From: Anaerolineaceae bacterium
Lineage (GTDB): Bacteria; Chloroflexota; Anaerolineae; Anaerolineales; UBA11657
Direction: 5' to 3'
Assembly (NCBI GenBank): GCA_003569365.1
Contig: BGOS01000021.1
Location: 1-51,497 of the forward strand
Length of the DNA stretch: 51,497 nt
The first letter of the stretch is position 1. Each line of letters begins with the position of its first letter. Positions 1 to 51,497 of the stretch are shown here, piece after piece. The notes below the pieces were generated by a model. That model saw nothing but the letters and a program-made list of their open reading frames with translations. It was not told the DNA's origin and ran no database searches. A program made the translations under genes and the position numbers.

Positions 1-1337
1 GGAAAGACCGGTGTTGCCAACTGTGCAATCACTTCCCCGGCCCGCACCGATTGGCCGGGCTTTACCAGTACGCTGGCCTGATGCCAGTAAGCTGTGAAGA
101 CACCCCAGCCATGGTCAAGGATCGTGGCGCCACCGCGGATTTGAAGCTGTTCCGCAAGCACGACCACACCATCGGCTGGTGCCCGGATGGGAGTGCCGGC
201 AGGCGCACCAAAATCAATGCCACCGTGAAACGTGCGAAACGGACTGCCGTTATAGCTGCGGCGCAGTCCGAATTGAGTGGTGATGTATTGTGATGAGATG
301 GGCTGCACAAACTCGGCGGTCCACAGGCGCGTGGCCGTGAAGGCTTTAGCCACAGCTTGAATGCGCGCTACTTCGCCATCTCCAACCTGCGGATCGTTTA
401 GCAGCGCGGCCTTCTCGTCTTGCAGCAATATCAGCTGTTGCGCAAAATGCGCATTGGAGACGCGCACGCGCAACTCCACACTCACAGCCGCGCCGCGCGG
501 CGGCTGAGCGCGCACCCGCAACGCATACACGCCCGGCTCAGTGATGGCGTTCACGCCATGCAGCGCAATCTGTCCCGTGCCCAGCTGCGAAAAATGCAAT
601 GGCTCGCCATCAAACTCACCGCTCAGCACCGCAGCGCTGGCAAGCGTAAGCACTACCGCCAGTGGCTCGCCTTGTGCGGGATGATCTGGATAAACAGTTA
701 TTGATTGGAACGGCAGCGGCAATGAGTTCTCCGCCGATGCTGGCAGCTGCAGCTGGAGCCCCGGGGCGGCTGCCAGCGATGACAGCTGATTGGTCAAGGC
801 GAGTTGCTGCAGGGTGAGACCCGCCCGCGCAGCCAGCAACGCGAGCGTCTCGCCGGGCTGCACCACTACCGCATGCTGTGCGGACAGCACTGGCTGCTCA
901 TCATCGCCAACTAGAAATAAAAACGACTGCCCAAGAAACAGCGCGGCCGGATTTACAATGCGGTTGAGGCGCACAAGTGTTGGCTGGTCTGAGCGCAGAC
1001 GGTACAAGAGGTTTGGCAGGCTGTCGCCGGCAGCCAACTGATGCGTGGCCAGCACTCCACGCATGCCGGCAAAGCCGGGCACAAGCAGGCGCTGGCCCAC
1101 GTCCAATACCCCGGGATCCGTAATTACGTTTGCTTTTTGCAATGCCTCCACACTAGTGCCCAGCAGCTGCGCAATTGTGTAAAGGCTTTCGCCAGCCTGC
1201 ACAATATAGACTGGACCGTCCTCTTCAGCTGCATATGCATTGCGTGAAGGCACCAGCACCAGTGCCGCAACTGCAAGGGTAAAGCAGTGCAAGCGCCAGA
1301 GTAGTGTGCTGCGTGGAACACACCGGGCAACGCGCAT
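1..1337 (-). CDS. LysM-domain M23 family metallopeptidase (partial)
   Basis: Secreted cell-wall hydrolase that probably cleaves peptidoglycan cross-bridges. From the ATG at 1337 the protein has a signal peptide (residues 1-36, cleavage after NAYA), then three LysM peptidoglycan-binding repeats (about 43-87, 96-143 and 155-200), each with the usual GESL/GDSL/GETL opening. A beta-rich linker follows, then an M23/LytM domain. The zinc-binding HGGID motif is at residues 371-375 and YWH at about 419; the final HxH motif lies beyond the window edge. Near base 21 the frame appears to slip: one added base would restore the family VGNTGLS motif, so a one-base deletion is suspected. It diverges from the lipoprotein hydrolase at 1520. 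Confidence 0.9.
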   Translation of the reverse strand, partial: MRVARCVPRSTLLWRLHCFTLAVAALVLVPSRNAYAAEEDGPVYIVQAGESLYTIAQLLGTSVEALQKANVITDPGVLDVGQRLLVPGFAGMRGVLATHQLAAGDSLPNLLYRLRSDQPTLVRLNRIVNPAALFLGQSFLFLVGDDEQPVLSAQHAVVVQPGETLALLAARAGLTLQQLALTNQLSSLAAAPGLQLQLPASAENSLPLPFQSITVYPDHPAQGEPLAVVLTLASAAVLSGEFDGEPLHFSQLGTGQIALHGVNAITEPGVYALRVRAQPPRGAAVSVELRVRVSNAHFAQQLILLQDEKAALLNDPQVGDGEVARIQAVAKAFTATRLWTAEFVQPISSQYITTQFGLRRSYNGSPFRTFHGGIDFGAPAGTPIRAPADGVVVLAEQLQIRGGATILDHGWGVFTAYWHQASVLVKPGQSVRAGEVIAQLATPVF

Positions 1338-1398
1338 AAAAGTTGATGCGCAAGTCCGGGAGCAGGCTAGCCAATTGCTTATCATTGGGTTTTGATTC

Positions 1399-1422
1399 GC
1401 GCTCTGCGGCAGGGCAGAGCGC
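1399..1422. repeat. Inverted repeat in divergent intergenic region
   Basis: A perfect 9-bp inverted repeat (GCGCTCTGC at 1399-1407, GCAGAGCGC at 1414-1422) with a 6-base loop lies between the divergent M23 peptidase and hydrolase genes. No T-run follows on either strand, so it is not an intrinsic terminator. It could be an operator or a 5' leader hairpin. Confidence 0.5.
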
Positions 1423-1519
1423 AGGTGATTAATCCGGCAGTTTACGGGAAAACAGGCAGTGCATCCGGCTTCGCGTGCGCTTCAGTGTGCATGCAGGAGC
1501 CGGCAATATAATCGCCACA

Positions 1520-2596
1520 ATGCCAATTCGACGCACGTGCATTATAGCGACACTGGCCGGATTGCTCGTGGCGTGCGGCGCTGCGGCACGCCCTGCGGTT
1601 GTGGCGCGCACCATTCCAACTGCGCTTCCCTCACGCACAGCAACGGCCACGCAAACGGCCACGCCCCCTGCAACTCCGGAACCAACTGCAACCCCGCACC
1701 CGCTTTCAATTGCCGCGCTGCGCCAGGGCGAGTATCCGGGCAGCCGGCTGGCTCTGGAACAGCCATTGGAAGCCGGCATCAACTATGCGCGCTCCATCGT
1801 GTCTTATCAATCCGAGGGACTTAAAATCTACGCGCTGCTGACTGTTCCATTTGGGGAGCGACCCGCAGCGGGATGGCCGGTGATTGTTTTTAATCACGGC
1901 TATATTGCGCCGGCCGAGTACCGCACCACTGAACGCTATGTAAATTACATGGGGGCCTTGTCACGGAGCGGTTACATTGTGCTGCGGCCGGACTACCGCG
2001 GGCACGGCAGCTCTGAAGGCGTGGCGCGTGGCGCTTACGGTGCACCGGATTATGTGGTGGATGTGTTGAATGCGGTTGGCGCAATCAAACAATATTCCGA
2101 CGCTGACCCGGCCCGCATTGGAATGTGGGGCCACTCGATGGGTGGCTACATCACATTGCGGGTGATGGTGGCCACGCGCGACATCAAAGCCGGCGTGATC
2201 TGGGCTGGTGTGGTGGCGTCCTACCCGGATATGGTTGCCAACTGGAGCCGGCTTACCGGCGGTGCAGGAGTGGCAACTCCTGTGGCTGGCTGGGGCACCC
2301 GCTGGACCCGGTCGCTGAGCAAAACTTTTGGCAGCCCGCAATCCAGCCCGAAGTTTTGGAGCGATATCTCCGCCAATAGTTTTCTGGCTGACATCTCCGG
2401 TCCGCTGCAGCTGCATCACGGCAGTATTGATCAAGTTGTGCCGGCAATTTTTTCCGAAACTCTTTATCAGCAGCTGCGCACTGCCGGCCAGCCGGCAGAG
2501 TTGTATCTGTACCCGCAAGGCGACCACAATCTCCGCTTGAATTTTGAGGAGGCAATGCAGCGCACGCTGCGGTTTTTTGAGGAGCACCTAAAATGA
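1520..2596 (+). CDS. Alpha/beta hydrolase lipoprotein
   Basis: Probably an exported, lipid-anchored esterase or peptidase of the dienelactone hydrolase/prolyl oligopeptidase type; the substrate cannot be read from sequence. The chosen ATG at 1520 gives 358 aa beginning with a lipoprotein signal whose lipobox is LLVAC (Cys19). A Thr/Pro-rich linker (about 30-62) precedes the hydrolase fold. The nucleophile elbow is GHSMGG (Ser206), with likely acid Asp304 (GSIDQVV) and His336 (GDHNL). A longer in-frame start at 1475 would bury the signal peptide. A TATAAT box at 1507-1512 lies only 8 bases upstream of the ATG. The last 103 bp recur inverted at 28947-29049. Confidence 0.88.
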   Translation: MPIRRTCIIATLAGLLVACGAAARPAVVARTIPTALPSRTATATQTATPPATPEPTATPHPLSIAALRQGEYPGSRLALEQPLEAGINYARSIVSYQSEGLKIYALLTVPFGERPAAGWPVIVFNHGYIAPAEYRTTERYVNYMGALSRSGYIVLRPDYRGHGSSEGVARGAYGAPDYVVDVLNAVGAIKQYSDADPARIGMWGHSMGGYITLRVMVATRDIKAGVIWAGVVASYPDMVANWSRLTGGAGVATPVAGWGTRWTRSLSKTFGSPQSSPKFWSDISANSFLADISGPLQLHHGSIDQVVPAIFSETLYQQLRTAGQPAELYLYPQGDHNLRLNFEEAMQRTLRFFEEHLK

Positions 2597-2723
2597 CGGT
2601 GGGCAGTTTGCTGCCGGGAGTGGTCTGCCTTAGCAGCCAGCTCATTTGCCTATTTCGGGGCAATATTCGTTATTATGCGTCCGCGGCCTGATTTACTGTG
2701 GGCTGGTCGTGCGACATCCCTGC

Positions 2724-2753
2724 TTGACAATCTCGCTGGCGGTCTTGTACAAT
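2724..2753 (+). promoter_or_regulatory. Sigma-70 type promoter of the ilv-leu operon
   Basis: TTGACA (2724-2729) and TACAAT (2748-2753) are separated by 18 bases, a near-consensus housekeeping promoter. Transcription should start near 2760, only about six bases before the leader-peptide ATG at 2766. Confidence 0.85.
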
Positions 2754-2765
2754 TAGCAATATAAC

Positions 2766-2867
2766 ATGTTGATCAATTTGTTGGTACTCGTCCCCGTAAT
2801 TTTGCTTCTCGTAATTGAGAAGCCTTTGCTGTTTGGGACGGCAGCGGTTCGGTCGACGCGCAGATAA
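2766..2867 (+). CDS. Branched-chain amino acid leader peptide (attenuator)
   Basis: A 33-codon frame whose residues 2-22 hold 16 Leu, Ile or Val; residues 5-17 read LLVLVPVILLLVI. Codons such as GTA, CTC, CTT and GTC are common here although the neighbouring genes favour GTG and CTG. It lies directly after a strong promoter and before an intrinsic terminator upstream of the ilv genes, the arrangement of leader peptides that sense charged Leu/Ile/Val-tRNA by ribosome stalling, as in the enterobacterial ilv and leu operons. No Shine-Dalgarno sequence fits between the predicted transcription start and the ATG, so translation may be leaderless. A small membrane peptide is an alternative reading but explains the context less well. 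Confidence 0.8.
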   Translation: MLINLLVLVPVILLLVIEKPLLFGTAAVRSTRR

Positions 2868-2936
2868 CGACCAGCCACTAACCTGCAGGAAGATTGCAGA
2901 AGCCGCCCTGAACAAGGGGCGGCTTCTTTGTTTATT
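2818..2936 (+). terminator. Intrinsic terminator/antiterminator (attenuator)
   Basis: The terminator is a perfect 11-bp stem, AGAAGCCGCCC (2898-2908) with GGGCGGCTTCT (2917-2927), an 8-base loop and a T-rich tail to 2936. Bases 2835-2842 (GGGACGGC) can pair with 2902-2908 through seven G-C pairs and one bulged A, which would disrupt the terminator. Bases 2818-2824 (AGAAGCC) duplicate the start of the terminator 5' arm and sit just after the Leu/Ile/Val codons, so they can act as the protector segment. This gives a four-segment attenuator. The terminator is directly visible; the alternative pairing was worked out by hand. Confidence 0.82.
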
Positions 2937-2979
2937 GCCAGTGCGGCAGCCAGTGTGCGGTCGCAAAGGAGAAATCGAA

Positions 2980-3381
2980 ATGCACACAGCTCAGGATGTT
3001 ATGAGCAGCCCTTTGATAATGACCGACGCGCAGGCCACTGTGGCCGAGGCCGTGGGTGTAATGCGCCGGCACCATGTATCCAGCCTTTTGGTGCGGCCCA
3101 CTGGCAGCGCCAAGCACTACGGCATTATCACCAAGCGCGATGTGGTGACAAAGCTTGTGGCGCACAATACCGACCTGCACGGCGTGGCCGTGGCGGATGT
3201 GATGACTGCGCCGCTCACCACAGTGGCGCCGGATTGCACACTGGTGGAATGCTCGCGCATAATGAGCGAGAAGAACATCCGGCGCCTGCCCGTGTTTGTT
3301 GGCAGTACGCCGGTTGGAATTGTGAGTGACACGGATATATTTGCCGCAGTGGAAGAAAGCGGCTGGGGCAACCCGGCCTAG
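2980..3381 (+). CDS. CBS domain protein
   Basis: A 133-aa stand-alone protein made of two CBS motifs (about 1-60 and 65-130), which together form a Bateman module of the kind that binds adenine nucleotides or S-adenosylmethionine. The ATG at 2980 follows an AAAGGAGAAA ribosome-binding site and starts MHTAQDVM, the usual opening of such proteins; an upstream in-frame start would overlap the attenuator. It is the first gene after the attenuator and 31 bases before ilvB, so it should be co-expressed with branched-chain synthesis. It might link the operon to energy state, but no partner can be named from sequence. Confidence 0.85.
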   Translation: MHTAQDVMSSPLIMTDAQATVAEAVGVMRRHHVSSLLVRPTGSAKHYGIITKRDVVTKLVAHNTDLHGVAVADVMTAPLTTVAPDCTLVECSRIMSEKNIRRLPVFVGSTPVGIVSDTDIFAAVEESGWGNPA

Positions 3382-3412
3382 CCTGATCAAACAAAACAAG
3401 GGGAAGATTTAT

Positions 3413-5152
3413 ATGACAAAACTTACCGGTGCACAAATGATATGGGAATGCTTGACGCTTGAGGGCGTCGAGGTTGTATTCGGGTATCCAGGCGGCGCCA
3501 TCCTGCCCACTTACGATGCCATGCTTGGCTACAAGATCCACCATGTGCTGGTGCGCCATGAGCAGGGCGCCACACACATGGCGGATGGCTATGCGCGGGC
3601 ATCCGGCAAAGTGGGGGTTGCGATTGCCACTTCCGGGCCAGGTGCCACAAACATGGTGACGGGCATTGCTACGGCAATGATGGACTCGGTGCCAATTGTT
3701 TGCATTACCGGCCAGGTGGGCAGCAAAGCCATCGGTTCAGATGCGTTTCAAGAAACAGATGTGACTGGCGTCACGCTGCCCATCACCAAGCACAACTATC
3801 TTGTAACGCGCACTGAGGACATTCCGCGCGCCATCAAAGAGGCTTTCTTCATTGCCCGCAGCGGGCGCCAGGGGCCGGTACTGGTGGACATCACCAAGGA
3901 TGCACAGCAGGGCAGCGCCGAATTTGTGTGGGAGCACGGCCCCGTGCGCCTGCCCGGCTACCGGCCGGACCTGCGCACACTGCCCGGCGAACTTGAGCGC
4001 GCGCTGCAGTTGATCAACAATGCCGAGCGGCCGCTGATCCTTGCCGGCCACGGCATCATCTCTGCTGGTGCCCGTGCGCAAGTGCTGGAGTTTGCGGAGC
4101 GCGCACAAGTGCCGATAGCCACGACGCTGCTGGGCATTGGCGGTATTCCCGCCAGCCATGGCCTCAACCTTGGCATGATGGGCATGCACGGCGAGGCCTA
4201 CGTCAACAGCGCCATTCAGCAGGCGGATTTGCTGCTTGCATTTGGCATGCGCTTTGATGACCGGGTGACCGGCAACCTGAAAACGTATGCCGTCAACGCG
4301 CGCAAGATTCACATTGACATTGACTCCTCTGAGCTGAACAAAAATGTGCGCGTGGATGTGGGCTTGGTGGGCGACCTGCGGGATGTGCTGCAGGAGCTGT
4401 TGCCGGGTGTGCAATCCGCAGACCACAGTGCGTGGCTGGATCATATTGACTCTATGAAAGGCGATGTGGCAGTGCGCGATATCCAGTCGCTGCCGGATAC
4501 CGGCCACCTCTATGCCGCGCATGTCATCAACGACATCTGGCGCCTCACCAACGGCAATGCGATTGTGGTCACAGATGTGGGCCAGCATCAAATGTGGGAG
4601 GCGCAGTATTACAAGCACGACCATGAGCGCACGTTGATCACCTCGGGCGGGCTGGGCACTATGGGCTTTGCGCTGCCGGCTGCAATCGGGGCAAAGTTTG
4701 CCTGCCCGGATCGCGAGGTTTGGGTGGTGGCGGGGGATGGCGGTTTTCAGATGACGATGGCCGAGCTGGCTACCATCAAGCAGGAAAAGATCAAGCTCAA
4801 CATCGCCATCATCAACAACTTCTATCTGGGCATGGTGCGCCAATGGCAGGAGTTCTTTTATGAAAAGCGTTATGCGGCCACGCCGCTGTTGGGCCCGGAC
4901 TTTGTGAAGCTGGCTGAAGCCTTTGGGTTGCGCGGCATGCGAATTAAGCAGCGCGCCGAGCTGCAGGGGCTGGTGGAAGAGGCGCGCGCAGATTCCGGCA
5001 CAGTCGTCATCGACTTTCAAGTGGAACAGGAGGACAGCGTGTTCCCAATGGTTCCGGCTGGCGCCGACTTGGACAAGATGATCCGGCGCCCGGCCCGGGA
5101 TGTGATGATTGAAACCGGAGCGGACCCCGATGAGTGGGAGCTGGGTGCGTAA
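3413..5152 (+). CDS. ilvB: Acetolactate synthase large subunit
   Basis: Thiamine-diphosphate enzyme joining two pyruvates to 2-acetolactate, or pyruvate and 2-oxobutyrate to 2-aceto-2-hydroxybutyrate: the first common step to Val, Leu and Ile. It is 579 aa, normal for the family. FGYPGGAILP and catalytic Glu50 in VRHEQG mark the N-terminal domain; GDGGFQM near residue 441 begins the metal/ThDP motif, followed by NNFYLGMVRQWQ. The ATG at 3413 follows an AAGGGGAAG ribosome-binding site. The regulatory subunit gene lies 30 bases downstream. The acetohydroxyacid synthase form, rather than a catabolic one, is inferred from the pairing with ilvN. Confidence 0.97.
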   Translation: MTKLTGAQMIWECLTLEGVEVVFGYPGGAILPTYDAMLGYKIHHVLVRHEQGATHMADGYARASGKVGVAIATSGPGATNMVTGIATAMMDSVPIVCITGQVGSKAIGSDAFQETDVTGVTLPITKHNYLVTRTEDIPRAIKEAFFIARSGRQGPVLVDITKDAQQGSAEFVWEHGPVRLPGYRPDLRTLPGELERALQLINNAERPLILAGHGIISAGARAQVLEFAERAQVPIATTLLGIGGIPASHGLNLGMMGMHGEAYVNSAIQQADLLLAFGMRFDDRVTGNLKTYAVNARKIHIDIDSSELNKNVRVDVGLVGDLRDVLQELLPGVQSADHSAWLDHIDSMKGDVAVRDIQSLPDTGHLYAAHVINDIWRLTNGNAIVVTDVGQHQMWEAQYYKHDHERTLITSGGLGTMGFALPAAIGAKFACPDREVWVVAGDGGFQMTMAELATIKQEKIKLNIAIINNFYLGMVRQWQEFFYEKRYAATPLLGPDFVKLAEAFGLRGMRIKQRAELQGLVEEARADSGTVVIDFQVEQEDSVFPMVPAGADLDKMIRRPARDVMIETGADPDEWELGA

Positions 5153-5182
5153 CCGGCCGGCTGGCGGCCCAATGGAGGAAAG

Positions 5183-5749
5183 ATGGCACACACTCTAATT
5201 GCCTACGTGGAAGACAAGCCGGGCGTGCTCAACCGCGTGGCGTCTTTGTTTCGGCGGCGCGCGTTTAATATTGTGTCGCTCACTGTGGGGCGCACCGAGC
5301 AAGCGGGTGTCTCACGCATGACGATTGTGGTGGACACGGATGGGCCTGGCGCGCGCCGCGCAGAGGCCAACCTTTACAAGCTGGTGAACGTGCTGCGCGT
5401 TGACGATGTGACCAACAAGCCCGCCGTGGTGCGTGAGCTGGTGCTGGTGAAGGTGGGCGTCACCGCGGAGCAGCGCACCGCCGTGTTGCAGCTGGTAAAT
5501 GTTTTTCGTGCGCGTGTGGTGGACATCTCGGCTGAAGCCATGATCACTGAGATCACCGGCTCACAGGATAAGGTGGAGAGTTTCATTGAAACAATGCGCG
5601 CCTTCCACATAATTTCTGTGGCGCGCACGGGTTTGATTGCAATGGTGCGGGGTGGCAGCAAGATCAGCGCCAATCCACCGCTGGTGGCCGCGCAGCTGCC
5701 CGAAGATGGCGCGGCGGAAGGCACATCCGAACTGTCAATGTCTGTATAA
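5183..5749 (+). CDS. ilvN: Acetolactate synthase small (regulatory) subunit
   Basis: Regulatory subunit that activates IlvB and gives feedback inhibition, typically by valine. It is 188 aa, with an N-terminal ACT domain (about 3-77, [19 protein letters not shown]) and a C-terminal ACT-like domain (about 85-165, [10 protein letters not shown]). A GGAGGAAAG ribosome-binding site precedes the ATG. It sits 30 bases after ilvB and about 80 bases before ilvC. A TATAAT sequence overlaps its stop codon (5745-5750), but with no good -35 partner an internal promoter is uncertain. The tail after residue 165 is Ala/Pro/Glu-rich and probably disordered. Confidence 0.95.
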
Positions 5750-5831
5750 TTCTCAGGCGCTTGTGCTTTATAAACACCAGGCGCAAAAATTCAATCGCGG
5801 ACACGTTACGCAAAAATTAAACGGAGTAATC

Positions 5832-6845
5832 ATGGCAGTAATTTTTTATGACAAGGATGCAAAGCCTGCGCTCATCAAGGCCGCCAAGGTTGCGGTTGTG
5901 GGCTATGGTTCGCAAGGGCATGCACACTCGCAAAATTTGCGTGACAACGGCGTGGAGGTGCGGGTGGGGCTGCATGCGGGCAGCAAGAGCCGCGCCAAGG
6001 CAGAGGCCGATGGCTTTACGGTCATGCCGGTGGCAGATGCCGTCAAGTGGGCAGACGTTATCATGCTGCTGGCGCCTGACACCACGCAGCCAGCCATCTA
6101 CAGCGAACATATTGCGCCGCACCTCAAGCGGGGCAAGACGCTCATGTTCGGGCACGGCTTCAATATTCGCTACGGCACCATCGTGCCACCGAAAGATATT
6201 GATGTAAGCATGGTGGCGCCGAAGGCGCCGGGGCACCGCGTGCGCGAGACGTTTATGGAGGGCGGCTGCACGCCGGCGCTGCTGGCTGTGCATCAGGACG
6301 CGTCCGGCAAGGCGCACGACAATGCGGTGTCTTATGCGTGGGGGCTGGGCGTTACGCGGGCGGGCCTGCTGCAAACCACGTTCACCGAAGAGACCGAGAC
6401 TGACTTGTTTGGCGAGCAGAGCATCTTGTGCGGTGGCGTGAGCGCGCTGGTGAAAGCCGGGTTTGAGACGCTGGTGAAGGCCGGCTATCAGCCCGAGGTC
6501 GCTTATTTTGAATGCATGCACGAGCTGAAGCTGATTGTGGACTTGATGTACCGCGGCGGACTCAACTACATGCGCTACTCTGTGTCTGACACGGCTGAGC
6601 ACGGCGACTACGTAGCCGGCCCGCGCATCGTTACCGAGGAAACTTATGGTGCGATGGCAGGAATCCTCAAGGACATTCAGGATGGCACGTACGCCCGCAA
6701 CTGGATTGATGAGAACAAGAACGGGCGGCCTACATTCACTGACACGCGCAAGCGCGAGCAGACGCACATGATTGAAGAAGTGGGTGCGCGCCTGCGCGAA
6801 ATGATGCCGTTCTTAAACCCGGTAACCATCAAGCCCGGCGAGTAA
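5832..6845 (+). CDS. ilvC: Ketol-acid reductoisomerase
   Basis: Converts acetolactate (or acetohydroxybutyrate) to the dihydroxy acid by Mg-dependent alkyl migration and NAD(P)H reduction. It is 337 aa, the short class I form. The Rossmann motif [15 protein letters not shown] lies near residues 24-38, and the cofactor loop [12 protein letters not shown] carries Ser and Arg/Lys residues typical of NADPH preference. Family motifs [15 protein letters not shown] and [10 protein letters not shown] are present, the latter holding metal-binding acids. The ATG at 5832 follows CGGAG; an upstream in-frame start at 5637 would overlap ilvN and is rejected. Confidence 0.96.
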
Positions 6846-6900
6846 GCTGCAAGTTTGCGGGCGCCCGGCTGGCGCAGGCCCCGCGGACATCAACAACGCC

Positions 6901-8559
6901 ATGAGCAACTACGTCCGCATCTTTGACACCACGCTGCGCGATGGTGAGCAGTCGCCGGGGGCAACGCTCACCAGCAGCGAGAAGGTGGAGATTGCGCGCC
7001 AGCTGGCACGGCTGGGCGTGGACATAATCGAAGCTGGCTTTCCGGCCGCTTCACCGGACGATCTGGCGGGAGTGCGGCTGGTGGCCGAAGAAGTGGGCCG
7101 CGAAGAGAATGTGCGCAAATGGGCGCCGGAGGGCGTGCGCCCGCCCATCATTTGCGGGCTGGCGCGCGCATCTGCTGCAGACATTGATAGGGCTTGGGAA
7201 GCAGTGCGCACGGCTGACCGCCCGCGCATCCACACCTTTCTTGCCACGTCCGAGATTCACATGAAGCACAAGCTGCGCTTGGATCCGGAGGAAGTGGTGG
7301 AGCGCACTCGCGAGATGGTGGCCTACGCTCGCTCGCTCTGCGCAGACGTGGAGTTCAGTCCCGAAGATGCAGGCCGCAGCAATCCAGACTTTTTGTACGT
7401 TGTGCTGGCTGAGGCGATTAAGGCGGGCGCGACCACGCTAAATATTCCGGACACTGTGGGTTACACGCTGCCCGACGAGTTTGGCGGACTGATTGCGGGC
7501 ATCATCCGCAACACACCCGGCATTGCAGGCGTCACTGTGTCTGTGCACTGCCATGACGACCTCGGGTTGGCAACTGCCAACACGCTCGCGGGAATTGCTG
7601 CGGGTGCGCGCCAGGCAGAAGTAACGCTGAACGGCATTGGCGAGCGCGCAGGCAACACCTCGCTGGAAGAGGTGGTGATGGCGCTGCACACGCGCCGGCC
7701 GATATTCAAGCTGGATTGCGGTGTGCGCACCGAGCAGATCACCAGCAGCAGCCGCATGGTGAGCCAGTACACCGGCATCGTTGTGCAGCCCAACAAGGCA
7801 ATTGTGGGTGCCAACGCATTTGCGCATGAAGCCGGCATTCATCAGGACGGAATGCTCAAGCACAACCTCACGTACGAGATTATGCAGCCCGAGACGGTGG
7901 GCCTGTCGCAGTCCCGGCTGGTGCTGGGCAAACATTCCGGGCGCGCCGCATTGCGTGCACGCCTGCTGGAGATGGGCTACGAGCTGACTGACGAAAATCT
8001 GGGCGAGGTCTTCAACCGTTTCAAGCGCGTCGCCGACAAAAAGAAGAATGTCACTGAGGCTGACCTGCAGGCGCTGGTGAAAGACGAGCTGTACCAGCCG
8101 CGCGAAATCTTTCATTTGGAAGACATGCAGGTGGTGTGCGGCACACTGGGCATGCCAACCGCCACGGTGCGCATGCGCGGCCCGGACGGCGCCAGCGTGG
8201 TGCGCGCTGCAATGGGCACCGGCCCGGTGGACGCCTGTTACAAGGCCATTGATGAAATCATGCTGCTGCCCAACAAACTGCTGGAGTACAACCTGCACGC
8301 CGTCACGGAGGGCATCGATGCGCTTGGCGAAGTTTCTGTGCGCATTCAGGTGGACGCGCGCGACGTGTCTGCACCGCAGCGCCTCTCGGCGCAGCATGAG
8401 CAGCTGGGGCATCGCATCTTTGGCGGGCATGGCGCCAGCACGGACACGATTGTGGCGGGCGCGCGGGCTTACGTAAACGCAATCAACAAGGCTATGGCGG
8501 CGCTGGGCATGCATAGCGACCAGCAAGCGCCGGATGCCGCGCGCACGCCCACAGCCTGA
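6901..8559 (+). CDS. leuA: 2-isopropylmalate synthase
   Basis: Condenses acetyl-CoA with 2-oxoisovalerate, the first committed step to leucine. At 552 aa it is the full-length type with a C-terminal regulatory domain. The TIM-barrel start [11 protein letters not shown] (near 10-20) is the family signature, [15 protein letters not shown] carries the divalent-metal histidines, and [18 protein letters not shown] is diagnostic of LeuA. The region after about 395 fits the LeuA allosteric domain where leucine binds. It differs from the related cimA at 10639, which reads TTLRDGTQREG. The gene follows ilvC by 55 bases and precedes leuC by 22. Confidence 0.96.
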
Positions 8560-8581
8560 AGCCAGCCTGCAATAAAAAATA

Positions 8582-9991
8582 ATGAGCAGCACTCCTAAAA
8601 CTCTTTTCGAAAAAATCTGGGAGCAGCATGTGGTGGCGCAGCAACCCAACTCGCCGGCCGTGCTGTACATCGACTTGCATCTTGTGCATGAAGTCACATC
8701 GCCGCAGGCATTTACCGGCCTGCGCCAGCGCGGGCTGCGCGTGCGCCGGCCGGACAAGACCGTGGCAACCATGGACCACTCCATTCCTACCACGCCGCTT
8801 TCGGTGCCAATCGCGGATGCGCAAGCTGCGGCCCAGCTGCAAATGCTTGCGGACAACACGAAAGAGTTTGGCATAGCGTTGCATGGCATGGACTCGCCGA
8901 TGCGCGGAATTGTGCATGTGATCGGGCCAGAGTTGGGGCTCACGCAGCCGGGCATGACGATTGTGTGCGGCGACAGCCACACTTCCACGCACGGTGCGTT
9001 TGGGGCGCTGGCGTTTGGCATTGGCACCAGCGAGGTGGAGCACGTGCTCGCCAGCCAGTGCCTGCTGCAAACGCGCCCGAAAACTTTTGCGGTGCGCGTG
9101 GAAGGGCGGCTGGGCACGGGCGTCTCTGCCAAAGACATCATCCTTGCGTTGATTGCACGCATTGGCATTGGCGGCGGCGGCGGCCATGTGTTCGAGTACA
9201 GCGGCTCTGCCATTCGCGGCCTCACAATGGAAGAGCGCATGACCATTTGCAACATGTCTATCGAGGGCGGTGCGCGTGCCGGCATGATTGCGCCGGACGA
9301 TGTCACATTTGAATATCTTGCGGGCCGCCGGCATGTGCCGCAGGGCGCAGCGTGGGAGCGGGCGCTGCAGCGCTGGCGCGCATTGCCCAGTGATGCCGCA
9401 GCGCAGTTCGACAAATCCATCACGATTGCTGCAAATGAGCTCGAGCCGATGGTAACCTACGGCACCAACCCCGGCATGGGCGTGCCCATTTCCGGCCGCA
9501 TCCCGGATCCGGCGCAAATCAGCAACGCGGCTGCGCGCGCGAGCATTGAGCAGGCTTTGGAATATATGGGACTGCAGCCGGGCCAGGCATTGCTGGGGCA
9601 GCCGATAGATGTTGTCTTTGTGGGCAGCTGCACCAACGGGCGCATCTCTGACCTGCGGCTGGCTGCCCAAGTGATGCGTGGCCGGCGTGTTGCCAGCGGC
9701 GTGCGCATGCTGGTGGTGCCGGGCTCGCAAGAAGTAAAGCGCCAGGCTGAGCAGGAAGGCCTCGACCGAGTCTTCCGCGAGAGCGGCGCTGAGTGGCGCG
9801 AAGCCGGCTGCTCCATGTGCATTGCAATGAACGGCGACCAGCTGCGTCCCGGGCAGCGCGCCGTCAGCACCAGCAACCGCAACTTTGAAGGCCGGCAGGG
9901 CAAGGGTGGGCGCACGTTCCTCGCTTCGCCGCTGACTGCGGCTGCATCCGCCGTCAGTGGACACATAGCAGACGTGCGCACGCTGCTCTAA
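8582..9991 (+). CDS. leuC: 3-isopropylmalate dehydratase large subunit
   Basis: Aconitase-family subunit holding the [4Fe-4S] cluster; isomerises 2-isopropylmalate to 3-isopropylmalate with LeuD, and in the citramalate route also acts on citramalate. It is 469 aa. The cluster cysteines are visible in SCTNGRI (near 352) and GCSMCIAMN (near 410 and 413). Other family motifs are DHSIPTT and [20 protein letters not shown]. It follows leuA by 22 bases and precedes leuD by 8, consistent with translational coupling of the two subunits. Confidence 0.96.
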
Positions 9992-9999
9992 ACCCAACG

Positions 10000-10590
10000 A
10001 TGGCTCAATTCACCACACTCACATCCCGCGTCATTCCGCTGCCGCGGATTAATATTGACACGGACCAAATTATTCCAGCGCGCTACTTGAAGGTGACCGA
10101 CAAAGCCGGCTTGGGCGATGCACTGTTTGCGGACTGGCGCTACGCCGCGGACGGCACGCCGATTGCAGATTTTGTGCTCAACCAGCCGCAGCACCGGGGT
10201 GCGCAGATCCTGCTCGCCGGCGACAACTTTGGCTGCGGTTCCTCGCGCGAGCACGCGCCGTGGGCGCTCACCGCGTGGGGCATTCGCGCTGTCATCACCA
10301 CTGATGTTGCCGACATTTTTCGCAGCAATGCGCTCAAGAACGGATTGCTGCCGATTGTGGTGTCCGGCGCAGCGCATGCCAAGCTGCTGGAGTTTGTGGA
10401 AGAGCTGCCGCAGTGCGAGCTGCAGATTGACCTTGCCACGCAGCAGCTGACACTGCCGGACGGCAGCCAGGTGCAGTTTCCAATTGATGAATTCTCCAAG
10501 ACCTGCCTGCTGCAGGGCGTGGACCAGCTGGGTTACATCCTCAACTATAGCGAGCGCATCACGGCTTACGAAGCCACGCTAGCCGGCTGA
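10000..10590 (+). CDS. leuD: 3-isopropylmalate dehydratase small subunit
   Basis: Swivelling-domain partner of LeuC in the isopropylmalate isomerase. At 196 aa it matches the long bacterial LeuD form. Visible motifs include the opening [22 protein letters not shown] and the substrate-recognition stretch [17 protein letters not shown]. It starts 8 bases after leuC. With cimA downstream, the same LeuCD pair probably serves both leucine and isoleucine synthesis. Confidence 0.96.
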
Positions 10591-10638
10591 GTGCGCCGCT
10601 GCGGGCTGCGCGGCCATGGTGCCCCCAACCCAACCCTG

Positions 10639-12192
10639 ATGACTGCCATCCAAATTTACGACACCACGCTGCGCGATGGCACGCAGCGCGAGGGCGTGTC
10701 ACTTTCGTGCGCCGACAAGCTGCGCATTGCGCAGCGCCTGGACGAGCTGGGGGTTGCGTACATTGAAGGCGGCTGGCCGGGCTCCAACCCAAAGGATGTG
10801 GAGTTCTTTCAGCGGGCCGGCCAGCTGCAGCTGCGCCATGCGCGCATCGCGGCATTTGGCGCCACCTGCCACGCGGGCAGCCAGCCCGCAGCGGATGCCA
10901 ACCTGCGCGCACTCCTCGATGCGCACACGCCGGTGTGCACCGTGGTTGGCAAGTCCTGGCTGCTGCATGTAACCGAAGTGCTGCAGACCACTGCCGGCGA
11001 GAACTTGCGCATGATCACCGAAAGCCTGGCCTATCTGGCAAGCCAGGGGCGCGAGGTGATTTATGATGCCGAGCACTGGTTTGACGGCTACCGCGCCGAT
11101 GCGCAATACGCTCTGCAGACACTGCGGGCCGCGCAGCAGGGCGGCGCCACAGTCATCGTGCTGTGTGACACCAATGGCGGCACGCTGCCGCACGAGGTGG
11201 ATGCCGTGGTGCGGGCAGTGCGCGCGCAGCTGGATGTGCCGCTGGGCATTCACACCCACAACGACAGCGAGTGCGCCGTAGCCAACACGCTGGTGGCGGT
11301 GCAGGCTGGCTGCCAGCATGTGCAGGGCACCATCAATGGCTATGGCGAGCGCTGTGGCAACGCCAACTTGTGCAGCATCATTCCGGATCTGCAGCTCAAG
11401 CTGGGCTACAGCTGCCTGCCTGCGCCGCAGCTTGCGCGTTTGGCAGACACCGCGGCATTTGTGGCAGAGCTGGCAAATCTGGCGCCCGACGAGCATGCAG
11501 CATTCGTGGGCAAGTCCGCGTTTGCGCACAAGGGCGGCATTCATGTGGCGGCCATGCGCCGCAATGCGGAAAGCTACCAGCACATTGATCCGGCGCTGGT
11601 TGGCAATGCCACACGCACGGTTGTATCCGAGCTTTCCGGCCGCGCCAACTTGCTGGCGATGATTGAGGAACACGGGTTGGCAGCAAGCAGCGCGGATGTG
11701 AGCACTGTGCTGGCCGAGATCAAGCAGCTTGAGGCACAGGGCTTCTCGTTTGAGGCGGCTGAGGCCTCGGTGGCGCTGCGCTTGCGCCGCCGCGACCGCA
11801 ACTACCGCGCACCGTTTGAGCTGGTGGACTTTGTGTGCACGGTGGAACACCGCCAGGGCCGCGGCTTGGTGGCCGAGGCCAGCGTAAAGGTGAGCGTGGC
11901 GGGCGGCGAGTACCACACCGTGGCCGATGGCAACGGCCCGGTGAACGCGCTCAGCCGCGCGCTGCGCAAGGCACTCGCGCCGATGTATCCGCGCATCGAG
12001 GAAATTCATCTCTCCGATTACAAGGTGCGCATTTTGGATGAAGCCAACGGCACAGCTGCAACCACGCGCGTGCTGATTGACCTGTACAATGGCACGCGGC
12101 GCTGGAGCACAGTCGGTGCCAGCACCAATATTATTGAGGCCAGCTGGCAGGCACTCGCCGACGGCATCGAATACGGATTAACCCTCGCATGA
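10639..12192 (+). CDS. cimA: (R)-citramalate synthase
   Basis: Condenses pyruvate with acetyl-CoA to citramalate, giving 2-oxobutyrate for isoleucine without threonine deaminase. It is 517 aa from the ATG at 10639; a GTG 48 bases upstream is less likely because family members begin at IQIYDTTLRDG. The variant motif TTLRDGTQREGVSLS, the sequence YIEGGWPGSNPKD and the GIHTHNDSECAVANT metal site separate this family from LeuA. The C-terminal part (after about 390) is a LeuA-type dimer/regulatory domain. Its stop overlaps the next gene by 4 bases (ATGA). The CimA assignment over LeuA rests on these motifs and on a separate leuA in the same operon. Confidence 0.93.
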   Translation: MTAIQIYDTTLRDGTQREGVSLSCADKLRIAQRLDELGVAYIEGGWPGSNPKDVEFFQRAGQLQLRHARIAAFGATCHAGSQPAADANLRALLDAHTPVCTVVGKSWLLHVTEVLQTTAGENLRMITESLAYLASQGREVIYDAEHWFDGYRADAQYALQTLRAAQQGGATVIVLCDTNGGTLPHEVDAVVRAVRAQLDVPLGIHTHNDSECAVANTLVAVQAGCQHVQGTINGYGERCGNANLCSIIPDLQLKLGYSCLPAPQLARLADTAAFVAELANLAPDEHAAFVGKSAFAHKGGIHVAAMRRNAESYQHIDPALVGNATRTVVSELSGRANLLAMIEEHGLAASSADVSTVLAEIKQLEAQGFSFEAAEASVALRLRRRDRNYRAPFELVDFVCTVEHRQGRGLVAEASVKVSVAGGEYHTVADGNGPVNALSRALRKALAPMYPRIEEIHLSDYKVRILDEANGTAATTRVLIDLYNGTRRWSTVGASTNIIEASWQALADGIEYGLTLA

Positions 12193-13238
12193 ATATCGCA
12201 GTTATCACCGGCGATCCGCGCAAGCCAGACCCGCGCCGCATCGAAGGCAAATACAACTCGGATGACCACGAGGACCTGCTTCACCTGCACACAGCAATGG
12301 TGGAACTGGAGGCCCGGCGCGGTTACAAGGTGCGCTACCTGGACAACCACGACACATTGCTAAACGATTTGCAAAAGCTAAAGGCTGCGCACAGCATTGA
12401 TCTTGCGGTTAATTTCTGCGACGAGGGCTTCGATAACCGCAACTCCACCGATGTGTGCATTCCGGCGCTGCTGGAAATTTTGCAGCTGCCCTTCACCGGC
12501 TCTGGCTCGCACACCATCTCGCGCACCGGGGACAAAAACGGCGTGCGCGGCATGCTGCAGGCGCTCAACGTTTCCATACCGCGCTTTCATTACGTGCAGC
12601 CCGGCGATAACACGCTTGCGCTGCCATTCCCATTTCCGGCGCTGGTGAAGCCAAACAGCATTGGCGGCAGCGTTGGCATTACCGCAGACTGCGTGGCGCA
12701 CGATGCGCAGCAACTGCAGCATGCGGTGGCGATTACCCGGGAGCGCTTTGGCGCTGCCGTGCCAGTGCCCGTGGAGGAGTTCCTCACCGGCCGCGAGTTC
12801 AGCATGGGCATGCTGGGCAACCCGGATGACGGCTACACCGTGCTGCCATTGCTGGAGGTGGACTTTAGTGTGCTGCCAGAAGGCACGCAGCCGCTGTGCG
12901 GCTGGGAGTCAAAGTGGGACTACAACTCCGAATATGCAAACTTGTTTGGTTGTGCCAAGCAGGCGCACCTTGAGCCGGCAATGATGCAGCAAATGGTAGA
13001 TGATTGCGTGCGCATGGCGCGCCATATGCAAATTCACGACTATCTGCGCGTGGACTGGCGCCTGGACGTTGATGGCCAGCCACGCATGCTGGACGTAAAC
13101 CCCAACAGCAGCTGGTGCTGGAACACTTTTATGGCGGAGATGGCCGAGTGGGACGGTATTTTCTATGCAGATCTGCTGGATTTGATTTTGCAATCGGCGC
13201 TCAAGCGCTACAAACTGGTTCCAGCCAATGTCAGTTGA
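12189..13238 (+). CDS. ATP-grasp ligase, D-alanine-D-alanine ligase-like
   Basis: A 349-aa ATP-grasp enzyme expected to join a carboxylate to an amine or amino acid through an acyl-phosphate. Visible features are PFTGSGSHTISRTGDKNGVR (about 98-117, matching the Ddl substrate/ATP region), FPALVKPNSIGGSVGI (nucleotide-binding lysine), PVEEFLTGREFSMG, and the Mg-binding end LDVNPNSSW. The usual Ddl HGxxGEDG start is absent (here VNFCDEGFDN), so a true D-Ala-D-Ala ligase is doubtful. It overlaps cimA by 4 bases and the next gene by 11, so it is translationally coupled inside the Leu/Ile operon. Its substrate is unknown. Confidence 0.85.
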   Translation: MNIAVITGDPRKPDPRRIEGKYNSDDHEDLLHLHTAMVELEARRGYKVRYLDNHDTLLNDLQKLKAAHSIDLAVNFCDEGFDNRNSTDVCIPALLEILQLPFTGSGSHTISRTGDKNGVRGMLQALNVSIPRFHYVQPGDNTLALPFPFPALVKPNSIGGSVGITADCVAHDAQQLQHAVAITRERFGAAVPVPVEEFLTGREFSMGMLGNPDDGYTVLPLLEVDFSVLPEGTQPLCGWESKWDYNSEYANLFGCAKQAHLEPAMMQQMVDDCVRMARHMQIHDYLRVDWRLDVDGQPRMLDVNPNSSWCWNTFMAEMAEWDGIFYADLLDLILQSALKRYKLVPANVS

Positions 13239-13722
13239 AGCGCGCCTGCAGCCGGCCGCGCAAAAAGTTGCGGACGCCGCTGCGGCGCTGGGGCTCACAA
13301 TTGCAGTGCGCGAGTTTGGTGAAAGCACGCGCACCGCGGCGGAAGCGGCCACAGCGGTGGGCTGTACGCTGGGCCAGATTGTGAAGAGCCTGGTGTTCGT
13401 GGCAGCCGGGCAGCCAGTGCTGGCGCTGGTATCCGGCAGCAACCAGCTGGCCATGCCCAAGCTGGCAGCGCTATGCGGCACATCCGGCAAGCAGGTGCAG
13501 CGCGCTGATGCCGACGCGGTGCGCGCCGCAACCGGCTTTGCAGTGGGTGGCGTGCCGCCCTTTGGGCATGCCAACGCACTGCGCGTCTTCATTGATGAAG
13601 ACCTCGGGCAGTACCCCACCGTTTGGGCAGCCGCCGGCACGCCGCATGCCGTTTTTGAAATCGAGTTCGCTGCGCTGCAGCGCGCCACCGGTGGCTTGTG
13701 TGCAAATCTTAAATCTGAATGA
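13228..13722 (+). CDS. YbaK/EbsC-family aminoacyl-tRNA deacylase
   Basis: A 164-aa stand-alone editing-type domain that would hydrolyse mischarged tRNA, most likely Cys-tRNA(Pro) or a related error. The family lysine appears in GQIVKSLVFVA (near 49-59), followed by GSNQLAMPKLA and the conserved GGVPPFGHA and VFIDEDLGQYPTVWAAAGTP stretches. The start overlaps the ATP-grasp gene by 11 bases. In an amino-acid biosynthetic operon it could protect proteome fidelity when pools shift, but that is inference; the family also travels widely as an independent gene. Confidence 0.88.
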   Translation: MSVEARLQPAAQKVADAAAALGLTIAVREFGESTRTAAEAATAVGCTLGQIVKSLVFVAAGQPVLALVSGSNQLAMPKLAALCGTSGKQVQRADADAVRAATGFAVGGVPPFGHANALRVFIDEDLGQYPTVWAAAGTPHAVFEIEFAALQRATGGLCANLKSE

Positions 13723-13758
13723 AACGGGCGAGTGCACCCTGCCAAGGTGAATAACTAA

Positions 13759-14832
13759 ATGGATGCGAAGATTATTGTGCTGCCGGGTGACGGCATTGGG
13801 CCGGAAGTGACGGCTGCGGCGCAGCTGGTGCTGCAGGAAGTGAGCACGCGCTTCGGGCATAACCTGCAGCTGAGCGAGCGCTTGATGGGTGGCTGCGCGA
13901 TTGACCGCAGCGGCCGGCCGATCACCGAAGAAACGCTGGCGGACTGTGCGGCATCTGATGCGGTGCTGCTGGGCGCGGTGGGCGGCCCCAAGTGGGACGA
14001 CCCGCGTGCTCAAGTGCGCCCGGAGCAGGGCCTGCTGGCACTGCGCAAAGGCCTGGGCGTGTTTGCAAACCTGCGCCCGGTGCGGCCGCATCCGCAGCTG
14101 CTCAAGGCGTCGCCGCTGAAGCGCGCGCTGCTGCGCGGCGTGGATTTGCTGGTGGTGCGCGAGCTGACCGGCGGCATTTATTTTGGCGAGCGCGGCCGCG
14201 GCCTGCAGCCGGACGGGCGCGAACGCGCCTTTGACACGATGGTGTACTGGGACTATGAAGTTGAGCGCATTGTGCAGCTGGCCTTCAAGCTGGCGGCCGG
14301 CCGGCGCAGCAAAGTCACCTCTGTGGACAAGGCCAACATTTTGGACACCTCGCGCATGTGGCGGGCTGTTGCCACCAAAGTCGGCGCACAGCATCCGCAC
14401 ATTGCGCTGGACCATCAGCTGGTGGACACTGCCGCCATGCGCCTTGTGGCGCAGCCGGCAGCATTTGATGTGGTGGTCACGGAGAATATGTTTGGCGACA
14501 TCCTCACTGATGAGGCCGCCGTGCTGACCGGTTCGATGGGCAACCTGCCGTCCGCATCGCTCAGCGGCAACGGCCCCGGCCTCTACGAGCCCATTCACGG
14601 CTCGGCCCCGGATATTGCCGGCAAGGGTATTGCAAATCCGGTCGGCGCAATTCTTTCTGCGGCACTGCTGCTGCGCCACTCGCTGCAGCTGGAGCGTGAA
14701 GCCGTGGCGGTTGAGAAAGCAGTTGATGGTGCGTTGCGCGCCGGCTGCCGCACGGCGGACCTGCAGCCGGTGCAGGCGCTTTCCACAATGCAGATGGCAG
14801 CTGCCATCGTGCAGCGCCTGCCCAAACGCTAA
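13759..14832 (+). CDS. leuB: 3-isopropylmalate dehydrogenase
   Basis: NAD-dependent oxidative decarboxylase making 2-oxoisocaproate in leucine synthesis; in the citramalate route it can also process 3-methylmalate. It is 357 aa. Visible motifs: [17 protein letters not shown] (N-term), [12 protein letters not shown], the [13 protein letters not shown] loop, [16 protein letters not shown] with the catalytic Lys, [19 protein letters not shown] with metal-binding Asp residues, and [18 protein letters not shown]. It lies 36 bases after the deacylase and 6 before pheA. Confidence 0.96.
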
Positions 14833-14838
14833 CCGGCC

Positions 14839-15672
14839 ATGATCAAGGTTGCTTTTCAGGGCGAGCGCGGCGCGTACTCCGAGGCTGCGGCAATTGCCTA
14901 CTTTGGCGCGCAGCTGGAGCCGGTGGCGTGCACCACGTTTGACGATGTGTTTGACCGCGTGCTGTCCGGCGATTGCGAGAACGGCATTGTGCCGATTGAG
15001 AACACGCTGGCGGGCAGCATTCACCGCAACTATGATTTGTTGCAGCGCCATCCGCTCGCAATCATCGGCGAAAAAATCTTTCGTGTGCGCCACTGCCTGG
15101 TGGCGCATCCCGGGGTTGTGCTGGCGGACATCCGCAAAATAATTTCGCACCCGCAAGCGCTGGCGCAGTGCGAGGGCTACATCACGCGCCTCGGCGTGGC
15201 GCACGAGCCGTGGTATGACACGGCTGGCGCAGTCAAATCATTAAGCGAGGGCGGGCAGCGCGACCACGCTGCAATTGCATCGCGGCGCGCCGCAGAGGTG
15301 TACCAGATGCACATTCTGGCAGCGGACATTGAAGACGATGATGCAAACTACACGCGCTTCCTGGTGCTGGCGCGTGACGGGCAGCGCCCCGGCGGGTCCG
15401 CGGTCAAAACATCGATTGTGTTTTCACTGCCGCGTGGCGGCACCACACCCGGCGCGTTATTCCGGGCGCTGGCGGTGTTTGCCTTGCGCGATATCAACCT
15501 GAACAAGATCGAGTCGCGGCCGATTGCCGGGCAGACTTTTCAGTATGTCTTCTACTTGGATTTTGACGGCAGCCATGACTCTGAGCCGTGCGCGCGCGCG
15601 CTGGCGCACTTGCGCGAAATGACGCCGGACTTGCGCGTGCTCGGCAGTTACCCGCGCGACGAAAACTGGTAA
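14839..15672 (+). CDS. pheA: Prephenate dehydratase
   Basis: Makes phenylpyruvate from prephenate for phenylalanine. A 277-aa monofunctional enzyme: the PDT domain (about 2-180) opens VAFQGERGAYSEAAA and carries the IENTLAGSIHRNYDLL and DDANYTRFLVLAR motifs, and a C-terminal ACT domain (about 190-272) holds the Phe-sensing ESRPIAGQTFQYVFYLDFDG. No chorismate mutase domain is fused. It is the last gene of the operon, 6 bases after leuB, which links Phe synthesis to Leu/Ile/Val control. It converges on the tRNA-Arg gene. Confidence 0.95.
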   Translation: MIKVAFQGERGAYSEAAAIAYFGAQLEPVACTTFDDVFDRVLSGDCENGIVPIENTLAGSIHRNYDLLQRHPLAIIGEKIFRVRHCLVAHPGVVLADIRKIISHPQALAQCEGYITRLGVAHEPWYDTAGAVKSLSEGGQRDHAAIASRRAAEVYQMHILAADIEDDDANYTRFLVLARDGQRPGGSAVKTSIVFSLPRGGTTPGALFRALAVFALRDINLNKIESRPIAGQTFQYVFYLDFDGSHDSEPCARALAHLREMTPDLRVLGSYPRDENW

Positions 15673-15764
15673 GCCGCGCACAGCGTGCGCGCCAAATTCG
15701 CGCAGCGCACTCCTAAACATTGCGCTCCCCGTGCACAGCCTCGGTGTGGCTGCGCATAATTCTT

Positions 15765-15840
15765 TGGTGCCCTCGGAGAGACTTGAACTCCCGACCCCTT
15801 GGTCCGCAACCAAGTGCTCTATCCACTGAGCTACGAGGGC
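15765..15840 (-). tRNA. tRNA-Arg (anticodon GCG)
   Basis: Full cloverleaf: acceptor GCCCTCG/CGAGGGC, D-arm with GTGGATAGAGC, anticodon stem CTTGG/CCAAG with loop TTGCGGA, and T-arm TTCAAGT. The 3' CCA is encoded. Anticodon GCG reads CGC/CGT; most bacteria instead have ACG with inosine at position 34. Confidence 0.93.
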
Positions 15841-15869
15841 ATGCTGTGTCAACCGCTCCCAGAAAAAAA

Positions 15870-15961
15870 TGGCGGGAAGGGAGGGATTCGAACCCTCGGT
15901 CGAGTTTTACCCCGACAACCGCTTAGCAGGCGGCCCCGATCGTCCACTCCGGCACCTCCCC
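15870..15961 (-). tRNA. tRNA-Ser (anticodon GCT)
   Basis: Class II tRNA of 92 bases with a long variable arm. The acceptor GGGGAGG pairs with CCTTCCC, the anticodon loop is CTGCTAA, and CCA is encoded. It is second in the minus-strand tRNA cluster. Confidence 0.94.
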
Positions 15962-15968
15962 ACAATAC

Positions 15969-16059
<91 letters not shown>

Positions 16060-16086
16060 ACGGTTCCTCATCTTCGCAAGCGCAAG

Positions 16087-16116
16087 AGTTTACCATGCGC
16101 ATTTACCGCTGGTCAA
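16087..16116 (-). promoter_or_regulatory. Promoter of the minus-strand tRNA cluster
   Basis: On the minus strand, TTGACC (16116-16111) and TAAACT (16092-16087) are 18 bases apart, which places the transcript start roughly 20 bases before tRNA-Ser(TGA). Confidence 0.6.
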
Positions 16117-16304
16117 CGGGCGCACCGCGGGCTCAAAGCCGCGTAAGTTTCATTGTTGTCAGCTGGCAAAAACAGGGGCCGTAAATATTGCTGCGGCAGA
16201 CTCAAGTTCTGCCTGGAAAAACCGATACCGCCAAGGTGAGATCTAGACCGGGCGGAGTCAGGCATGCGAGCTGAGCTCAACAACTTAATGGAGTTGGTAA
16301 AAGA

Positions 16305-16976
16305 ATGATCGGAAGCGTCGGTAGTTATTCAAATGCGGGCGGTGCAATTCAGCGCCCGCCGATGCGTGTGGACTATAAAATGTCCACCGAGCAGAAGTCC
16401 AAGCTCAAGGAAATTCTGGCGAAGTATTCGCCCGAAGATACTTCTGAAGAAGCCATGCAGGACATGAAGAATGAGATTCAGGCTGCGGGCATCCGGCCGG
16501 GCCGGGACTTGGGAACAGCGCTGCAAGACGCGGGCTACAAATTGGGTCCGCCGCCACCGGAGCGGGGTGCAATTGGCGGCGGCAGGGCTGAAGGCCCCGA
16601 GCGCACTGAGAACGATGGTGATGCCGATCATGTTCGGGGAGCGGCGGGCGCCGGACCACGGCGCGCCGACGGCGGACGTCCACCACGGGGAATGGACGGC
16701 GCGGGACCCGCCGGGCCGCAACGCGCGCAGGGTGCGCAGCCCCCAAGGGGTGTTGGCGAGGCCGGTGGCGCTGGGTCCCCGCCGCCGCAAGGCGGGCCCC
16801 GGGGCGCAATGAGTGAAGCTAGTGGCGTCCTTGTCCAGCCCCCGCAATTCATTCTGGATTTCATGAGCAAGCTGCAGGAAGGCAACGTCACAGAGAATGA
16901 CCTTGCTGGATTCGTCAAAAATCTGCGTGCTCAAAACGAGCAGTCTTCGGGCTTCCTCTTCAACCAAACAGCCTAA
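16305..16976 (+). CDS. Hypothetical Pro/Gly-rich protein
   Basis: I do not recognise a named family. The 223-aa protein has a likely helical N-terminal part (about 25-80: STEQKSKLKEILAKYSPED, then SEEAMQDMKNEIQAAGI and RDLGTALQDAGYKL), a long Gly/Pro/Arg-rich low-complexity middle (about 80-168), and a C-terminal helical segment (about 175-215). The N-terminal pattern (DEQK...ILxKY.PE...AGI.P....AL..AGY, then poly-Pro) resembles small uncharacterised proteins seen in other bacteria. There is no signal peptide. A GGAG site at 16290-16293 precedes the ATG and an intrinsic terminator follows, so it is a single-gene unit. Confidence 0.7.
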   Translation: MIGSVGSYSNAGGAIQRPPMRVDYKMSTEQKSKLKEILAKYSPEDTSEEAMQDMKNEIQAAGIRPGRDLGTALQDAGYKLGPPPPERGAIGGGRAEGPERTENDGDADHVRGAAGAGPRRADGGRPPRGMDGAGPAGPQRAQGAQPPRGVGEAGGAGSPPPQGGPRGAMSEASGVLVQPPQFILDFMSKLQEGNVTENDLAGFVKNLRAQNEQSSGFLFNQTA

Positions 16977-17006
16977 ACCCGCCGCACGTAAAAACTGACG
17001 GCTCCG

Positions 17007-17047
17007 AACAGCCCGACCATTTGATGGTGGGGCTGTTTTTATTTATT
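17007..17047 (+). terminator. Intrinsic terminator after the hypothetical gene
   Basis: AACAGCCC (17007-17014) pairs with GGGCTGTT (17030-17037); after a G-G mismatch the stem continues with ACCAT/ATGGT. A TTTTTATTTATTT tail follows. Confidence 0.88.
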
Positions 17048-17323
17048 TGATGCGTTTTTGCGGGTTGTTTTTGCGTGCAAGGTTGGGAACGAGCGTGCGT
17101 AAAATTTCATGTGCCAGCATTTTGCTGGCGGGGTCTGATGCGGCAACCTTTGGGTTGGTCACGGCGGCGGCGTGCCTGGCTAGGATTGGAGCGGCGCGTT
17201 AGTTGCGGGCGGTTGCCGGCGTGTAGGCAGCTGCCAGTATGCCGGCAGCAGCCTGCAAAATTACGCCTGTGGTGCGCTATGGCGCTGGCGCTAATTGCCA
17301 CCTCCACCGCTGTTTTGCCCCGC
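17048..17323. other. Intergenic stretch, no gene seen
   Basis: About 275 bases between the terminator and the tRNA-Thr promoter. Short frames exist on both strands but have no ribosome-binding site or recognisable product. A GGCAGCTGCC palindrome is near 17226-17235. I see nothing else. Confidence 0.5.
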
Positions 17324-17353
17324 TTGACCAGCCTTGATAATGAGCGGTATACT
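17324..17353 (+). promoter_or_regulatory. Promoter of the tRNA-tuf-ribosomal protein cluster
   Basis: TTGACC (17324-17329) and TATACT (17348-17353) are 18 bases apart; each differs from consensus at one position. The expected start is near 17360, about 44 bases before tRNA-Thr. Confidence 0.82.
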
Positions 17354-17403
17354 GCACCTCGCGCCTGGAGTTCGGCGCTATTTTTATCGTGCACGGCTTC
17401 CAT

Positions 17404-17476
17404 GCCGACGTAGCTCAATTGGCAGAGCAAGCGCCTTGTAAGCGCTAGGTTATGGGTTCAAGTCCCATCGTCGGCT
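17404..17476 (+). tRNA. tRNA-Thr (anticodon TGT)
   Basis: A 73-base cloverleaf with acceptor GCCGACG/CGTCGGC, anticodon loop CTTGTAA and T-loop TTCAAGT. CCA is not encoded. It is first in the tRNA-Thr, tRNA-Tyr, tRNA-Thr, tuf order. Confidence 0.95.
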
Positions 17477-17515
17477 CTGCCACTTATTTATGGAAGCGGG
17501 CTCAGTTTGTTGAAT

Positions 17516-17599
17516 GGGCAGGCGCCGGAGATGGTGAGCCGGGCCGGTCTGTAAAATCGGTGGCGTACGCCTTAGTGGGTTCAAATCCCACCCTGCCCA
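17516..17599 (+). tRNA. tRNA-Tyr (anticodon GTA)
   Basis: Class II tRNA of 84 bases with acceptor GGGCAGG/CCTGCCC, anticodon loop CTGTAAA, long variable arm and T-stem GTGGG/CCCAC. CCA is not fully encoded. Confidence 0.93.
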
Positions 17600-17605
17600 C
17601 CTTGC

Positions 17606-17678
17606 GCCCTCGTAGCTCAGTTGGCAGAGCACACCCTTGGTAAGGGTGAGGTCATGGGTTCGAGCCCCATCGAGGGCT
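17606..17678 (+). tRNA. tRNA-Thr (anticodon GGT)
   Basis: A 73-base cloverleaf with acceptor GCCCTCG/CGAGGGC, anticodon loop TTGGTAA and T-loop TTCGAGC. It ends 34 bases before tuf, as in many bacteria. The tRNA-Gly often found between Tyr and Thr is absent. Confidence 0.95.
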
Positions 17679-17712
17679 TCTGAAAAATGTTGAAGGGAGG
17701 ATTGAAAAGCTG

Positions 17713-18912
<1,200 letters not shown>

Positions 18913-18918
18913 CCAGCC

Positions 18919-19083
18919 ATGGCCAAGAAAGATGTCCGCCCGGTAATCACGCTGGCATGCACAGAGTGCAAGGAACGCAACTACACAACCGAAAAGAACC
19001 GGCGCAACGATCCCGGGCGGCTGGAGTTTAAAAAATTCTGCCCGCGTTGCCGGAAACACATATTGCACCGCGAGGCTAAATAG
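18919..19083 (+). CDS. rpmG: 50S ribosomal protein L33
   Basis: A 54-aa large-subunit protein near the E site. It reads [18 protein letters not shown], then [20 protein letters not shown] and ends with a CPRC knuckle. The paired CTEC and CPRC make this the zinc-binding (C+) form. It lies 6 bases after tuf and just before tRNA-Trp and secE, the expected order. Confidence 0.95.
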
Positions 19084-19096
19084 CCGCGCAAATCAT

Positions 19097-19169
19097 AGGC
19101 GAGTAGCTCAACTGGCAGAGCAACGGTCTCCAAAACCGTAGGTTGCGGGTTCAAGTCCTGCCTCGCCTG
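19097..19169 (+). tRNA. tRNA-Trp (anticodon CCA)
   Basis: A 73-base cloverleaf with acceptor AGGCGAG/CTCGCCT, discriminator G, anticodon loop CTCCAAA and T-loop TTCAAGT. The rpmG, tRNA-Trp, secE, nusG order is widely conserved. Confidence 0.95.
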
Positions 19170-19188
19170 CTATAGAGACAATGCCTAG

Positions 19189-19216
19189 CACAACACCGCC
19201 AGCGGGCGGTGTTGTG
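19189..19216 (+). other. 12-bp hairpin between tRNA-Trp and secE
   Basis: CACAACACCGCC (19189-19200) and GGCGGTGTTGTG (19205-19216) form a perfect 12-bp stem with an AGCG loop. No T-run follows, so an intrinsic terminator is unlikely; RNA processing or partial attenuation between tRNA and mRNA is possible. Confidence 0.7.
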
Positions 19217-19245
19217 CGCGATGAAATTGGTTGACATAACGAATT

Positions 19246-19518
19246 ATGAATTTTGGTCAGATCGATTACCGTCAGATAATTTGGCCCGCACTGCTGGGCG
19301 TTGCGCTCGGCCTTGTGGTGTTCCTGCTTTACAGCTACCGGGTGGAGATCATCACCTATCTGCGCGAAACGCGCACGGAGCTGGGGCGTGTTTCATGGCC
19401 CACGCGGCGCGAGGCCACGGATCTGACGATTATTGTGTTGATCACCATTACCGTGAGCGCGATCGTGCTGGGGCTGTTCGATGCAGTTTTCACACTAATA
19501 TTTGCGCAGTTAATTTGA
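19246..19518 (+). CDS. secE: Preprotein translocase subunit SecE
   Basis: Essential clamp subunit of the SecYEG channel. It is 90 aa with a hydrophobic segment at about 12-29 and the main transmembrane helix at about 60-85. The conserved cytoplasmic amphipathic motif is ETRTELGRVSWPTRREA (about 41-57). The extra N-terminal hydrophobic segment is less common in short single-helix SecE proteins and suggests two membrane spans. It is followed 30 bases later by nusG. Confidence 0.94.
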   Translation: MNFGQIDYRQIIWPALLGVALGLVVFLLYSYRVEIITYLRETRTELGRVSWPTRREATDLTIIVLITITVSAIVLGLFDAVFTLIFAQLI

Positions 19519-19548
19519 GCCGGCAATTGCCGGCATGGATAGAATTAG

Positions 19549-20430
19549 ATGATGCAGGAAGATCCTGAAAACCACACCCCCTTAGCGGAAACGGCGACTG
19601 AGCCGGAGCCAGCGATGGATGCTGCCCCGGGTCAGGAACACACCCTCGAGTCTGAAGCGGGAGACGCTGCAGCGCAGCCGGTCGCCGCTACGCCGGCACA
19701 AGACTTCAGCGCAGAACGGGATTCCCCGCTTGAGGCAAAGGATGTCGACTTTGACGTCGATTTCGACGACAGCGATTTGGGCCCTTCATTGGCGGACCAG
19801 TTGGCGGCCGTTACCCGCAACCTGCCTGCGTTGCCATTGGTTTCGGAAGAGCTGCCGGTGGACGCGGAACACGACGATGAATCGGCGCCCGCCATTGAAC
19901 CCGACACTGACCGGCGCTGGTATGTGGTGCATTGCTACTCCGGCTACGAAAATAAAGTGCGCCACAATCTTGAGCAGCGCATCGACACAATGAACATGCA
20001 GTCGGCAATCTTCGACATCATTGTGCCGACGGAAGAGGAAATTGAAGTGCGCGACGGCAAACGCAAAACGTTTGAGCGGCGCGTGTTCCCCGGTTATGTG
20101 CTGGTGCAGATGGCAATATCGGAAGAGAGCTGGTTTGTGGTGCGCAACACGCCCGGCGTCACCGGCTTCGTGGGGCTCGGCACGCTGCCCACGCCGCTGC
20201 CGGACAAAGAGGTTTTGCGCATCCTGAAGCGCATGGAAGCAGATTCGCCGCGCGTGATGGTGAGTTATAAGGTGGGCCAGAAAGTGCGCATCATTGACGG
20301 GCCCTTCAATGACTTCATGGGCACGGTCAACGAGCTCGACAGCGAGCGCTCCAAGGTGCGCGTAATGGTTTCGTTCTTTGGCCGGGAAACACCGATTGAG
20401 CTGGATTTCCTGCAAGTAGAAAAGCTCTAG
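19549..20430 (+). CDS. nusG: Transcription antitermination factor NusG with acidic N-terminal extension
   Basis: Core transcription elongation factor that contacts RNA polymerase and couples it to ribosomes or Rho. The NGN domain begins at RRWYVVHCYSGYENKV (about 122-137) and runs to about 230; the KOW domain (about 240-293) contains GQKVRIIDGPFNDFMGTV. The normal protein is about 180 aa, but this one is 293 aa because of a 120-residue extension with about 32 Asp/Glu and only three Lys/Arg, including DVDFDVDFDDSD. An ATG at 19615 could shorten it slightly, but no good start lies near the NGN domain, so the extension is probably real. It starts the run nusG, rplK, rplA. Confidence 0.94.
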   Translation: MMQEDPENHTPLAETATEPEPAMDAAPGQEHTLESEAGDAAAQPVAATPAQDFSAERDSPLEAKDVDFDVDFDDSDLGPSLADQLAAVTRNLPALPLVSEELPVDAEHDDESAPAIEPDTDRRWYVVHCYSGYENKVRHNLEQRIDTMNMQSAIFDIIVPTEEEIEVRDGKRKTFERRVFPGYVLVQMAISEESWFVVRNTPGVTGFVGLGTLPTPLPDKEVLRILKRMEADSPRVMVSYKVGQKVRIIDGPFNDFMGTVNELDSERSKVRVMVSFFGRETPIELDFLQVEKL

Positions 20431-20445
20431 ACGAGGAGAAGAAAA

Positions 20446-20871
20446 GTGGCAAAGAAAATCAAAGCCGTAGTGCGGCTGCAATTGGAAGCGGGCAAAGCCA
20501 GTCCGGCACCGCCGGTGGGGCCGGCGCTGGCCAGCCATGGCGTTAACCTGATGGGTTTCTGCAAAGAGTACAACGCGCGCACTCAGGGGCGCCCGGGCGA
20601 TATCTTGCCGGCGGACATTACCATCTTTACGGATGGCTCGTTCACCTTTGCTCTGCGCACATCCCCGGCTGCGGTAATGCTGCGCAAAGCGGCCGGCCTG
20701 CAGAAAGGCTCCGGGCAGCCCAACAAAGCCAAGGTGGGCAAAGTAACCCCGGCGCAAGTGCGCGAGATTGCAGAGGCCAAGATGAATGACTTGAACGCCA
20801 TCAACCTGCAGGGCGCAATGCGCATGGTTGAAGGCACAGCGCGGTCGATGGGTATCACCGTCGAGAAGTAA
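20446..20871 (+). CDS. rplK: 50S ribosomal protein L11
   Basis: Binds the GTPase-associated centre of 23S rRNA. It is 141 aa from a GTG start at 20446, preceded by an ACGAGGAG ribosome-binding site; the frame begins [20 protein letters not shown]. The N-terminal domain carries the [15 protein letters not shown] proline motif and the C-terminal RNA-binding domain ends [16 protein letters not shown]. It lies 15 bases after nusG. Confidence 0.97.
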
Positions 20872-20925
20872 ATCAATTTGTGGGAGGGCGCCCCAAGCGA
20901 CCCGCTATCACCACTGGAGGCAACC

Positions 20926-21633
20926 ATGACACAGCAGGGCAAGAAGTATCTGGCCGCACTGGCCACAGTCGACCGCAGCAAAGCGTACGCACCCCTCGAG
21001 GCGCTCAAGCTTGCACGCGAAGGTTCGATCACCAAGTTTGACGGCACCATCGAGGTTCACATCCGCTTGGCGGTTGACCCGCGCCAGGCGGACCAGCAAG
21101 TGCGCGCCACGGTGCTGCTGCCGCGCGGCTTGGGCAAGACCGTGCGCATTCTGGTGTTTGCCGATGGCGATGGCGCCCGGCTGGCACGCGATGCCGGCGC
21201 GGATTTTATTGCCGATGATGAACTGATTAAGAAGATTCAGGAAGGCTGGCTGGAGTTTGATGTGGCGATTGCCACGCCGGAGCTGATGGGCAAAGTGGGC
21301 CGCTTGGCGCGGGTACTCGGCCCGCGCGGCTTGATGCCCAACCCCAAGGCTGGCACCGTTGCCCCCGAGCAGGATCTGCCGCGTGTGATCAACGAGGCCA
21401 AGGCCGGGCGCGTGGAGTTCCGCCTGGATAAAACTGCAAACGTGCATGTCCCAATCGGCAAGGCATCTTTTACAGCAGAGGCGCTGTTGGAAAACTTTTT
21501 GGCTTTGATGGACGCCGTACGGCGCGCCAAGCCGGCCAGCGCCAAAGGCAACTATCTGCGGCGAATTACGGTGGCGGCCACGATGGGGCCGGGCGTGCGC
21601 GTGGACCAAAACGCAATCAGCACCGGCGAGTAG
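20926..21633 (+). CDS. rplA: 50S ribosomal protein L1
   Basis: Component of the L1 stalk that helps release deacylated tRNA, and in many bacteria a translational repressor of its own operon. It is 235 aa from the ATG at 20926 after a GGAGG site; an ATG-like start at 20878 has no such site. Family motifs include [32 protein letters not shown] and [14 protein letters not shown]. Confidence 0.97.
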
Positions 21634-21854
21634 TACAATACCAATTCTGGCGGTGCCCGCAGGGCGCCGCCGGTTCCCGGCCACAGACAGCGGGCGCGCA
21701 GCAAACGGTTGCGCTTAATTTCCCGCCGAGGCACGGACACAACAATCCGGCTGCAGCCGCCCACGGGCTGCTGCGCTGGTTGCCAAGTCTTTGCCCCGCA
21801 AAATATTTCTGCGGCCGCAAAGACTTTTTTATTTGGCAGCCAACAGGAGGCGCA
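21634..21854 (+). promoter_or_regulatory. L10-type leader with intrinsic attenuator before rplJ
   Basis: A 220-base untranslated stretch separates rplA from rplJ, as in many bacteria where L10(L7/L12)4 binds its own leader. Near its end AAGTCTTTGC (21785-21794) pairs perfectly with GCAAAGACTT (21817-21826), an inner CCGCA/TGCGG stem extends it, and TTTTTT follows to 21830: an intrinsic terminator 25 bases before the rplJ start. TGCCAA (21781-21786) and TTGGCA (21833-21838) offer a competing outer pairing. Autoregulation is inferred from the known L10 leader family. Confidence 0.75.
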
Positions 21855-22391
21855 ATGGCACTTACGAAGGAACGCAAAAATGAACTGGTGGATGTTTACA
21901 CCGGCCTGTTTGAGAAATGCCAGGGCGTGATATTTGCCGACAACAAGGGCCTGTCGGTGGCGGACTTGACGCAGCTGCGCAAGAAGATCCGCGCTGCCGA
22001 AGGCGAATGCCGCATCACGAAGAACCGGCTGGTGCGCATTGCGCTCGGCAAGGCCAAGCTGCCCGTGCCGAAGGAATTGCTGGTCGGCGCCACGGTGGCC
22101 GGCTTCGCCTACGGCAACCTGCCGGGTGTTGCCAAAGTTATCGCGGACTTTGCCAAGGACCACGAGCGCTTGCTTGTGCGCGGTGGCTTGCTGGGCAACA
22201 CGGTGCTGAATGCAGCGCAGGTGAAGGCGCTGGCGGAACTGCCGCCACTGCCGGTGGTGCGGGCGCAATTCCTGGGCCTGCTGAGCGCACCCGCCACGCG
22301 GATCGCTGGCGCAGTGGCCAGCGGCGTGCGCCAGATAGTGAATGTGGTCAAAGCTTACGCGGACAAAGATGCCGCGCCGGCCGCGGCGTGA
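21855..22391 (+). CDS. rplJ: 50S ribosomal protein L10
   Basis: Stalk base protein that anchors L7/L12 dimers and binds 23S rRNA. It is 178 aa from the ATG at 21855 (AGGAGG site just upstream). The N-terminal globular domain shows GVIFADNKGLSVADLTQLRK and ITKNRLVRIAL; the C-terminal helix after about 145 carries L12-binding segments. An in-frame start at 21780 lies inside the attenuator hairpin and is rejected. Confidence 0.97.
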   Translation: MALTKERKNELVDVYTGLFEKCQGVIFADNKGLSVADLTQLRKKIRAAEGECRITKNRLVRIALGKAKLPVPKELLVGATVAGFAYGNLPGVAKVIADFAKDHERLLVRGGLLGNTVLNAAQVKALAELPPLPVVRAQFLGLLSAPATRIAGAVASGVRQIVNVVKAYADKDAAPAAA

Positions 22392-22440
22392 ACTTGTGCA
22401 CTGATAAATTTCAACAACCAATAACATAGGAGCAAAGATC

Positions 22441-22815
22441 ATGGCAGACTTAAACAAACTTGTGGATGCGCTGAGTGAGCTGACAGTGTTGCAGGCTTCG
22501 GAGCTGACGAAGCTGCTCGAGGAGAAGTGGGGGGTGTCGGCAGCCGCCCCTGTTTCGATGGCGGCTATGCCGTCCGCAGCGGCCGCTGCGCCTGTTGAAG
22601 AGAAGACCGAGTTCACGCTGGTGCTCAAAGAGCATGGGCCCAAGAAGATTGACGTCATCAAGGTGATCCGCCAGTTGACGAATCTGGGACTGAAGGAAGC
22701 CAAAGATGTGGCCGAAGCAGCGGGCTCCACAATTTTGGAGAACGTGACCAAGGACGCCGCGAACGAAGCCAAGAAGAAGCTTGAGGAAGTCGGCGCCGTT
22801 GTTGAGCTGAAGTAA
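22441..22815 (+). CDS. rplL: 50S ribosomal protein L7/L12
   Basis: Mobile stalk protein that recruits translation GTPases. It is 124 aa: an N-terminal dimerisation helix pair (about 1-33), an Ala-rich hinge (about 36-55), and the C-terminal domain with [20 protein letters not shown] and [20 protein letters not shown]. It follows rplJ by 49 bases with a TAGGAGCAAAG ribosome-binding site. Confidence 0.97.
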
Positions 22816-22832
22816 CACCAGCAATTGAGCGT

Positions 22833-22863
22833 GCGCCCGGCCAGCAGCCGGGCGCTGCGTTTA
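22833..22863 (+). terminator. Possible terminator after rplL
   Basis: GCGCCCGGC (22833-22841) and GCCGGGCGC (22847-22855) form a 9-bp GC stem with a 5-base loop. The tail TGCGTTTAA has only three consecutive T bases, so termination efficiency is uncertain. Confidence 0.5.
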
Positions 22864-22873
22864 ACCAACCCTG

Positions 22874-23407
22874 ATGCCCGCTGCAACACGCGACGACCCG
22901 GCGGTGCGCTTCTGTGTGCGCTGTGGGGCGGCGCTGCTGCGCCGGGAGCATCAGGGTGCAATCCGCCCCGGCTGTACAGCCTGTGACTACGTGCACTTCT
23001 TTGACCCCAAAGTGGCTGCAGCGGCTTGGATCGAGGAGGAAGGGCGCGTCTTGCTTGTGCGCCGCGCGGTGATGCCGCAGCGCGGCCTGTGGACGATACC
23101 CGGCGGGTATGTGGACGCGTGGGAAGACCCGGCCAGCGCCGTCGTGCGTGAGTGCGCGGAGGAGCTGGGGGTTGCAGTGGAGCTGACCGGCTTGCTGGAT
23201 GTTGTGGCCGGCCGCGAGCATCCGCTTGGCGCGGGCTTCGTAATTTTCTACAGCGCAACGCTGCGCACGCGCGCTTTGCGGCCGGCGGATGACGTGGACC
23301 AGGCGGGCTGGTTTGCTGCGCACGAACTGCCGGAGCTTGCATTTGAGGCGACGCGCAGCATGGCTGCGCGCTGGCAAGCTGTGCGGGCAGCTCAAAAATC
23401 AGCCTAA
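22874..23407 (+). CDS. Nudix hydrolase with N-terminal zinc ribbon
   Basis: Hydrolyses a nucleoside diphosphate linked to another group; the substrate is unresolved. The 177-aa protein starts with a zinc ribbon (CVRC near 14-17, then CTAC near 34-37) seen in NudC-like and related enzymes. The Nudix box is complete: GYVDAWEDPASAVVRECAEE then LGV. The lone zinc ribbon plus a single Nudix domain resembles ADP-ribose or NADH pyrophosphatase relatives, but the full NudC architecture is absent. It follows rplL by about 58 bases. Confidence 0.88.
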   Translation: MPAATRDDPAVRFCVRCGAALLRREHQGAIRPGCTACDYVHFFDPKVAAAAWIEEEGRVLLVRRAVMPQRGLWTIPGGYVDAWEDPASAVVRECAEELGVAVELTGLLDVVAGREHPLGAGFVIFYSATLRTRALRPADDVDQAGWFAAHELPELAFEATRSMAARWQAVRAAQKSA

Positions 23408-23467
23408 AGCCACGGCTGGCGCGCTATGCTAAACTTGCCCCATTCCAGAATAAATTGAGAGCACAAC

Positions 23468-24004
23468 ATGGTTGAAGTAACAATCGACAGTATTCGCGTT
23501 AGCTTGATGTCCCAGCACCGGGTGGCGATCCTCAAAGATGTGGACGGGGAACGCTTTCTGCCAATTTGGATTGGGCCCTGCGAGGCCGACGCCATTACGG
23601 TGCGCTTGCAGGAGGTGGAGGTGGCGCGCCCCATCACTCATGATCTGCTGTTTAACTTGATCGGGGAGCTCGGCGCCAAAGTGGAGCACGTGCTAATCCG
23701 CGAGCTGCGCAATGATGTGTTTCTGGCGCATATCATCCTCAACGTGCGCGGCAAGCGCATGGAAATTGACTCGCGGCCCTCGGATGCGCTGGCGCTTGCA
23801 GTGCGCGCCGACACCAAGATTTACGTGGACGATGCCGTGATGGAAACTGCCGGCATCACGCCGGAACGTGACATTGAAGAAGAGTTGGGCTCGGAGGAGC
23901 AAGAGCAGCGGCGCAGTGCGGAGGAGGCCACGCCTTCTGTGTTCACCGACTTCGTTGACACCCTGGACTTTGGCGACGAAGACGACGGCGGCAAAAACAG
24001 CTAG
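23468..24004 (+). CDS. Bifunctional nuclease family protein (DUF151)
   Basis: A 178-aa protein of the BFN/DUF151 family, whose plant and bacterial members have reported DNase and RNase activity. The signature stretches LPIWIGPCEADAI (about 31-43) and IDSRPSDALALAVRADTKIY (about 99-118) are intact. The C-terminal 45 residues are strongly acidic and probably disordered (EEELGSEEQEQRR and DFGDEDDGG). A GAGAG motif lies just upstream of the ATG. Cellular role here is unknown. Confidence 0.9.
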   Translation: MVEVTIDSIRVSLMSQHRVAILKDVDGERFLPIWIGPCEADAITVRLQEVEVARPITHDLLFNLIGELGAKVEHVLIRELRNDVFLAHIILNVRGKRMEIDSRPSDALALAVRADTKIYVDDAVMETAGITPERDIEEELGSEEQEQRRSAEEATPSVFTDFVDTLDFGDEDDGGKNS

Positions 24005-24079
24005 CGCCAGCCGCGCTGCCCACCAACCGGTTGTTACCCGCCGCGCCCCAATCACTGGTGCGCGGCTGTCATTAAAGAC

Positions 24080-25435
24080 ATGGCCACCAACGACACAACT
24101 TCAGCTTTAGCAGAGCCGCAGGCCGTGGAGGCGGAAGAGGCACTGCTTGGCGCTGTGCTCATCGATCCGGAGTCGTACTTTGAGGTTTCTGGAATGCTGC
24201 GCGAGCAGGATTTCTACATCGTCAAGCATGGCTGGGTGTGGTCCGCATTTGCCAGCCTGCATGAGCGCAACTTTCCAATTGACTTGCGCAGCACGGCTGA
24301 CGAGCTGGACCGCACCAACCGCCTGGAAGGCATTGGCGGCCAGGCGTTTCTTACGCGGCTGGTCACGCTTGTGCCGTCCGCATTGCATGTGGCCGCGTAC
24401 GGCAAAACTGTGGAGGAGGCCGCCATCCGCCGGCGCCTGCTGCGGGCTGCTTCAGATATTGCAAAGGCGGCTTACGATAAGAGCACAGATATCTCTGAAG
24501 TTGTCAGCCATTCGGAGCAACTGGTGTTCGCCGTCAGTGAGGCCCGCATGGCCACTGACTTGCAGCCCATCCGGCAGGTGGCAGCCGACTACTACGAGCG
24601 CGTCCAGTATCTCTACGAGCATCAAGACCAGTTCACCGGCGTGCGCAGCGGCTTCCATGACTTGGACCTGCTGCTGGGTGGCATGCAAAATTCCGACCTG
24701 ATTGTGATCGCAGGGCGGCCGGGACGCGGCAAATCAGCATTCATGATTTCTGTGGCGTTGAACGCCGCCGTGCGGGACAAAAAGCAGGTTGCCATCTTCT
24801 CGCTGGAAATGTCCAACGAGCAGGTGATGCAGCGCATGGTGGCGCAACAAACAAAAATTGATGCGCAGCGCCTGCGCCTTGGAAAGCTGACGGCCGACGA
24901 GATGACAAAGTTTGCGCACAGCACAACCTCGCTGTCTGCGCTGGGCATGCATCTGGATGACACGCCTTCAATCTCCACCACGCAGCTGCGCGCCAAGTGC
25001 CGGCGGCTGGATGCAGAGACGCGCCTCGACCTTGTGATTGTGGATTACCTGCAGCTGATGACCGCCGAGCTTGGCCGCGAGAACAACCGCGTGCAGGAGG
25101 TTTCCGCAATCTCGCGCAGCCTGAAGGCGCTGGCGCGCGAACTGCGGGTGCCGGTGCTGGCGGGTGCGCAGCTTAGCCGCGGAGTGGAGCAGCGCAAAGG
25201 CCAGCGCCCGATGCTGGCCGACCTGCGCGAGTCCGGCAGCATTGAGCAGGATAGCGATGTGGTGATGTTTCTGCATCACCCGGATGAGTGGGACGAAATG
25301 CCCGAAAAGAAAGAGGTGACGGAGCTGGTGGTGGCCAAGCACCGCAACGGGCGCACCGGCACGCTGGATCTGATCTTCCTGCCGCAATTCACGCAGTTTG
25401 CGGATGCCGTGCACAAGTCCATCAACCTCGATTAA
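24080..25435 (+). CDS. dnaB: Replicative DNA helicase DnaB
   Basis: Hexameric helicase that unwinds DNA at the replication fork. It is 451 aa with an N-terminal primase/loader-interacting domain (about 10-115, beginning AVEAEEALLGAVLIDPE) and a RecA-like ATPase. Walker A is GRPGRGKSAF (near 213-222), Walker B is LDLVIVDYLQLM, and EQDSDVVMFLHHP matches the conserved C-terminal motif. No intein or insertion is seen. The DnaD-like gene starts 11 bases later, so helicase and loader factors are together. Confidence 0.96.
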   Translation: MATNDTTSALAEPQAVEAEEALLGAVLIDPESYFEVSGMLREQDFYIVKHGWVWSAFASLHERNFPIDLRSTADELDRTNRLEGIGGQAFLTRLVTLVPSALHVAAYGKTVEEAAIRRRLLRAASDIAKAAYDKSTDISEVVSHSEQLVFAVSEARMATDLQPIRQVAADYYERVQYLYEHQDQFTGVRSGFHDLDLLLGGMQNSDLIVIAGRPGRGKSAFMISVALNAAVRDKKQVAIFSLEMSNEQVMQRMVAQQTKIDAQRLRLGKLTADEMTKFAHSTTSLSALGMHLDDTPSISTTQLRAKCRRLDAETRLDLVIVDYLQLMTAELGRENNRVQEVSAISRSLKALARELRVPVLAGAQLSRGVEQRKGQRPMLADLRESGSIEQDSDVVMFLHHPDEWDEMPEKKEVTELVVAKHRNGRTGTLDLIFLPQFTQFADAVHKSINLD

Positions 25436-25446
25436 CCTTGGCGAGC

Positions 25447-26115
25447 ATGAAAGGCTTTGCCGGATTTACCGCCGCAACGGACGGCACCACCGCGCTGCCG
25501 GCTGCGTTCTTCAGCGAGCTGCTGCCCATCATCGACAATCTGGCAGAGCTAAAGCTGACGCTGCACTGTTTCTGGCTGCTGACGCGCAAGGCTGACGAGG
25601 TGCGGGTGATCTGGCGCACGGAACTGCTGGCAGACGGGCAGCTGCTGGCAAGCCTGGCAGCAGCGCCTGAAGCTGCCCGCAGCCTGCTTGCAGAAGCGCT
25701 GGAGCGTGCCTGCGCGCGCGGCACGCTGCTGCATGTCAGCCTGCCGGCCAACCCGCAGCGCGATCTTTATTTGCTCAACACCCAAAAAGGGCGCACAACT
25801 GCAGCGGAGATTGAACAGGGAAAGTGGCTGCCGGACGAACCGGCTGCGGGCGCGGCGCCGTGGCAGGTGGAACGGCGCAACATCTTCACGCTTTATGAGC
25901 AAAACATCGGCCCCATCACTCCGCTGGTGGCGGACGAGCTGCGCGATATTGAAAAGAGCTTCAACGCGGAGTGGGTGGAACAGGCGCTGCTTGAAAGTGT
26001 GCTGCAAAACAAGCGCAGCCTGAAGTACGTGCGTGCAATACTTGAGCGCAGGCACAAGGCTGGCAGGGAACCGCATGGCGAAAACGGCGAACGCTACAAA
26101 GACTGGCTCCGCTGA
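25447..26115 (+). CDS. DnaD-like replication initiation protein
   Basis: Probable helicase-loading/primosome factor. The 222-aa protein has an N-terminal winged-helix-like region (about 1-120) and a C-terminal DnaB/DnaD repeat domain (about 150-213), recognised by the pattern NIFTLYEQNIGPITPLVADE then LRDIEKSFNAEWVEQALLES and KYVRAILERR. The ATG at 25447 is 11 bases after dnaB; a start further upstream would overlap dnaB by a long stretch. Its last 41 bases overlap the next gene. DnaD with a DnaC-like loader parallels the Gram-positive DnaD/DnaI system. Confidence 0.87.
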   Translation: MKGFAGFTAATDGTTALPAAFFSELLPIIDNLAELKLTLHCFWLLTRKADEVRVIWRTELLADGQLLASLAAAPEAARSLLAEALERACARGTLLHVSLPANPQRDLYLLNTQKGRTTAAEIEQGKWLPDEPAAGAAPWQVERRNIFTLYEQNIGPITPLVADELRDIEKSFNAEWVEQALLESVLQNKRSLKYVRAILERRHKAGREPHGENGERYKDWLR

Positions 26116-27424
26116 CCGCGCGGCGCAGCCCGGCCAGCTGGAGTGCACGCAGTGCAACGGCCTGGGTTACATTGCCAGCGATGTGCCGCCCGGGCACCCG
26201 GCGTTTGGGCGCTTGCATGTATGCGTGTGCCGCGCGCAGGAAGTGCAGCGCGCGCAAGATCAGCAGCGCCTGCAAGTGTCCAGCCTCGGTGCGCTGGCAG
26301 ACAAATCATTTGACAACTTTTTGCCTGAGGGCCACGCTACAAACCCGCGCCAGCGCGAGAGTGTGCGGCGCGCAATGGAGCTGGCGCAGCGCTACGCAGC
26401 CAGCCCGCGCGGCTGGCTGCTGCTGCATGGCACTTACGGCTGCGGCAAAACGCATCTGGCGGCAGCGATTGCCGCGCAGTGCCTTGCCAACGGTGTCCCC
26501 GTTTTGTTTGTAACCGTGCCGGACTTGCTGGATCATCTGCGTGCCACATTCTCCCCGGACTCATCCGTGGCTTACGATGCCTTGTTTGACACAATGCGCA
26601 ACACGCCGCTGCTGGTGCTGGATGACCTGGGCGCCGAGAGTGCCACCGCCTGGGCGCAGGAGAAGCTCTACCAGCTTGTGAACCACCGCTACACAAACAA
26701 GCTGCCGACTGTGATTACAAGCAACATGGATCTGGAGCGCATTGACCCGCGCGTGCGCAGCCGGCTGGTGGACGTGGATTTGGTGCGCAAGGTGATGCTG
26801 GATGCGCCGGACTTCCGGCGCGCTGAAGCCGAACAAACCGGAATTTCCGCGCTCGAAAATTACCGCAGTCATACATTTGAAAATTTTGAACTGCGGCAGG
26901 GTGAGCTTAGCGGCGATGCGCTGCGCCGGCTGGCAGCCGCGTACGAAGCTGCGCAGCGCTATGCCGAAAACCCGGTTGGCTGGCTGGTGCTGGTTGGCGG
27001 GCATGGCACCGGCAAGACCCATCTGGCGGCAGCCGTTGCGCACCGCCGGGTGGACAGCGGCATGACGGCGCTGTTCATCACCTGCCTTGACCTGCTGGAT
27101 CATTTGCGCGCCACATTCAGCCCGGACTCGCAGGTGCGCTATGACAAGCTGTTTAATGAAGTGCGGGAGACGCCGCTGCTGGTGCTGGATGACCTGCTGA
27201 CAGAGAGTGCCACACCGTGGGCGCGCGAAAAGCTGTTGCAGCTGATTGACCACCGGTATGTAAAGCAATCGCCAACCATTGTTACCATGGCGGCTGCCAA
27301 ATCTGAAATTAGCGAGCGCCTTGAGACGCGCCTTAACGACCCGCGCCTGAGCACAATCTGCGTGCTCACCTGCCCCAGCTACAAGGGCCACAAGCCGGAG
27401 CGCGCCAAGGGCCGCCACCGCTAG
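26075..27424 (+). CDS. DnaC/DnaI-like helicase loader with two tandem AAA+ modules
   Basis: Expected to load DnaB onto DNA. The 449-aa protein begins with a Cys cluster (CTQC 24-27, CVC 50-52) as in DnaI-type loaders, then holds two AAA+ units in tandem. Module 1: Walker A GTYGCGKTHLA (119-129), Walker B LLVLDDLGAES, Arg-rich RVRSRLVD (226-233). Module 2: Walker A GGHGTGKTHLA (308-318), Walker B LLVLDDLLTES, RLETRL (415-420). The modules share long near-identical runs such as DLLDHLRATFSPDS, so an internal duplication is clear. Ordinary loaders have one module of about 250-300 aa in total. The ATG at 26075 overlaps the DnaD-like gene by 41 bases. Confidence 0.9.
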   Translation: MAKTANATKTGSADRAAQPGQLECTQCNGLGYIASDVPPGHPAFGRLHVCVCRAQEVQRAQDQQRLQVSSLGALADKSFDNFLPEGHATNPRQRESVRRAMELAQRYAASPRGWLLLHGTYGCGKTHLAAAIAAQCLANGVPVLFVTVPDLLDHLRATFSPDSSVAYDALFDTMRNTPLLVLDDLGAESATAWAQEKLYQLVNHRYTNKLPTVITSNMDLERIDPRVRSRLVDVDLVRKVMLDAPDFRRAEAEQTGISALENYRSHTFENFELRQGELSGDALRRLAAAYEAAQRYAENPVGWLVLVGGHGTGKTHLAAAVAHRRVDSGMTALFITCLDLLDHLRATFSPDSQVRYDKLFNEVRETPLLVLDDLLTESATPWAREKLLQLIDHRYVKQSPTIVTMAAAKSEISERLETRLNDPRLSTICVLTCPSYKGHKPERAKGRHR

Positions 27425-27432
27425 GCGATCCA

Positions 27433-28863
27433 ATGCCGCCTGCAATTAAAGCCGCGGACAAAGAACGAATTCTGCGCGTGTTTGCCGCGCAGCGCGCCAA
27501 TCAGGCAGCGGTGGCTGCAGGCACACCAAAACACCGCAAGCTAAAACTGGATCTGCTGCTGCGCTGGGTGGACAGCCACCACGCAGATATTCACGCTGCC
27601 CTGCACGCGGACTTGCGCAAGCCCGCGTCTGAAGCAGACCTTACGGAAATTCTGCCGGTCACAACTGAGATCAAGCATGCCCGCCGCCATTTGGCGCGCT
27701 GGATGCGCGCCAAGCGCGTTGCACCCACGCTGGCAATGGTTTCAGCGCGCGCGTGGGTGCGCCCGGAACCGCGTGGCGTTGTGCTCATCATTACGCCGTG
27801 GAACTTTCCGTTTACCCTGGCGCTTAGCGCGCTTGTCTCCGCCATTGCAGCCGGCAATTGCGTTTGCCTCAAGCCATCAGAAATCAGCCCGCACAGCGCG
27901 CGCCTGTTGGCGCGCATGCTGGGCGAGTTGTTTGCGGAAGATGAGGTCGCCGTCTTTGAGGGCGATCATCTGACTGCGGAAGAACTGCTGCGCCAGCCGT
28001 TTGATCACATCTTCTTCACCGGCGGCACCAGCAAAGGCCGGCTGGTGATGCGCGCCGCCGCAGAGCACCTGAGCACCATCACGCTGGAGCTGGGCGGCAA
28101 ATCCCCCGTGATAGTGGATGAGAGTGCGGACATTGTAGACGCGGCCAAAAAGCTCGTCTGGGCAAAGTTCCTCAATGCCGGCCAAACATGCATTGCGCCA
28201 GACTACGTTATTGCACATGTCAGCGTATATGGAAAGTTGGTTTGGCAGATGGGTGAAGTTATCCGCAAAACCTATGGCGCAGATCCGGCAGCGCGCCGTG
28301 CTTCGCCGGACTACGCCCGTATTGTGAGCCCGGCCCACTTTGCGCGTTGCGAGCAGCTGCTAACTGCCAGCTTAAAGAATGGCGCCCGCGCCACTATTGG
28401 CGGGGAAGTAGACGCTGCCGACCGCTACATTGCGCCCACCATTTTGGTTGAAATGGCCGAAGATGATGCAGTGATGACGGAAGAGATCTTCGGCCCAATC
28501 CTGCCGGTGCTTTCGTATACCCTGCTCCCGGATGCGCTGCAAAAAATCAATCAACGCAGCAAGCCGCTGGCACTGTACATCTTCAGCCGCAACCGCCGTA
28601 ACATTGAGCAGATCACCGCAGGTACCTCTGCTGGCGGCACGTGTATTAATGATGCCGTACTGCACTTCATGCACCCGAACCTGCCGTTTGGCGGGCTCAA
28701 CCACAGCGGAACGGGCAGTGCGCACGGCGTGTACGGCTTCCGCGCCTTCTCGCATGAGCGCGCCTTCCTGCGGCAGGGGCCGCTGGCCCCGATGAAGCTG
28801 CTGTTCCCGCCCTACACCGCAGCCGTGCGCCGCCTTGTAAAGCTTGCGCTGCGGTGGTTGTGA
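27433..28863 (+). CDS. Aldehyde dehydrogenase (class 3-like)
   Basis: NAD(P)-dependent oxidation of an aldehyde to an acid. The 476-aa length and C-terminal hydrophobic region (about 455-476) fit the class 3/fatty aldehyde dehydrogenase branch, which often acts on long-chain aldehydes at membranes. Motifs: ITPWNFPF (about 119-126), KPSEISPHSA, FTGGTSKGR, general base LELGGKSP, and the nucleophile Cys in NAGQTCIAPDY. It starts 8 bases after the helicase loader, so it may be co-transcribed though functionally unrelated. Confidence 0.92.
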   Translation: MPPAIKAADKERILRVFAAQRANQAAVAAGTPKHRKLKLDLLLRWVDSHHADIHAALHADLRKPASEADLTEILPVTTEIKHARRHLARWMRAKRVAPTLAMVSARAWVRPEPRGVVLIITPWNFPFTLALSALVSAIAAGNCVCLKPSEISPHSARLLARMLGELFAEDEVAVFEGDHLTAEELLRQPFDHIFFTGGTSKGRLVMRAAAEHLSTITLELGGKSPVIVDESADIVDAAKKLVWAKFLNAGQTCIAPDYVIAHVSVYGKLVWQMGEVIRKTYGADPAARRASPDYARIVSPAHFARCEQLLTASLKNGARATIGGEVDAADRYIAPTILVEMAEDDAVMTEEIFGPILPVLSYTLLPDALQKINQRSKPLALYIFSRNRRNIEQITAGTSAGGTCINDAVLHFMHPNLPFGGLNHSGTGSAHGVYGFRAFSHERAFLRQGPLAPMKLLFPPYTAAVRRLVKLALRWL

Positions 28864-28946
28864 GGGTACTGGAGTACTTGCTGTGTTAATCTATACCCGC
28901 AAAGTTAAAAGCCCGCACCAATTTTTATAGCGTCGCTGATTCACCT

Positions 28947-29049
28947 CACCATCATTTTAGGTGCTCCTCAAAAAACCGCAGCGTGCGCTGCATTGCCTCC
29001 TCAAAATTCAAACGGAGATTGTGGTCGCCTTGCGGGTACAGATACAACT
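28947..29049 (-). pseudogene. Inverted 103-bp copy of the 3' end of the lipoprotein hydrolase gene
   Basis: On the minus strand this reads the last 33 codons of an alpha/beta hydrolase, QLYLYPQGDHNLRLNFEEAM then QRTLRFFEEHLK and a stop. It matches 2499-2601 with only two mismatches in 103 bases. Homology stops abruptly at both ends and no start, signal or catalytic serine is present, so it is a remnant of a paralogue or a small recombination product. It lies 34 bases past the murJ stop. Confidence 0.85.
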
Positions 29050-29083
29050 GTGCCTCACCGCAGTATCGAAATGGGCGCAGTGC

Positions 29084-30693
29084 TCACGCTGCCCTGCCCA
29101 AAAGATTTCTTGCCAACCCGCGCAACTCATCGAATCCGCTGGCCAGCAACAAGCCTGCGTAGATGGCAGCTGCCAGCACAGCAATGCCTGCCAGCTGCCA
29201 TAAATTGTTGGCGCTCCGCACTCCGAGCCAAAGCACACCACCCATTACAACTGTAGCGAGGGCTGTGTGTGCAAAGCCGCGCGCTACATGGCGCGCATCA
29301 ATGGCCTGGCGGCGCGTGCGCAGCAGAACCAGCAGCGCCAATGCCTGTATTGAGAATGCGATTGAGTTTGCGAGCGCCAGTCCGCCAAAATCCAGCGCCT
29401 TGATTTGGTGAGGCCGAGCGCGAGCGCCACCTGCAGCAGCATGCAAGCCAACGCTACGAGCGTGGGCGTTAGGGCGTCGTTGCGCGCGTAAAATGCGCGC
29501 GCGGCCAGCTCCAGGGCTGCGTGGCCGAGCAGCCCGGTAAAGTACAGGCGCGCTGCAAACACCACCAGCTTTGATGCTTCGGGGGTGAACGCCCGCCCTT
29601 CGAAAACCAGCTGCACTAATGGCGGTAAATAAAACCAGGCTGCCGCGGCCACCGGCAGTGTCAGTGCAAGCACCACGCGCAATGCCGTACTGAGGATTTG
29701 TGTGCTGCGTTCTGTTTCTGCGGGCGAGCGTCGCGCCGTGAGCGCTGCAAGCGTGGGCAACAGGGCGGTGCCCATTGCTGTGCCAATGATTGTCTCGGGC
29801 ACCTGCATTAGAAACCAGCCGTAGGTGAGCGCGGTAACCGAGCCGGGCCCCATGCGCGAGGCTAGATTGTCTCGCATCAACTCTGTCAGCTGAAATGCAC
29901 CCAAGCCTGCCAGGCGCGGACCCAGCAGCAATAGTACGCGCAGCACACCGGGATGCCGCAGTGAAATGCGAAAGCTCCAGCGGAATTCATAGCGCCACAA
30001 GCCCGGCAGCTGCACAGCCAAATGCAGCAGCGCCCCAATGATCACGCCATACACCAACCCGTGCACGCCAAAACCCAATGCGGGCAGCGCCCAGCCAGCA
30101 AGGAGTGATTTCGTTGGCGCCAGCACAACCGCGCCAAATATCTGCCCGCAGTTGTAGAGCGTGGGTGCGAGTGCGGGCAGCAGAAAATGATGGTTGGCTT
30201 GCAAGCCGCCGATTACCAGCCCACTAACGGAAAAGATGAGTGTGGCGAAAAGATTGAGGCGCATCAGCTGCGCGACCAGCACTTGCTGGGATGGGTCAAA
30301 CCCCGGCGCAATTCCCAGCTGCGCCTGCACCAGGGGCAGCGCAAACACCGCCACCAGCAGCGCCAATACAGCCGTGACGACAAAAGCAAGGTTGGCCACC
30401 ATGCTGAACACCTCCCAGCCCGCAGCGCGGCCGTGTTGGTCAAAATATTCGCTCAGCACGGGAATTAGCGCAATGCTCAGCGCGCCGCCCGAGATCAATG
30501 TGAACAAGAGATCCGGCACGTTGTTGGCAGCGTTGAATGCATCGAGCAGTGGCGAGACCCCGAAGACGCGCGCAATAATGACCGTGCGCAGCAGCGCGGC
30601 AACTTTGTCCACTGCGAAAAAGCCGGCGATGAGCAGCGTGGCGCGCAGCAGCGGGCGCGCGGTGGGGCTTGGGGTTGCGGGCGAGCGGGTCAT
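29084..30693 (-). CDS. murJ: Lipid II flippase MurJ (apparent frameshift)
   Basis: Polytopic MVF-family membrane protein that flips lipid II across the inner membrane for peptidoglycan synthesis. From the ATG at 30693 it runs as one frame through about 430 codons and then continues in another frame (from about 29404) to a stop at 29084; restoring one base in the TTT run at 29404-29406 gives a continuous protein of about 536 aa with the normal set of membrane helices. Family motifs include LLRTVIIARVFGVSPLLDAF near the N-terminus and LYNCGQIFGAVVLAP. It follows the C39/TPR gene by 55 bases on the same strand. Confidence 0.9.
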
Positions 30694-30748
30694 ATCGTGC
30701 GGTGCCGGACGGCAAAACTAAAACCGCAATGGTATGCAGCGCGCTGGT

Positions 30749-32056
30749 TCATTTGACCCCCAGGATGCCCAGTGCATTTTGCGCGTCCGTAAAGTTGGGG
30801 TTGATTGCAAGTGCAGCCCGAAAATCAGTGATTGCCTGCGTGCGCTTGCCAAGCATGTACCACGCCCAGCCGCGCCAGACATAAGACTCCTCCAGTTCCG
30901 GGCGGGCGTTTAGCGTGGCCGTCGAAAGGTCAATCACATCCTGATAGCGGCCAACATTAAAGTACGCAGCATACGGGCCAAACTGGTAGAACAGCATGCG
31001 CCAGGGCAGGCCCAGCTCGCGCGCCTTGTCAAAGTCTGCCGCAGCTTCTGTGTAGCGCTCAAAGTAGTTTAGGTTGGAGCCGTGCGTGAACCATGCAAAG
31101 GCGTTTGCGGTGTCTGCAGTGCGGTCAGCAGCTGCCTGCTCAAGCGCGCGGGCGCGGTTGCTATCCAGGTCTGCGTCCGGCCCCAGCAGCTGTGCAATCT
31201 TTCCAGCGTCTGCCACCGGATACACCACAATATACAAGCGGTTGAACTGCTGCCACAGTTTGTCCACGGCCGCAATCTGCATTGTGCGGTTGGGGCCGCC
31301 AGTTACATCTTGCACGATCACCGTTTGCGCATTGGCATCATAGCCCGTCACCAGCAGGTAATGCCCCACCCAGCCAACATCCAGCTCGTAGCCCGTCTCA
31401 ATGATGAGCGGATAGCCGTTGGCCACAAACAACTGCAGCGTCTCATAGCTGCCGCCCACCCGAAAGAGCGAGTTCAGCCAGCCGGCATGCGTGCGCACAT
31501 ACTGCACCAGCTCGTCCCAGCGCACGTTGCGGTCGCGGATCTGCGGCTTTAGCACTGCGGCAATCTTTTCCTGATCGCCCTTCCACTTCCAGTAGCGCAG
31601 CAAAATGGCGAGCGTAGCAGGGCCGCAATTGTTTGGTGTTTCGAATTCGTGCTGGAAGCCTGAGATTTTGAAAGCAGCGGGCGGCGAGATGACGTTGTAG
31701 ATGATGGGCGTTGGCGATGGCTGCGCTGTTGGTGCGCTGCTGGCGGCTGCCACTTGTGGGGTGGCTGCTGCCTCTTCGTACGAAGCGCGCGCTGCCGCCT
31801 CGCTGACGGCTGGCGTTGCCACGGCCGGCTGGCTGGCTGCGCGCGGCAAAGTATCGGAGCTGCGAAACAAAAAATCGCGCGTCGCGCCGCGCAGCTGGTC
31901 CCACTCCCAATACAGCCGCAATGATGTTGTGGGGCTGGCTTGCAACCCGCCAGCTGTTAACACCAGCACTGCCAGTGCGGCAAGGCCGGCCAGCCAGCGT
32001 ACTAATTGCTTGCGGCGGCGCTGCAGCTGGCCGCCAGCGCCGAGGCGATATTGCAC
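30749..32056 (-). CDS. C39-like cysteine peptidase with C-terminal TPR repeats
   Basis: Membrane-anchored protein of 435 aa. A basic N-terminus and hydrophobic helix (about 20-38) place the rest outside the cytoplasm. After an Ala/Pro/Thr-rich linker (about 70-118) comes a C39-type papain-like domain with Cys144 in NNCGPATLA and His232 in VGHYLLVTGYD, followed by QDV as probable Asp region. The end (about 305-435) holds TPR-like repeats, for example LGKRTQAITDFRAALAINPN. Substrate unknown; cell-surface or envelope protein processing is inferred from the anchor and the murJ neighbour. Confidence 0.86.
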   Translation of the reverse strand: MQYRLGAGGQLQRRRKQLVRWLAGLAALAVLVLTAGGLQASPTTSLRLYWEWDQLRGATRDFLFRSSDTLPRAASQPAVATPAVSEAAARASYEEAAATPQVAAASSAPTAQPSPTPIIYNVISPPAAFKISGFQHEFETPNNCGPATLAILLRYWKWKGDQEKIAAVLKPQIRDRNVRWDELVQYVRTHAGWLNSLFRVGGSYETLQLFVANGYPLIIETGYELDVGWVGHYLLVTGYDANAQTVIVQDVTGGPNRTMQIAAVDKLWQQFNRLYIVVYPVADAGKIAQLLGPDADLDSNRARALEQAAADRTADTANAFAWFTHGSNLNYFERYTEAAADFDKARELGLPWRMLFYQFGPYAAYFNVGRYQDVIDLSTATLNARPELEESYVWRGWAWYMLGKRTQAITDFRAALAINPNFTDAQNALGILGVK

Positions 32057-32114
32057 GCGCGCGATTATAAGCCCCGTGATTTTGGGGCCGGTCTAAATTG
32101 TGCGGCGCAGTGGA

Positions 32115-32549
32115 TTAAGCGAACTTGTCCAGCACGATGCCGGGGTTGGGCATACTGCTGGCAATCGCTGCGGGGCGCGGCACATCTGTGGCAGCATGCG
32201 CGCGCGGGTTTAACGAGATGGCCTCCGGACTCTTCTCCACGCTATCTGATACATACAGCGGGCGGCCGGCAGCGGGCGGCAGGCTGCCCGCTGCGCCTGC
32301 CCGTTCGCGCCGATCTGGAATTTCAAATTTGGCGGTGACCCGACTCGGGGCATCATCATAGGTACCCGAAATTTTTTCCTCAGGACGCGTAATCTTGAAT
32401 GGTAGAAAGCCGCGCTGAATATAGTCCGGCGCTGGCGTTGGCACGGTGCGCGGTGGAGATGGAAAACCAAGGCGCGCAAATAGCGTGTCTAAAAACGCTG
32501 TGCGGGTTCGGGCTTCAGATATGAACGAGGCAATTACCTGTTTGTCCAT
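32115..32549 (-). CDS. Hypothetical protein
   Basis: I do not recognise this 144-aa frame. It starts MDKQVIASFISEARTRTAFL (a likely helix) and is then Pro/Ala-rich with little predicted structure, ending NPGIVLDKFA. There is no signal peptide or membrane segment. It fills the gap between the methyltransferase and the C39 peptidase on the same strand, which supports a real gene, but no clear ribosome-binding site precedes it. Confidence 0.5.
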   Translation of the reverse strand: MDKQVIASFISEARTRTAFLDTLFARLGFPSPPRTVPTPAPDYIQRGFLPFKITRPEEKISGTYDDAPSRVTAKFEIPDRRERAGAAGSLPPAAGRPLYVSDSVEKSPEAISLNPRAHAATDVPRPAAIASSMPNPGIVLDKFA

Positions 32550-32570
32550 TGTTATTAATTTACACCCGAA

Positions 32571-33266
32571 TCATGAACTTTGCAAAGGCGGGACGGCGGC
32601 CGGGGCAGCAGCCCGCGCGAAAATTACAAGGTGCCAGGCCCCCAAAGTGCTCGATTCCACCGGCAAAAGGCCGGCGGCGCGCACAACCCGCAGCACTTCG
32701 GGCTCCGGATGAATAAAAAACCGGTACCTACTGCGGCCAAATGCCGAAAAACCGTTTATCGCTGTGCCGATCAGCCGCACCCACCAATTGTTGCGCGGAA
32801 AGCTGAGCGCGAGGAAGCATGTGCTGCGCTCTGCGGCTGCTCCCAGCAGCCGGCCAAGGTCCGGGTAACAGCAAATCACGCGATCCATGATTACGGCCGC
32901 CGCCGGTTCAAACTGCGCTGCATGCAGTGCAAAATCAAGCTGGTGATACAGGGTGCGTTCGCGCAGCCCAAGCACAGTAGCGTTTTGGGCTGCAGCTGTG
33001 ATGTAGCCGGCACTGGCATCCACGCCCACTGCAAGTTTTGCTGCGCCGCGCCGCAGCAGCTCTTGGTGGGCTGCTCCGGCCCCGCAGCCAATATCCAGCA
33101 CGCTGTCCAGCGGTGTGGGCAGTGCCAGCAGCGGGCGGATCAGGCGCAGCGTGCGGCGCACAGCACCGCGCTTGAGGAAGCGCTTGGCCTCCTTGGCGGC
33201 ACTTGCGGCATCGAAGGTGCCGTCTAGGTCATTTATGCCGGACGGCGCACAACAGGAGCACGGCAT
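32571..33266 (-). CDS. Class I SAM-dependent methyltransferase
   Basis: A 231-aa methyltransferase of unknown substrate. The SAM-binding motif I is SVLDIGCGAGAAHQELL (about 55-71) and motif II GVDAS (about 81-85). An N-terminal Cys cluster (MPCSCC) and the stretch VIMDRVICCYPDL followed by FPRNNWWVRL resemble a group of uncharacterised methyltransferases distantly like Mg-protoporphyrin methyltransferase. It sits 15 bases downstream of the lipid kinase, so a lipid or small-molecule substrate is possible but unproven. Confidence 0.85.
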   Translation of the reverse strand: MPCSCCAPSGINDLDGTFDAASAAKEAKRFLKRGAVRRTLRLIRPLLALPTPLDSVLDIGCGAGAAHQELLRRGAAKLAVGVDASAGYITAAAQNATVLGLRERTLYHQLDFALHAAQFEPAAAVIMDRVICCYPDLGRLLGAAAERSTCFLALSFPRNNWWVRLIGTAINGFSAFGRSRYRFFIHPEPEVLRVVRAAGLLPVESSTLGAWHLVIFARAAAPAAVPPLQSS

Positions 33267-33281
33267 GATGCACGCTGCGCG

Positions 33282-34199
33282 TTAGCGCATCAAGCGCAGT
33301 GCGCCCGGCAGCAGCGTGACGCGCAAGCGGCGCACATTGGCGGTGTAGTCTGCCCACAGCTCGCCGTCCAGATGCACCGGTATGGCGCGGTCCGCGCTGA
33401 TTTCAAATGTGCGCCCGCGCTTGAATTGCACGCTGCTGAAGCGCCCCTGCGTACCGCGCAAAAACTCCGGCAGCAGGCGCAGCATTTGCAGGCGTGAGAT
33501 TTCAGTCACGGATACATAATCCAGCCAGCCGTCATCGGGCAGTGCCTGCGGTGCGCAGATGAAGCCACCGCCTTCGCGCGCGCCGTTTGCCAGCGTGAGC
33601 ATCAGCAATGTATGCATGCTCACGTCACCGTCCACCACAAGCTTCACACGCGTTGGAAAGTGATTTTGCATAATGGTGCGCATGACCGCCACCAGATAGA
33701 TGAGCGAACCGCGCAAATATTTGATGCGCAGTGCATGCATCAGCGCGGCTGCATCAAAGAGCATACCTGCCACATTGATGTAATGGCGGCTGCGGCCGGC
33801 GTCATCCTCAATCAAGGCTGCGTCCAAGGCAGCGGGTGTGCCGTACAACGCGCGCTGCAATGCGGCTGCGGGCGCAGCCAGCAGGCCGCAGTTAAAGGCA
33901 AGGTCATTGCCGGAGCCCAGCGGCAGCAGGCCCAGTGCCGGGCGCTGCGCTGCAGGCACCTTCATCAAGCCGTTGACGATTTCGTGGGCAGTGCCATCGC
34001 CGCCCGCTGCCACAACAACGCGGCACCCCGTTTGGGCGGCAATCGCGGCCAGCTCAGTGGCATGGCCCGGATGATCGGTGGGCACCCAGCGCACGCCGGA
34101 TGCAGCGGGTTGGGCGGAGCGCAGCGCATCTACCGCAGCGCCACAGCGCCCGCGGTTGGCTGCCGGATTAGTGATTATTAAAACAGAATCACTTTCCAT
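33282..34199 (-). CDS. Diacylglycerol kinase-family lipid kinase
   Basis: Phosphorylates a lipid such as diacylglycerol (YegS/DgkB/LCB5 fold). It is 305 aa. The nucleotide-binding GGDGTAHEIVNGLM (near 66-79) and LGLLPLGSGNDLAFN (near 88-102) are the diagnostic motifs; the N-terminus opens ITNPAANRGR. The C-terminal half is a beta-sandwich. A TAAAAT box lies just upstream of the ATG on the minus strand, so it probably leads the unit lipid kinase, methyltransferase, hypothetical, C39 peptidase, murJ. Confidence 0.92.
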   Translation of the reverse strand: MESDSVLIITNPAANRGRCGAAVDALRSAQPAASGVRWVPTDHPGHATELAAIAAQTGCRVVVAAGGDGTAHEIVNGLMKVPAAQRPALGLLPLGSGNDLAFNCGLLAAPAAALQRALYGTPAALDAALIEDDAGRSRHYINVAGMLFDAAALMHALRIKYLRGSLIYLVAVMRTIMQNHFPTRVKLVVDGDVSMHTLLMLTLANGAREGGGFICAPQALPDDGWLDYVSVTEISRLQMLRLLPEFLRGTQGRFSSVQFKRGRTFEISADRAIPVHLDGELWADYTANVRRLRVTLLPGALRLMR

Positions 34200-34271
34200 G
34201 CTTTATTTTAGTGCATGGCATTGCCATCAGCGCTGCCGCATTCAATGGCGTGGCTTGCGGAGCCTGCATGC

Positions 34272-34277
34272 TAAAAT
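34272..34277 (+). promoter_or_regulatory. Extended -10 promoter for the epimerase gene
   Basis: TGCTAAAAT (34269-34277) matches an extended -10 element (TGnTAAAAT). No good -35 box is visible. The start would be near 34284, after an in-frame ATG at 34268 and before the TTG at 34313, supporting the TTG as the true start. Confidence 0.5.
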
Positions 34278-34312
34278 CAAACTCTTCGGCACTTACTCTC
34301 AGGTTACCTACT

Positions 34313-35239
34313 TTGAAGTTTCTTGTTACCGGCGGCGCCGGATTTTTGGGCAGCGCGCTTGCTAACCAGCTGGCGCATGACGGGCACGAGGTGCGCGCGC
34401 TCGATGACCTCTCCGCCGGCGACAGCGACCGGTTGGCGCCGGAGGTGCTGTTTACGCGTGGCGATGTGAATGACCGCCCGAAGCTGTGGAGTTTGCTGCA
34501 GGGCGTGGAATGCGTGTACCATCTTGCGGCGCGCGTGTCTGTGCCCGAATCAATTTTGTTCCCGCGCGAGTACAACGCGGTAAATGTTGGCGGCACGGTG
34601 GGCGTCATGGAAGCCATGCGCGATGCCGGAGTGAAGCGCGTGGTGCTCACTTCATCGGGCGCAGTCTACGGCTCCCAGCTGCAACAGCCGCTGCGCGAGA
34701 CCCTTGTTCCAAATCCAGATTCGCCCTACGCGGTCAGTAAACTTTCGGCTGAGGCGTATGTGCGCACCATCGGCACACTGTGGGGCATTGAGACCGTGGC
34801 GCTGCGCGTATTTAACGCCTACGGCCCGGGACAGCCGCTGCCGGCTTCGCATCCACCGGTGGTGCCGCGCTTCATAAAGGGCGCGGTGAGCGGCGCTTCG
34901 CTGGTGGTGCACGGCGATGGCCAGCAATCGCGCGATTATGTTTTTGTGTCGGATGTGGTGGCGGCATTACTGGCCGCGGCCACAGCGCGCAACCTGGACC
35001 GGCTGGTGATTAACGTGGGCAGTGGCACCGCAACCACACTGCGCCAACTGGTGGCAGCGGTGGCCGAGGTGACCGGCGCGCGCCTTGAACCGCTGTATAA
35101 CAACAATGAGAGTGGCGGAGTGCGCGAGATGTGCGCAGACCTCACGCTGGCGGGCAGCTTGCTGGGCTACAGCCCCAAGGTGGGCTTGGACGAAGGCCTG
35201 CGCCGCACTCTGGCTGCCGATGAACGCTTTCATGCTTGA
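34313..35239 (+). CDS. NAD-dependent epimerase/dehydratase (UDP-sugar epimerase-like)
   Basis: Extended short-chain dehydrogenase acting on nucleotide sugars, most like UDP-glucose 4-epimerase and its relatives; exact sugar unknown. With the TTG start at 34313 the protein begins MKFLVTGGAGFLGSAL, the canonical Rossmann start, and has 308 aa; an ATG at 34268 would add 15 unneeded residues upstream of the fold. Active-site features are TSSGAVYG and YAVSK, plus NAYGPGQ. It diverges from the lipid kinase and overlaps the next gene by 8 bases. Confidence 0.9.
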   Translation: MKFLVTGGAGFLGSALANQLAHDGHEVRALDDLSAGDSDRLAPEVLFTRGDVNDRPKLWSLLQGVECVYHLAARVSVPESILFPREYNAVNVGGTVGVMEAMRDAGVKRVVLTSSGAVYGSQLQQPLRETLVPNPDSPYAVSKLSAEAYVRTIGTLWGIETVALRVFNAYGPGQPLPASHPPVVPRFIKGAVSGASLVVHGDGQQSRDYVFVSDVVAALLAAATARNLDRLVINVGSGTATTLRQLVAAVAEVTGARLEPLYNNNESGGVREMCADLTLAGSLLGYSPKVGLDEGLRRTLAADERFHA

Positions 35240-35810
35240 GCCGGGCGTTCGCCTGCCGCGCAACTTTTTTGCGCAACCCACGCTTACTGTTGCGCGCTTG
35301 CTGCTGGGCAAACTGCTGGTGCGGCTGGGTGCCGGTGGCAGCCGCCAGGCGGGCGTAATTGCAGAGACTGAGGCGTACATCGGCGAGAGCGATCTCGCTT
35401 GCCATGCGCGTGCCGGGCGCACGCGCCGCACTGCAGCAATGTATGGTCCGCCCGGCACTGCGTATGTGTACTTTACTTACGGCATGCATTGGATGCTGAA
35501 CATTGTGACAGAGCGCAGCGGCTTTCCTGCAGCCGTTCTGTTGCGCGCAGTGAACTTATGCGAAAGAGAAACAGCGCAGCCGCAACCCGCCACAAACGGC
35601 CCGGCAAAACTCACGCGCGCCCTGCAGCTGGATGGCGCATGGAACACCCATGACATGTGTGCGCCGGATGCGCAGCTGTTTGTGGAGCAGCCGCTGCAGG
35701 GTGAATGCGCCGGGATTGTTTGCAAGCCGCGCACGGGGCTGGGCAAGACGCCGCAGCCCTGGCTTGGCCTGCCATGGAACTTTTGTATCAGCACACACGC
35801 AGGGAGTTGA
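35232..35810 (+). CDS. mpg: 3-methyladenine DNA glycosylase (AAG/MPG family)
   Basis: Base-excision enzyme removing alkylated purines. It is 192 aa from the ATG at 35232. Family motifs: VARLLLGKLLVR, VIAETEAYIGESDLACHARA (catalytic Glu region), RTAAMYGPPGTAYVYFTYGM and NGPAKLTRAL. Another ATG lies 12 bases upstream. The gene overlaps the epimerase end by 8 bases and ends 3 bases before fabI, so the three are likely one transcript, though functionally unrelated. Confidence 0.93.
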   Translation: MLEPGVRLPRNFFAQPTLTVARLLLGKLLVRLGAGGSRQAGVIAETEAYIGESDLACHARAGRTRRTAAMYGPPGTAYVYFTYGMHWMLNIVTERSGFPAAVLLRAVNLCERETAQPQPATNGPAKLTRALQLDGAWNTHDMCAPDAQLFVEQPLQGECAGIVCKPRTGLGKTPQPWLGLPWNFCISTHAGS

Positions 35811-35813
35811 AGC

Positions 35814-36596
35814 ATGGGACTGCTCACCGGGAAAACCGCACTAATATTTGGAGTTGCCAACGACCACTCAATTGCGTGGGGCGTGGCTGAGGCGCTGCAC
35901 CGCGAAGGCGCGCGGCTGGCGTTCAGTTATGCGGGCGAGATCCTGCAGCGCCGAGTGCTGCCGCTGGCCGCCAAGCTGGGCAGTGACTTTGTGGAACAAT
36001 GCGATGTGTCCAGTGATGCGCAGCTCGACACGCTGTTTGCAAGCGCCAAGCAGCGCCTGGGCACGCTGGACATTCTGGTGCATTCTGTGGCGTACGCACC
36101 GCGCGCAGAATTGTCTGGTGTTTACTACGCCACCAGCCGCGCCGGCTTTCAAACCGCGCTGGACATAAGCTGCTACTCCTTCTCTGCGATGGTGCAGCGG
36201 GCGCTGCCGCTCTTCAACCCCGCCAGCTGCTGCCTGACCATGACGTACTATGGAGCGGAAAAAGTTGTGCCCGGCTATAACGTAATGGGCGTGGCCAAGG
36301 CTGCGCTAGAGGCTTCGGTGCGCTACCTTGCTGCAGATCTTGGTCCGCTTGGGCACCGCGTTAACGCCATCTCGGCCGGCCCAATTCGCACGCTGGCAGC
36401 AGCCGGCATAGCAGACTTCCGCAAGCTGCAGACTGCGTTTTCAGCAGCGGCCCCGCTGCGCCGCAACGTTAGCACCGCAGATGTGGGCAACGCTGCGGTG
36501 TACCTGTGCTCGCCACTAGCAGCCGCCGTCACAGGTGAGGTGCACTACGTGGATGCCGGCTTCAACATTATCGGAGTAGCGGCCGCAAGCGAATAA
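35814..36596 (+). CDS. fabI: Enoyl-[acyl-carrier-protein] reductase
   Basis: NADH-dependent last step of each fatty acid elongation cycle. It is 260 aa. The start [20 protein letters not shown] is the FabI dinucleotide site, [12 protein letters not shown] is the family loop, and the catalytic pair is in [20 protein letters not shown] (Tyr, then Tyr-x6-Lys). [12 protein letters not shown] matches the substrate-binding loop. The typical triclosan-sensitive FabI form is suggested by these motifs. It begins 3 bases after the glycosylase gene. Confidence 0.95.
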
Positions 36597-36748
36597 GATC
36601 CGCGTCACCGGTTTCTGCGCGCTCACGCCTTTGCTTTGCAATTGCACCAGCGCTGGCCCCTCTACAGTCAGGCTGGCAGGCTCGCTTTCAACCAGCTTTT
36701 CTTAAATAATTTAGCGGCTTTTGTGGCGCCGCATGGCAGCGCCGGATC

Positions 36749-36776
36749 TTGCGCCTCGCGCAAATTGCGCTACAAT
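36749..36776 (+). promoter_or_regulatory. Promoter of the PIN/TRAM gene
   Basis: TTGCGC (36749-36754) and TACAAT (36771-36776) with a 16-base spacer. The start would be near 36783, giving a leader of about 200 bases before the ATG at 36984. Confidence 0.6.
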
Positions 36777-36782
36777 CCCCGT

Positions 36783-36983
36783 GTAAGGTGCGGTTTATTT
36801 ATTTTTTGCACCTGGCCGGTTTAATTCTCTTTCATTACTTGGTATTGGCTGGCGTGGGGTTGGTTCGCAGATTCGTTTGAGGGATGGCGGGGCGGAGCAG
36901 CCCTGCTTTGCGAACAACTTCATCGGTTAATGAAGGCGGGTCCCGGCGCAGGGCCCGCCTTTTTAATTTATTCGGGGGGTTTT
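36783..36983 (+). promoter_or_regulatory. Structured 5' leader ending in an intrinsic terminator
   Basis: This gene-free leader contains several stems: AGGTGC/GCACCT (36786-36791, 36808-36813) with a U-rich loop; GTTCGCA/TGCGAAC (36863-36869, 36909-36915); CTTCAT/ATGAAG (36918-36923, 36930-36935). It ends in GGCGGG-T-CCC/GGGCCCGCC (36935-36944, 36951-36959) followed by TTTTTAATTTATT, a clear intrinsic terminator only about 12 bases before the start codon. It may be a riboswitch or other attenuator; it matches no class I can name. Confidence 0.7.
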
Positions 36984-38030
36984 ATGGGTACAGACCAGAT
37001 TGCCCGTCTTGCAGGGCTTGTGGCGTTTGGAGTGCTTGGCTTTTATTTGGAGCTGCCCAGGCCGGTGGCGGAGTTGCTGGCCAAGCCTTGGGACGGGTTT
37101 GTGCTGCCTTTTGCGGCAGCGCTCTTTGGCGCGGTGGCAACGCCGTACATCTCCACCCGCCCCGCCCGGCAGGTGCGGCGCTTCCTAGGCGAGGCATCGC
37201 TGGCGATTGCGCTGAGCGGTTTGCTGGGGTTGGTGCTGGGGCTGGTGGTGGCTGCGCTGCTGGCCATCCCGCTCGGGCAGCTGCCCTTTCCGTTTGGCGC
37301 GCTGCTGCCTTCGGCTGGCGCACTGCTGTGTGCGTGGCTGGGCACCACATTTTTTGTGGCCCGGCAGCGGGAGATTGTTGCGCTGGCGCGTTCGCGCGGA
37401 CTGCGCATCGGCGCTGCCAGCAATCCGGCAGCTGCTGGCGGTGCGGGCGTGCTGCTGGATACCAGCGTCATCATCGATGGCCGCATCGCGGATATTTTTG
37501 CGACCGGCTTTGTTGGCGCGCAGTTGTGGGTACCCGGATTTGTGTTGATTGAATTGCAGCGCGTGGCGGATTCGGCTGACGCCTTGCGGCGTGGCCGGGG
37601 CCGGCGCGGGCTTGAGATTTTGGGCCGCATGCAAAAAGATTTCCCCGACACAGTTAAGATTCTGGATGAGGATATTCCGGGAGTGCGCGAGGTGGATGAC
37701 AAGCTGGTGCGCCTTGGCCAAAAGCTGGGCTGTCCCGTGATGACCAATGACTTCAATCTCAATCGCGTGGCCGCACTGCAGGGAGTGGTGGTGCTCAACA
37801 TCAATGAACTGGCTAGTGCAGTGCGTGCCGTGCTAATGCCCGGCGAGACTTTTCGGCTGCTGGTGAGCGCGGAAGGCAAAGAGCTTTCGCAGGGCGTGGG
37901 CTATCTGGAGGACGGCACGATGGTGGTGGTGGACGACGGCCGGCGCCACATTGGCGCCACCATTGCGGTGGTGGTGACCAAAGTGCTGCAGACGGCGGCC
38001 GGGCGCATGGTCTTTACGCGGCCCGAGTAA
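36984..38030 (+). CDS. PIN/TRAM domain membrane protein (YacL-like)
   Basis: A 348-aa protein with N-terminal membrane helices (about 8-24, 38-56, 68-98, 106-126), then a PIN nuclease-like domain with acidic residues in VLLDTSVIIDGRIADI and DFNLNRVA, and a C-terminal TRAM RNA-binding domain (about 285-345, containing LSQGVGYLEDGTMVVVDDGR). This matches the YacL/PilT-PIN-TRAM family found widely in Gram-positive-like bacteria. Activity is unproven. The gene precedes cysS, a common neighbour, and follows the terminator-ended leader. Confidence 0.92.
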   Translation: MGTDQIARLAGLVAFGVLGFYLELPRPVAELLAKPWDGFVLPFAAALFGAVATPYISTRPARQVRRFLGEASLAIALSGLLGLVLGLVVAALLAIPLGQLPFPFGALLPSAGALLCAWLGTTFFVARQREIVALARSRGLRIGAASNPAAAGGAGVLLDTSVIIDGRIADIFATGFVGAQLWVPGFVLIELQRVADSADALRRGRGRRGLEILGRMQKDFPDTVKILDEDIPGVREVDDKLVRLGQKLGCPVMTNDFNLNRVAALQGVVVLNINELASAVRAVLMPGETFRLLVSAEGKELSQGVGYLEDGTMVVVDDGRRHIGATIAVVVTKVLQTAAGRMVFTRPE

Positions 38031-38061
38031 TGCGGCCCGGTATTTGCAGCGGAGCCCGGCC

Positions 38062-39528
38062 ATGACCCTGGTTGTATACAACGCACTCTCGCGCCAGAAG
38101 GAACCCTTTGTGCCGCGCGAGCCCGGGCGCATCTTCATGTATGTTTGCGGCCCCACCGTGTATGACCACGCGCACATTGGCCACGCCAAAATGTACGTAT
38201 CGATGGATGTGATTGTGCGCCATCTGCGCCACTGCGGCTATGCGCTGCGCTATGTGCAAAACATAACCGATGTCGGCCACCTGCTGGACAGCGGCGAAGA
38301 CCGCATTCTTAAAGGCGCACGCCGCGAACGGGTGGAACCGATGGAGGTGGTGGAGCGCTACATGCGCTCTTACTTGGATGACATGGACGCGCTGCACAAC
38401 ACACGCCCGGATATCATGCCGCGCGCCAGCGGGCATGTGCCGGAGCAGATTGCCGCGGTGCAGCAATTGCTGGCGCAGGGCAACGCCTACGAAGTGAACG
38501 GCTCGGTTTATTTTGATGTTTCATCGCACGCAGACTACGGCAAACTTTCCGGCCGGCGCGTGGCGGAGCTTGAAGAGGGCGCGCGCGTGGCGGTCCGCGA
38601 TGACAAGCGCCGCCCGGAGGATTTTGCGTTGTGGAAGCGCGCCGAGCCGGAGCACATCATGCGCTGGCCCAGCCCGTGGGGCGAGGGTTTCCCGGGCTGG
38701 CACATTGAGTGCAGCGCCATGGCGATGAAGTATTTGGGGCAGAGCTTTGACATTCACGGCGGCGGCATTGACAATATTTTTCCGCACAACGAATGCGAGA
38801 TGGCGCAGTCTGAAGCGCTGACGGGCAGCACCTACGCCAACTACTGGCTGCTGGCGGGCTCGCTGACGGTGGACGGCGTGAAGATGAGCAAGAGCCTCGG
38901 CAACTCCATCACCATCAAGGATGCGCTGCAGCGCCACACAGCGGAGGTGCTGCGTTTCTTTGTGCTCTCCGGGCACTATAGCAACCCGATTGACGTGAGC
39001 GAGATGGCGCTGGGCGCTGCGCAGCGCGGGTGGGAGCGATTGATGGTGCCGGTGCGCACCGTGCGCCAGCGCTTGCAGCAGGCGGGCCTTGCATCGCAGG
39101 ATGAGCTCGATTTTAGTGGTGTGCTGGATGAAGCGCGCCAGGCATTTCGGGCGGGGATGGATGACGACTTCAATGCGCCGGCTGCGCTGGCGGCGTTGTT
39201 TGAGCTGACGCGCCAGGTAAACGCTATGCTGGCTAGCGGCCCGCAGCCTGGCCGCGCCACATTGGCTGCGATTGATGCGGTCTACAGCGAACTGGGCGGT
39301 GGCGTGCTGGGTGTAATCCCGCAAAGTACTGCGGCGAGCGGAGATGCGGGGCGCGAAGCGGGCCTGGTGCAGCTGCTAATTGAAATGCGCATGCAGGCGC
39401 GCGCCCGCAAAGATTTTGCAGCCAGCGACAACATCCGCGACAGCCTGCGCGCGCTGGGCATTGTGCTGGAAGACGGCAAAGACGGCACAACCTGGAAGGC
39501 CGGTTTGCAGGCAGCTGATGAAGCATGA
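38062..39528 (+). CDS. cysS: Cysteinyl-tRNA synthetase
   Basis: Charges tRNA-Cys. It is 488 aa. HIGH motif is HIGHAK (about 38-43), KMSKS is KMSKSLGN (about 273-280), and zinc ligands come from Cys29 (VCGPTVYD) and the [10 protein letters not shown] and [10 protein letters not shown] stretches. The ATG at 38062 follows a weak AGCCCGG region; an upstream in-frame start 18 bases earlier is possible. Its end overlaps rlmB by 4 bases (ATGA). Confidence 0.96.
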
Positions 39529-40265
39529 GCGAGCTGCTGTGCCGGCGCAACACGATCCTCGAGGCTTTGACTGCCGGCCGGCGTGACTTTCACCGTTTGC
39601 TGCTGGCCGAAGACGCCACGGCGGCGTCCACCAACGCCGTGCGCGCAGCCGCCCGCCAGCGCGGCGTGCGCGAGGAAACCATCAGCGCGGAAAAGCTGGC
39701 GCAGCTGGCGCACGGCGAAAAACACCAGGGCGCGCTGCTGGCGGTGGGTGACTACCCGTATGTGGAACTAACCGAGATATTGGATAGCGTGCCAACCGGT
39801 GCGCTGCCCTTGCTGCTGATTCTGGATCTGGTGCAATCGCCGGGCAACATCGGGCGCGTACTGCGCAGTGCGGAGGCGTTTGGTGTGCATGGCGTGGTGC
39901 TGCCGGAGCGGCGCGCGGGCGGAGTTACGCCGGCGGTGGCAGATGCGTCGATGGGCGCCAGCGAACACATGCGCATTGCGCAGGTGACCAACGTAGTGCA
40001 GGCGATGGAGCAGATGCGCGCGCGCGACATCTGGCTGGCGGGCCTGGACATGGCAGCGGATGCGCAGCCGCTGGGCAAGATGGATTTAAACCGCGCGCTG
40101 GCGGTGGTGATTGGCAATGAGGGCAGCGGCTTGCGGCGCCTGGTGCGCGAGCGCTGCGATTTTCTGGTGCGCATCCCCATGCATGGGCGCGTGGCTTCTT
40201 TGAACGCTGCGATTGCGGGCTCGCTGGCGCTGTTTGCCGCCGTGCAGGCGCGCCAGCCGCGCTAA
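39525..40265 (+). CDS. rlmB: 23S rRNA (guanosine-2'-O-)-methyltransferase
   Basis: SpoU/TrmH-family RNA ribose methyltransferase; RlmB modifies 23S rRNA G2251 in E. coli. It is 246 aa. A small N-terminal substrate-binding domain (about 1-75) precedes the knotted SPOUT domain. Visible motifs are LDLVQSPGNIGRVLRSAEAF (motif 1), VIGNEGSGLRRLV (motif 2) and IPMHGRVASLNAAIAGSLAL (motif 3). The cysS-rlmB pairing is conserved in many bacteria and the two overlap by 4 bases. Exact rRNA site is inferred. Confidence 0.93.
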   Translation: MSELLCRRNTILEALTAGRRDFHRLLLAEDATAASTNAVRAAARQRGVREETISAEKLAQLAHGEKHQGALLAVGDYPYVELTEILDSVPTGALPLLLILDLVQSPGNIGRVLRSAEAFGVHGVVLPERRAGGVTPAVADASMGASEHMRIAQVTNVVQAMEQMRARDIWLAGLDMAADAQPLGKMDLNRALAVVIGNEGSGLRRLVRERCDFLVRIPMHGRVASLNAAIAGSLALFAAVQARQPR

Positions 40266-40304
40266 CGCTGCGCGGCGCGCAGCTGCTGCCGGCGGGCTGC
40301 CAGT

Positions 40305-40922
40305 TTAACCAGCCGGCAGCGCAGCGCTGTGCAGCAGCGTATGCGCACTGTCCTCCAACCGGTCCAGCACATCATAAGCTTCAGCAATGTCACGTGCCAC
40401 CACCACTACGCCGTGCTGCGCCAGAATTAAACCGAGCCCGTTGTTTTGCAGTGTGGCAGCGCGCGGACGCAAGGCTGCCACCACGGCTTCCGCCAGCTCC
40501 GCGGAGTGGCTGGGCAGCGGCCGCACCACGTCCAGCACGCCAAACTTGTGCGTGTACTCCACTGTTGGCGTTAGCGGCCGGCCGGCGTTTGCAAACACGC
40601 TTAGGTGGCGCGGGTGCGCGTGAATGACGCCATTGACGGCGGAAAACGCGCGCAGGCAGGCAAAGTGCATTTTGCTTTCGCGGCTCAGCAGCGCTGCGTC
40701 GCCCTCCAGCACGCGCTCTTGCGCGTCCAGCACAATCAGCTGCGCGGGCTGCAGGTTCCAGCGCTGCTTGCTGCCGGCATAGCGCGGCGTAATGAAAGTG
40801 TGTGCGCCCACGCGGCAGCTTAAATTGCCGCCGGCGGAGTTGGTGAGGTGGCGGGCGTACATCAGGCGCGCCAGCTCCACCATCAGCGGGCGCGGGTCGT
40901 CAGGCAGGTTAAGCGGGCTCAT
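40305..40922 (-). CDS. Class II aldolase/adducin family protein
   Basis: Zinc-dependent sugar-phosphate aldolase or epimerase of the FucA/AraD type. It is 205 aa from the ATG at 40922. The zinc site is visible in VIHAHPRHLSVFA (two His) and AQHGVVVV (third His); SAGGNLSCRV and ITPRYAGSK form the phosphate-binding region. A start 75 bases further upstream has no supporting signal. It diverges from a PfkB sugar kinase, which suggests a ketose-1-phosphate pathway. Confidence 0.9.
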   Translation of the reverse strand: MSPLNLPDDPRPLMVELARLMYARHLTNSAGGNLSCRVGAHTFITPRYAGSKQRWNLQPAQLIVLDAQERVLEGDAALLSRESKMHFACLRAFSAVNGVIHAHPRHLSVFANAGRPLTPTVEYTHKFGVLDVVRPLPSHSAELAEAVVAALRPRAATLQNNGLGLILAQHGVVVVARDIAEAYDVLDRLEDSAHTLLHSAALPAG

Positions 40923-40995
40923 TATTTCTTCATCTTGTACGGCTGGTAAATTAAACTTTTGCGCATGCAATACAATTCTTGCAAGCAACCGGTGC

Positions 40996-41023
40996 ACAAT
41001 TGGTTGGATGCCAGCCCAATTGT
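40996..41023. repeat. 8-bp inverted repeat in front of the PfkB gene
   Basis: ACAATTGG (40996-41003) and CCAATTGT (41016-41023) are perfect inverted copies 12 bases apart. A TACAAT box at 40971-40976 upstream puts the repeat in the 5' leader of the PfkB gene, so it could be a repressor site or hairpin. Confidence 0.55.
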
Positions 41024-41041
41024 AATGCGGAGCTGTATTTT

Positions 41042-41970
41042 ATGATTCTAGTTTGCGCACCCAACCCGGCGATTGATAAAACGCTGCTGCTGGCACACTG
41101 GGCGCCGGGCGGCGTATGGCGCGCCACGCAGGTGCTGCTGCAGGCGGGCGGAAAGGGCTACAACTTTGCGCGCGCGCTGGGCGTTTTGGGCCAGCCGGCA
41201 CTGGTGGTGGGGCCGCTGGGCGGCCGTGACGGACACCGTTTGTGCGCTCTGGCGGCCGCTGACGGCATTGCCCATGCGCCTTTCTGGGTGGCTGGTGAGA
41301 CGCGTACCTGCACCATTATTGTGGATGCTGCGGCCGGCAACGATACGGTGTTGAACGAGCCGGGCGCAGCGCAGCAACCCGGCGAATGGGAGCGGCTGCT
41401 GGCAGCGCTGGAGCAGCAACTGCCACATGCGCGTTATCTGGCAGTGTGCGGCAGCTGCCGGCCGGCCGACCCCGTGGATGGATTGCAGCGCGTGGTGCAG
41501 CTGGCGCAGCGCCACAAGGTGCCCGTGCTGCTGGACGCGCATGGCGTGCAGTTGGCAGCGGCGGTTGCGGCCGGCCCCTGGTGCTGAAGATTAACCAGAA
41601 CGAAGCCGCTGCGCTGCTGGGGCGCCCCCTGCGCGGAACTGAAGATGTGCGCCGGGCGCTGCCCGAGCTGCGCACGCACGGCGCGCAGCAGGTGGTGATT
41701 ACGCTGGGCGCGGCCGGTGCCATGGCAATAGACGCCACCGATGAGATCTGTTTTTGCGCTGCGCCGCAGGTGGACGCTATATGCGCAGTGGGCAGTGGCG
41801 ACTCATTTTTTGCAGGGCTGGCGGCGGCACTGTGCGCGGGCGCGACGCTGCAGGTGGCGGTGCGCCACGGCGTGGCCGCCGGCGCTGCCAATACGCTGCA
41901 GCTGGGCGCTGGCAGTTTTAGCGCCGGGCGCATGCAGCAGCTGCTCGCTGCGCTGCCGCCTGCTGTGTAA
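41042..41970 (+). CDS. PfkB-family sugar kinase, 1-phosphofructokinase-like (apparent frameshift)
   Basis: Ribokinase-fold kinase of the FruK/LacC branch, which phosphorylates fructose-1-phosphate or tagatose-6-phosphate. The N-terminal part runs from the ATG at 41042 (MILVCAPNPAIDKTLLL) with the GGKGYNFARALGVLG motif; after the CCCC run at 41575-41578 the sequence continues in another frame with LKINQNEAAALLG and the anion-hole motif AVGSGDSFFAGLAAAL. One extra C restores a 309-aa protein, the normal family length. Either a sequencing error or a recent pseudogene. It diverges from the class II aldolase gene. Confidence 0.88.
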
Positions 41971-41977
41971 TAAGTTT

Positions 41978-42892
41978 TTAGGTTACCAGCAGCCCGCAGT
42001 GCGGGCAAAGGCGCCAATCCGCTTCCAGTCCGCGCCCGCATGCACAGCTGCCCGCCTTCGCGGCCCTCGCCACTGAAGCCGGTGCGGCGGCGGGGTCTTC
42101 GATCTTGGTGCTTTCCAAATCGTCATGTCCAAACAGCGCCTTCATCAGCACCTTCCCCACCACATTAAACAGCACCGCAAAGAGGCACAAGCCGGCAAAC
42201 ATCGTAACCGCAGCTACCAGCCGGCCGCCTACTGTTACGGGGTACATGTCCCCGTAACCCACGGTGGTGATGGTGGTCACGCTCCACCACATTGCTTGCG
42301 GAATGGACGTGAACAGCGTGCCCTCGTTTTGTCCCTCGGCAAAATACATCAGCGTGCTGGAGATCATGATGACTGTGAAAAGCGAAACGCCATAGATTGT
42401 CAGGTTCATGCGCACATTGGCATCTGCATGCGCGGTCTGCCCCAGATCTTCTGTAACGCCGCGTGCCAACTTTAGGATCCGCAGGATCCGCATAAAGCGC
42501 AGGATGCGCAGCTGGCGCAGCACTTTGAGCGCTGCAAAATTTCCCAAGTTGGCATAGCTTGGCAGTACGGACATCAGGTCAATGACGCCCCATATGCCAA
42601 GCACATACGCCTTGCGGTCCGGGGCGGTGTAAATATTAAGCACATACTCCACCGTGAAGATGCCTACCAGCGTCCACTCCACAATATCAAGATAGAAGTG
42701 ATATTGTTCGCGGAAGGAAACCACAGTGTCCATCACGGTGAAAAACACGGAGGCAAAGATCAGAGTCGTCAAAAATCTGCTGACACGCTGAAAAGCCAGC
42801 GAATGATGATCTTGAAAAGTAGCCTTTAAGCCTGCATCAATGCGCTGAAACCAGTTGCCAGCGGCAGTGTTTGTTGTTAGAGAGGTGCTCAT
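41978..42892 (-). CDS. Voltage-gated potassium channel with C-terminal zinc ribbon
   Basis: A 304-aa six-helix Kv-type channel: S1 to S3 at about 41-111, S4 sensor LKVLRQLRILRFMRILRILK with Arg at every third position (126, 129, 132, 135, 138), pore loop with selectivity filter TTVGYGD (209-215), and S6 at about 226-248. The cytoplasmic tail ends in a zinc ribbon, CAC (283-285) and CPHC (296-299), which is unusual for such channels. It faces the small zinc-finger gene at 42980 across a short divergent gap. Confidence 0.93.
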   Translation of the reverse strand: MSTSLTTNTAAGNWFQRIDAGLKATFQDHHSLAFQRVSRFLTTLIFASVFFTVMDTVVSFREQYHFYLDIVEWTLVGIFTVEYVLNIYTAPDRKAYVLGIWGVIDLMSVLPSYANLGNFAALKVLRQLRILRFMRILRILKLARGVTEDLGQTAHADANVRMNLTIYGVSLFTVIMISSTLMYFAEGQNEGTLFTSIPQAMWWSVTTITTVGYGDMYPVTVGGRLVAAVTMFAGLCLFAVLFNVVGKVLMKALFGHDDLESTKIEDPAAAPASVARAAKAGSCACGRGLEADWRLCPHCGLLVT

Positions 42893-42979
42893 GATTTATT
42901 CAATGCTCCATTGCAGTCTGATGTTGGATTCCATTATAACTAGCTTCTCCAGCATAGCGGCTGGTAAACTTGCGGCCTC

Positions 42980-43192
42980 ATGCATTCGCCTGCGACGCCC
43001 ATGTTTGTAAAACAGTGTGACTGCTGTGGTGCACCCATGCAGGCGCATGCCTGCAAAATAACTTGCGTGGGCTGCGGCTATCGCTTCGATTGCTCTGACC
43101 TGAGCCTTAACTTTGACGTGCCGGCAGGCCCGCCTGTGCCCGTCAACGCTGCCGCGCAGCATGAGTTGCGCCCGTGGCGCGGTGCCGTTTAG
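42980..43192 (+). CDS. Small zinc-finger protein
   Basis: A 70-aa frame with a double Cys knuckle, CDCC near 13-16 and CVGC near 29-32, followed by GYRFDCSDLSLNFD. The compact Cys pattern and ordered sequence suggest a real zinc-ribbon protein rather than chance. It may start at the second ATG (43001). No named function. It is divergent from the channel gene, whose own C-terminus carries a similar ribbon. Confidence 0.6.
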   Translation: MHSPATPMFVKQCDCCGAPMQAHACKITCVGCGYRFDCSDLSLNFDVPAGPPVPVNAAAQHELRPWRGAV

Positions 43193-43276
43193 TAAACGCC
43201 CTAAATTAAGTTCAACACAACAGGCTGAAGCCGTTGGTTCATGCATTCGTGCTGGCGGGTACGGAGCCGCAGCGCT

Positions 43277-43675
43277 TTAGGTTTCAGGGGCGAAAAATAG
43301 CTCCCACCACACGCGCCAGTTTTGCGGGCGCGCCGGTGGCGGGGGCGGCGGAGCGGGTGTGGGTGCCACGTAACCCGCCGGCGTCACCACAATCACGCGG
43401 GTTTCATCCGCGAAGCCATAGCCAAGTTTGCGCGCCTCATTTTCCACGGCGTTGGGGCTCTCCAAATATGCCTGTGTGGCGCGCAGATCAACCGAGCGCT
43501 GCTGCTCGGCAGCCAGCTCGGCCTGCAGCCGGTTGCGCTCGGCGCGGATGTCTGCCAGCTGCATTAGCTTGGTGCGGTATACGCCCACAGACACCACTGC
43601 CAGCAGGCCCGCCACCCCCATGAGCAGCGTAACCGGAGAGATGCGCGGCCAGCGCCGCCGCGAAGTTGTGGTCAT
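43277..43675 (-). CDS. FtsB/DivIC-like septum formation protein
   Basis: A 132-aa bitopic membrane protein: short basic cytoplasmic start (MTTTSRRRWPRIS), one helix (about 14-36) and a periplasmic coiled coil (about 40-75, LADIRAERNRLQAELAAEQQ), then the family end NEARKLGYGFADETRVIVV and a Pro-rich tail. This is the FtsB/DivIC layout, a linker in the divisome. The ATG at 43675 is chosen because a longer frame runs into the tRNA-Leu gene. Confidence 0.85.
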   Translation of the reverse strand: MTTTSRRRWPRISPVTLLMGVAGLLAVVSVGVYRTKLMQLADIRAERNRLQAELAAEQQRSVDLRATQAYLESPNAVENEARKLGYGFADETRVIVVTPAGYVAPTPAPPPPPPARPQNWRVWWELFFAPET

Positions 43676-43743
43676 AAGTTTATGGTTTGGAGTGCATGCG
43701 CAGGCTGCAGGGCGCACCGGCTGCCCGCGCGCGCCGCAAAGAA

Positions 43744-43827
<84 letters not shown>

Positions 43828-43837
43828 CTGCAAAGAG

Positions 43838-43865
43838 ATTTTATGCGTTTTGTTTGAACTGTCAA
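43838..43865 (-). promoter_or_regulatory. Promoter of tRNA-Leu
   Basis: On the minus strand, consensus TTGACA (43865-43860) and TAAAAT (43843-43838) are 16 bases apart, ending about 10 bases before the tRNA. The FtsB-like gene downstream is likely co-transcribed. Confidence 0.85.
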
Positions 43866-44060
43866 ACATAGGCTGAAAAACAGGTGCAGTCACTGCTGCA
43901 GCGGACCATGGACGCGGGCTGTTTGCAAGCTGTGGCAATCCAATAAGCCGGCCACGCGCGCAAACCGCAGCGCTGCCCGCAGCAAAGGTTGCGCCCGCTT
44001 GGCTGGCTGGTTGCCGCACTGCCGGCAATTGCCCTGCCTTTGGCTGCCGCCGGCACGCTG

Positions 44061-45221
44061 TTAGCGCAGCCCCAGCTCATGGCGCGCAATAATCGTGCGC
44101 TGAATCTCGCTCGTGCCCTCGTATATCTCGGTGATCTTTGCATCGCGGAAGTAGCGCTCAACGGGCAGCTCTTTGGAGTAGCCCATGCCGCCATGCAGCT
44201 GCAGCGCGCGGTGGGCGCATTCCATGGCTGTCTCTGAGGCGTGCAGTTTGGCCATGCTGGCCTCCAATGTGTAGCGCCCGCCGTGGACTTGCGTGTGCGC
44301 CTTGGCCAGTGCGGCACTGTAAGTAAGCAGGCGCGCCGCTTCAATGCGCAGCTTCATGTCTGCAATCTGAAACTGCAGCCCCTGAAACTCACCGATCTTT
44401 TTTCCGAAAGCCTCGCGCTGCTTGCAATAGCCAACCGCTGCCTCATATGCAGCTTCGGCAATCCCCAGCGCCTGGGCAGCCACGCCAATGCGGCCAGCAT
44501 CCAGCACGGCCATCGCCAGCTTAAAGCCCTCGCCCTCCGCGCCGATGCGATCCTCCACCGCGCAGCGGTAATCATCAAACACAACCTCGCTTGTGGCCGA
44601 GGCACGAATGCCCAGCTTGGGCTCCGTCTTGCCGCGGCTGAAGCCCGGCTGGGTGGTGTCGATGATGAAGGCACTGATGCCGCGATGGCCCAGCTCTGGC
44701 GCAGTCATGGTGAACAGCAGAATGATGCGCGCCACGGGTGCGCTGGTCACCCAGCTTTTACGGCCGTTGATGCGGTAGTGGTCGCCATGGCGCACTGCGC
44801 GCGAGAGCATTGTGCCGGCATCAGAGCCGGACATGGGCTCGGTCAGCGAGTACGACCCGATCCATTCGCCGCTGGCCACACGCATCAGGTAGCGCTGCTT
44901 CTGCGCTTCACTGCCGTAATGCAGCAGCGCGTGGCACACCAGCGAGTTGTTGACCGTCATGATGGTGCCGTGCGCGGCATCGGCTTTGCTGATCTCCAGC
45001 ATGGCCAGTACGTAAGACATTGGGTCCATGCCGGCGCCGCCGTACTCCTCCGGCACTTCGATGCCCATCAGGCCCAGCTTGCCCATCAAGGCTACGGTGC
45101 GCAGCGGGAACTCGCCGCTCTCGTCATGCGCTGCCGCAATTGGCACAATCTCGCGCTGCGCAAAGTCGCGCGTTGCTTTGCGCAGTTGCTCGTGCTCGGG
45201 GGTCAGCGTCAGGTTTGGCAT
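44061..45221 (-). CDS. Acyl-CoA dehydrogenase
   Basis: FAD enzyme introducing the alpha-beta double bond in acyl-CoA beta-oxidation. It is 386 aa. Family motifs: YSLTEPMSGSDAGTMLSRAV (FAD/substrate region), AALAKAHTQVHGGRYTLEAS and the catalytic Glu in YEGTSEIQRTIIARHEL, the short-chain (butyryl-CoA type) position. It starts 11 bases after the glutamate dehydrogenase gene, so the two are co-transcribed. The natural acyl chain length is not determinable here. Confidence 0.95.
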   Translation of the reverse strand: MPNLTLTPEHEQLRKATRDFAQREIVPIAAAHDESGEFPLRTVALMGKLGLMGIEVPEEYGGAGMDPMSYVLAMLEISKADAAHGTIMTVNNSLVCHALLHYGSEAQKQRYLMRVASGEWIGSYSLTEPMSGSDAGTMLSRAVRHGDHYRINGRKSWVTSAPVARIILLFTMTAPELGHRGISAFIIDTTQPGFSRGKTEPKLGIRASATSEVVFDDYRCAVEDRIGAEGEGFKLAMAVLDAGRIGVAAQALGIAEAAYEAAVGYCKQREAFGKKIGEFQGLQFQIADMKLRIEAARLLTYSAALAKAHTQVHGGRYTLEASMAKLHASETAMECAHRALQLHGGMGYSKELPVERYFRDAKITEIYEGTSEIQRTIIARHELGLR

Positions 45222-45232
45222 CGTGGCCGGCG

Positions 45233-46666
45233 TCAGACGCCCATCTCCAGGTGCGTGGTACCGATCTTGCGCAGCGCCACCACAAAGGCCGCGGTGCGAA
45301 AGTCCTGCACTGCCGGCTCGTTCAGCAGCACGGTGCGAATCTCCTGATAGGCGAGGCGCATCGTGTCATCGAGGCCGGAGCGCACCAGCGCCAGCTCGTC
45401 TGCGCCGGCCGTGAGGTCTGCGCGCAGCGCTGCCGGCACAGCTTTGCCCGTCATTTGCTCCAGCGCATTTGCAAATTGCTCGCCGCGGTGCTCGTCCAGC
45501 CGGCGCTGCATGCGCCCAAAGCGGATATGCGAGAGGTTCTTGATCCACTCAAAGTAAGACACCACCACGCCGCCGCAATTCACGAGTGCATCCGGCAAAA
45601 TCACCACGCCGCGCTGGCGCAGAATCTCGTCGGCAGCAAAGCTCACGGGCCCGTTGGCAGCTTCCACCAGCAGTGGCGCGCGCACGCGCGCAGCGTTGTG
45701 CACAGTGATCTGGTTTTCCATCGCTGCCGGCAGCAGAATGTCACATTCTAATTCCAGGCCAGCCCGCGAGTCTGGCTGGTGCTGCGCGTTGCCGGCAAAA
45801 CCCGTTACGCCACCGCGGGCACTGATGTGCTGGCGCACCGCTTCCACCGCGAGCCCGTCCGGCGCAAACAGCAGCCCGTCATGTTCCAGAATGGCTATCA
45901 CGCGCACGCCATCCTCCTCAGATAAAAACTTTGCGGCGTGGTAACCCACATTGCCAAGGCCTTGCACCACCATGCGCTTGCCCTGCAGCCCGCCAGTGAG
46001 TTTGGCGCGCTGCACGTCCTCCGGGTGGCGGAAGAACTCGCGCAGCACATACTGCACGCCGCGCCCGGTGGCCTCCACGCGCCCGCGAATGCCGCCGGCT
46101 GTTACCGGCTTGCCGGTGACGCAGCCAAGATGATTGATGTCTTGCGGGCGCAGGCGCTTGTACTCGTCCGCCATCCACGCCATCTCGCGCGCGCCCGTGC
46201 CCATGTCTGGCGCGGGCACGTTGCCGCTGGGGCTCATAAACTCATGCTCTACAAGCTCGCGCGTAAAGCGGCGGGTGATCGCCTCCATCTCGGCAGCATC
46301 GTGCTGGCGCGGGTCAATAATCAGCGCGCCCTTTGCGCCGCCAAATGGTACGTCCGCAATGGCGCACTTGTACGTCATCAGCGCTGCCAGCGCCTCCACC
46401 TCGTCTTGCGACACATGCGGCGCATAGCGGATACCGCCCTTTGTGGGCAGCCGATGCGTACTATGCACGGCACGCCAGCCCTTGAACACATGGTAGCTGC
46501 CGTCGCGCAGCTTTACCGGAAACTGCACCTGCAGCACGCTGTTTACGGCCTTGATTTCGCCCGCCAGGCCGGGCGGCAGTTTTACATGCGCCAGCGCGCG
46601 ATCCACCATGCGGTCCACGCTGGCGCTGAACGATTCTTCTGGTGCGGTTGTAAGGGGCATGGGCAA
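45233..46666 (-). CDS. Glutamate dehydrogenase (Glu/Leu/Phe/Val family)
   Basis: Oxidative deamination of glutamate (or a hydrophobic amino acid) with NAD(P). It is 477 aa. The catalytic Lys lies in KGGIRYAPHVSQDEVEALA and the PFGGAKGALIIDP motif, both standard for GDH. The Rossmann stretch is VVQGLGNVGYHAAKFL. EAANGPVSFAADEILRQRGV and PDALVNCGGVVVSYFEW mark the family. Glutamate preference over a branched-chain substrate cannot be proven from sequence. It diverges from the TIM-barrel gene across 64 bases. Confidence 0.92.
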   Translation of the reverse strand: MPMPLTTAPEESFSASVDRMVDRALAHVKLPPGLAGEIKAVNSVLQVQFPVKLRDGSYHVFKGWRAVHSTHRLPTKGGIRYAPHVSQDEVEALAALMTYKCAIADVPFGGAKGALIIDPRQHDAAEMEAITRRFTRELVEHEFMSPSGNVPAPDMGTGAREMAWMADEYKRLRPQDINHLGCVTGKPVTAGGIRGRVEATGRGVQYVLREFFRHPEDVQRAKLTGGLQGKRMVVQGLGNVGYHAAKFLSEEDGVRVIAILEHDGLLFAPDGLAVEAVRQHISARGGVTGFAGNAQHQPDSRAGLELECDILLPAAMENQITVHNAARVRAPLLVEAANGPVSFAADEILRQRGVVILPDALVNCGGVVVSYFEWIKNLSHIRFGRMQRRLDEHRGEQFANALEQMTGKAVPAALRADLTAGADELALVRSGLDDTMRLAYQEIRTVLLNEPAVQDFRTAAFVVALRKIGTTHLEMGV

Positions 46667-46730
46667 AATCCAGCTGGCTTAGAATAACTATATTGTAAGC
46701 GCAACGGGTGGGACGCTGCGCACAGACTCG

Positions 46731-47519
46731 ATGATGGGAAAAATAACGCAATCGGTATCGTGGTGGTGCTATGTGCCCGGCCTGCTAACTGCGGATGAAT
46801 TCCTGGCAGCTGCCATGCATGCCGGCTTCACAGCGATTGACCTTGTGCCGCCGGAACAGTGGGCGCGTGTAAAAGACTGCGGGCTGCAAATCTCGTCGGC
46901 GGTCGGCCATGCGTCAATTGAGCTGGGCCTGAATCGCGCTGAGCAGCACGCACGCATCGAGCAGGAGCTGGGTGCAAGCATTGCGCTGGCCACGCAGTGG
47001 GCTATTCCAAATTTGGTTTGCTTTAGCGGCAGCCGTCACAGTGCCACGGATGCGGAGGCTGCGCACATCACGGCAGCCGGCCTTGCCCGTGTTTCAGGTG
47101 CAGCAACGGCAGCCGGCGTTACGCTGCTGTTGGAGCTGCTCAACAGCCGCGTGGACCATCCCGGTTACCAGGCGGACCGCACGGACTGGGGTGTGCAGGT
47201 TTGCAGGCTGGCGGGCGCAGCGAGCGTACGCCTGCTGTACGACATCTATCACATGCAAATTATGGAGGGCGACGTGATCCGCACGGTCGAGCGTGCGATC
47301 GGATCGATCGCGCACTTTCACACTGGCGGCAATCCGGGCCGCAATGATTTGGACTCTAGTCAGGAGCTTTGCTACCCGGCGATCCTGAATGCAATTGCGC
47401 GCACCGGCTTCGAGGGTTTTGTGGCGCATGAGTTCATCCCGAAGGGCGATCCGCGCCAGGCGCTGCAGCGCACGTTCGCCGAGTGCGCGCCGGCGCTTGA
47501 AGCGCAGTGGCCCGCGTGA
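46731..47519 (+). CDS. Hydroxypyruvate isomerase-like TIM-barrel protein
   Basis: Xylose isomerase-like barrel of 262 aa, closest in pattern to Hyi/hydroxypyruvate isomerase: LLELLNSRVDHPGYQ, LLYDIYHMQIMEGDVIRTV and IAHFHTGGNPGRNDLD carry the usual Glu, Asp, His metal ligands. Start MMGKI at 46731 (a second ATG is at 46734). No redundant gene for hydroxypyruvate metabolism is nearby, so the substrate is uncertain; it opens the catabolic cluster with the carnitine genes. Confidence 0.85.
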   Translation: MMGKITQSVSWWCYVPGLLTADEFLAAAMHAGFTAIDLVPPEQWARVKDCGLQISSAVGHASIELGLNRAEQHARIEQELGASIALATQWAIPNLVCFSGSRHSATDAEAAHITAAGLARVSGAATAAGVTLLLELLNSRVDHPGYQADRTDWGVQVCRLAGAASVRLLYDIYHMQIMEGDVIRTVERAIGSIAHFHTGGNPGRNDLDSSQELCYPAILNAIARTGFEGFVAHEFIPKGDPRQALQRTFAECAPALEAQWPA

Positions 47520-47578
47520 GCACAAAAATGTCCGCGCATCGTTGGTTGTGAAGCGCTGCCCGCAGGCCACATAAATCT

Positions 47579-47610
47579 TTGCGGGTAGGCAGCTGCCTAC
47601 GGGGTAAAAT
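47579..47610 (+). promoter_or_regulatory. Promoter with a 16-bp palindrome upstream of the BKACE gene
   Basis: A perfect palindrome GTAGGCAGCTGCCTAC (47585-47600) lies between a TTGCGG (47579-47584) and a TAAAAT box (47605-47610). The -35 to -10 spacer is 20 bases, longer than ideal, which would suit a regulator-dependent promoter. Likely operator for the carnitine genes. Confidence 0.5.
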
Positions 47611-47714
47611 GCGCAGATGACAACGCGGAGCCACCTGCGCAAAGCTGACTGGCCGCTGCCCGCAATCGGTTAATAAAAGTTCTTCCTGATAGTCTTCAAT
47701 CTCTGCCGGCGCTA

Positions 47715-48611
47715 ATGAACACCGAAGTCTTTATCACTTGTGCCGTGACTGGAGCTGGCGAAACCACGGCCAAAAGCGACAAGGTGCCGGTCACGCCGCA
47801 GCAGATTGCCGACTCGGCGATCGACGCTGCAAAAGCGGGCGCAGCTATTGCGCACATTCATGTGCGCGATCCGCTCACCGGCCGCGGCTGCCGCCGGTTG
47901 GATTTGTATACGGAGGTTGTTGAGCGTATCCGTGCGTCTGGGACCGATGTGATCATCAACCTGACGGCTGGCATGGGCGGCGATCTGGTGCTTGGCGGCG
48001 TCGAGCAGGTGCTGCCGCTGGATGCAGCGGGCACAGACATGGCCGGCGCAACCGAGCGGCTTGAGCATGTAGCCCGGCTGCGCCCGGAGATGTGCACGCT
48101 TGATTGCGGCACCATGAACTTTTCATCCGGCGGCGACTACATTATGGCCAACACGCCGAGCGTGCTGCGTGCGATGGCGGCGCAGGTCAGGGCGCTTGGC
48201 GTGCGGCCCGAGCTTGAAGTTTTTGACACCGGGCACCTTGTCATGGTGAAAGATCTGGTGGCTGCGGGCCTGATCGATAACCCGCTGCTAATCCAATTCT
48301 GCATGGGCATCGCGTATGGCGCACCGGACGATCCGACAACGCTGCTGGCACTGGTGCATCAGCTGCCCGCGGGCGCAATTTTTTCCGCGTTTGCAATCGG
48401 GCGCATGCAACTGCCGTATGTGGCGATGGCAGCGCTTGCCGGCGGCAACGTGCGGGTTGGCCTTGAAGACAACATTTACCTCAGCCGCGGGCGCATGGCA
48501 ACCAATGCGGAACTTGTGGCGCGCGCTGTGACAATTCTTCAGGCTATGAATGTGAGCGTGCTGGGTCCGGCGGCCGTGCGCGAAAAGCTGCAGCTCAAAA
48601 AGCACGCGTGA
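47715..48611 (+). CDS. BKACE-family beta-keto acid cleavage enzyme (dehydrocarnitine cleavage likely)
   Basis: Zn-dependent enzyme of the Kce/BKACE family that condenses a beta-keto acid with acetyl-CoA to give acetoacetate and a new CoA ester. It is 298 aa. The metal ligands are visible in AHIHVRDPLTG (two His, near 46-50), the Glu is in GLEDNIYLSRG, and PEMCTLDCGTMNFS matches the family. Because the next gene is a carnitine dehydrogenase/thioesterase fusion, 3-dehydrocarnitine is the most likely substrate, giving betainyl-CoA. It overlaps that gene by 4 bases. Confidence 0.9.
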   Translation: MNTEVFITCAVTGAGETTAKSDKVPVTPQQIADSAIDAAKAGAAIAHIHVRDPLTGRGCRRLDLYTEVVERIRASGTDVIINLTAGMGGDLVLGGVEQVLPLDAAGTDMAGATERLEHVARLRPEMCTLDCGTMNFSSGGDYIMANTPSVLRAMAAQVRALGVRPELEVFDTGHLVMVKDLVAAGLIDNPLLIQFCMGIAYGAPDDPTTLLALVHQLPAGAIFSAFAIGRMQLPYVAMAALAGGNVRVGLEDNIYLSRGRMATNAELVARAVTILQAMNVSVLGPAAVREKLQLKKHA

Positions 48612-50089
48612 CCGCACGCCAGTCACTCTCCACCGTCGGCCTGCTTGGCGGCGGGGTCATCGGCGCCGGCTGGGCCGCGCGCTTCCTGCTCAACGGCATC
48701 AATGTGCGCATCTACGATGTAGACCCGCAAGCCGAACGCAAAGTGGGCGAGGTGCTGGCCCTTGCGCGCCGCGCCTACGCAAAAATGCTGCTGGCACCGC
48801 TGCCGGCAGCGGGCACGCTCACCTTTGTTGATTCGCCCGAAGCTGCCGTGGCCGGCGTCGACTTTGTGCAAGAGAGCGCGCCCGAGCGCCTTGACCTCAA
48901 GCAGCAACTGCTGGCACAGGCCAGCCGCGCTGCAGCGCCGCACGTTGTGTTTGGCTCGTCCACATCCGGTTTGTTGCCCACGCAGCTGCAGGCGCACATG
49001 GAACACCCCGAGCGGCTTGTCGTCGGGCATCCATTTAACCCCGTTTACCTGCTGCCGCTGATTGAGGTGTGCGGCGGCGACCGCACCTCGGCTGCAACCC
49101 GCGAACGCGCGCGCGCCGTGTACTCCGCCGTGGGCATGCGGCCGCTGCTGCTGCGCAAAGAAATCGACGGCTTCGTTGCTGACCGGCTGATGGAGGCCTT
49201 GTGGCGTGAAGCTTTGTGGCTCGTGAATGACGGCGTCGCCACTGCCGAAGAAATTGACGATGCCATCCGCTTTGGCGCCGGTTTGCGCTGGTCCTTCATG
49301 GGTACATTCCTCGTCTATCGCATTGCCGGTGGCGAGGCCGGCATGCGCCACTTCATGGCGCAGTTTGGCCCCGCGCTCAAATGGCCATGGACAAAGCTCA
49401 TGGACGTTCCGGAAATCACCCCCGACCTGCTTGACCGGCTGGTGGCGCAGTCCGATGCGCAGGCAGGTGGAAAATCGATCCGGCAACTTGAGGCGCTGCG
49501 CGATGACTGCCTTGTGGCGGTAATGCAGGGCCTGCGCCAAGTGGGCTTTGGGGCCGGTGAAACTCTTGCCGCATACGAACGCTCACTCTTTAGCGGCGCA
49601 ACTCCGCCCCCCGCCCGCATTGATGCGCCGATTGAGGTGCAGCGCCGCCACATTCCCGCCGATTGGACGGACTACAACGGCCACACCAATGACAGCCGCT
49701 ACATGCAGCTCTCAAGCGAGGCGATGGACGAGTTCTTCCGGTCCATTGGCTTCAATGCCGGATATCTCGCCAGCGGGCGCTCCTTCTACACTGTTGAGAG
49801 TCATGTGCGTTACCTTGGCGAGAGCAAGGCGGGCGATGAGATTGTGGTGACGGCGCAGGTTGTGCAGCTCGGCGAAAAACGCGTGCACCTGCACTCGGTG
49901 ATGGCGCGGCCGGATGGCACGCCGGTGGCAACAGCCGAGCACCTCTACCTGCACGTGGATACGGCGCTAAAGAAATCCAGTCCGCTTGGGGCAGAGCTGC
50001 TGCAGGCGCTCGCGCCAATTGCCGCAGCGCATGCCAAGCTGCCGCGCCCCGCCGGCAGCGGGCGCTATGTGGGCCAGAGCGTAAAGTGA
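48608..50089 (+). CDS. L-carnitine 3-dehydrogenase fused to a thioesterase
   Basis: A 493-aa fusion. The N-terminal part (about 1-320) is a 3-hydroxyacyl-CoA dehydrogenase-type fold (VGLLGGGVIGAGWAARFL near 9-26; VVGHPFNPVYLLPLIEVCGG) as in carnitine 3-dehydrogenase. The C-terminal part (about 340-470) is a hot-dog thioesterase starting DWTDYNGHTNDSRYM. Known fusions of this kind oxidise L-carnitine to 3-dehydrocarnitine and hydrolyse betainyl-CoA to glycine betaine. The GTG start at 48608 overlaps the upstream stop. The two steps flank the BKACE reaction, so the pair makes carnitine to betaine plus acetoacetate. Confidence 0.92.
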   Translation: MTARQSLSTVGLLGGGVIGAGWAARFLLNGINVRIYDVDPQAERKVGEVLALARRAYAKMLLAPLPAAGTLTFVDSPEAAVAGVDFVQESAPERLDLKQQLLAQASRAAAPHVVFGSSTSGLLPTQLQAHMEHPERLVVGHPFNPVYLLPLIEVCGGDRTSAATRERARAVYSAVGMRPLLLRKEIDGFVADRLMEALWREALWLVNDGVATAEEIDDAIRFGAGLRWSFMGTFLVYRIAGGEAGMRHFMAQFGPALKWPWTKLMDVPEITPDLLDRLVAQSDAQAGGKSIRQLEALRDDCLVAVMQGLRQVGFGAGETLAAYERSLFSGATPPPARIDAPIEVQRRHIPADWTDYNGHTNDSRYMQLSSEAMDEFFRSIGFNAGYLASGRSFYTVESHVRYLGESKAGDEIVVTAQVVQLGEKRVHLHSVMARPDGTPVATAEHLYLHVDTALKKSSPLGAELLQALAPIAAAHAKLPRPAGSGRYVGQSVK

Positions 50090-50335
50090 CGGACGGTGGT
50101 GCGCCCGCAGCAAGCTGGTCGTCAATGAACCAAATGCCGCGGCTGAGAGTGACTCACCATAACTCCTGCGGGAGCACAGTGGAGGCCTGCCAGTAATGCA
50201 GCTGCCCGAAGCGCGAAATCCGCACGCGCGGTCTTGGGAGGTGCGATCTTTGTATGAAAGACCTGGGCTGCCCCGAAGGGCGCGGCACGGCGCGGGCTGG
50301 TGGTTAAGCGCTGCGGAACGCTGCCCGAAAGCCAG
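50090..50335. other. Intergenic stretch with no gene recognised
   Basis: About 246 bases between the fusion gene and the Rieske gene. It holds several GC-rich hairpin-capable segments but no recognised riboswitch, tRNA or convincing frame on either strand. Confidence 0.5.
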
Positions 50336-51387
50336 ATGATAAACACCGCTGCACAAAACCTGCGCGCTTGCTGGCATCCGGTGGCTTATGCCCATGCAGT
50401 GACGGATACGCCATACGCCGCAAAACTTCTGGGCGAGGCGCTGGTGATCTGGCGGGCAGCGGACGGGACACCGCATGCTATGAAAGATTTGTGCATCCAC
50501 CGCGGCACTGCGTTATCGCTGGGCTGGGTTAGTGGCAGCGAGCTGGTGTGCGGCTATCACGGCTGGCGCTACAACACCAGCGGCGCGTGCACACTCATTC
50601 CCCAAAAAGTTGCCAGTACCGCCATCCCGGTTAAAGCGCGGGTGGAACGCTTTACTTGCATCGAAAAGTTTGGGCTGATTTGGGTGGCCTTGCAAGAGCC
50701 GCTGCGTTACCCGTTGCCGGAGATACCCGAGCTGGAGAACGGGCAATGGAAGGTGGTGAACACAGGTCCGTTTAGCTGGGAGAGTGATGCTTCGCGCCAG
50801 GTGGAAAACTTCACTGATTTTGGCCATTTCCCATGGGTGCACCCCGGGTTGTTGGGCGATGTAAACCGGCCGGTTGTGCCCGATCACAAAGTGGAAGTGC
50901 GTGACCATGTGCTGCACTACACCATTGTGCGCCCGGAAGCCGCCAACACGGATGACTTCCCGGTGTTTGGCAATGAGCAGGCTGCGGCACCCGAGCGCCG
51001 CAGCCGCTACGAGCTGCATCTGCCGTATACGATTGTGCTGCGCCTGGGCTGGGGTGGAGCGAAAGGCATGGTGTATTTCTTTGCGGCGCAGCCGATTGAT
51101 AAAAACCATTGCCGCGGTTATTGCATCATCGGACGCAACTATGATCTGGACCAGCCGGACTCTGTCTTGCAGGCTTTGAGGACACCATCTTCGGGCAGGA
51201 CAAGCGCATAGTGGAATCACAGCGGCCGGAGCAAGTGCCGTTTGATTTGGCGGCCGAGCTGCACCTGACTTTCGACAATGTTGCCATTAATTACCGCCGT
51301 GCCATGCATGCGCAGGCGCTGGACTATTACCACTACCTGGATGTGGCGGATGTAGAATTGCACAGTATCTGGAGATTATCTTCTATC
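50336..51387 (+). CDS. Rieske (2Fe-2S) non-heme iron oxygenase (apparent frameshift)
   Basis: Oxygenase alpha subunit of the VanA/demethylase-like branch. It begins MINTAAQNLRACWHPVAYAH at 50336. The Rieske ligands are CIHRGTA and CGYHGW, and the mononuclear iron site is in NFTDFGHFPWVHPG. The frame stops at 51211, but after the TTT run at 51175-51177 the other frame carries on with FEDTIFGQDKRIVESQRPEQ, so one base is probably missing. The true end is unclear: the restored frame stays open beyond 51387. Downstream of carnitine genes it might demethylate betaine, but VanA-type substrates vary. Confidence 0.85.
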
Positions 51388-51497
51388 ATGTCTACCCCTA
51401 CCAAAAGTCGTCTACTGCGCGGACGCGGCTTTCTGCTCGCACCCATTGCATTGATCGTACTTTACTATGGCGCATATTTTTTTCTTCGTGGCCCTCT
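51388..51497 (+). CDS. Start of a membrane protein (partial)
   Basis: An ATG at 51388 opens a frame with a basic start (MSTPTKSRLLRGRG) and a hydrophobic helix (FLLAPIALIVLYYGAYFFL), then leaves the window. This is the N-terminus of a membrane or exported protein, but it is in the same frame as the shifted Rieske reading, so it might instead be a read-through. Confidence 0.45.
   Translation, partial: MSTPTKSRLLRGRGFLLAPIALIVLYYGAYFFLRGP

Follow-up and report, generated by a model that had tools for sequence, protein, structure and literature searches.

The stretch of DNA analyzed here (the window, 51,497 nucleotides) carries, directly in front of a set of branched-chain amino-acid genes, a leader that is very probably a ribosome-mediated transcription attenuator, by which the supply of charged Leu, Ile and Val tRNAs would set the expression of these genes. 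Homologous leaders, consisting of a short ORF, a hairpin within the ORF and a terminator, were read in more than 80 loci from the Anaerolineales, other classes of the Chloroflexota and the Opitutales (Verrucomicrobiota). This widespread family of attenuators is new, while the kind to which it belongs, ribosome-mediated attenuation, is already known.

The promoter proposed in the first-pass annotation (forward strand, 2724-2753) is well formed, with TTGACA and TACAAT separated by 18 nt and 11 of 12 matches to the consensus, and is present in both other species of the genus; transcription probably starts near 2760. The leader ORF (forward strand, 2766-2867) contains 33 codons, including 17 for Leu, Ile or Val, and encodes the peptide MLINLLVLVPVILLLVIEKPLLFGTAAVRSTRR*, in which these residues account for 16 of positions 2-22. 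The richness of this frame in Leu, Ile and Val, likewise pointed out at the outset, exceeds that of shuffled windows, in which ORFs with at least 10/14 Leu/Ile/Val numbered 0.07 on average and none reached 11/14. On both strands of the 51-kb window, it is the sole ATG-started ORF of 15-60 amino acids at the former threshold. Codons for the amino acids of the regulated pathway are a characteristic of the leaders of ribosome-mediated attenuators, and here the homologous ORFs are in register across families.

The ATG of the leader lies 12 nt past the -10 box and lacks a Shine-Dalgarno sequence. The distance from the -10 box to the start codon is 12-14 nt in the window's genus and mostly 19-23 nt in family f12, and a Shine-Dalgarno-like tetramer within the 20 nt before the start was detected in only 10 of 79 leaders. 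Short-UTR leaders like these are known among actinobacterial uORFs. In the f12 leaders (e.g., L217, L218, L212 and L231), reading from the -10 box onward, the start of transcription is marked by the conserved sequence TATAATCGGGCGAAAT. Of the five genomes searched, four contain it a single time, at the leader, and one lacks it altogether. This sequence could represent a G+C-rich discriminator or a conserved 5' end of the transcript.

As in other ribosome-mediated attenuators, an intrinsic terminator is located between the leader ORF and the first gene (forward strand, 2898-2936), at the very place where it had originally been annotated. Its stem (2898-2908 with 2917-2927, enclosing the loop 2909-2916) covaries and comprises 11 Watson-Crick pairs and one wobble, followed by TTGTTTATT, with a T-rich tail. 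The antiterminator segment, TGTTTGGGACGGC (forward strand, 2830-2842), is found within the leader ORF, just past the Leu/Ile/Val run, and pairs with 2902-2914 through 12 pairs and one A-C mismatch at A2838. The pairing of 2835-2842 with 2902-2908 that had been put forward earlier involves the segments as described (GGGACGGC and GCCGCCC), but the helix is longer and includes the terminator loop. Strand 2902-2914 is common to both structures, such that the antiterminator and terminator are mutually exclusive.

Since the fitting of the covariance model and its alignments relied on the hairpin and the terminator but not on the antiterminator helix, the counts for this helix are independent of it. 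For this helix, 92.5% of the cells were paired versus 30-51% for slid versions, and both sides had changed in seven of nine pairs; in a wider set, 87.6% were paired and three of five measures exceeded every shuffle. Native antiterminator and terminator partners bind, on average, 4.3 kcal/mol better than partners swapped between sequences, in a comparison that does not control for relatedness. The antiterminator was altered to match changes in the terminator arm in L220, L224, L240, L247, L249, L251, L253, L271, L284 and L289. The parts of the leader and their conservation are thus evident from sequence and comparison, as is the coevolution of the antiterminator with the terminator, the two having changed in step in many lineages. 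The stop codon of distant members is positioned directly 3' of the antiterminator and the peptides end in LGGGS, LGG or AVG, whereby a ribosome finishing translation would cover the antiterminator. The leader stop of the window is located 22 nt beyond it. The spacer between antiterminator and terminator (2843-2897) is almost invariant within the genus and freely variable between genera; its invariance within the genus is a point that the attenuation model leaves unexplained.

The dependence of these structures on the position of the ribosome is predicted by folding, for which the ribosome footprint was masked codon by codon and the RNA was folded only up to the terminator loop. In the window, the probability of the antiterminator was near 1 when codons 2-17 occupied the A site and about 0 for codons 21-31; in these calculations, a stall at the control codons leaves the antiterminator free to form and progress of the ribosome blocks it. 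Masked and unmasked folding had been suggested in the first-pass annotation as a check, and the antiterminator indeed forms before the 3' arm of the terminator whenever the ribosome is on the Leu/Ile/Val run. The switch point was at or near the end of this run in most of 27 leaders, a set in which L247 and L249 give no meaningful values, their helix being in another register. A ribosome at the stop codon blocked the antiterminator only in part (probability 0.48). When the full-length RNA was folded, the terminator was the more stable structure at nearly all ribosome positions; since the terminator prevails in stability once its 3' arm has been made, the mechanism would depend on timing. In the absence of a ribosome, folding yields the antiterminator in the window, and an untranslated leader would accordingly be expected to read through; of the 25 leaders that could be measured, 15 do not form it under this condition.

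According to the proposed mechanism, transcription would begin a few bases 5' of the leader ATG, with the ribosome trailing the polymerase. A shortage of charged Leu-, Ile- or Val-tRNA would cause the ribosome to stall within codons 2-17, leaving segment 2830-2842 free to pair with the emerging 5' arm and loop of the terminator (2902-2914); the terminator could then not form, and the genes would be transcribed. If all three tRNAs were plentiful, the ribosome would advance over codons 21-31 and mask 2830-2842 while the terminator is being made, and transcription would stop. We infer the translation of the leader, the timing, the response to starvation and the resulting regulation in the cell.

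The hairpin within the ORF (forward strand, 2804-2823; arms 2804-2810 and 2817-2823) covaries across the phylum, with observed values that were never reached by shuffles. Segment 2818-2824, initially described as a repeat of the 5' arm of the terminator, does read AGAAGCC but belongs to the 3' arm of this separate, conserved hairpin. Its pairing with the 3' arm of the terminator was seen only in the window's genus, and it was rejected as a general antiterminator because it is not kept outside the genus. The hairpin does not overlap the antiterminator (2830-2842) and is therefore not a protector; perhaps it serves as a polymerase pause site, although this is a guess. Its strong covariation and the near invariance of the whole leader within the genus would also be expected of a ligand- or protein-binding, riboswitch-like attenuator, in which the hairpin would be the binding site and the ORF would be secondary. 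Such an arrangement is exceedingly improbable: a larger conserved fold is absent, no Rfam family was matched at gathering score, and the ORF is open and rich in Leu, Ile and Val almost without exception among the members, the antiterminator following the run immediately.

Ribosome-mediated attenuation, the reading preferred here, was examined further in the context of related genomes. In two further species of the genus, the leader shows about 2 differences per 159 bases, as opposed to differences at 25-35% of the fourfold sites of ilvB, suggesting that the bases themselves, and not the peptide alone, are under constraint. Wherever the upstream sequence was usable in genomes of the same family, ilvB is preceded by an ORF rich in Leu, Ile and Val and by a terminator of the GCCGCC type. 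The logic of ribosome stalling proposed in the first-pass annotation is thereby supported, in that the orthologous upstream regions keep both peptide and terminator, and folding favors the alternative pairing before the 3' arm of the terminator is made.

When 400 genomes of the order were searched at E<=0.05, the first covariance model, derived from four leaders with loops of the same length, matched 182, the weak matches including false ones. This model also matched other classes of the phylum, and a model from 55 leaders extended this reach. Matches in L255, L266 and L295 and a second match in L230 were set aside as false, and matches by DNA similarity outside the genus were mostly unrelated terminators. 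Among the model-found loci whose ORFs were read, 52 of 53, 19 of 20 and 14 of 15 contained an in-register Leu/Ile/Val-rich ORF. The downstream gene product was IlvD or IlvB in nearly all of the loci checked, and not clearly so in family f54 (L285, L286, L287 and L298) and in one member of f29.

The peptides of family f12 are well conserved and close to MNxIFSLSLIVVLLAVLIIKDLFxVRMATVRVK, with differences located mostly at third codon positions. Conservation of this kind, together with a hydrophobic Leu/Ile/Val run of about 20 residues that resembles a membrane helix, could indicate that the ORF encodes a small membrane protein, that the terminator merely ends its short transcript and that the operon has its own promoter, with no attenuation. 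This explanation is nevertheless very improbable, as the segment within the ORF coevolves with the arm and loop of the terminator, the terminator is never missing, and the element is found at branched-chain genes rather than moving freely. Moreover, interchange among Leu, Ile and Val makes up about half of all replacements in which any of the three is involved.

The enterobacterial ilvGMEDA and leuABCD attenuators possess a leader that comprises some 30 codons, many of them for the regulated amino acids, as well as a terminator and an alternative antiterminator. The attenuator of the window is similar in the size and composition of its leader, its terminator, its antiterminator and its sensing logic. 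In contrast to the enterobacterial systems, its antiterminator lies inside the ORF and reaches the terminator loop, its leader start lacks a Shine-Dalgarno sequence, and no protector hairpin sequestering the antiterminator is found in the window. Hence, the enterobacterial ilv/leu logic first invoked for this locus is upheld as regards attenuation, but its full layout, with a protector hairpin overlapping the antiterminator, is not.

Actinobacterial ilvB leaders, including the Corynebacterium ilvBNC uORF and the ilvB-II motif (PMC1262725, PMC10272879, PMC11857589), belong to a different phylum and are likened here by layout, i.e., a Leu/Ile/Val-rich uORF, a terminator and an antiterminator before ilvB. 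This resemblance is not proof, since altered leader codons in Streptomyces coelicolor were without effect on ilvB (PMC1262725). Leucine-rich leader peptides before branched-chain genes are also a feature of the Firmicutes attenuators of Listeria (PMC5864092) and Staphylococcus (PMC5794164), likened here by description. According to a 2010 survey, leader-peptide attenuation had been known only from Proteobacteria and Actinobacteria, to which the survey added Firmicutes (PMC2965389). Text searches found no paper describing leader-peptide attenuation in Chloroflexota; a comparative study of attenuation by Lopatovskaya et al. (2010) may list some members.

Searches of Rfam at gathering score (leader families, T-box and riboswitches) detected only tRNAs in the window, the matches to the leader being at chance level, and six leader peptides had no match at E<=1 among the leader-peptide families of NCBIfam. 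The family is contained in neither Rfam nor NCBIfam. It combines clear three-way covariation with a conserved peptide and spans many Anaerolineae, other Chloroflexota classes and the Opitutales, and its covariance model is ready for use in annotation. The supply of branched-chain amino acids would thus be tied to coupled transcription and translation in mostly uncultivated bacteria, some of which are abundant in deep lakes.

The window has a G+C content of 61% and derives from a MAG of 2.6 Mb in 30 contigs, the closest named relative of which is the Chloroflexi MAG ZSMay80m-chloro-G1 (IlvB 98% identical). The first gene behind the leader encodes a two-CBS-domain protein (forward strand, 2980-3381). 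It is followed on the same strand (3413-15672) by the collinear genes ilvB (3413-5149), ilvN, ilvC, leuA, leuC, leuD, a second HMGL/LeuA-type gene, an ATP-grasp gene, a YbaK-type (editing domain) gene, leuB and pheA. Branched-chain genes are therefore present behind the leader, as annotated at first, but the collinear genes from CBS to pheA number 12 and not 10; their collinearity suggests that they are co-transcribed. Among the loci read, a CBS gene between leader and ilvB was observed only in the window's genus. The operon lacks ilvD, and both ilvD-type genes are located elsewhere in the genome; no recognizable leader was found ahead of either, and a weak C20 match was rejected as an ilvD leader, since it consists of a gene end and a terminator. 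A second leader copy (G000:C26:54436-54540) was similarly rejected as a paralogue; it is the window's own locus, repeated as a low-quality overlap where a contig ends. The end of contig C26 (L002) is a copy of the start of the window (1-2852) with many one-base indels, and in the assembly this contig and that of the window are adjacent or overlapping.

The IlvB of the window's genus groups with those of f4, f11 and the Opitutales, and not with those of the other genera of its own family (L113-L115 versus L112 and L116-L120). Unlike IlvB, the leader peptide is similar to those found in the family to which the genus belongs; the leader may be the original resident, with the structural genes behind it having been exchanged.

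Ten Opitutales loci encode an IlvB that is 74-76% identical to that of the window, and in most of them a model-found leader is located about 1.9 kb upstream of ilvB. Their leader peptides differ (e.g., MNLSVALVALITVVLALLASDPNTHGRLAKATSS), and GGGCGGC and the GCCGCCC terminator are kept. In the IlvB tree, the Opitutales are nested within the Chloroflexota, beside two f11 genomes (support 100/97), for which the simplest reading would be transfer of the operon together with its leader into the Opitutales. A broader proposal is offered tentatively, at rather less than even likelihood: these leaders would constitute phylum-wide, simplified two-state attenuators, without a Shine-Dalgarno sequence, with a very short 5' UTR and with an antiterminator within the ORF that reaches the terminator loop. 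In members like that of the window, the moving ribosome alone would prevent antitermination and an untranslated leader would read through, and the cassette would have moved with the ilv genes from the Chloroflexota to the Opitutales. In Acidobacteriota loci with a similar IlvB, the leader was looked for and was absent. In a Myxococcales MAG (L104), an ORF rich in Leu, Ile and Val lies about 2 kb ahead of ilvB and has a strong terminator behind it, an arrangement that is possibly an independent attenuator.
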